Shown here: in pieces, positions 1 to 38,049 of the stretch
Position numbering within the stretch: position 1 is the first letter of the stretch
Layout: the number at the start of each line of letters is the position of its first letter
Assembly (NCBI GenBank): GCA_017965425.1
Contig: JAGCPY010000059.1
Span: forward strand, 1 to 38,049
DNA from: Bacteroidaceae bacterium
GTDB taxonomy: Bacteria; Bacteroidota; Bacteroidia; Bacteroidales; Bacteroidaceae
Length of the DNA: 38,049 nt
Direction of reading: 5' to 3'
Translations under genes and position numbers: made by a program
Notes under the pieces: model-generated
What the model saw: only the letters and a program-made list of their open reading frames with translations
The model's database searches: none
Told to the model about the DNA's origin: nothing

Positions 1-515
1 ACATTGCCAAGCAATATGGTGTGGACGTGCGCATCGGCATCTATGGGACAATGGCCTTCTTCGACACGACGAGCGAACTGCTGACGGCCTCGGACTTCAT
101 CAGTCAGATTCCCATGAGCATCCACGATACGCAAGAGAACTTCGACTTTGTGGCACTCTACGACCAATGGTGCAACGGGCATTTGCGTTTGCGCTGCCAG
201 AGCATCATGAGTAGTCTCGTCATCCACAGCAACGGTGACGTGCCACTTTGCCAGAATCTTAACGTCATTCTTGGTAACATCCACCACCAATCTCTCGACG
301 AGATCTTCAACGGCGCGACATCCAGCCAGACACAGTGCTACTACTCGAAGAACTGCAATGACTGCTGGATTAACTTCCACCGCAAGTACGACATCATTCT
401 CATGCGAAACATGGAGCGACTTCTGCCCAAACGGCTTATTGAGAAATTCTATGGCCCATATCAGTGGACGGAAGACCCACGCACAACTTATAACCAATAC
501 TTCAAGACTTTATGA
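1..515 (+). CDS. Radical SAM/SPASM-domain protein, C-terminal part (5' end outside window)
   Basis: The reading frame is open to the left edge (first full codon at 3), so this is only the C-terminal ~170 residues. What remains looks like a SPASM-type auxiliary cluster domain: RCQS, then a 12-residue spacer, GDVPLC, and a later CYYSKNCNDC cluster, with the phrase LGNIHHQSLDEIF that is typical of the region between SPASM cysteines ('GNI....L.EIW'). SPASM domains bind extra iron-sulfur clusters in radical SAM enzymes that modify peptides, sugars or other metabolites. The catalytic CxxxCxxC motif would lie upstream of the window and cannot be checked. The stop overlaps the start of the next gene (ATGA), so the two are probably translationally coupled and act in one pathway. 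The substrate cannot be told. A GTG at 21 could be mistaken for the start, but the domain clearly extends further upstream. Confidence 0.75.
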   Translation, partial: IAKQYGVDVRIGIYGTMAFFDTTSELLTASDFISQIPMSIHDTQENFDFVALYDQWCNGHLRLRCQSIMSSLVIHSNGDVPLCQNLNVILGNIHHQSLDEIFNGATSSQTQCYYSKNCNDCWINFHRKYDIILMRNMERLLPKRLIEKFYGPYQWTEDPRTTYNQYFKTL

Positions 516-1558
516 TACAGCAATTGATAGACCGATACAAACGGTATCGTACAGAGCGCTTTCTCGCCCAAACGAACCAATATCCTTATGCCTTCGTTGG
601 CATGGGTCAGCACTCGCTCACAAACCTTTATCCAGTGCTTCATTACCTTGGAGTGCCGTTGAAATACATCTGCGTCACATCGGAAAGGAAAGCACGACTG
701 ATAGAACGAAAGTTTCCCCATGTGAAAGCAATGACCTCGCTTGACACAATATTGAAAGATGATGAAGTGAAAGGTATTTTTGTTTCTGCTTCACCCTCTG
801 CCCATTTCACCATCGCTTCGCAGATATTGAAAAGCGGTAAGTCATTGTTCATTGAGAAACCGCCCTGCCAAACACTACGAGAACTTGATGCACTTATAGA
901 TCTGCAGCGACTTTATGGTTCACCTGTCGCTATGGTTGGCTTACAAAAACGCTATGCCCCTGCCGTGCAAATCCTTCAAAAGCGTCTGCGCAAAGAGCAT
1001 CTTATCAATTATGATCTTAATTATCTAACGGGGGCATATCCAGAGGGCAACGCCTTGTTCGATCTTTACATCCATCCCCTCGACCTTGTTTGTTTCCTCT
1101 TTGGCAAACCAGAAATCCTAGTATGTCAACAAGTAGCTCAAACGTCCTATATCCTCATGCTCCGTCATCCCCACATCGTCGGCACCCTCGAACTATCGAC
1201 CTCCTATTCCTGGACATCTGCCGAGGAATCTCTCAAAGTCTGTACGTCAAAAGGAATCTACCGCCTCTCTCAGATGGAGCTGTTGACTTTCGAGCCAAAG
1301 CACTCCTCCATCCTCGGTCTCCCATACGAGAAAGTCCACAAGCATAACAAAACCATCGATTACCTTTATGCCCGTAACAACTTTACTCCCACACTTCCTC
1401 ACAATCAAATCTATTTGCAAGGCTACTACAGCGAGATACAGTCCTTCATAACAGCTGTTGGACACGGCCATTCAAGCACCCTCACTGATATTACAACAAT
1501 TAAACCGACTTACGAAGTCTTGATGAGGATAGAGAGATTATTAACAGAATCCAGTTGA
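512..1558 (+). CDS. Gfo/Idh/MocA-family NAD(P)-dependent oxidoreductase
   Basis: 348 residues. A Rossmann start (YAFVGMGQHS, residues 26-35) is followed by the alternation of strands and helices expected of the Gfo/Idh/MocA N-terminal domain, the family-typical stretch IFVSASPSAH (89-98) and the diagnostic EKPP at 115-118. The C-terminal half carries the alpha/beta domain with an HPLD motif that probably includes the catalytic or metal-proximal histidine. Members oxidise or reduce sugars, inositol and sugar-nucleotides. The glycine motif is GMGQHS instead of the usual GxGxxG, a variation I associate with a subgroup of the family, so cofactor preference is uncertain. The start overlaps the stop of the upstream radical SAM gene by four bases. 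That suggests a two-enzyme unit, perhaps in surface-polysaccharide or metabolite tailoring; this is inference. No obvious terminator follows. Confidence 0.85.
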   Translation: MIQQLIDRYKRYRTERFLAQTNQYPYAFVGMGQHSLTNLYPVLHYLGVPLKYICVTSERKARLIERKFPHVKAMTSLDTILKDDEVKGIFVSASPSAHFTIASQILKSGKSLFIEKPPCQTLRELDALIDLQRLYGSPVAMVGLQKRYAPAVQILQKRLRKEHLINYDLNYLTGAYPEGNALFDLYIHPLDLVCFLFGKPEILVCQQVAQTSYILMLRHPHIVGTLELSTSYSWTSAEESLKVCTSKGIYRLSQMELLTFEPKHSSILGLPYEKVHKHNKTIDYLYARNNFTPTLPHNQIYLQGYYSEIQSFITAVGHGHSSTLTDITTIKPTYEVLMRIERLLTESS

Positions 1559-1691
1559 AGTACACTCAAAACGCACAGTATATCAAGGCAGTCATAATTG
1601 ACGGGAGGGAACTCAGGTATGATGAGCCGTTTCTATAAATAATAATGGACTCCAACATTATAACAGGCTTGCTTTGAAGTGGCAAACTCCA

Positions 1692-1787
1692 ATTCCTAAA
1701 GGCATAGGTGCCGATGCTCGTGACGCCCTCTGGGATGGTGATGGAAGTCAGACCTGTGCAGCCATAGAAGGGGATGAGACGAATACC
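1692..1787 (-). pseudogene. Remnant of a BspA-like leucine-rich-repeat gene
   Basis: Read on the minus strand, this segment translates to FYGCTGLTSITIPEGVTSIG followed by TYAFRN. That is one and a bit copies of the LRR_5 (BspA/TpLRR) repeat: F.gCtgLtsi.iPegVtsIg..AF. The frame then runs into unrelated residues and no start, signal peptide or further repeats are present. It is therefore a fragment of a surface LRR protein of the kind abundant in Prevotella and relatives. It could have been left by deletion or recombination between repeats. The neighbouring repeat block at 1811-2030 suggests this spacer is a recombination-prone spot. Confidence 0.7.
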
Positions 1788-1810
1788 TTTACTTTTGTAG
1801 TCGATACCCT

Positions 1811-2030
1811 CAATCCCTCACCTTTTGGTGTAAATGGCTGAAAAGGAGGGACTTGTCGGTGAGGGATTGGTGAGGAATAGGTGAGGGATGGTGAGGGATT
1901 GGGGGAACACGGTTTCTTGCTGTACAAACTCAATTCCTCACCATCCCTCACCTATTCCTCACCGAAATCTCACCCATAAATCTTTGAATGACAATCGCAT
2001 GAGACGAAAGGTGAGGGATTGAGGGATTGG
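1811..2030. repeat. GGTGAGGGATT-type repeat block
   Basis: Short units of the form GGTGAGG(G/A)AT(T/A) occur in both orientations: inverted at 1811-1820, direct from 1859 to 1900, inverted at 1936-1963 and direct again around 2010-2028. The composition and lack of any coding signal argue against a gene. The same ~11-base unit recurs with one-base changes, which is how degenerate tandem arrays look. I do not know a function; it could be a structured RNA, a protein-binding array, or a dispersed repeat. Confidence 0.75.
1869..1963. repeat. Perfect 28-bp inverted repeat with 39-base loop
   Basis: Bases 1869-1896 are the exact reverse complement of 1936-1963. The match extends four more bases on the loop side with a single mismatch. 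Each arm is built from the GGTGAGG unit of the surrounding repeat block. It could form a long cruciform or RNA hairpin. There is no adjacent T-run, so it is not a classical terminator. Confidence 0.9.
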
Positions 2031-2358
2031 GACCCAAAAAACAATGTATAGAAGAAACGATGAGCCTTGTCTTGACCTTCTGACGGGAACATAAACGCCT
2101 TAGACAAGAAACGGGCACTCGTTCCTGACCTTGGCGATTCATCTCAGAGGATCACTGCCCTTCCCGTTGCGCTGCGCTCGGTTCAATAATGGCTTCCGGC
2201 ACAACGCTTGAGAGCGTGTTGTGAAGGGGACGTTTAGAAGTCAGCCTTCCCAGCCTTTGAGTTTTCCTCAGACGGACGCAAGAAAAAAGGAAGAAGAGAA
2301 GGAACACACGGCATGGGCCTTTGCCGGCGGCGTGGGGGTGCGGAAGAGTCTGTCGACG
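2031..2358. other. Gene-free spacer; weak possible terminator of mlaF
   Basis: I find no convincing gene here. On the minus strand, downstream of the mlaF stop, a 5-bp stem (2309-2313 with 2322-2326) is followed ~20 bases later by a run of six T (2282-2287 on this strand are A). This could be a weak terminator for mlaEF, but the stem is short and the T-run distant. Confidence 0.3.
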
Positions 2359-3114
2359 TTACTGATAGGCTTCACGCGCTTTCCTCAGAAGGTCTGAGGC
2401 GAAGATGAAGTCCGTCAGCGATTGGTTCGTCGCGCACATGACTTGCCTCTTGTCGCCACACCATTCCAGACAACCTTCCTTGATGAAGATGATGCTGTCA
2501 CCGATGCCCATCACGGAATTCATGTCATGCGTGTTCATAATCGTCGTCATCTTGTATTCCACCGTGATGTCGTGGATCAGAGCATCGATGACAAGGGAGG
2601 TCTTCGGGTCGAGGCCGCTGTTGGGCTCGTCACAGAACAGGTACTTGGGATTCAGGGCGATGGCTCTGGCTATGGCCACGCGTTTCTGCATTCCACCCGA
2701 AATTTCGTCGGGAAACTTCTTCCCAGCATCGGGGAGGTTCACGCGGTCGAGGCATTGCTGAGCGCGTCTCTCTCTGTCTCTCAATGTCATCGATGAGAAC
2801 ATGTCGAGGGGAAACATCACGTTTTCGAGCACCGTCATCGAGTCAAAAAGGGCTGCCGACTGGAAAATCATGCCCATCTCTCTTCTGAGCAGGGCGCGGG
2901 CGTGCTTGTTCATGCTGACGAAATCGCGCTCGTCGTAAAGAATTTTTCCGCTCGTCGGCGTCAGCAGGCCCACGATACACTTCATGAGGACGGTCTTGCC
3001 GGAGCCGGATTGGCCGATGATGAGGTTGGTTTGCCCTTCGGCGAAGAGGGCGCTGATGTCGCGGAGCACTTCCTTGTCCTCGAACGACTTGTAGAGGGAT
3101 CGTATTTCTATCAT
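2359..3114 (-). CDS. mlaF: MlaF-like ABC transporter ATP-binding protein
   Basis: 251 residues from the ATG at 3114 (protein begins MIEIRSLYKSF). The open frame extends further upstream but only through the mlaE coding region. Motifs in order: Walker A GQSGSGKT (34-41), signature ISGGMQKRVAIARA, Walker B YLFCDEPNSGLDP, and a switch histidine in MNTHDMNSV. The signature ISGGMQKR and the DEPNSGLDP phrase are typical of MlaF-type importers or exporters of phospholipid (MCE systems). The protein powers lipid movement at the inner membrane together with the permease encoded 47 bases upstream (mlaE). The usual MCE substrate-binding partner (mlaD) is not in the window, at least not next to these two genes. 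Confidence 0.92.
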   Translation of the reverse strand: MIEIRSLYKSFEDKEVLRDISALFAEGQTNLIIGQSGSGKTVLMKCIVGLLTPTSGKILYDERDFVSMNKHARALLRREMGMIFQSAALFDSMTVLENVMFPLDMFSSMTLRDRERRAQQCLDRVNLPDAGKKFPDEISGGMQKRVAIARAIALNPKYLFCDEPNSGLDPKTSLVIDALIHDITVEYKMTTIMNTHDMNSVMGIGDSIIFIKEGCLEWCGDKRQVMCATNQSLTDFIFASDLLRKAREAYQ

Positions 3115-3161
3115 GATGGGCGGGGTGTACGTGCTGTGCGGAAGGTCCATGCGTTCCGTGT

Positions 3162-3908
3162 TTAGGCAAGAATCTGGGTGAGGAAGATGTCTGCGAAGAG
3201 AATGAGCATCGAGCAGTGAACGACGCTGTCGGTGCTGGCCTTGCCCACTTCCACGCTGCCTCCTTCGACGGTGTAGCCGTAGAAGGCAGAGACACTGGAG
3301 ATGATGAAGGCGAAGAAGAAGGACTTGATGTAGCTCGTCCAGACGAACCACTCTTTGAACGAATGTTGGAGGCCGTACGTGAGGTCGTCGGGGGTAAGGA
3401 TGCCTGCGAAACTGATGGCGTAGGCGCCGCCGAAACCCGCCACCATCGAGAAGGTGACCAACACGGGTATCATGGTCACTAAGGCCATGATCTTGGGCAG
3501 AATGAGGAAGGAGGCTGAATTCACACCCATGATCTCCAACGCGTCAATCTGTTGGGTCACGCGCATGGTGCCCAGTTCGGAGGCAATGTTCGAACCGACC
3601 TTCCCGGCAAGTATCAGGCACATGATGCTGGACGAAAACTCCAAGAGGAGTATTTCGCGAGTCGTGTAGCCGGTGGTGAAGCGGGGCATCCAGGGGGACT
3701 GTATGTTGACTTTCATCTGGATGCAGATGACGGCACCGATGAAGAACGAGATCATCAGGACGATGCCGATGCTATCGACACCCAACTGCTGCATCTCCTT
3801 CACATATTGTTTGAAGTACATACGCAAGCGTTCGGGGCGGCTGAAGACTTTGGCCATCAGCTGCAAATAGCGGCCAAAAGTGGCCAAAGGTTGAGTGATA
3901 ATTTTCAT
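3162..3908 (-). CDS. mlaE: MlaE-family phospholipid transport permease
   Basis: About 248 residues from the ATG at 3908 ([12 protein letters not shown]). A TTG at 3920 would add four residues but is not needed. The protein has five or six hydrophobic segments and the MlaE hallmarks: [19 protein letters not shown] in the first membrane segment, then [20 protein letters not shown] followed by [10 protein letters not shown]. That conserved loop (ELG-M-vt-QIDAL--mg) contacts the ATPase. It works with MlaF in retrograde or anterograde glycerophospholipid traffic between membranes. The gene starts a minus-strand pair and is divergent from lptB. A TACTTTTG box sits just upstream on the same strand (3918-3925), giving at most a very short leader. 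Confidence 0.92.
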
Positions 3909-3917
3909 AACTGGCCA

Positions 3918-3925
3918 CAAAAGTA
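3918..3925 (-). promoter_or_regulatory. Possible -7 box for mlaEF
   Basis: TACTTTTG on the minus strand matches the Bacteroidota -7 consensus TAnnTTTG exactly. No TTTG or TTG lies ~20 bases upstream, and the box is only ~10 bases from the mlaE ATG, so the call is tentative. Confidence 0.4.
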
Positions 3926-4000
3926 GTCAAAAAAGCCTAAAAGGAAGGTATCTGCGTGCAGTTTTTTTGAGGAAAATGGCGGAAAGTGACAAGAATTGTG

Positions 4001-4008
4001 TACTTTTG
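4001..4008 (+). promoter_or_regulatory. Possible -7 box for lptB
   Basis: TACTTTTG matches TAnnTTTG and lies 18 bases before the chosen lptB ATG at 4027. A good -33 element at the normal distance is not visible. The position supports the start at 4027 over in-frame codons further upstream, which would lie inside the promoter. Confidence 0.5.
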
Positions 4009-4026
4009 CGCACTCAAATCGACACT

Positions 4027-4881
4027 ATGCCTGAACGCTCTTCCGTCCTAAAACCTCACGTTGACCCACAAAGCCCTCTTTTCGTGGCTCCTCATCAGGA
4101 GCTCCCACTGCGGCTTTGTGCCGAGCATCTGAAGAAGATTTATGGTCGGCGCACGGTGGTCGATAACGTGAATTTCCACGTCGATCAGGGCGAAATCGTG
4201 GGACTGCTGGGGCCCAACGGAGCCGGCAAGACGACATCGTTCTACATGACGACGGGCCTTGTCATACCCAACGAAGGACGCGTGTTCATCGGTGACGATG
4301 AAATCACCGACCTGCCAGTCTATCGCCGTGCACGCAAGGGGATTGGCTATCTGGCCCAGGAGGCCAGCGTCTTCCGCAAGATGAGCGTCGAGGATAACAT
4401 CATGAGCGTCCTGGAGTTACGAACCGACTGCTCGCGGCTGTATAAACGCGAGAAACTGGAGAGCCTCATCCACGAGTTCCGTCTCGAAAAAGTGCGCCGC
4501 AACCTGGGCGACCGCCTCAGTGGCGGCGAAAGACGACGGACGGAGATTGCACGATGTCTGGCCATCGACCCCAAGTTCGTGATGCTCGATGAGCCGTTTG
4601 CGGGCGTCGATCCCATCGCCGTCGAGGACATCCAGCTCATTGTCTGGAAGTTGAAACGCATGAACATCGGTGTCCTCATCACCGACCATAACGTCGAAGA
4701 GACACTTTGTATCACCGACCGGGCATACATGCTCTTCGAGGGACGCATTCACTTCAAAGGCACACCGCAGGAGCTGGCCGCGAATCCCGTTGTCCGCGAG
4801 AAGTACCTCACCAACAGCTTCGAGCTCAGAATGAAAGACTTCGAGGCTCTGGAGCGTGAACGAGAAGCTGTGCCAGAGTGA
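4027..4881 (+). CDS. lptB: LPS export ABC transporter ATP-binding protein LptB
   Basis: 284 residues from ATG 4027 ([12 protein letters not shown]). The frame is open upstream but a -7 box at 4001 argues against earlier starts. Motifs: Walker A GPNGAGKT (62-69), Q-loop region [19 protein letters not shown], signature LSGGERRR, Walker [14 protein letters not shown] and switch histidine ITDHNVEET. The phrases [13 protein letters not shown] and [16 protein letters not shown] are specific to LptB among ABC ATPases. It drives lipopolysaccharide extraction from the inner membrane with LptFG. The ~20-residue N-terminal extension before the ABC fold and the C-terminal tail after [14 protein letters not shown] make it longer than the ~240 residues usual in enterics. 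An OstA/LptA-like gene at 15310 may belong to the same pathway. Confidence 0.93.
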
Positions 4882-4895
4882 CTTGCCCTGGCATT

Positions 4896-4911
4896 TGGCA
4901 CGCCTTTTGCT
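4896..4911 (+). promoter_or_regulatory. Predicted sigma-54 (RpoN) promoter of tig-clpP-clpX
   Basis: TGGCACGCCTTTTGCT matches the sigma-54 consensus TGGCACG-N4-TTGC(A/T) at every fixed position. The -24 GG is at 4897-4898 and the -12 GC at 4909-4910, with the required 10 bases between. A start ~12 bases downstream (about 4922) would leave a ~35-base A-rich leader before the tig ATG at 4957. No TAnnTTTG box is present in this spacer. Whether the organism has RpoN cannot be seen here. Confidence 0.7.
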
Positions 4912-4956
4912 GGAACAGGAGACATATCAACAAATAAAAAAACATACAAACAAACA

Positions 4957-6312
4957 ATGAACATTCAATTTGAAAAGACCTCAGGTGTGGCTGCTGAACT
5001 GACCATCACCTTAGAGAAAGCTGACTATCAGGAGCGCGTGGACAAGGCGCTCAAGGACTATAGGAAAAAGGCTGCGTTGCCCGGCTTCCGTCCGGGACAG
5101 GTGCCCATGAGCATCATGAAGAAGCGTTTCGGCAGCGACATCACCGCCGAGGAAGTGCAGAAAATGCTCAGCGAAAAGCTCTATGGCTACCTCCGTGATG
5201 AGAAGGTCAATATGTTGGGTGACCCCTTGGCAAGCTCCAAGCAGCCGGCTCTTGACCTCGATGCTCCCGAACAGACGTTTATCTTTGACATCGCCTTGGC
5301 GCCGGAATTCGATGCCACGCTCACGGCTAAAGACAAGATTCCCTTCTATCACATCAACGTCACGGACGAGATGGTGAACGGACAGGTGGAGGCATACGCC
5401 CAACGTGCCGGAACGTATCAAAAGGTTGACAACTTCCAGGAAGGAGATATGACCAAAGGTCATCTGGCCGAGCTGGATGCCGATGGCAACATCCTGGAAG
5501 GTGGCATCCAGAAAGAAGACGCCGTGTTGCTGACTTCTTATTTTAAAAATGAGGATCAGAAGAAGAAATTCGAGGGCGTGCAACCCAATACGGTCATCAC
5601 CTTTAACCCTTGCGCCGCATACGACGGCAGTGCTATCGAGCTCTCAACGCTCCTGGGCATCACTAAGGAAGAGGCTGAAGGAGTTGTTGGCGATTTCAGC
5701 TACCAGATCAATGAAATCACCCGCTTCGTGCCCAGCGAACTGAATCAGGATCTCTTCGACAATGTCTTTGGCAAAGGAAAAGTCAAAAGCGAGGAAGAGT
5801 TCCGTGCCGCTGTCCGCAACCAACTTCAGGCTCAGTTCGAGGCTCAAAGCCAGTTCCGTTTCCTCTTCGATGTCCGTAAATACCTTGAAGAGCGCATCGG
5901 CCTGTTGCAGTGGCCCGACGAGTTGCTCAAACGCATTATGCGTGCCAATAATCCCGATAAGGACGAGAAGTATGTTGAAGACAACTATGCTGGAAGCATT
6001 CGCGAACTGGGATGGCATCTCATCAAGGAACAGTTGGCCGATCAGACGGGCATCAAGGTTGAGCAACCCGATGTCCTCGAAATGGCCAAGGAACAGACAC
6101 GTGCTCAGTTTGCCCAATATGGCATGGGAAATGTTCCCGAAGAACTGATTGAGCGTTATGCCAATGAGCAACTTCAGAAGAAAGATCAGCTCGACAACCT
6201 CGTCAGCCGCACTGTTGAACGCAAGCTCGGCATCGCTCTTCGCGACATCGTCAAGCTCGACGAGAAGAATATCAGCCTTCAGGAATTCAATCAATTGTTT
6301 GAACAGAAATGA
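4957..6312 (+). CDS. tig: Trigger factor, ribosome-associated chaperone and prolyl isomerase
   Basis: 451 residues. The N-terminal ribosome-binding domain contains the signature LPGFRPGQVPMSIMKKRFG (about 41-59), equivalent to GFRxGKxP. The middle region (about 150-240) takes the place of the FKBP-type isomerase domain but is divergent, as is usual in Bacteroidota. The C-terminal helical arms follow, with FDNVFGKGKVKSEEEFRAA typical of the chaperone cradle. It binds nascent chains at the ribosome exit tunnel. The stop overlaps the clpP start (ATGA), and clpX follows, so chaperone and protease are made from one transcript. A sigma-54-type promoter lies 45 bases upstream. Confidence 0.93.
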   Translation: MNIQFEKTSGVAAELTITLEKADYQERVDKALKDYRKKAALPGFRPGQVPMSIMKKRFGSDITAEEVQKMLSEKLYGYLRDEKVNMLGDPLASSKQPALDLDAPEQTFIFDIALAPEFDATLTAKDKIPFYHINVTDEMVNGQVEAYAQRAGTYQKVDNFQEGDMTKGHLAELDADGNILEGGIQKEDAVLLTSYFKNEDQKKKFEGVQPNTVITFNPCAAYDGSAIELSTLLGITKEEAEGVVGDFSYQINEITRFVPSELNQDLFDNVFGKGKVKSEEEFRAAVRNQLQAQFEAQSQFRFLFDVRKYLEERIGLLQWPDELLKRIMRANNPDKDEKYVEDNYAGSIRELGWHLIKEQLADQTGIKVEQPDVLEMAKEQTRAQFAQYGMGNVPEELIERYANEQLQKKDQLDNLVSRTVERKLGIALRDIVKLDEKNISLQEFNQLFEQK

Positions 6313-6977
6313 ATACCGACTTCCGCAAATACGCCACAGGCCATCTCGGTTTGAACGGGCAGGTGCTGGACGACTACGTCAGCCTCCAGAACCAGTACCT
6401 CAACCCTTATATTCTCGAAGAGCGTCAGCTGAATGTCACCCAGATGGATGTCTTCTCGCGTCTGATGATGGACCGCATCATCTTCCTTGGCACAGCCATC
6501 GACGATTACACAGCCAACACCCTTCAGGCACAGCTGCTCTATCTTGACAGCGTTGATCCGGGCAAGGACATCAACGTCTATCTGAACTCCCCCGGCGGAA
6601 GTGTCAGTGCCGGCCTGGGCATCTATGACACGATGCAGTTCATCACTTCCGACGTCGCCACCATCTGTACTGGCATGGCCGCCTCGATGGCCGCCGTCCT
6701 GCTCGTGGCCGGCAAGGAGGGCAAGCGTAGCGCGCTGCCTCACAGCCGCGTCATGATCCATCAGCCTCTTGGAGGCGTGCAAGGTCAAGCTAGTGACATC
6801 GAGATAGAAGCCCGCGAGATCCAGAAACTCAAGAAGGAACTCTATCAGATCATCGCCGACCATAGTCACACGCCTTACGACAAGGTGTGGGCCGACAGCG
6901 ACCGCAATTACTGGATGACCGCTGAGGAGGCTCGCGACTACGGCATGATTGACAACGTGCTCACCCGGAAGGCATAG
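6309..6977 (+). CDS. clpP: ATP-dependent Clp protease proteolytic subunit ClpP
   Basis: 222 residues starting at the ATG that overlaps the tig stop. The catalytic triad is visible: Ser126 in CTGMAASMAAVL, His151 in RVMIHQPLGG (25 residues later, as in E. coli ClpP) and probably Asp196 in WADSDRNYWM. DRIIFLGTAIDD and VYLNSPGGSVSAGLGIYDTM are conserved ClpP phrases forming the fold and oxyanion region. It assembles as a tetradecamer and degrades proteins unfolded by ClpX, whose gene follows after 53 bases. The ~25 residues before the conserved core may be a propeptide that is removed. Confidence 0.96.
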   Translation: MNTDFRKYATGHLGLNGQVLDDYVSLQNQYLNPYILEERQLNVTQMDVFSRLMMDRIIFLGTAIDDYTANTLQAQLLYLDSVDPGKDINVYLNSPGGSVSAGLGIYDTMQFITSDVATICTGMAASMAAVLLVAGKEGKRSALPHSRVMIHQPLGGVQGQASDIEIEAREIQKLKKELYQIIADHSHTPYDKVWADSDRNYWMTAEEARDYGMIDNVLTRKA

Positions 6978-6982
6978 TCGCG

Positions 6983-7005
6983 CGCACGTATGCGTACGAC
7001 GTGCG
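6983..7005 (+). other. GC-rich hairpin between clpP and clpX
   Basis: CGCACGT (6983-6989) and ACGTGCG (6999-7005) form a 7-bp stem with a 9-base loop just after the clpP stop. There is no immediate T-run, so it may stabilise the clpP mRNA end or attenuate read-through rather than terminate. Confidence 0.4.
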
Positions 7006-7030
7006 TACCATTTTATAACTTATCGATTTA

Positions 7031-8269
7031 ATGGCAAAGAAAAATAGTGAACACTGCGCTTTTTGTGGGCGTAGCAGCCATGAGGTGAGGCTCCTCATCC
7101 AAGGCATCGACGGTTGGATCTGTGACGAATGTGCCGAACAGGCACACGAAATCGTGCAGAACAGCCTTCACGCCCAAAGGGAGCAGGCCGCCCACAAAAA
7201 AGATGCGCCTCTCAGTTTGAACGGGTTGCCAAGACCTACTGACATCAAAGCCTATTTGGATCAGTATGTCATCGGTCAGGACGATGCCAAACGCTATCTG
7301 TCCGTGGCAGTCTATAACCATTATAAGCGTATCATGCAGCCATCGTCGGGTGACGGCGTGGAAATTGAGAAAAGCAATATCATCATGGTCGGGCCGACCG
7401 GCACGGGAAAGACCCTGATGGCTCGCACCATTGCCACACTCCTGAAAGTACCCTTCACCATCGTCGATGCCACGGTATTCACGGAGGCTGGCTATGTCGG
7501 CGAAGATGTCGAGAGCATCCTCTCTCGCCTCCTGCAAGTGGCTGACTTTGACGTCGAAGCTACGCAGCGTGGCATTGTTTTCATCGATGAAATCGATAAG
7601 ATTGCCCGCAAGGCAGACAACCCCAGTATTACGCGTGACGTCAGCGGAGAAGGTGTGCAGCAGGGCCTCCTCAAGCTGCTGGAAGGCTCTGTCGTAAACG
7701 TGCCGCCAAAGGGTGGCCGTAAACATCCCGATCAGGATTATGTGCAGGTGGATACTCGTAATATCCTCTTCATCTGCGGAGGTGCATTTGACGGTATCGA
7801 GCGCAAGATTGCCCAGCGCCTGAACACACACGTTGTAGGCTACAACAGCGTCCAGAACGTTGCCCGTATCGACCGCCAGAACCTTATGAAGTATATCCAA
7901 CCACAGGATCTCAAGAGCTTCGGACTCATACCGGAGATTATCGGGCGACTGCCTGTGCTGACCTACCTTGACCAGCTCGACCGTGCCGCCTTGAGACAAA
8001 TCTTGACCGAGCCCAAGAACTCTCTTGTGCGTCAGCAAGAGAAGCTCTTCAAGATGGACGACATCAAGCTCACGTTCGAGGAAGACGCTTTGGAGTACAT
8101 CGTGGATAAGGCTGTGGAATTCAAGCTTGGCGCACGCGGGTTGCGCAGTATCGTCGAAAGCATCATGATTACACCGCAGTTCGAACTGCCAGCTTCCGGC
8201 AAGAAATCATTCACCGTCACGCGCGAGTATGCCCGTCAACAGGTTGAGAAAGCCAACCAGGCTTTTTGA
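7031..8269 (+). CDS. clpX: ClpX unfoldase, ATPase subunit of ClpXP
   Basis: 412 residues. The N-terminal zinc-binding domain is intact (CAFC ... CDEC, residues ~9-37) and dimerises and recruits adaptors. The AAA+ core has Walker A GPTGTGKT (121-128), the pore loop GYVG in [11 protein letters not shown], Walker [14 protein letters not shown] and the ClpX-specific RKH loop in [10 protein letters not shown] that helps bind ssrA-tagged substrates. An arginine-rich sensor-2 region GARGLRS lies near the end. It unfolds substrates and feeds them to ClpP. It is the last gene of the tig-clpP-clpX unit: a strong hairpin follows at 8294-8370 and recQ has its own promoter. Confidence 0.96.
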
Positions 8270-8293
8270 ATCCAACTTCGTTTCCTGAAGATA

Positions 8294-8370
8294 AAAGCTT
8301 GAAAGACCAAAAAGCGCTGAAAGATACACCTGAAAAGGGAATCTTCCAGCGTTTTGGCCTTTCAAGCTTT
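8294..8370 (+). terminator. Long stem-loop after clpX
   Basis: Bases 8294-8324 pair with 8342-8370: AAAGCTTGAAAG on the left matches CTTTCAAGCTTT on the right, and the pairing continues inward through CCAAAA and CGCTG with a two-base bulge and two mismatches. The loop is 17 bases. The downstream sequence is T-rich (TCGTTTTTACC). It most likely ends the tig-clpP-clpX transcript. The stem is unusually long for a simple terminator. Confidence 0.65.
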
Positions 8371-8379
8371 CCATATTTA

Positions 8380-8412
8380 CTCGTTTTTACCCTCGTTTAC
8401 CCTCGTTTTATG
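8380..8412 (+). repeat. Short tandem repeat CTCGTTTTAC, three units
   Basis: ACTCGTTTTTACC, CTCGTTTACC and CTCGTTTTATG follow one another directly between the clpX hairpin and the recQ promoter. The units are near identical. No function is evident; it could be slipped-strand duplication. Confidence 0.55.
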
Positions 8413-8441
8413 TGTTTTTTGTAAAAAAATGAGTCGAAAAG

Positions 8442-8473
8442 TTGCAAGATACGGGAAAAAGTGTATAACTTTG
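8442..8473 (+). promoter_or_regulatory. Bacteroidota-type promoter of recQ
   Basis: TTG at 8442-8444 and TAACTTTG at 8466-8473 (TAnnTTTG) are separated by 21 bases, which fits the -33/-7 consensus. The recQ ATG is 62 bases downstream. Confidence 0.7.
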
Positions 8474-8534
8474 TAACGCCGCATGAAAAGGCACACACCA
8501 AGAACGCATTACAAGCCATACATATCAGCCAGAC

Positions 8535-10709
8535 ATGAAGACCCATCAAGACTTGACGAGAGAACTGAAGCACTACTTCGGCTTTGACACCTTTAAAGGC
8601 GACCAGGAAGCCATCATCCTCAACCTGATGTCAGGACGTGACACTTTTGTGCTCATGCCAACAGGTGGCGGAAAGTCGCTCTGTTACCAGTTGCCTGCCC
8701 TGCTTATGGAAGGAACTGCCATCGTCATATCGCCACTCATTGCCCTAATGAAGAATCAGGTCGATGCCATCCGGCAGGTTAGCGCTGACGATGGCATCGC
8801 TCATTATATGAATTCGTCGCTCAACCGCGCGGCGCTTGAACAGGTGAAGACCGATGTCTTGGCCGGACGCACAAAACTTCTCTACGTGGCACCCGAGTCG
8901 CTCACCAAGGAAGAGAATGTCGATTTTCTCCGACAAGTCAAGATTTCATTCTATGCTGTCGATGAGGCTCACTGTATCTCGGAGTGGGGTCACGACTTCC
9001 GACCCGAATACCGGCGCATCCGGCCCATCGTGAATATCCTTGGCGTGGCACCTCTCATCGCCCTTACTGCCACGGCAACGGACAAGGTGCGCGACGACAT
9101 CAAGAAGAACCTCGGAATGCCAGACTGCGACGAGTTCTGCAGTTCCTTCAACCGTCCCAACCTTTATTATGAAGTGCGTCCTAAGACCAAGGAGATAGAC
9201 AAGGAAATCGTTCGCTTTATCCGTCAGAATCCCGACAAGCGCGGCATCATCTATTGTCTCAGCCGCCGCAGGGTCGAGGAGTTGGCCGAGATCCTGCGTG
9301 CCAACGACATCAACGCACGTGCCTATCACGCGGGAATGGACAACCAGACACGCACCGAGACGCAAGACGCTTTCGTCATGGACGAGATAGATGTCATTGT
9401 TGCCACCATCGCCTTCGGCATGGGAATTGATAAGCCGGATGTCCGATTCGTCATCCACTATGACATTCCCAAGAGTCTCGAAGGCTACTATCAGGAAACC
9501 GGACGTGCTGGTCGTGACGGCGGTGAGGGTAAGTGCATCACTTTCTATACCTACAAAGATCTTCAGAAACTCGAGAAGTTCATGGAAGGAAAGCCTGTTG
9601 CCGAACAGGACATCGGGCGACAGCTCTTGCAGGAAACCGCTTCCTACGCCGAGACGTCGGTCTGCCGTCGCCGTGTCCTCCTCCATTACTTCGGAGAGGA
9701 GTACACCGAGGACAATTGCCACAACTGCGACAACTGCCTGCACCCGAAGAACCTCATCGAAGCCCGCAACGAGTTGCAGTTGGCTCTTCAGGTCGTGTTG
9801 GCCATCAAGGAAAACTTCAAAGTGCCGCACGTCATCGACGTCCTCGTTGGTAATCCCACCGAGGAAGTCCTCGCCCACAAGCACGACGATCTTAGCTGCT
9901 TCGGTAGTGGCGACGGCAAGGATGCTCGTTTCTGGAATACCGTTCTGCGGCAGGCATTGCTCAACGGCTATATTTACAAAGAAGTTGAGAACTATGGCCT
10001 CTTGAAGCTCACTGAAAAAGGGCGGCAGTTTATCAAGAAGCCCGTCTCGTTCATGATCTCCGAGGATAACAACTTCGACAGCGACTATGTTGACCCCGAG
10101 TCCACTGGCACCAGTGCGCTCGACGAGCCTCTCTTCCAGATGCTCAAGGACCTGCGCAAGCGCGTTGCACGCGACAAACAGATACCACCTTACGTTATTT
10201 TTCAAGATGCTAGCCTTGAGGCAATGGCCACCGTCTATCCTGTCACGATCGACGAGCTCAAGAATATTCCTGGCGTCGGCGAAGGCAAAGCCAAACGCTA
10301 TGGTAAGGAATTTTGCCAACTTATCATGAGACATTGCGAGGAGAACGAAATCGAAAGGCCTGAAGACCTCCGCATCCGCACTGTCGTCAACAAGAGTAAG
10401 AACAAAGTCAGCATCATTCAAAGCGTTGACCGCAAGGTGGATCTGGCCGTACTTGCCAACAGCAAGGGAATGGAGTTCGAGGAGCTGCTCGATGAGCTGG
10501 AAGCCATTGTCTATAGCGGCACGAAGCTCGACATCAACTACTATCTCAATTCCATCATGGACGCCGACCAGATTGAGGACATCTTCGAGTACTTCCGTGA
10601 GAGCGACACCGACCGACTGTCCGAAGCTCTCGACGAACTTGAAGACGAATACACCGAGGATCAGATCCGTCTCGTCCGTCTCAAATTCATCTCGGAAATG
10701 GGCAACTGA
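8535..10709 (+). CDS. recQ: ATP-dependent DNA helicase RecQ
   Basis: 724 residues. Helicase core: Q-motif region FDTFKGDQEAI, Walker A TGGGKS (43-48), DEAH box (143-146), motif III LTATAT, and motifs V/VI FGMGIDKPDVRFVIH and YYQETGRAGRDG. The RQC zinc site has Cys377, Cys395, Cys398 and Cys401 (CHNCDNC). An HRDC domain lies at ~530-603, ending in the helix-hairpin-like IPGVGEGKAKRYG. A ~110-residue tail follows that resembles the HTH_40 region found after HRDC in Bacteroidota RecQ. It unwinds DNA 3'-to-5' in recombination repair and replication-fork rescue. It is longer than the 609-residue E. coli enzyme because of this tail. It has its own promoter and terminator. Confidence 0.96.
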   Translation: MKTHQDLTRELKHYFGFDTFKGDQEAIILNLMSGRDTFVLMPTGGGKSLCYQLPALLMEGTAIVISPLIALMKNQVDAIRQVSADDGIAHYMNSSLNRAALEQVKTDVLAGRTKLLYVAPESLTKEENVDFLRQVKISFYAVDEAHCISEWGHDFRPEYRRIRPIVNILGVAPLIALTATATDKVRDDIKKNLGMPDCDEFCSSFNRPNLYYEVRPKTKEIDKEIVRFIRQNPDKRGIIYCLSRRRVEELAEILRANDINARAYHAGMDNQTRTETQDAFVMDEIDVIVATIAFGMGIDKPDVRFVIHYDIPKSLEGYYQETGRAGRDGGEGKCITFYTYKDLQKLEKFMEGKPVAEQDIGRQLLQETASYAETSVCRRRVLLHYFGEEYTEDNCHNCDNCLHPKNLIEARNELQLALQVVLAIKENFKVPHVIDVLVGNPTEEVLAHKHDDLSCFGSGDGKDARFWNTVLRQALLNGYIYKEVENYGLLKLTEKGRQFIKKPVSFMISEDNNFDSDYVDPESTGTSALDEPLFQMLKDLRKRVARDKQIPPYVIFQDASLEAMATVYPVTIDELKNIPGVGEGKAKRYGKEFCQLIMRHCEENEIERPEDLRIRTVVNKSKNKVSIIQSVDRKVDLAVLANSKGMEFEELLDELEAIVYSGTKLDINYYLNSIMDADQIEDIFEYFRESDTDRLSEALDELEDEYTEDQIRLVRLKFISEMGN

Positions 10710-10744
10710 CGGGACGGACGGAACATATACACCTTTAGTTCGGA

Positions 10745-10783
10745 ACGTGTACACCTTCAACGCCGAAGGTGTACACGTTTTTG
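10745..10783 (+). terminator. Rho-independent terminator of recQ
   Basis: A perfect 14-bp stem (10745-10758 with 10765-10778), a 6-base loop and TTTTT immediately after. The arm sequence ACGTGTACACCTTC resembles the arm of the hairpin after trpS, suggesting both belong to one dispersed hairpin family. Confidence 0.9.
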
Positions 10784-10873
10784 AATGAACGTTAATAGCT
10801 TGTCGTCTTTTGGCCTTTTCCTGCACTCGTGAGTGCGAATCTGTGTTAATCTGTGGTTAAATCCCCTTCAACC

Positions 10874-10905
10874 TTTGGCCATGTCGAGGAAAAGCTGTAT
10901 TTTTG
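10874..10905 (+). promoter_or_regulatory. Bacteroidota-type promoter of guaB
   Basis: TTTG at 10874-10877 and TATTTTTG at 10898-10905 with 20 bases between: a full match to TTTG-N19/21-TAnnTTTG. The leader to the guaB ATG at 10935 is short and A/T-rich. Confidence 0.85.
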
Positions 10906-10919
10906 CGCGCAATAAATAA

Positions 10920-12413
<1,494 letters not shown>

Positions 12414-12453
12414 GATAGTGGAAACAATAAAATTAAGATAAGTATTCTAAGCA

Positions 12454-13875
12454 ATGAAAACAACCATTATTTCAGCCTTTTTTGCTATGGCCGCCATGTT
12501 GGTCTCTGCACAGAATGATCCTGTGGTCATGCGCATCAATGGCAAAAACGTCACGCGAAGCGAATTTGAATACAACTTCAATAAGAACAACACCGACGGG
12601 GTCATTGATCGAAAGAGCATCGATGAGTACACTGAACTCTTCATCAATTACAAGTTGAAAGTGGAGGCGGCTCTTGAAGCCCACTACGACACCATGAAGA
12701 GCTATCAGGAAGAATTCCGCACTTATCGTGACCAGCAGATTCGCCCCTTGCTCGTCGCTCCCGAAGCCGAGGAAGTCGAGGTGCGTAATTATTACAACCA
12801 AATGCTGGCGCAGCTCGACGGCAAGAACCTAATCCAGCCTGCCCACATCTTTGTGCGCTTGCCCCAACAGGCAACAAGTGATCAACAGGCTGCGGCCAAA
12901 CAAAAGATAGACAGCATCTATGCCGTGCTGAAGGGAGGCGCAGACTTTGCAGCCACAGCTGCATCGGCTTCTGAAGACAAGGGCACCGGACAACGTGGCG
13001 GCATCATTGGGTGGATTGGCCCGAAGCAACTGCTCAAAGAGGTGGAAGACGCGGCTTACGCTCTGAAGAAAGGCGAGATGGGGGCTCCCATGCAATCCAC
13101 GGTCGGTTGGCATATTCTCAAACTGATGGACGAGCGTCCTCTTGAACCCTATGACACTTTGGCACCGCGCATCCGTCAGTTCCTGGAGTCTCGCGGCATG
13201 AAAGACCAACTGGCAAATGCCGTGGTGGACAGTTTGGCTAAAGCTTCGGGTGGCAAGACTGCCGAACAAATCCTTGACGAACAGAGTGACCGCTTGGCCG
13301 CTCAGGACGATGAATTGAAGTATTTGATTCAGGAATACCATGACGGTCTTCTTCTCTACGAAATCTGCAATCGGACTATTTGGGAACCTGCTGCCAAGGA
13401 CACCACTGCCCTTGTGAAGTACTTTAAAAAGAACAAGAAGAAGTATGCTTATGAGAAGCCGCACTATGCCGGAGCCTTGTTGCAGGCGCTCACACCCGAC
13501 CTCTTGCGTCAAGTGCAGAAAGCACTCAAGGGCAAGGAAGAAGACACATGGGCTGGCATCGTTAAGTCGCAGTTCAATAAAGACAGCGTACAGGTGCGCT
13601 TCGAGCGTCGTGTGTTCGAACAAGGCGAGAATGCGTTGGTTGACTCTCTGGCCTTTGGCATCCGTGCAGGTAAGACTCGTCCCAGCCAGAAGTTCTCTGC
13701 TGTTGGTCTCGCGGGTCGCCTGTTGAAGAAAGGCCCCAAGGTCTGGACGGACGTCAGTGCACAGGTCGTTGCCGACTATCAGGCACTGAAGGAACAGGAG
13801 TTCGTGGACGAGTTGCGCCGTCGCTACAAAGTGGAAGTCTATAAGGAAGCCCTCAATACTGTCAACAATCACTGA
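12454..13875 (+). CDS. Exported peptidyl-prolyl isomerase, parvulin (PpiC) type
   Basis: 473 residues. A signal peptide (first ~19 residues, ending MLVSAQN) indicates export to the periplasm. A SurA-N-like helical part is followed by one clear parvulin domain at about 125-235: QPAHIFVRLP, then FAATAASASEDKGTGQRGG and GWHILKLMDERP, the conserved rotamase strands. The C-terminal 230 residues show no recognised catalytic motif and may be a second, degenerate domain plus a chaperone arm. It probably helps fold outer-membrane proteins. The stop overlaps the next gene's start by one base (TGATG), so the two isomerases are translationally coupled. Confidence 0.85.
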   Translation: MKTTIISAFFAMAAMLVSAQNDPVVMRINGKNVTRSEFEYNFNKNNTDGVIDRKSIDEYTELFINYKLKVEAALEAHYDTMKSYQEEFRTYRDQQIRPLLVAPEAEEVEVRNYYNQMLAQLDGKNLIQPAHIFVRLPQQATSDQQAAAKQKIDSIYAVLKGGADFAATAASASEDKGTGQRGGIIGWIGPKQLLKEVEDAAYALKKGEMGAPMQSTVGWHILKLMDERPLEPYDTLAPRIRQFLESRGMKDQLANAVVDSLAKASGGKTAEQILDEQSDRLAAQDDELKYLIQEYHDGLLLYEICNRTIWEPAAKDTTALVKYFKKNKKKYAYEKPHYAGALLQALTPDLLRQVQKALKGKEEDTWAGIVKSQFNKDSVQVRFERRVFEQGENALVDSLAFGIRAGKTRPSQKFSAVGLAGRLLKKGPKVWTDVSAQVVADYQALKEQEFVDELRRRYKVEVYKEALNTVNNH

Positions 13876-15239
13876 TGAAACTCAAGAACCTATTGACTGG
13901 GGCGCTGTTGGCACTGTCCACATCGGTTGCAGCGCAGCAGAACAACGTTATCGACGAAGTCATCTGGGTCGTAGGTGACGAGGCTATCTTGCGCAGCGAT
14001 GTCGAGAAAGCGCGCCAACAGATGCAACGCCTCAACGGAAACCCCTATTGCGTCATCCCCGAGAATCTGGCGCTTCAGAAACTCTTCCTCCACCAAGCGG
14101 TGCTGGACAGCATCGAAGTCAACGATGAGACCGTCAACCGTTATGTCGAGGGCTACCTTAACGAGTGGGTGCAGATGGCAGGCTCCCGTGAAAAACTTGA
14201 AGAGTATCGCGGCATGACATTTAGCCAGATACGTGAAGAGACCTTCGACATGGTCAAGGACAACCAGATCATGGAAGAAATGCGCAGAGAACTGACCAAG
14301 GACATCAAGGTCACGCCTGCTGAAGTGCGCCACTTCTTCAAAGATATGCCGGAAGACTCGCTGCCCCTCATTCCAACTCAGGTGGAGGTGGAACTGCTGA
14401 CCGAGCACCCGCGTATTCAGCAAGAAGAAATCGACCGTGTCAAAGGATTGTTGCGCGAATACAGCGAACGCATTAACAATGGCGAGATGTCGTTCTCCAC
14501 GATGGCTCGCATGTATAGTGAGGACACAGGTTCCGCCCGTCAGGGAGGAGAGATGGACTACATGAGCAAGATGGATCTCGACCCTGCCTTTGCCAACGTC
14601 GCATGGACGCTGAATGACCCCAGCAAGGTGTCGAAAATCGTGGAGTCGAAGTACGGCTACCATATCATCCAACTCGTCGATAAGCGCGGTGACAAGCTTA
14701 AACTCCGTCACATTCTCAAGAAGCCTCTGGTGGACCAGAAAGATGTGGATGCCTGCCTCTCGCGTCTTGACTCCATTATTCAAGACATCAAAGAAGGGAA
14801 ATTTACCTTTGAAGACGCTGCTTCTCTCTTGTCTGATGACAAGGACTCACGCAGCAACCACGGTTTGATGACAAATGTGGCTATCGATGAAGTCGCTGGT
14901 GAACGCATCCGCACGTCCCGCTTCAAGATGTCTGAGTTGCCTTCGGAAATCGCACGAGTTGTCGAGGGACTTGACATTGGAGAGATATCCAAGCCCTTCA
15001 CGATGATTGATAAGGCTGGCAAGCAACAGTGTTGTGTCGTCAAGCTGAAGAACCGCATCAAAGCCCATGCTGCCACCATCAATGAGGACTTTCAGGTGTT
15101 GAGCCAAATCGTTCGCAACAAACACTCGGAAGAATTCATCGAAAAATGGATCCGAGAGAAGCAGCGCACGACATACATCCGCATCAATCCCGAGTGGGTC
15201 AACTGTGAATTCAAGTACCCAGGATGGGTCAAGGATTGA
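13875..15239 (+). CDS. SurA-like periplasmic chaperone with two parvulin domains
   Basis: 454 residues. A signal peptide ending around SVAAQQ is followed by the SurA N-terminal phrase NNVIDEVIWVVGDEAILRSD, which matches the 'vvD.ivavVn.e.I..sd' start of SurA. The first parvulin domain is at ~170-275 (FSTMARMYSEDTGSARQGGE, then KYGYHIIQLVDKRGDKLKLRHI). The second is at ~280-390 and is less regular (FTFEDAASLLSDDKDSRSNHG). SurA escorts unfolded outer-membrane proteins across the periplasm. It lies between another parvulin and an OstA-like gene, so this operon section is devoted to outer-membrane assembly. I withhold the symbol surA because the two paralogues cannot be ranked as orthologue from sequence alone. 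Confidence 0.87.
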   Translation: MKLKNLLTGALLALSTSVAAQQNNVIDEVIWVVGDEAILRSDVEKARQQMQRLNGNPYCVIPENLALQKLFLHQAVLDSIEVNDETVNRYVEGYLNEWVQMAGSREKLEEYRGMTFSQIREETFDMVKDNQIMEEMRRELTKDIKVTPAEVRHFFKDMPEDSLPLIPTQVEVELLTEHPRIQQEEIDRVKGLLREYSERINNGEMSFSTMARMYSEDTGSARQGGEMDYMSKMDLDPAFANVAWTLNDPSKVSKIVESKYGYHIIQLVDKRGDKLKLRHILKKPLVDQKDVDACLSRLDSIIQDIKEGKFTFEDAASLLSDDKDSRSNHGLMTNVAIDEVAGERIRTSRFKMSELPSEIARVVEGLDIGEISKPFTMIDKAGKQQCCVVKLKNRIKAHAATINEDFQVLSQIVRNKHSEEFIEKWIREKQRTTYIRINPEWVNCEFKYPGWVKD

Positions 15240-15309
15240 AAGAACAAGTTTCATACCTGGACTTTTCTACATGGAAGGGAAGTAGTTACCAACCAAGACG
15301 CATAAACCC

Positions 15310-17064
15310 TTGAAAGCAAGACTGCCCATCATATTCCTGTTCAGCCTCGCTGCCCTCTGCCTGATGGCAAATGTTTCCACGCCTCTTCAGCCAGAGGGGA
15401 AGGGGAGTGCGTCGTCAAAATCTTCTGCCCGTCACAGTTCCAAGCCACGTAAGCAGAGCGATCAGCGCATTCACCTGTTGCACGCCGATGAGCTTTACTA
15501 CAACCAGCGCATCCATCGCGAAGCACAGATTCTCGTGGGCAATGTCCGTTTCCGTCATGAAGGCGTCATTCTTACCTGCGACAGCGCTCTTTACTTCCAG
15601 GCAGATAACTCTTTCGACGCTTTTGGGAACGTTCACATGAATCAGGCCGACACTTTGACCCTTGTCTCAGACGTCCTCTTCTACGATGGCGCAGACCAGT
15701 TGGCACGGGCGCGTCATCATGTCGTGCTCACCCACCGCGAGAGTCGCCTCTATTGTGATTCCCTTGACTACGACCGTCTTTATGACCTTGGCTACTTCTT
15801 CAATGGCGGACGCCTTGTAGATAAGGAGAATATCCTCACCAGTGAATGGGGACAGTACAGCCCCTCCACTCGGGAAGCGGTCTTCAACTACAACGTTGAC
15901 CTGAAGAATCCTAACTTTACCCTCATCAGCGACACCCTTCACTATAATACGGGAACAGGTTTTGCCCGCATCGTCGGCCCCTCCAACATTGACAGTGAAG
16001 ACAATCACATCTATAGTGAACGCGGCACCTACGACACTCACGCCGATCGTGCCTATCTCCTCGACCGCTCCATCGTCAGCAATCTTGGTACCAGCATCGA
16101 GGGTGACAGCCTTTACTATCAGGGCGACAGCGCGCTCTCCAAGGCTTTCGGAAACGTAATCTACATTGATAAAGACAACCGCAACGAGTTCCGTGGACAC
16201 TATGCCCTCTATTGCGACTCCACAGGCTATGCAGAGGCTGCCGATAGCGCGGTGTGTATTGACTACTCGCAGCGCGACACCTTTTATATACACGCCGACA
16301 CCTTCAAACTCTTCACCTATCCTGTTATCCCCGACTCTTTGGCGGGCGACTCTGCTGCGCTGGCGGCCAGCGATTCCGTGTGGCGCGAGTTGAGAGCCTA
16401 CAACCATGTTCGGGCTTATCGCGTTGATCTCCAAGGTGTCTGTGATTCGCTCGTTTTCATCTCTCGCGACTCGTGTATGACCATGTACCACGATCCGATT
16501 CTCTGGCAGAATGGCCAGCAGTTGTTGGGCGAGGAAATCAAGGCGTGGATGAACGATTCCACGATTGACTCTACCCACGTCATCCGCCAGGCCTTGTCCG
16601 TAGAACGCATTGACAGCATGTCCTACAACCAAGCTACTGGCAACATCATGCGCTCTTACTTCAGCAATGGACAGATGCACACGAGCGTGGTTGAGGGTAA
16701 TGTGATTGTCAATTACTTCCCTTTCGACTCGGATAGCCTGATGATAGGAATGCTCCATGCTGAAGGCAGCCTGCTCAATCTTTATATGGGTGAGCACCAA
16801 CTGGAGAAAATCATGTTCATCGGCGAGACAGACGGCCGCCTTCATCCGCTTGCCCTGACCCCGTTCAAGGAGCGTTGTTTGGAGAACTTTGTATGGTTCG
16901 ACTATGTCCGTCCGCTCAATAAAGACGACATCTTCCATTGGCGTCCCAAGAAGCAGGGGACAGAGCTGAAGCCCTCTGTGCACCACACACCACCCCGTTC
17001 AAAGGGAGGTCCCAAAGCCGACAAAGCCGTCGAGAAACAAGCAAAGGTGAAAGCCTTGCGCTGA
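15310..17064 (+). CDS. OstA/LptA-like exported protein
   Basis: 584 residues. It starts with a TTG codon: the reading frame has a stop (TAG at 15283) and no ATG between it and the signal peptide MKARLPIIFLFSLAALCLMA. The next in-frame ATG would delete most of that signal. The body is a run of beta-strand repeats of the OstA/LptA kind: HADELYYNQ, AQILVGNVRF, LTCDSALYFQADNSFDAFGN and VHMNQADTLTLVSD, with many -GN-V- turns. LptA/OstA proteins form the periplasmic bridge that carries LPS to the outer membrane. This one is far longer than enteric LptA (~185) and has a basic, low-complexity C-terminus. It follows two parvulins by 70 bases. LptB is encoded at 4027, but the two genes are not in one operon. 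Confidence 0.83.
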   Translation: MKARLPIIFLFSLAALCLMANVSTPLQPEGKGSASSKSSARHSSKPRKQSDQRIHLLHADELYYNQRIHREAQILVGNVRFRHEGVILTCDSALYFQADNSFDAFGNVHMNQADTLTLVSDVLFYDGADQLARARHHVVLTHRESRLYCDSLDYDRLYDLGYFFNGGRLVDKENILTSEWGQYSPSTREAVFNYNVDLKNPNFTLISDTLHYNTGTGFARIVGPSNIDSEDNHIYSERGTYDTHADRAYLLDRSIVSNLGTSIEGDSLYYQGDSALSKAFGNVIYIDKDNRNEFRGHYALYCDSTGYAEAADSAVCIDYSQRDTFYIHADTFKLFTYPVIPDSLAGDSAALAASDSVWRELRAYNHVRAYRVDLQGVCDSLVFISRDSCMTMYHDPILWQNGQQLLGEEIKAWMNDSTIDSTHVIRQALSVERIDSMSYNQATGNIMRSYFSNGQMHTSVVEGNVIVNYFPFDSDSLMIGMLHAEGSLLNLYMGEHQLEKIMFIGETDGRLHPLALTPFKERCLENFVWFDYVRPLNKDDIFHWRPKKQGTELKPSVHHTPPRSKGGPKADKAVEKQAKVKALR

Positions 17065-17127
17065 CAGCATATCATCTTTTGTCCGTCATTCATCAATCGT
17101 CATTTAATATACATCAATCTCTTCATT

Positions 17128-17424
17128 ATGGCACTCTTTACCACCCGCCAGCCACGGCGTTTCCGTGGTGTACACATCTACACCGATGAACGTAAGGAAA
17201 AGCTGGAGCGTCTCGTCGCCGAAGCCAAGCGTGAAGAGCAGATCCAGCGGGGCGAGACTCCTGAATATACTCCCGATATCGAGTCCTACCGTGGCAAGTT
17301 CGCCAAGAACCTCCACCGCGCCGACCCCGACCGCAAACGTCTTCATCCGGGCATTGCCATAGCCCTCATCGTCGTCCTTCTCATCATCTGGCATTATCTG
17401 TTGACTGGCAGTTTCCGTTTCTAA
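17128..17424 (+). CDS. Small membrane protein of unknown function
   Basis: 98 residues. An N-terminal basic stretch, a charged helix (DERKEKLERLVAEAKREEQ) and then one transmembrane segment near the C-terminus (GIAIALIVVLLIIWHYLL). This is probably a tail-anchored inner-membrane protein with a cytoplasmic helix. I recognise the arrangement 'small protein just before mutL' as recurring in Bacteroidales, but no function is known to me. The stop is 7 bases before the mutL start, so they are likely cotranslated. Confidence 0.75.
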   Translation: MALFTTRQPRRFRGVHIYTDERKEKLERLVAEAKREEQIQRGETPEYTPDIESYRGKFAKNLHRADPDRKRLHPGIAIALIVVLLIIWHYLLTGSFRF

Positions 17425-17431
17425 TCGTCTT

Positions 17432-20388
<2,957 letters not shown>

Positions 20389-20420
20389 GGTAGATTTCTC
20401 AGGTATTCAAACCCGTTGAG

Positions 20421-20458
20421 GAAGGTGTGTACGTTCAGCGTTGAACGTGCACACCTTC
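20421..20458 (+). terminator. Hairpin after trpS
   Basis: A 17-bp stem (20421-20437 with 20442-20458) with one G-U pair and a 4-base loop lies 32 bases after the trpS stop. There is no T-run directly after it, so termination may be factor-assisted. The arms read GAAGGTGTGTACGTTCA and are related to the recQ terminator arms. Confidence 0.7.
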
Positions 20459-20509
20459 TGCCGTTAACGTACATACGTTCAAGGAAAAACATGTGCACCT
20501 TCTGCCGTT
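20448..20509 (+). repeat. Direct repeat GTGCACCTTCTGCCGTT
   Basis: GTGCACACCTTCTGCCGTT (20448-20466) is repeated as GTGCACCTTCTGCCGTT (20493-20509), differing by a two-base deletion. The first copy overlaps the right arm of the trpS hairpin. The intervening AACGTACATACGTT is itself near palindromic. Confidence 0.7.
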
Positions 20510-20567
20510 TTCTTCTACATATTCCCTCCTTTTTATTTGTTTCTTGTCTTTTTCTCCTCAAAAAGGC

Positions 20568-20596
20568 TTGTGGATGAAAAAAAAACGTTACCTTTG
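20568..20596 (+). promoter_or_regulatory. Promoter of the CotH operon
   Basis: TTG at 20568-20570 and TACCTTTG (TAnnTTTG) at 20589-20596, 18 bases apart. The spacing is slightly short. The ATG at 20618 follows after 21 bases, which also supports that start over earlier in-frame codons that would lie inside the promoter. Confidence 0.65.
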
Positions 20597-20617
20597 CCGC
20601 GCAAACAATATCAAAAC

Positions 20618-23600
20618 ATGATGAAAATGAAAAAATTCCTCCTCTTGATAGCCTTTTGCCTGAGTTGCTTTTCCACAACGATGGCCGGCTCTTGGGTACC
20701 CCCTACTTTGAGAATCAGAACGGGACTGCCACCGACAAACACGGAACTCTACTTCTACAACGTCAGCCAGGAGATGTTCCTCACCAAAGGCACGACGTGG
20801 GGAAGCCATGCCGCCTTGACTGAAAGCTATGAAGGGGCTCTTCCCTATTTCATTTACGAGGGCGATGGGTACTTTCGCATCTATTCGCCCAATGCTGGTG
20901 GAACGGGCTATTTGTTCAATGCCGAAACAGGTGTAGATATTTACACGGATTACGGCGTTTCCAGCAACCCCGTTGAATGCTCCTATTGGGACTTTATCCT
21001 ATTGTCCGGCGGCGTGTTCCACATTGTCATCTCCGAGCAGAATAATTGGTACAGCCAGCGGCCTGGATACTGTATCGGCTGGGATCCAGACAACATCGAC
21101 GTGGACAACAATAAGAACTATCTTTGGACGAACATCGGACTGTTCTCGATAGAGCCCTCCAGAGCCAGCACCTGTGGCCTCGACTGGAAATACGTCCTCT
21201 CCTCAGACGCTAGGGTGTACGAGGCTCGTTTCCAGCTCTATGACATGATTCAGACAGCTGAACAGATGGGCGTGAGTACGGACGATGTCTCCGACGTTTA
21301 CAACTACAGTACCAGCGTCAGCGAGATCAATGCCACCACGAAGATGCTTTCACAGCGCATCGAAGATTCCTTGGGGACAAACGCCGACATGACATTCGCC
21401 GTCACCAACCCCAATTTCGACAATAATGCCAGCGGATGGACCGTTTACATGCCAGGCGGACAAAACAACGGCTTCCAGGGAGCCTCTTACTCTGGCAGCG
21501 CCACCATCAGTAATTTCGTGGAAACGTGGATCCCAACGCCTAGGACTTTGGGCTCCGGTTCCGTCTTTCAGACCCTCTACGGCTTGCCCGAAGGCACCTA
21601 TAAGCTGGAGGTTGACGCTGTCGCTGTCAACCAGAACAGCAATACTCCGGCCACGGGAGTCGTGCTCTTTGCCGAGAGCAACGAGACCTACGAGGAGGCG
21701 ATAGCCACATACGACCGTTCGCCACAGCATTTCGAGTGTATGTTTTATCTCTCTGGCTCTGAGGTGAACATCGGCGTGCGCACCAGCTCTTCGACGACGG
21801 CCAACTGGATGGCCTTTGACAACGTCAGGCTTACATATTATGGCACAAGCGACGCCACTTCCGTCACCATGAACAGCCGTGACCTGAGCATGGTGTTGGG
21901 CGAGACTATCACATTGACAGCCACCGTGAACGCTTCGAATGAGTGGCTGAATCATGTCACCTGGTCATCCAGCAACCCGAGTGTGGCCACGGTAGATGAG
22001 AACGGCAAAGTCACCGCCCTTGCCAAAGGTTCGGCCACCATCCGCGCTACGGCCTTTGCCTCCGAATGCTATGGGCAGGTGCAGGTCTCGGTAACGACCA
22101 GCGATCCCTCTGGCCTTACCATCAACGAGATACAGGTGGCCAATATCGACCAGTTCATCGATCCTTCCTTCAACTACGGCGGATGGGTAGAGTTCTATAA
22201 TCCAAAGGACGTCGGCATCAGCCTCAGCAATTTCTACGTGAGCGACGACCCGTCCAACCTCCGCAAATTCCAGCTTCCCATCGATGCGGGTGCTGTTCCC
22301 GCCAAGGGCTTCAAGTGCATCTGGTTCGACCATCATGACCAGAAAGGAGGAACCCAGTTCAGCTCCGAAGCCTACAAGCAAGTGGATTTCAAGCTCACGT
22401 ATGAAGGTGGTGTCATCTACGTCAGCGACTCCGAAGGGAACCTCTTGCTCTCGCAAGCCTATCCGGCAGCCGTGCAGCGCGCCAGCTATGCCCGTCGGGC
22501 CGACGGCACTGGCACCTGGTCATACACCGGCACTCCCACGCCCGAAGCATCCAATGTCGGCAGCACCTTTGCTGCGGTGCAGCTGGAAGCTCCCGTCGTT
22601 GACCGTGATGCCACGGTGTTCAGCTCGGGATTCACGGTGAAGGTGACCATCCCCTCTGGAGCCACCCTGCGCTATACCACCGACGGCAGCACGCCGACCC
22701 TCGACAATGGAATGACCAGCACCACTGGCAGCTTCCAGGTATCAACAGGCCAATCTGCCATCTACCGCTTCCGTTTGTTCAAGAGCGGCTACCTCCCCAG
22801 TGCCGTCGTCACCCGCAGCTATATTTATCAAGACAAAGCTTATTACCTGCCCATCGTGTCCGTTGTCACCGACCAAGACAACCTCTATGACAACACCATC
22901 GGAGCCTATACCGACGGCACCAACGGCACCTCTGGTAACAACAAGAATTTCAGCAACAAGAACCGAGGTTGGGAACGCCCTGTGAACTTCGAGTATTTGG
23001 TGCCCGACGACGGCGGCTCGTTCATCATGGCCTTGAACCAAGAGTGCGACTTCGAGGTATGTGGCGGTTGGACCCGTCACTATGACCCCGCCAGCTCCTT
23101 CCGCCTCAAGGGCAACAAGTACTACCTTGGACAGAACTTCCTTCCCTATCCTTTCTTCGAGGAGAAACCCTATATCAAGAACAAGACCATCGTCGTCCGC
23201 AACGGCGGCAACGACAACTGGGCTCGCCTCCAGGACGCTGCCACCCACGAGATTATCCTCAAGAGTGGCTTCCATGTCGATTGCCAAGCTACCCAACCCG
23301 CGCACATATTCATCAACGGACAGTACCGCTTCATGTTCAACCTGCGTGAACCCAACAACAAGAACCACGGCTATGCCAACTATGGCATCGATACAGACGA
23401 GATGGACCAGTTCGAAATCAATGGTTCCGTAGGGTATGAACAAAAGGAGGGTGACGATCAGGTCTTCCGTCAGTGGATGACGCTGGCACAGCAGCTGGCC
23501 AACGATCCTTCCAACGACGACATCTACGCCCAGATATGCAACATCGTTGACATCGACGAGTACTGCAACTACATGGCAGCCGAGGTTTATATTGGCTGCG

Positions 23601-26428
23601 GCGACTGGTTGACCAACAGCAACAACGTCAAGGGCTACCGCTCCAAGGCCGATGGCAAATACCATTTGGTCTTCATGGACTTGGATTCGGGCTTCGGTTC
23701 CACCAACATGATTGGCGAACTGTCAGGCAGACTCTATGATTCGCGTTATGACACGGGCAAGAACTTCCTCATTGACATCTTCCTGAATATGCTCAAATAT
23801 GCGCCCTTCCAAAAGAAGTTCATCGATGCCTTCTGTCTCGTCAACGGCAGCGTCTTTGAGTCTTCCCGTGTGACGTCTATCATCAACGCCATGCGCGACA
23901 GGGCATATACGGCCCTCGGTTTTGATGGTCAGGCTGGCACGCTTTCGAACAAAGCCAGCAGCCTCATCAGTGCTATCAACAGCAGTTCAAACCGCTCCAA
24001 CCGAATGAACAGTATCTACAACTACTTCGGCCTCAAGAGCTACAGCCGCTATACGGTCAACCTGAGCAGCAACGTCGAGGGTGCCGTCCTCATGCTGAAT
24101 GGTGAAGAGGTGCCGACAGGGAAGTTTGACGGACAGCTGTTTGCGCCTGCCGTGCTGACAGCCAAGGCACCAGCCGGCTATCGGTTCCTCGGGTGGCAGC
24201 AACAGGGTTCCGGTTCCGTCACCAACCTGCAGACCGTCTTCGACACTTCAACGTCCTGGAACTATTACGACCAAGGTTCTTTGGACGGCCAGAGCTGGAA
24301 GACGCGCAATTATCGAACGACCTCATGGAAGAGCGGCAATGGACCTCTCGGCTATGGCAACGTGGGCATCAACGGCAGTCAGGACTACGCGACGACTCTC
24401 AGCTATGGCAGTGACTCCAACAACAAGCGGCCCACCTACTACTTCCGCAAATCCTTCAACCTCAGCACGGCTCCGACCGACAACGATGTCTTCCAGCTGA
24501 CCTATTACGTCGATGATGGCTTCATCGCATACGTGAACGGCACCGAGATCGGCCGCTATCACATGCCGGACGGCGATGCGACGTACAGCACCTACTCGAC
24601 GACATACGAAGGAGCCACTGCAGCAACGGCCACCATCACGATTCCGAACAATCTTCTGGTTCGTGGGTCGAACGTGATAGCCGTGGAAGTGCATAACACG
24701 TCGGCCACTTCGTCCGATATTTACTGGGGTGCCATCCTTCAGCGGGGTACATTGAGCTCGGGTTCCTTTGTCTCGACCAGTGAGCAGCTCGACATCACCA
24801 CCTTGACCAGCAACACGGCCACCCTGATTGCGACCTACGAGAAGCTCTCAGATGACCAGCTGTTGGCTCACATCGCCACTCCTGTCAAGGTCAACGAGGT
24901 GAGTGCAGCAAACACCGTCTTCATCAACGATCAATTCAAGAAGAACGACTGGGTGGAACTCTATAACCCCACCGAGACCGACCTTAATGTCGCAGGCCTC
25001 TTTATCAGCGACGACATCGACGAACCGCTGAAGTATCAGATACCTACAGGTTCAGTCGCCAACACCGTCATCCCAGCCAATGGACATCTGGTTGTGTGGG
25101 CAGATCAGTTGGCACCCACCACGCAACTCCATAGCAGCTTCAAGCTGAGTAATACGAAAGGCCAGATGGTGCTCGTCACCTCTTCCGATGATTTTGCCAA
25201 CAACAATGCGGCTTTCTTTGCCAACCATCCTGCCCTGCGCGACTTTGCAGACGGACTACCCTACGATGCCCATCGTGGTGACCAGTCGGTCGGACGCTTC
25301 CCTGACGGTGGCAATGAGCTCTATCTCATGGAGAGACCGACCATCGAACGGACTAACTCGCTGCGTACCTACGACATTCACACAGGTACCGACACGGGCA
25401 TCATGGACACCACTTCGACGCTCACGCTTGCCTTGGCACAAGGATGGAACTGGGTTTCGCACCCGATGAAAGATGCCTATTCCGTGAACATCTTTAAGGA
25501 CAACGCCGACCGAATCCTCAGCCAGACCTTGGAGGCCTATTACAATAGTGTGAGCAAGACGATGGAAGGTCTGTTGAAGAACGTCGCCGCCAGTTCACTC
25601 TACAAATTCCAGATGAATGCCGCAAAGACCTACGAACTGGACGGCATCGTACCACGTAAGTTGGCTCCCACCTCGCTCAGGGCTGGATGGAACTGGCTGG
25701 GCTATCCGGCCACCGGCACACAAACCTTGGAGTCGGCTCTCAGGGGTTCAAAGGTGGAAGAGGGCGATATGCTGATGGGGCAGAATGGCTTCTCGGTTTA
25801 CAGCTCCACGGACGGATGGGTGGGTACGCTCAGCTCGTTTGTTCCGGGCATGGGATATATGTATAAGTCGGTCAGCACGAAGTCTGTACGCTTCAATTCC
25901 ACGACCTCTTCACTCAAGCTGCGCAGACATTTGTCGCCAGCGAAGGCTGCCGATGCCGAGTTCGACCGCCATGCCTATCCCAATGTCATGGGCGTCATTG
26001 CCCAACTGCAAATGGATGGCCATGCACTTGACTGTGCCTTCTTCCGCGTGAAGGCTTACGCCGACGGCGAATGTCGTGGCGTGGGTGAATACGTGGATGG
26101 ACGTGTCTTCATGACCCTTTACGGCTTGGGCGGCGAACGTCTGACCTTCAAGGCCTTCAGCGAAGACGGCGAAGTGTTCAACGTGCGTGAGACGCTGGAT
26201 TTCACGTCCGACGTATTGGGCACGCGCTCTGCTCCTATCCTCCTCAGCCTCAGTGCCGACAACACTCCCACCGCGATTGCTGCTACTGGCACGGCCACAT
26301 CGTCTGTGGCTGTCGGTTACTACAGCCTGAGCGGTCTCTTCCTCGGCAACACCGCCGACCATTTGCGTCCCGGCATTTATGTCGCCCGTCTCGCTGGCGG
26401 CCAGTGCACCAAAGTTCTCATCCGTTAA
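20618..26428 (+). CDS. Giant secreted CotH-kinase-family protein with Big2 and two lamin-tail domains
   Basis: 1936 residues from ATG 20618 (MMKMKKFLLLIAFCL, a signal peptide). Approximate order: an unassigned N-terminal part; a galactose-binding-like beta-sandwich (~245-405); a Big2 immunoglobulin-like domain (~410-492, SSSNPSVATVDENGKVTAL); lamin-tail domain 1 (~498-640); a chitobiase-like domain (~657-737, LRYTTDGSTPT); a CotH-like kinase region (~741-1140, with SFRLKGNK near 826 and FMDLDSGFG near 1020, the probable metal-binding Asp); another beta-sandwich; lamin-tail domain 2 (~1424-1520); a GWNWVS/GWNWLGYP module; and a C-terminus (LRPGIYVARLAGGQCTKVLI) like type IX secretion sorting tails. 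It probably sits on or leaves the cell surface. CotH proteins phosphorylate proteins in spore coats, but the target here is unknown. The beta-helix gene follows after 16 bases. Confidence 0.85.
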   Translation: MMKMKKFLLLIAFCLSCFSTTMAGSWVPPTLRIRTGLPPTNTELYFYNVSQEMFLTKGTTWGSHAALTESYEGALPYFIYEGDGYFRIYSPNAGGTGYLFNAETGVDIYTDYGVSSNPVECSYWDFILLSGGVFHIVISEQNNWYSQRPGYCIGWDPDNIDVDNNKNYLWTNIGLFSIEPSRASTCGLDWKYVLSSDARVYEARFQLYDMIQTAEQMGVSTDDVSDVYNYSTSVSEINATTKMLSQRIEDSLGTNADMTFAVTNPNFDNNASGWTVYMPGGQNNGFQGASYSGSATISNFVETWIPTPRTLGSGSVFQTLYGLPEGTYKLEVDAVAVNQNSNTPATGVVLFAESNETYEEAIATYDRSPQHFECMFYLSGSEVNIGVRTSSSTTANWMAFDNVRLTYYGTSDATSVTMNSRDLSMVLGETITLTATVNASNEWLNHVTWSSSNPSVATVDENGKVTALAKGSATIRATAFASECYGQVQVSVTTSDPSGLTINEIQVANIDQFIDPSFNYGGWVEFYNPKDVGISLSNFYVSDDPSNLRKFQLPIDAGAVPAKGFKCIWFDHHDQKGGTQFSSEAYKQVDFKLTYEGGVIYVSDSEGNLLLSQAYPAAVQRASYARRADGTGTWSYTGTPTPEASNVGSTFAAVQLEAPVVDRDATVFSSGFTVKVTIPSGATLRYTTDGSTPTLDNGMTSTTGSFQVSTGQSAIYRFRLFKSGYLPSAVVTRSYIYQDKAYYLPIVSVVTDQDNLYDNTIGAYTDGTNGTSGNNKNFSNKNRGWERPVNFEYLVPDDGGSFIMALNQECDFEVCGGWTRHYDPASSFRLKGNKYYLGQNFLPYPFFEEKPYIKNKTIVVRNGGNDNWARLQDAATHEIILKSGFHVDCQATQPAHIFINGQYRFMFNLREPNNKNHGYANYGIDTDEMDQFEINGSVGYEQKEGDDQVFRQWMTLAQQLANDPSNDDIYAQICNIVDIDEYCNYMAAEVYIGCGDWLTNSNNVKGYRSKADGKYHLVFMDLDSGFGSTNMIGELSGRLYDSRYDTGKNFLIDIFLNMLKYAPFQKKFIDAFCLVNGSVFESSRVTSIINAMRDRAYTALGFDGQAGTLSNKASSLISAINSSSNRSNRMNSIYNYFGLKSYSRYTVNLSSNVEGAVLMLNGEEVPTGKFDGQLFAPAVLTAKAPAGYRFLGWQQQGSGSVTNLQTVFDTSTSWNYYDQGSLDGQSWKTRNYRTTSWKSGNGPLGYGNVGINGSQDYATTLSYGSDSNNKRPTYYFRKSFNLSTAPTDNDVFQLTYYVDDGFIAYVNGTEIGRYHMPDGDATYSTYSTTYEGATAATATITIPNNLLVRGSNVIAVEVHNTSATSSDIYWGAILQRGTLSSGSFVSTSEQLDITTLTSNTATLIATYEKLSDDQLLAHIATPVKVNEVSAANTVFINDQFKKNDWVELYNPTETDLNVAGLFISDDIDEPLKYQIPTGSVANTVIPANGHLVVWADQLAPTTQLHSSFKLSNTKGQMVLVTSSDDFANNNAAFFANHPALRDFADGLPYDAHRGDQSVGRFPDGGNELYLMERPTIERTNSLRTYDIHTGTDTGIMDTTSTLTLALAQGWNWVSHPMKDAYSVNIFKDNADRILSQTLEAYYNSVSKTMEGLLKNVAASSLYKFQMNAAKTYELDGIVPRKLAPTSLRAGWNWLGYPATGTQTLESALRGSKVEEGDMLMGQNGFSVYSSTDGWVGTLSSFVPGMGYMYKSVSTKSVRFNSTTSSLKLRRHLSPAKAADAEFDRHAYPNVMGVIAQLQMDGHALDCAFFRVKAYADGECRGVGEYVDGRVFMTLYGLGGERLTFKAFSEDGEVFNVRETLDFTSDVLGTRSAPILLSLSADNTPTAIAATGTATSSVAVGYYSLSGLFLGNTADHLRPGIYVARLAGGQCTKVLIR

Positions 26429-26444
26429 TACCCACTCTGAAGAT

Positions 26445-28085
26445 ATGAAAAGGCTTCTGACACTTATCGCCTGCCTCTGCCCCCTGATGGGCTATGTGGC
26501 AATGGCCAACGAAGGCGACACCATCAAGGTAGAGTTCAAAGGCAACACCGCCACTGTCAAAATTCCTGCCACGGCATCCGTGACCTCGACCGTGGAAGGG
26601 GCTTACGTGACACTCACGTCCACCACCACCACCGAGGAATACGTCTATCGGCTTTCCGGAACGACGACGTCTGGTGGCTTCACCGTCAACGGTTCCTACA
26701 AACTCACGCTGGAACTTGCGGGCGTCAACATCACCAGCCAACAAGGGGCAGCCATCAACATACTTTGTGGCAAGCGGATTGCAGTCATCTTGGACGACGG
26801 AACCTATAACAGCTTGGTTGACTGCGCAGCAGGCTCACAGAAGGCGGCCTTCTACCTCAAGGGACATCCCGAATTTGAGGGTGGTGGGGTGCTCGACGTG
26901 ACGGGCAACACCAAACATGCCATCTCTGCCTCGGAGTACTTGCAGCTGAAGAAGACAACCGGCACCATCAACATCCTTTCATCTGCCAGCGACGGCATCC
27001 ACTGTGGAAAAGGTCAGGTGAATAGCGAACACCGCTACTTTGAAATCAACGGGGGTGTCGTGAATATTCGGAACGTGAAGGGCGACTGCATCGACTCCGA
27101 CGACTATGGAATCATGAACATCAACGGCGGCATCATCAACGCCAATGTCGTGGAGGACGGAGCCGTTGGACTTAAATGTGACAGCATCCTCTACATGACC
27201 GGTGGCGAAGTGAATATCAACGTGACGGGCTCTGACAGTGAAGGCATTCGTGCCTGCTACGACGCTCAGTTCATGGGTGGTGCTGTGAACATCAATGTGG
27301 CTGGCGACGGCTCCAAAGGCATCAAGGGCAAGAACAAGACTGACGGGTTGGTAAAGAACGGTGGAAACCTGCATTTTAGCGGCACCGACTTCGTCTTCAA
27401 CGTCCACGGCAACGACCTGAAAGCTGCTGACGGAACGGTGGACACCAACTGTCGTGCCGTCAGCTCCGATGCCACCATCACGCGCACCAAGGGGCAACTG
27501 GATATTTATGCCTACGGAAACATAGAAAGTGCCTATAACGCCGATGTGCAGGAACTCGCTCAGGGAGGAACTATCAACTTATACCGTGCGCCTTGGAGCT
27601 TCTACTATGCCGACTACCAGAATGATATGACTGCCTACGTGGCCTTGAAGATTGACAACCAGACGGTCAGCGTCAGTGATTATGCCATCGGGGCTTTCAT
27701 GGGTCAACAATGTGTCGGCGTCGCCATCGGAAACTATCTCCGCATCTACAGCAACGCCACGACGGCAGAAAACGTGTCTTTCCGTGCCTACAATCTTTCG
27801 ACGGGAAATCTTCACAACCTACGCCCCTCTAAGACGGTCGCTTTCTCAGCCAACGCCGCTGTCAGCACGGCTGCTGCGCCCATCACACTCACGGGTTATA
27901 CAACCCTCAGAGGCGATGTCAATAACGACAAGAACATCAACATTGCCGATGTGACGGCGTTGGTGAACATCATCCTTAACAAATCGTCAGACACTTACCT
28001 TAGCGCAGATGTCAATGAGGATGGCACCGTCAACATCTCTGATGTCACCTCGCTGGTGAATATCATCCTGAAGCGCAATCTCTAA
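26445..28085 (+). CDS. Exported beta-helical carbohydrate-binding protein (Cthe_2159 type) with dockerin-like C-terminus
   Basis: 546 residues from ATG 26445, with a signal peptide ending about GYVAMANEG. Residues ~40-370 are short repeated strands with G-x-I-N turns (GIMNINGGIINANVVEDGAV, TGGEVNINVTGSDSEGIRA), the right-handed beta-helix of the Cthe_2159 family (PF14262), described for cellulose- and pectin-binding proteins. At ~396-483 comes an 'IGAFMGQQCVGVA...VSFRAYNLSTG' module related to one in the upstream protein. The last ~58 residues hold two calcium-loop repeats, DVNNDKNINIADVTALVNII and DVNEDGTVNISDVTSLVNII, as in type I dockerins. It is likely secreted and binds an acidic or neutral glycan. 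No cohesin is visible in the window. Confidence 0.85.
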   Translation: MKRLLTLIACLCPLMGYVAMANEGDTIKVEFKGNTATVKIPATASVTSTVEGAYVTLTSTTTTEEYVYRLSGTTTSGGFTVNGSYKLTLELAGVNITSQQGAAINILCGKRIAVILDDGTYNSLVDCAAGSQKAAFYLKGHPEFEGGGVLDVTGNTKHAISASEYLQLKKTTGTINILSSASDGIHCGKGQVNSEHRYFEINGGVVNIRNVKGDCIDSDDYGIMNINGGIINANVVEDGAVGLKCDSILYMTGGEVNINVTGSDSEGIRACYDAQFMGGAVNINVAGDGSKGIKGKNKTDGLVKNGGNLHFSGTDFVFNVHGNDLKAADGTVDTNCRAVSSDATITRTKGQLDIYAYGNIESAYNADVQELAQGGTINLYRAPWSFYYADYQNDMTAYVALKIDNQTVSVSDYAIGAFMGQQCVGVAIGNYLRIYSNATTAENVSFRAYNLSTGNLHNLRPSKTVAFSANAAVSTAAAPITLTGYTTLRGDVNNDKNINIADVTALVNIILNKSSDTYLSADVNEDGTVNISDVTSLVNIILKRNL

Positions 28086-28105
28086 TACTACCTTCAATAC
28101 TCAAA

Positions 28106-30064
28106 ATGAACAAATCTTTGAATCCCTTTGAGCACATTCTGAAAGTGTGCTGTTTGTTCTGTGCGCTCTGTAGTGCCTCTTTCACCACTGTCATCGCACA
28201 ACCCTACACTATTTATCCCGTTCCGCAGCAACAGCTCCCCTTGCCTGACGCTGCCCGTTTCGTTGCTCCCGTTTGCATCGTTGCTGAGAGCGGCATCGAC
28301 GCGGCCACCGTGGCTCGAGCCAAACAGGTGCTGAGCGACCACGGCGTGCAGTTCACCACTGCAGACCGTCCGCAGAAGGCCGTCACGAACCTGCTGTTAG
28401 GCATTAACGCCTCACACGGCATTGCCGACAAGGAAGTCGCACGTCTGAAGCTCAGCCGCCACGTCTTCAACCTGCCGAAATACGACCGCCACCTCCTCCA
28501 CCTCAACGCTGACAAGCAGGGGCGGGCGCAGGTGCTCATTGTCGGTGAACACACCGACGCCGCCTTTTGCGGTTTGGCATCTTTGGAGCAGATGCTCGAC
28601 GCCGGCACGAACGATATGCCTTGTGTGACCCTCTATGACTATGCTGACATCCGTGACCGAGGTGTCATCGAAGGCTACTATGGCGTGCCCTACAGCGCTG
28701 AGGTGACGAAAGACCTCTTTCGCTTCATGGCACGATATAAGATGAACACCTATATGTATGGGGCCAAGTCGGATCCCTACCACTCTCAGCGGTGGACAGA
28801 TCCCTATCCCACCAGCATCACGCCTGAACAACTGCGTATTGGCTATCTGACACAAGACATGCTCCGAGACATCACAGCTGTCGGACATGCTACCAAGGTG
28901 AACTTCATCTGGGCCATCCATCCGGGTACTGCCTTCACCGATGCCAACAACAACGAGGTGCTCTCTCAGATTATGCATAAGTTCGGCGATATGCACGACC
29001 TCGGTGTCCGACAGTTCGGTGTCTTCGTCGATGATGTGGGTGTTCCTAACGACGATGCCACCCTGCGCCTCGGTGCCGACCGTCTGACAGCGCTGCAACG
29101 CCAAATTGACGAACGCTGGAACCGGAAAGGAGCTGTGCCGACAGACACCGTCAAGCCCTTGCACTATGTGCCTCAGCTCTATGCTTTCTCCTGGGTCAAT
29201 GCTGAACAGGCGCGCCGCTTCTTCGGTTCGCTCAGCAGTGTACCCGAGAAGGTGCGCATTTACATCACCGGTGCCGCTGTCTGGTCGGTGCCTAACAGTG
29301 CCGACCTTGCCACCGTCCGCGAATGGCTTGGACACGACACCAGCTGGTGGTGGAACTACCCTTGCAACGACAATGACGTGACGAAGCTCTTCACCATGGA
29401 TACATACGCCAACTTCCACGATGAACAGCACATCACGACGCTTGCTCGTTTGGAAACGTCATTGAAAGGAACGCCAACCCTTATCATCAATCCCATGCAA
29501 CAGGGAGAAATCTCGAAGATTGCCCTTTTCAGTGTCGCTGACTACGCATGGAACAACCGCGCCTTCGACAATCACCAGAGTTGGGAAGCTGCCCTGCCCG
29601 CGGTCGTCGGCAAGAAGTATGCAACAGCCCTTCGCAAACTGGCACCCTATCTGCGCTATTTCGATGCCGATGCCCTCAGCTATCTGGTGCGCAACTACCG
29701 TCGGTCCGTGGAGGCTGGCAAGCCCAGTCCTTGGGCGCTTGTTGGTGAGCTGCGCCGTGTCATCCAAGCCTGTGAGACACTGGAAACCATGAAGAACGCC
29801 TCCCGCCACGAAGACGTACTCTTCTATGAAGACCTGCGTCCCTGGTTGCTCAAGTTGAAGGCAATGGCCACCGAGACCATTGCTCGCCTGGAAGGCAAGA
29901 AGCCAACAGCGGTGGATCTCAATGGGAATCCCGACTTCCAGTTCCCCATCCTTACGGGTTTGGGCGACGGCATCGACCTCAGCGTGAAGACCGCAGAACC
30001 TGCCGCAGAGATGTTGCAACCCCTGTTGGAGTGGCTGCGCGAACAAGGCACAGAACAACCCTAG
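28106..30064 (+). CDS. GH84 beta-N-acetylglucosaminidase (O-GlcNAcase/hyaluronidase-like)
   Basis: 652 residues. A signal peptide ends near TTVIAQPY. An N-terminal GH20b-like alpha/beta domain (~33-165) is followed by the catalytic barrel: RGVIEGYYGVPYS from 185 and the double aspartate Asp309-Asp310 in FGVFVDDV, the acid/base pair of GH84 substrate-assisted hydrolysis. YMYGAKSDPYH and WWWNYPCND are further family signatures. A helical C-terminal region completes it. It removes terminal beta-GlcNAc from host glycoproteins or O-GlcNAc peptides, and the Bacteroides homologue is well studied. The start is 20 bases after the beta-helix gene, so it is in the same operon. It lacks the dockerin-like tail and the sorting tail of its neighbours, suggesting a periplasmic location. 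Confidence 0.93.
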   Translation: MNKSLNPFEHILKVCCLFCALCSASFTTVIAQPYTIYPVPQQQLPLPDAARFVAPVCIVAESGIDAATVARAKQVLSDHGVQFTTADRPQKAVTNLLLGINASHGIADKEVARLKLSRHVFNLPKYDRHLLHLNADKQGRAQVLIVGEHTDAAFCGLASLEQMLDAGTNDMPCVTLYDYADIRDRGVIEGYYGVPYSAEVTKDLFRFMARYKMNTYMYGAKSDPYHSQRWTDPYPTSITPEQLRIGYLTQDMLRDITAVGHATKVNFIWAIHPGTAFTDANNNEVLSQIMHKFGDMHDLGVRQFGVFVDDVGVPNDDATLRLGADRLTALQRQIDERWNRKGAVPTDTVKPLHYVPQLYAFSWVNAEQARRFFGSLSSVPEKVRIYITGAAVWSVPNSADLATVREWLGHDTSWWWNYPCNDNDVTKLFTMDTYANFHDEQHITTLARLETSLKGTPTLIINPMQQGEISKIALFSVADYAWNNRAFDNHQSWEAALPAVVGKKYATALRKLAPYLRYFDADALSYLVRNYRRSVEAGKPSPWALVGELRRVIQACETLETMKNASRHEDVLFYEDLRPWLLKLKAMATETIARLEGKKPTAVDLNGNPDFQFPILTGLGDGIDLSVKTAEPAAEMLQPLLEWLREQGTEQP

Positions 30065-30092
30065 CTGTGAAGGGCGTAGTGCTAAATGAATT

Positions 30093-30183
30093 TATTTTTT
30101 CAAGAAAAGATTTGTGGGGAAATAGCTTTTTTCACCTTTTCTTTCTATTTTTTGAGAAAAAATTTGTGAGGGAATGAATTTTT
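30093..30183 (+). repeat. Duplicated ~38-base promoter segment
   Basis: TATTTTTT-C-A-AGAAAAGATTTGTGGGG (from 30093) is repeated as TATTTTTT-G-AGAAAAAATTTGTGAGG (from 30146), about 52 bases apart, with few differences. Each copy contains an ATTTGTG core. The second copy supplies the -33 TTTG of the promoter below. The first has a poorer -7 partner near 30133. Confidence 0.8.
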
Positions 30184-30194
30184 ATGTTCCTTTG
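30163..30194 (+). promoter_or_regulatory. Promoter of the SPFH/coiled-coil gene row
   Basis: TTTG at 30163-30166 and TTCCTTTG at 30187-30194 (one mismatch to TAnnTTTG) are 20 bases apart. The ATG at 30223 follows. The duplicated segment could make a tandem promoter or paired operator. Confidence 0.65.
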
Positions 30195-30222
30195 TACATT
30201 CTAACCTATAAAAAGATGCATC

Positions 30223-31521
30223 ATGGCCTTAATTGACTGCGCTAAATGGAAACCTCAAGGCGATGAATTTGTTTTTGCATATCGCTATCCTCAAACCAAT
30301 CTGAGCACCTATACTCAGCTGATTGTTTACGAATCTCAGGAAGCCCTTCTGTTCAGCAAAGGACAACTGATGGGCAAGTTTGGACCTGGCAAGCACACGC
30401 TGGACACAGAGAACCTGCCGTTGCTAAGGAGCCTGTTTGACATACCGTTTGGCGGCAAGAATCCGTTCACGGCAGAGGTGTGGATTGTCAACAAACTTTA
30501 TCCAGCCAACCTGAGCTGGTCGGTCAAGAACATGGCTTTGCACGACGTGGACTATCAGACCATGCTTCCACTGCGGGCCATGGGACAGTATGGCATTCAG
30601 GTCTCAGACTCGGAGAAGTTCCTCATCAAGATGGTGGGCACGAAGGACGAATTCACGGAAGCCGACATGCTCTCGCAGGCTTATGGTGAATTTGCGTCGA
30701 AGGCGAAGAGCGCCATCATTCAGTTCATGACCGCTCAAAAGGTGGGGTTCAAGAGCGTTTCGGCCTATCTCGATAATCTGTCGGGCTACATCAAGACTGC
30801 CTTGCTGCCTTTCTGGCAGGAGTATGGCCTCAGCATGACCAAATTCTACATCACGGAAATCTCTATTGACACCAGCACGGAAGAGGGTCGCAAGATATCG
30901 GAAGCCCTTGCCAGCCAGGCATCGATGTCGATTACGGGTCACTCATGGCAGCAGGAACAGATGTTCGGGATGGCCAACAATGCTGTGGACCAGATCGGGA
31001 ACGCATCTGGCAACGGCGGTCTGCTGGCCGGCCTGATGGCCATCAACATGATGGGCGGTGGCGGCATGGGTGGCACCATCGCGGGCGGCATGATGCAACC
31101 CCATACCAACCAACCCACCTTCGGCGGACCTCAAGCAGGCGGTTTCCGGCCAGGTGACATGCCTCAGAGGGGGGCCGCACCGGCAGCCGCAAGGGAAGTT
31201 TATTGTGCAAACTGCTCGAAGAAGCACCTGACGACGGAACGGTTCTGTCCGCATTGCGGTGCTGAATACCACCCTTGTCCGAACTGTGGGGCTGATAATC
31301 TGCTGACGGCACGCCGGTGTGTCAGTTGCGGGACGCCCTTGCAGGCGAATGCGGGTGCGCGGTGCCAGTCGTGCGGTGCTCCGATAACTCCTGGGTCTGT
31401 CTTCTGTTCGCAGTGTGGTGCCCAGCAGAACACCGTCTCCGATGGTTACCAGTGTACACGCTGTGGGGCATTGGTGCCTCCGACGTCGCGGTTCTGCCCC
31501 AAATGCGGCCAAAAGGTCTGA
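30223..31521 (+). CDS. SPFH-domain protein with four C-terminal zinc ribbons (YdjI-like)
   Basis: 432 residues. Residues ~20-230 form an SPFH/band-7-like domain of the 'virion core protein' YdjI type (LIVYESQEALLFSKGQLMGK, then GPGKHTLDTENLPLLRSLF). A Gly/Met-rich flexible linker (~262-300) precedes eight CxxC motifs between residues 328 and ~428 (CANC, CPHC, CPNC, CVSC, CQSC, CSQC, CTRC, CPKC), that is, four zinc ribbons. There is no signal peptide or N-terminal transmembrane segment, so it is cytoplasmic or peripheral. In Bacillus, YdjI works with a PspA-type protein at the membrane; that is family knowledge. Here it heads a row of membrane and coiled-coil proteins. The zinc ribbons probably bind partner proteins; this is inference. 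Confidence 0.87.
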   Translation: MALIDCAKWKPQGDEFVFAYRYPQTNLSTYTQLIVYESQEALLFSKGQLMGKFGPGKHTLDTENLPLLRSLFDIPFGGKNPFTAEVWIVNKLYPANLSWSVKNMALHDVDYQTMLPLRAMGQYGIQVSDSEKFLIKMVGTKDEFTEADMLSQAYGEFASKAKSAIIQFMTAQKVGFKSVSAYLDNLSGYIKTALLPFWQEYGLSMTKFYITEISIDTSTEEGRKISEALASQASMSITGHSWQQEQMFGMANNAVDQIGNASGNGGLLAGLMAINMMGGGGMGGTIAGGMMQPHTNQPTFGGPQAGGFRPGDMPQRGAAPAAAREVYCANCSKKHLTTERFCPHCGAEYHPCPNCGADNLLTARRCVSCGTPLQANAGARCQSCGAPITPGSVFCSQCGAQQNTVSDGYQCTRCGALVPPTSRFCPKCGQKV

Positions 31522-31742
31522 ATGACTTACGGAGCCTTATCTCGCAGGTCGTCATCTGTGGCTCTACAAGGGTGCACGGTCCAACGGTGAATGAAACGGT
31601 GTGCTGCCATCATTCGTATCATTCTTCAAGTGTGAAGCGTCCTTCGGCCGAGCGAGTGTAATGCGTGGTCTCAGACAAATTGCGTAATTCGTGGTGGAAA
31701 TACATCCGAAACGTCGATTATTTACTAAACAGTTATAACAAT
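31522..31742 (+). other. 221-base spacer with AATTCGTG-type repeats
   Basis: No gene is seen. Near the end lie GTGTAATGCGTGG (about 31658) and GTAATTCGTGGTGG (31684), degenerate copies of one element. A matching inverted copy lies after the next gene. Confidence 0.5.
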
Positions 31743-32476
31743 ATGAAAGCAAGCCGATTCTTTTTGTTTCTGACAATCGTGATGGGCTATGGGCTCATCA
31801 TCGGAGGTTTCTGGCTTTTGGGAGGAGAACTCGAAGAGAAGGTCAGGATTCTTGACGCAGTTGTCTCATGTGTGGTTCTCACGCAGCTGTTCATGCTGCT
31901 GATTTTCCCCATGGTCAACCTGAAGAAGAAAGCCCATCAAGAAGTGGGCATGATGGGTATTCACTATTTCTCGCTGCTCATGTGCTGTCTGGCCTCCATC
32001 TGCTACATGGCGCTGGGCATAATCTATGAGATTCCCTTCCTTTTCCAGCTGTTGGGACAGTTGCTTCTCTTGTTCCTCCTGCTGATGGGGCGTACCTCGA
32101 CGCTCTTTTCGGGAGAGAAAGTGGTACAAGTATATGAGCGTGAGAGAGCGACGATGAAAGGGAAAGACGCCCTGAAGAAGTTCATGGCCGACCTGATGAG
32201 CGACGTCTCCGGCGCAGGTCTGGCCCCTGCACAGGCCGAAAGGCTGTCTGCCCTTCAGGAGTCAGTGCGCTATCTGACACCTTCGCTGGAGTCCGAGGCT
32301 CTGGAACTGGACGAGAAAATCCGGCAGACGGCGGCTGACGTGAGGACAATGCTGAACGACATCTCGTCCAACTCGGACCGCATAGAGGCCAGCATCGGCC
32401 GTCTGGAACAGCTGATGGCTCGCCGCAAGAATTATTAGCTGAATGAAGTTCCGGAAGTTTTTCCACTACGAATTAC
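31684..32476. repeat. Inverted repeats flanking the four-helix membrane gene
   Basis: GTAATTCGTGGTGGAAA (31684-31700) and the reverse complement of 32460-32476 (GTAATTCGTAGTGGAAA) agree at 16 of 17 positions. They bracket the gene at 31743-32438. A further half-copy, CACGAATTATACGA, lies at about 32491. They may be dispersed intergenic elements rather than ends of a mobile unit. Confidence 0.7.
31743..32438 (+). CDS. Four-helix membrane protein with coiled-coil tail, unknown function
   Basis: 231 residues from ATG 31743 (MKASRFFLFLTIVMG). The frame is open earlier, but those residues are charged, polar and within the repeat-rich spacer. Four hydrophobic segments are evident: about 6-26, 38-58, 71-93 and 97-116. 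The C-terminal half (~120-231) is charged, helical and likely a coiled coil (DEKIRQTAADVRTMLNDI, then SIGRLEQLMARRKN), probably cytoplasmic. I do not recognise a family. It sits between the SPFH gene and the large coiled-coil gene, with 221-base spacers on both sides carrying inverted repeats, unlike the tight spacing of the later genes. It may anchor the other products to the membrane; that is inference. Confidence 0.7.
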   Translation: MKASRFFLFLTIVMGYGLIIGGFWLLGGELEEKVRILDAVVSCVVLTQLFMLLIFPMVNLKKKAHQEVGMMGIHYFSLLMCCLASICYMALGIIYEIPFLFQLLGQLLLLFLLLMGRTSTLFSGEKVVQVYERERATMKGKDALKKFMADLMSDVSGAGLAPAQAERLSALQESVRYLTPSLESEALELDEKIRQTAADVRTMLNDISSNSDRIEASIGRLEQLMARRKNY

Positions 32477-32659
32477 ATGTTTTTTGAAATCACGAATTAT
32501 ACGATTTTTTAAAGCAGCACGCTTCGCAGGTGCTGAATGTCATTTCGTGGCGAACATTCGAAGCCTGTGTAGCACTTCGCGCGCGTAATCCTTAGTGGAA
32601 AATCTTTCGAATCTTCAATGATTTGAAATTTTCATTATTCACTTTACATATTAATATCT
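32439..32659 (+). other. 221-base spacer, no gene
   Basis: It contains the inverted AATTCGTG-type copies at 32460-32504, T-runs at 32480 and 32503 that could help end the upstream message, and a small stem GAATGT/ACATTC around 32536-32561. I see no full promoter consensus before the gene at 32660. Confidence 0.45.
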
Positions 32660-34684
32660 ATGAGTACAACAGGAAAGATTTTCAAGGAATCGAGCAACAT
32701 CTATCAAGATCAGGCTCGGTTGTTGTTCAACTACTATGAACAGGCCGCTGAAAGGATTGTACGTCAAGAGGAGGCTATCGAGCAAGACATTGAAACGCTG
32801 GAGGAGGATCGTGCTGGTGTCGAACTGAAGAAAAGCGACACGTGGAAATGGTTCCTCACCATCGTGCTGTTCTGGATGTACTGGGTGCGCAACAAGGAGT
32901 ATGACCGCCAGATTGCTGCCATCAACGCAAAGATTGACAGCAAGAAGGAGGAGCACCAGCGCATTTTCCGTGGCTACAAGGTAACGAAGATGGGCGTGGC
33001 CTACGTTCCCGTAGCCCAACAGGTAGCCTACGAAGACAAATGCTTTGTTGTGGACTATGCAGGCAATGTGCCCACGTCACGTGTGAGTCTGCAAATGTCG
33101 CGGCAAAACGACTTACTGGTCGAGACGATGACGCGAATGGAGCAGCTGACAACGGAAGCGCCCATCGTGGAAACGTCGGACGAAGTGGAGAGTGTGGACA
33201 CCAATGACTACTCGCTCTCCATTCAGGAAATCAACCAGAACGACTACGTGGGCAAGCTGGATCGCTCACTGCGTACGATTTCCTTCTGCATGAACGACAC
33301 GGAAGTGAAGTCGGTGGACCTCCCCTTGGTGGCCGACAAGAGTGACTATCTGGGCTTCCTCAACGAGTTTACCACGGCAGATGCCGGCACACATCCTGTG
33401 GTCGATGTGTTCGACAACAAGAAATATGACGGCGAGATTGATGCGTTCTGCCAGCTGAACAAGCTGAAAGACTCGCTGTCGAGCGACACCGAGCAATTTG
33501 AGGACGTGCTGAAGCACCTGATGCACACGATGGCCATGTCGGTGCAGACGATTTCGGCCATGAAGCTGGCTTCCACGAATCAGATGGTGAGCCGTTCCAA
33601 TGCACTGCTCTATAAGATCCTGAAAGCACCCTATAACCACTACTCTCCCCTACTCGAAGCCGAGGAAATCCGCCGTATTCGCAACGAGCGTTTCGACTAT
33701 GCCGATTCCATCCAGGGCTACGAGCCATTCCAGCTTCGCGAGAGTTCGCGGGTTCGCTATAACCTGTTCGCCGACGAGTGGACAGCAGAGGATAACACCC
33801 ACGCCAGCGTTCCCTTCGGTGTCCACCAGATCTACGAGGAAATTGTGGCGCCGATGGTGCAGCGCCTGATGATGGAAAACCGTGTAGAGAGAATACGCAT
33901 TTACGGGCAGATTCATGACCAGAAGATCAGCTACCTGAACAAATGGCATCAGGACGTAGATGCCTTCTATCGTTCGAACCACGCTGAGAGTGCCGACATC
34001 ATCAACAACATGCAGCAAACTCTGAGCGAATACGTCGAGGCGTATAACACACTGGCACAGTTACAGAAGACGCTGGACAGTATGGAGGAAGAAGGTGCCA
34101 CGCTGGACAACACCGTCGTGAAGAAACAGGACAACAGCCAGGAAGCGCTGGCCGCCTTCGAGCTGCAGGCCAAGGAGTTCAAGCAGGCACAAGAAGATTT
34201 CAGCGACTACATGGACCGTCTGCAAGAAGACATCGCCCTGAAGGCTGAGAAGTTCGGCCATGTCGAATTCTATGATGCCCGCTTGCAGGATGGCTACTCC
34301 AACTCGATGGCTGTCGCCGCCAGTGAAGTGCAGAATCTGGACGAACGCCGCAAGCCGCTGGCCACCACCAATCCGTTGCTGGCCAAGGAGTCACTTCTCC
34401 TGCCCGAACCCAGTGTCGAGGACATCACCTACGAACATCTCTCCATCAACCTGCCGTCAATCGCCATCAACGCGCTGGATGCCGTCAGCCGCATCGCCGT
34501 CGAAAGCCCGGAAAAGGCCGACGAGCCGAGTGCCGAAACTCCCCAACCGACGGCCCCGGAAGCCGACGAGGATATGCCCGCAGATGACATCCCGGAGGCT
34601 GTCGCAGACGAAACTCAGGAAGCTCTCGAAGAGGAAAACGTGAGGACTCCAGAGGATGAGGAGGAAAATACTAATAACCAATAA
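32660..34684 (+). CDS. Large coiled-coil protein with one hydrophobic segment and acidic tail, unknown function
   Basis: 674 residues. A helical N-terminus (~15-58, heptad-like, rich in E/R) leads to a short hydrophobic segment TWKWFLTIVLFWMYWV (61-76), another charged helix, and then a small globular part (KVTKMGVAYVPVAQQVAYED). Long helical regions follow (~270-330 and ~470-560). The last ~75 residues are acidic and low in complexity (PEADEDMPADDIPEAVADET). There is no signal peptide, so the protein is probably cytoplasmic and membrane-associated through the 61-76 segment. I cannot assign a family. The stop lies 11 bases before the next gene, and the four genes from here to 37613 are tightly packed, which argues for one complex. 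Confidence 0.75.
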   Translation: MSTTGKIFKESSNIYQDQARLLFNYYEQAAERIVRQEEAIEQDIETLEEDRAGVELKKSDTWKWFLTIVLFWMYWVRNKEYDRQIAAINAKIDSKKEEHQRIFRGYKVTKMGVAYVPVAQQVAYEDKCFVVDYAGNVPTSRVSLQMSRQNDLLVETMTRMEQLTTEAPIVETSDEVESVDTNDYSLSIQEINQNDYVGKLDRSLRTISFCMNDTEVKSVDLPLVADKSDYLGFLNEFTTADAGTHPVVDVFDNKKYDGEIDAFCQLNKLKDSLSSDTEQFEDVLKHLMHTMAMSVQTISAMKLASTNQMVSRSNALLYKILKAPYNHYSPLLEAEEIRRIRNERFDYADSIQGYEPFQLRESSRVRYNLFADEWTAEDNTHASVPFGVHQIYEEIVAPMVQRLMMENRVERIRIYGQIHDQKISYLNKWHQDVDAFYRSNHAESADIINNMQQTLSEYVEAYNTLAQLQKTLDSMEEEGATLDNTVVKKQDNSQEALAAFELQAKEFKQAQEDFSDYMDRLQEDIALKAEKFGHVEFYDARLQDGYSNSMAVAASEVQNLDERRKPLATTNPLLAKESLLLPEPSVEDITYEHLSINLPSIAINALDAVSRIAVESPEKADEPSAETPQPTAPEADEDMPADDIPEAVADETQEALEEENVRTPEDEEENTNNQ

Positions 34685-34695
34685 AGCGTGCAACT

Positions 34696-35604
34696 ATGGC
34701 TACATTGATTCCATGTTCGGTCGATACGACCCCGATGGCCGAGGAGATAAAAAGCGTCTCTAAACATGTGATGGGAACTACTGCAGCTGTCGTGGCGATG
34801 CAGACCGCTGTGATTGCCGCCGAGAATAGTGGCGCTAACAAGGTCTGCTCCAATGTGAACAGAGGTTTTTTCACATTGATGCGCTCTCAGATTTCCCAGA
34901 AGATTGCCAACAAACAAAGCCGCGTGGAGGCACTTGTCATGCAACTGGCCCAACAGAAACGCCGCTTGCTGGCCATCAAAACCAATATGGAACGTGAATA
35001 CGGACGGATAGCAGAGCGCTATCTGAAAATCTTCACCACCGTGAATAAAGAACTGGAAACCAGAATCCGACAAGTGGATCAGCCCGTGTTCGAGTTGGTC
35101 AATAAACACATGGCCACCTCTTCCAACCGAATGAACGCCCTGACGGCCTGGATTCCCACCTCTCAGAAAGAAGGCATCACCAGCAGTCAGCAGATTTTGG
35201 TGTCCAGCATGAAGCACAATGCACAGACGGCACTGGAACAGACGACAGGCTTTCTGGAGCAGATAGGCCAGCAGAGAGAGTTGACCCGCCAGATTCTCAT
35301 CTCCAACGCGAGTGGGAACGAAGACCGGGTCTGCCATCTGCCCGTCCTCGTCTTTGAAACCGTGAACGACGAGAACGGCATGAGCCGTATGGAAGTCAGA
35401 ACGTCAGAAACCTTCAATCCCAACGGAAGCGAAAGCATCAACAATGCCCTCAGATCTTCGGATATGCTGCCCTGGAGCCAAGGCCAATGCCCCTCTCAGG
35501 TCGCAGACGAGTTCTCTCTCTTGATGGAACAGTCCAGTATGAAACCAAGGGTGAAGGCGATGGTTCAGAAGATGTTCTCTTCGTCAGAGTTTGAAACGAT
35601 GTAA
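34696..35604 (+). CDS. Coiled-coil protein, paralogue A of the GFF-VDQPVF family, unknown function
   Basis: 302 residues, no signal peptide. The helical core at 57-135 starts GFFTLMRSQIS and ends RIRQVDQPVFELV. Aligned without gaps to residues 94-172 of the next gene's product, I count about 33 identical positions of 79. The strongest are GFF, QQ, LL, ME, Y-R, RY-K-F, N-EL, RI and VDQPVF. Both proteins also end alike: RVKAMVQKMF here, RVRAMINKMF there. The N-terminus (AAVVAMQTAVIAAENSGANK) is alanine-rich helix. This looks like an ancient duplication with both copies kept, as in heteromeric filaments or paired subunits. No family name known to me fits; it is PspA-like only in being long helical. 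Confidence 0.75.
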   Translation: MATLIPCSVDTTPMAEEIKSVSKHVMGTTAAVVAMQTAVIAAENSGANKVCSNVNRGFFTLMRSQISQKIANKQSRVEALVMQLAQQKRRLLAIKTNMEREYGRIAERYLKIFTTVNKELETRIRQVDQPVFELVNKHMATSSNRMNALTAWIPTSQKEGITSSQQILVSSMKHNAQTALEQTTGFLEQIGQQRELTRQILISNASGNEDRVCHLPVLVFETVNDENGMSRMEVRTSETFNPNGSESINNALRSSDMLPWSQGQCPSQVADEFSLLMEQSSMKPRVKAMVQKMFSSSEFETM

Positions 35605-35625
35605 AACGATTAACAGATTGACGTT

Positions 35626-36627
35626 ATGAGTTATACGAGAAGATTCACCAGAACCATCAGCATACCCGTCAGCGTGACGGTTGACTACCCCGCTTCGGAG
35701 CATGGCGGTAGCAAGACCGTACACGAAACCGTCACGGAAGACGTGGAAGTGGAAATCGAAGTGGACACCCAGCGGTTCGACTCGAGTGTCTCTTCCTGCA
35801 ACGACCACGTGAACGGACTGACGGCCAGCGTCGGGGCCATGAACACGGCTCAGTGTGTGGCCATCGGTCAGAATGCAGACAAGGTGTCGAAAACCATCAT
35901 CGACGGCTTCTTCCATACCGTTCGGACAGACCTGTCCACTCAACGGGCAGAGCTGGAACAGAAGATCAATGCCCGCTTGCTCTTGCTCAGGCAGCAGGCG
36001 GCTTCTCTGCTCGACAAACGCAAGAAGATGGAAGAAGACTATGCGCGCACGACGGCCAGATACCAAAAATTGTTCTCCGACTTGAATAACGAACTGTCCG
36101 TGCGCATCCATGAAGTGGATCAGCCTGTCTTCAGCCTGGTCAAGGACGTCGATTCACAGAGCGACAGAATGCTGCATACCGACATGGTGCAGACAGCGTT
36201 GGTGACCAGTAAGGAAAGCACCCTTCTTCAGTCTCAGCTGAATGTGGCACGTGTGAAGCATGATGCCCTCCTCGCCATGAATCGCATTCAGGGCTTCCTC
36301 AACACGAAAGCGGCCTCTGAACGTACATTACGGGAAGTGTGTCTGGAGGGCGTGGGCGAACAGAACTATCTGGCTCCAGTGTGCTATCTGGAAACCGAGT
36401 CCGAAGGACGGAAGGTAGAGCAGAAATGTGTGGCTCCAGACATTGTTGCGACAGAAAACGATGTGCTCTGCCAACGCCTGTCAGAAGTGGACTTCGACGG
36501 AGATACCGACACCGAGCGGGAGATGTTGCAGTCCTATTTCCAGGCAGAAGTGGAGCAGAAAGTCCACGGAAACGATGCCCATTCTTTACGAGTGAGGGCG
36601 ATGATTAACAAAATGTTTAATGATTAA
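35626..36627 (+). CDS. Coiled-coil protein, paralogue B of the GFF-VDQPVF family, unknown function
   Basis: 333 residues. It differs from its paralogue by a beta-rich N-terminal domain of ~55 residues (FTRTISIPVSVTVDYPASEH, then DVEVEIEVDTQRFDSSV) before the shared helical core (GFF at 94-96, VDQPVF at 164-169; the spacing of 70 residues is identical in both). A second mixed region (~230-320) and the common end RVRAMINKMF follow. There is no signal peptide or membrane segment. The gaps to the neighbouring genes are 21 and 14 bases, so coexpression is near certain. The beta domain suggests a distinct contact, possibly with the beta-helix protein encoded next; this is inference. Confidence 0.75.
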   Translation: MSYTRRFTRTISIPVSVTVDYPASEHGGSKTVHETVTEDVEVEIEVDTQRFDSSVSSCNDHVNGLTASVGAMNTAQCVAIGQNADKVSKTIIDGFFHTVRTDLSTQRAELEQKINARLLLLRQQAASLLDKRKKMEEDYARTTARYQKLFSDLNNELSVRIHEVDQPVFSLVKDVDSQSDRMLHTDMVQTALVTSKESTLLQSQLNVARVKHDALLAMNRIQGFLNTKAASERTLREVCLEGVGEQNYLAPVCYLETESEGRKVEQKCVAPDIVATENDVLCQRLSEVDFDGDTDTEREMLQSYFQAEVEQKVHGNDAHSLRVRAMINKMFND

Positions 36628-36641
36628 AAACAGAGATAACT

Positions 36642-37613
36642 ATGAGTAATCTAAAAGAAGTGCATATCACCGATGCAAACCTCAGGCTGAGTGATAATAT
36701 CGTGAAGGGCGGCATCCTGCCCAATAAGATAGCAGAGCTTTCCAGAACGGTCAACGTGGTGGGCGAGACGGTGGTCGAAGGGCCGCTCTATGCGAGTCGC
36801 ATCACGATAGAGGCTGCACCTTTTGAAGTGACGGGAGCCGTGTTCTCTCAGCACGAACTATATATCAACAGCGACGTCGAAGGAAACGTGGTGTTCAGGA
36901 AAGCGGTCGGTTCTGCGTCATCGGTCGTTTCCAGGGCTCTGAAGTGTCAGACGACCTTCTGTTCAGACATCAATGCCAAGTCGGTGATGCTGTGCAACGC
37001 CTTTGTCTCAGGCAGCATCTACGCCGACGAAGTGAACCTGGAAAACTGTGTCGTGATCGGAGGCGTCTTCGCCACACAATCCCTTTCAGTCAAAGATTGC
37101 ATCGTGGGAACCTTCATCTCTCCGTTCGTGGAGCTTGATGGGAATGTGAACCTGCTGCTGCCATCGGTCTTCAGCGTCGAGCGTGTCAACTACACGCCGA
37201 CCACCCGCCTCTATTCGTTGGCACTTGCAGACTTGGGCTCGCTCTATCGCCATCAGGAAGAAGCGCCAGAGAGTGGCCGGATAGAAATCAATCTGGCTGC
37301 CGATGACCTGCGTACGACTCTCACCGACGGCAATCAGCAACGCACGCTGCACAGCTATAGCGTAGTGGGAAAGGTGTTGGCTGCCGACCTCATCGACACC
37401 GATAAGTTCCAGAACCATTTCTTGCTGACAGCTGCTGCCCTGGGTCCCCAACTGCTCAAAACCTACGAGCTGGGAACCGACAAAGACGGAAAACCTGCCG
37501 TGCTAACGCTCGAACGCATCCGTGCCTTCTTCTTTGAATTGTTGCAAGGCTCTATCCAGGTGAAGCCACTCGATGGCTCCTTCAACATAGAGCAGTTTGC
37601 AAGAACCATGTAA
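36642..37613 (+). CDS. Bactofilin-like beta-helix protein, unknown function
   Basis: 323 residues. Residues ~30-190 are a run of short strands separated by small turns, each ~15-20 residues: VVEGPLYASRITIEA, FEVTGAVFSQHELYINSDVE, GNVVFRKAVG, then FVSGSIYADEVNLENCVVIG and GVFATQSLSVKD. This is the look of bactofilins and related polymer-forming beta-helices. The remaining ~130 residues are alpha/beta and may be a cap (LADLGSLYRHQEEAPESGRI). No signal peptide is present, so a cytoplasmic polymer or scaffold is likely. Bactofilins self-assemble without nucleotide; whether this one does is unproved. It is the last gene before a terminator at 37717. Confidence 0.7.
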   Translation: MSNLKEVHITDANLRLSDNIVKGGILPNKIAELSRTVNVVGETVVEGPLYASRITIEAAPFEVTGAVFSQHELYINSDVEGNVVFRKAVGSASSVVSRALKCQTTFCSDINAKSVMLCNAFVSGSIYADEVNLENCVVIGGVFATQSLSVKDCIVGTFISPFVELDGNVNLLLPSVFSVERVNYTPTTRLYSLALADLGSLYRHQEEAPESGRIEINLAADDLRTTLTDGNQQRTLHSYSVVGKVLAADLIDTDKFQNHFLLTAAALGPQLLKTYELGTDKDGKPAVLTLERIRAFFFELLQGSIQVKPLDGSFNIEQFARTM

Positions 37614-37716
37614 CGTTCGTTAGTGAGCATCCGACACGCTCCAAGACAAGTCCTCTGACAGCATGTTTTTCTGAAGTGTCTGACGTTGCTTGTGAGTGTG
37701 AAGAAACAGTCATAAG

Positions 37717-37772
37717 AGTGGAAGACTCTCGCTCTCTCATGAAAAGAGGGAAGGAGCCTTCCACTTTTTTTG
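37717..37772 (+). terminator. Terminator of the SPFH/coiled-coil row
   Basis: AGTGGAAG (37717-37724) pairs with CTTCCACT (37758-37765), and the stem continues inward with mismatches. A run of seven T (37765-37771) follows at once. It lies between convergent genes, but the T-run serves only the plus strand. Confidence 0.85.
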
Positions 37773-37798
37773 AGCTATACGCCCACTTTTGATTTCGC

Positions 37799-38049
37799 TT
37801 AATCGGATTGTTCGTAATAATATGAATAGTCAATGCCCTTCATGAAGATTTCGCGGTCATCAATCTTATCGGTCATTGCGCCTTGCAACAAGGCCTTGAT
37901 GGCAGTAACATCAGTCGTACTTCTGCGCATGGCGGCCAAATACTCCTTCTTGTCTATCTGGCTCCAATCCACGCACAGTTTCAGTCGTTTCTTGAATATC
38001 AGGTCCAGCCAAAGGCGTGTGCTGCGCCCATTACCCTCCATAAAAGGAT
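37799..38049 (-). CDS. Fic-domain protein, C-terminal part (5' end outside window)
   Basis: About 83 codons remain. At the window edge the frame reads (xAT)-PF-MEGNGRSTR, so the first partial codon fits His and the motif would be HPFxEGNGRSTR, the Fic active site. After it comes LWLDLIFKKRLKLCVDWSQI and a tail ending KGIDYSYYYEQSD, as in many stand-alone Fic proteins. Fic enzymes transfer AMP or other nucleotide groups to proteins. The anti-toxin-like inhibitory helix, if any, is outside the window. It converges on the preceding gene row and is probably unrelated to it. Confidence 0.88.
   Translation of the reverse strand, partial: PFMEGNGRSTRLWLDLIFKKRLKLCVDWSQIDKKEYLAAMRRSTTDVTAIKALLQGAMTDKIDDREIFMKGIDYSYYYEQSD

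Follow-up and report, generated by a model that had tools for sequence, protein, structure and literature searches.

SPFH proteins are found in all kingdoms. YdjI, one of them, is predicted to be soluble, has a zinc-finger motif close to the C-terminal end and requires the membrane proteins YdjG/H, according to PMC8581546. The six-gene block described here (A-F, 30223-37613) lies in a 38,049-nucleotide stretch of Bacteroidaceae DNA (the window); all features given below are on its plus strand. It resembles the Bacillus subtilis pspA-ydjGHI operon, as described in PMC8581546 and PMC9239133, in pairing an SPFH protein that has a C-terminal zinc-finger motif with membrane-protein neighbors. In contrast to that operon, A-F lacks PspA, its proteins D and C are unmatched to PspA and its SPFH protein carries four zinc ribbons, and the operon as covered there has no counterpart of C, D, E, or F. 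The archaeal Meth_adaptin ESCRT loci (PMC10936438) likewise encode an SPFH protein with a zinc ribbon, there together with a coiled coil, in a multi-gene membrane locus, whereas none of A-F matched Vps4, ESCRT-III or adaptin in Pfam at E ≤ 1. Simpler PF13421 loci in other Bacteroidales (L126-L136) encode the same SPFH family (A-profile E 1.5e-59 to 1.5e-32), with an SPFH ORF of 368-400 aa in 10 of the 11 loci, a single one of which partially matches a ribbon, and, as judged by eye, a zinc-ribbon-like protein nearby in eight of the 11; the ORFs examined in these loci gave no B-F match at E ≤ 1. A literature search found no description of the six-gene set.

The initial annotation had claimed six collinear plus-strand genes, and all six ORFs were present in the ORF list. 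Loci were collected via C, and 80 were kept out of 126 relatives. The order A-B-C-D-E-F was intact in 56 of the 58 loci that reach both block ends; contig ends cut the other 22, none of which contained a misordered gene. Because the complete loci share this order, the six genes constitute one unit, and A-F is a single conserved system in a fixed-order block. Homologues were thus found together rather than scattered without a shared neighborhood, and no clear match to a described system emerged. Pairwise identities across the six proteins were correlated at 0.82-0.94 (49 sets, without a housekeeping control). B was the fastest-evolving member, with a mean pairwise identity of 0.32 vs. 0.61-0.64 for A, C, and F and, in six close copies, a mean dN of 0.45 vs. 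0.13-0.30. The dN/dS ratio was dropped, since synonymous sites were saturated and the ratios unusable.

Gene A (30223-31521, 432 aa) matched PF13421 (Band_7_1; Pfam) over residues 20-220 with an E-value of 4e-34 and 118.5 bits against a cut-off of 24, and four C-terminal stretches matched Zn_Ribbon_1. Eight CxxC motifs were counted in 71 of 73 A proteins and six in the other two, and all 16 ribbon cysteines were invariant across nine aligned copies, which bears out the proposed SPFH protein with four zinc ribbons. The best matches to solved structures fell within the ribbons, as did those to PHROGs within the ribbon region. PF13421 also matched the B. subtilis control genome, and we infer that the protein matched there is YdjI. 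A classical flotillin is an SPFH protein with a membrane anchor of its own. No hydrophobic segment was detected in A at the strict threshold; on the permissive scale the window copy has one hydrophobic 19-mer, at residue 261, and all but one of 73 copies have at least one, and A may therefore itself bind the membrane.

The listed ORF of gene B spans 31665-32438, but aligned homologues begin at its residue 27, so the gene most likely starts at 31743 (31743-32438, 231 aa from the homologue-shared start). Its predicted product has a C-terminal tail and four hydrophobic segments, at 3, 34, 68, and 91. The description of B as a four-helix membrane protein held for the window and for 46 of 69 copies on the permissive scale, and not for the 21 copies with five segments or the two with three. 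Gene C (32660-34684, 674 aa) had been described as a coiled coil with a hydrophobic segment. Heptad-like stretches in 5 of 31 windows at p ≤ 0.01 (a simple test without correction) support the coiled coil, and 66 of 80 copies have their best hydrophobic 19-mer inside the first 110 residues; the N-terminal stretch of the window's own C gave no segment on either scale, narrowly missing the permissive threshold. The tail of C is acidic and variable in the alignment. The best Pfam match of C had an E-value of 0.37, the best NCBIfam match one of 0.0023, far under the cut-off, and the best match to a solved structure one of 0.49.

Genes D (34696-35604, 302 aa) and E (35626-36627, 333 aa, with an additional N-terminal segment) are clear paralogues (hhalign probability 100%, E 1.7e-41, 292 columns). 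The accompanying claim that both are coiled coils stood for D, with heptad-like signal in 3 of 13 windows, and failed for E, with 0 of 14 (p ≤ 0.01, again a simple test without correction). An AlphaFold2 model of D consists of a 141-residue helix (12-152), a second helix (155-200) and a small C-terminal alpha/beta domain, with a mean pLDDT of 77.5; its pTM was 0.30 and the overall shape of D is therefore uncertain. Sub-threshold resemblances of D included DUF2046, the commonest Pfam match (7 of 71 copies at E ≤ 0.01), NifL (E 1.7e-4) and TIGR02619 (E 2e-4) in NCBIfam, both under cut-off, and a single weak PHROGs match to "Hdf-like antirestriction" (E 0.009). For E, the window copy gave a sub-threshold Pfam match to Apolipoprotein (E 0.00037), and six of nine copies one to DisA-linker (best E 8.5e-5). 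Neither D nor E matched a solved structure at E ≤ 5.

Gene F (36642-37613, 323 aa) resembles the bactofilins (PF04519) over residues 61-151, and all 10 F proteins compared match the family at E ≤ 0.1, the best of them with an E-value of 1.1e-4. The window copy scored 17.8 bits (E 0.004), under the cut-off of 27.9, and the strongly conserved C-terminal half of F lies outside the matched region. The likeness of the window copy to bactofilins was retained and its membership in the family was not. The best structural match, to bactofilin A in the PDB, had an E-value of 1.1. More broadly, the view that the products may polymerize or scaffold draws on the sub-threshold bactofilin match of F, the modest-quality long-helix model of D and the heptad-like stretches of C and D, with E lacking any heptad-like window. 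B-E fell below every curated family cut-off in Pfam, NCBIfam, and PADLOC, in agreement with the statement that four products belong to no nameable family, and A-F gave no enzyme-family match above cut-off in Pfam or NCBIfam, as also proposed.

The block is preceded by an intergenic region (30065-30222, from the end of the upstream gene at 30064 to A) that is a putative promoter, although the sigma-70-type scan listed no match there; such matches numbered 7 vs. 4.9 ± 2.2 in shuffles, near chance. The A-B spacer (31522-31742) and the B-C spacer (32439-32659), with B starting at 31743, are each 221 bp in the window, compared with medians of 18 and 21 bp in complete loci. Both are thus long enough that internal promoters are possible, and the idea of one promoter region was not upheld. 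When the two are aligned, they show a seemingly similar stretch toward the 3′ end. A repeated element was rejected as their origin, as the genome holds no complete second copy; two short partial matches to the A-B spacer occur elsewhere in it and none to the B-C spacer. A terminator-like hairpin with a T run was located at 37746-37762, as predicted, but comparable hairpins are frequent (13 vs. 7.8 ± 2.7 in shuffles).

C was detected in 8 of 393 genomes of the order, the window's own included, and F in the same eight plus a single 41-residue fragment. No further genome in a phylum sample (n = 247) contained C or F, and D appeared there only as a weak 57-residue stretch, once. This rarity argues against a basic housekeeping role. 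The block was seen in scattered gut and environmental bacteria and was complete in the named isolates Barnesiella sp. An55 (L044), Labilibaculum filiforme (L092), and Capnocytophaga sputigena (L081). In a typed sample, copies of C from other families were 56-61% identical to the window's C, compared with 55 and 57% for two congeners. Mobile-element cargo was rejected as an explanation: C was absent from 50,697 phage and 72,556 plasmid records, and none of 44 pattern matches in viral contigs was confirmed.

PspA (PF04012) was found in none of 10 carrier genomes, eight of which are at least 90% complete. Only 33 of 237 genomes of the order carry it above cut-off, however, and its absence from carriers is therefore not distinctive and was abandoned as a supporting argument. 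Among seven non-carrier genomes of other genera with the simple SPFH gene, PspA scored above cut-off in five (G070, G076, G079, G095, and G096) and under it in G075, and G086 was not among the genomes with a listed match. The possibility that D or C is a disguised PspA was rejected on hhalign probabilities below 1%, against a PspA alignment limited to three sequences. The proposed parallel with YdjI and PspA of Bacillus thus holds through the assignment of A to PF13421 and as a likeness of role, and not through D or C.

A same-strand ORF followed closely behind complete F in 21 of 67 loci, and GYF_2 or zinc-ribbon proteins accounted for 10 of the 21; a client is thus not apparent in the majority of loci. 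In some loci the protein directly after F, a feature that the initial annotation had not anticipated, is of the GYF_2 or zinc-ribbon type, usually bearing membrane segments, or is an exonuclease. Copied F 3′ ends were found behind F in 2 of 80 scanned loci. The flank sample consisted of the 122 nearest flank proteins, without a control set, and few flank families were common to different loci. PADLOC models with matches numbered 43, each in at most three members among the 25 listed, and some are suspected to be housekeeping. Single flank proteins matched Csx1 (best E 2.1e-71) and PDC-S04 (best E 5.3e-163), and two matched MkoA. A defense island was rejected, with no striking enrichment among the PADLOC matches listed. 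Among the 25 of 138 flank Pfam families listed, Phage_integrase was matched by two proteins, the first of which is of the intron-maturase type. At one locus (L017), transposase-like genes were noted nearby by eye.

We put the probability at roughly one half that A-F form one complex at the inner face of the cytoplasmic membrane, likely serving membrane organization or protection in cells without PspA; a role in envelope stress, as initially proposed, is something we infer. B, and perhaps C, would anchor the assembly in the membrane. A would form an oligomeric SPFH ring or cage that B recruits, by analogy with YdjI and its need for YdjG/H, and long helical rods or fibers of C, D, and E may sit on it, with F contributing a polymer. 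The zinc ribbons of A could act as docking sites; in some lineages they, or F, might recruit a variable membrane client encoded directly behind F. Such a client would place its GYF_2 or zinc-ribbon head in the cytosol and its FGE, SH3 or YARHG domain in the periplasm. A tentative extension, which we consider less probable than the complex itself, is a new membrane machine in which the SPFH-zinc-ribbon hub, the undescribed families B, C, and D/E and the bactofilin-like polymer make up a transferable scaffold displaying exchangeable transmembrane sensors or effectors from a recombining slot behind F.

Several of the same observations would suit a conflict system, anti-phage or anti-competitor, with the scaffold detecting insult to the membrane and the variable gene behind F encoding the sensor or effector that gives specificity. 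The patchy spread of C, its similar identities within and beyond the genus (as expected from transfer), the rapid evolution of B, the variable genes and copied F 3′ ends behind F, the Csx1, PDC-S04, and MkoA matches in the flanks and the antirestriction-like match of D all point that way. We nevertheless consider this unlikely: the core has no effector enzyme, A and C-F gave no match in PADLOC-DB 2.0.0 at E ≤ 1 and B, the only core protein with any, reached E 0.02 and 0.06, the flanking PADLOC models were thinly spread in a sample without controls, and C was missing from the phage and plasmid records.

Equally improbable in our judgment is a cytoskeletal or organelle-like system, in which C-F assemble inside the cell into a filament or compartment that determines cell shape or sorts proteins, with A acting only as its tether. 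The bactofilin likeness of F, the long-helix model of D, the D/E paralogue pair and the lack of enzymes above cut-off are compatible with it; cell-shape genes are usually lineage-wide, unlike this rare and patchy block, which also lacks a peptidoglycan enzyme. A chance run of unrelated genes, with which the long spacers of the window would be compatible, has a vanishingly small probability, given an identical order in nearly all complete loci while these share few flank families.

In A-F, one SPFH protein is encoded with five fixed partners, four of them below any family cut-off, conserved across Bacteroidota. The block in named isolates offers a defined unit in which, without PspA, an SPFH platform would recruit polymers as well as membrane clients. 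If the slot behind F encodes clients, such scaffolds would be modular.

Six collinear ORFs, A to F, occupy positions 30223-37613 of the plus strand of the window, itself the complete contig C53 (38,049 bases) of its genome, G000. Searching the GTDB genome collection with C as the query identified 126 relatives; the top 80 were retained, and all were scored with A-F profiles made from the window and nine loci whose genomes belong to the 80. Complete context, defined as a contig extending at least 2.3 kb before and at least 3.3 kb after C, was available for 58 of the 80 loci, and 56 of these keep the order A-B-C-D-E-F on one strand (with C split in one, L058); the other two, L042 and L097, carry C-D-E-F without A and B. 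No gene was out of order in the remaining 22 loci, which are truncated by contig ends. A to F are one unit, as the initial annotation had proposed. Median spacers from A-B to E-F, based on the longest ORFs, were 18, 21, 20, 8, and 11 bp, and against the first two of these the window stands out, with 221 bp both between A and B and between B and C. The 710 flanking ORFs had few families common to several loci, the most frequent occurring in nine. Over 49 complete sets, pairwise identities are correlated among the six proteins (0.82-0.94), a figure that stands without a housekeeping comparison; B changes fastest (mean identity 0.32) and F, A, and C slowest (0.64, 0.61, and 0.61). One MAG, RGIG5009, holds the block twice, on two contigs (L069 and L070) with equal gene lengths, reflecting either duplication or an assembly artefact.

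Upstream of the block in the window lie genes for a Cthe_2159-type carbohydrate-binding protein that also matches Dockerin_1 (26379-28085) and for a NAGidase (PF07555) carrying GH20b (28106-30064). Downstream, F is followed by a terminator-like hairpin and no client-type gene, a client being a proposed variable protein encoded directly behind F. A partial minus-strand gene (37799-38047), truncated by the contig end, carries an EGNGR stretch that we take to be reminiscent of Fic proteins; its 82 residues had no Pfam match at E ≤ 1e-5.

Most of the predicted protein features held on closer analysis. A is a PF13421 SPFH protein bearing four zinc ribbons, with eight CxxC motifs in 71 of 73 copies and six in two, and B has four hydrophobic segments by hydropathy in the window copy. 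Its start is probably 31743, because aligned homologues begin at B residue 27. D and E are paralogues, and none of B, C, D, or E reached the curated cut-off of a Pfam or NCBIfam family, in keeping with the four products described as unnameable. The proposed coiled coils were retained for C and D (heptad-like in 5/31 and 3/13 windows) but not for E (0/14). The hydrophobic segment assigned to C has its best 19-mer within the first 110 residues in 66/80 copies, but the window's own falls slightly below the permissive threshold; likewise F does match bactofilin, but below the cut-off. The structural model of D (mean pLDDT 77.5, pTM 0.30) has a 141-residue helix, then another helix and a small domain, and points to a rod of uncertain overall shape. 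Sub-threshold matches, such as those of D to NifL (E 0.00017) and of E to Apolipoprotein (E 0.00037) and the DisA-linker (6/9 copies, best 8.5e-5), were read as noise from helical sequence. By eye, C tails bear YTEEEL..FDRE.AI-type repeats in L011, L013, L017, and L019 and zinc ribbons in L014; a Pfam scan of ten C copies found LEM (PF03020, E 4.6e-6) in one and zinc ribbons in one.

Followers, defined as same-strand ORFs of at least 110 aa starting -20 to +60 bp from the end of F, were present in 21 of 67 loci with a complete F. Five encode GYF_2 proteins (L021, L023, L024, L025, and L027), upheld by Pfam, some with added FGE-sulfatase, SH3_3, or YARHG domains; in L022 a GYF_2 gene lies at +184, beyond the follower range. 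Five others are zinc-ribbon proteins by motif (L029, L030, L031, L040, and L060; the Pfam scan covered L029 alone), three are RNase_T-type exonucleases (L058, 14837-15757; L068, 14825-15745; L074, 9380-10297), and the remaining eight are dissimilar genes. Membrane segments were predicted in all five GYF_2 followers and that of L040, and in none of the short zinc-ribbon followers of L029, L030, L031, and L060. In L027 (5620-8771), two tandem GYF_2 genes with different C-terminal domains lie in a 585-bp repeat (96.4% identity) that takes in the last 123 bases of F, and in L040 (7140-8803) a 111-bp copy of the F end (94.6%) stands 3' of the zinc-ribbon gene. These copied ends, few as they are (two of 80 loci scanned), suggest that genes are inserted by recombination at the 3' end of F. 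L014 (2037-6624) has, ahead of A, three ORFs judged by eye to be zinc-ribbon-like and one further ORF lying among them, possibly another client array.

The block is exclusive to its carriers and patchy. C is present in 5/101 relatives and in 8/393 genomes of the order, counting the window's own; F was found in the same eight, and G082 has a 41-residue fragment of it where a contig ends. Across a phylum sample of 247 genomes, C and F occur in the window's genome alone, and D there and as one 57-residue stretch elsewhere (E 7.6e-4). The A profile, run over 101 genomes, scored E < 1e-220 in the five carriers only (next best, 1.5e-59). Of twelve further regions, eleven had weaker SPFH hits (L126-L136, including one from carrier G072) and the twelfth, L137, contained the F fragment of G082; their chosen ORFs, which omitted the SPFH gene of L131 and the F fragment of L137, had no B-F match at E ≤ 1. 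Titles of the best 80 relatives are Bacteroidota or Ignavibacteriae, except for L084, a MAG titled Clostridiales. In a kinship-labelled sample, transfer of the block is suggested because C copies from other families match the window's C (56-61% identity) as well as those of its congeners G001 and G014 (55 and 57%). Copies at 73-84% (L021-L028) have mixed titles, mostly of MAGs (Alistipes, Paludibacteraceae, Prevotella, Bacteroidaceae, Bacteroidales, and others).

Such patchiness and suggested transfer, together with the rapid divergence of B, the differing genes that follow F, and individual flanking proteins with matches to Csx1, PDC-S04, and MkoA, would also fit a defence system, the main rival reading. 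However, the core has no effector and no PADLOC match beyond weak ones for B (E 0.02 and 0.06), and C was not found in the phage or plasmid collections searched. Alternatively, the block might serve as a cytoskeletal element or a compartment.

We infer instead that A to F form a membrane platform. According to PMC8581546, the SPFH protein YdjI of B. subtilis is predicted to be soluble and carries a zinc-finger motif close to the C-terminus. It depends on two membrane proteins, YdjG and YdjH, and is in turn needed for PspA to form membrane foci. By analogy, A could take the role of YdjI and B that of YdjG/H. The initial annotation drew a parallel with YdjI and PspA. Both systems have an SPFH protein with a zinc motif encoded beside a membrane protein; as regards PspA the likeness would be of role alone, and neither D nor C matched it in profile comparison. 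PspA was found in 0/10 carrier genomes, an absence that supports nothing because only 33/237 genomes of the order have it (chance about 1 in 5, 0.86 to the tenth power). A could attach to the membrane unaided, since a permissive scale picks out a hydrophobic 19-mer in 72/73 copies. A would be the hub of the platform, B a membrane anchor with C perhaps another, D and E its rods, F its polymer, and the zinc ribbons docking sites. A literature search poor in subscription papers found no description of the six-gene set. An SPFH membrane scaffold is of a known kind; most of the partners of A are undescribed.
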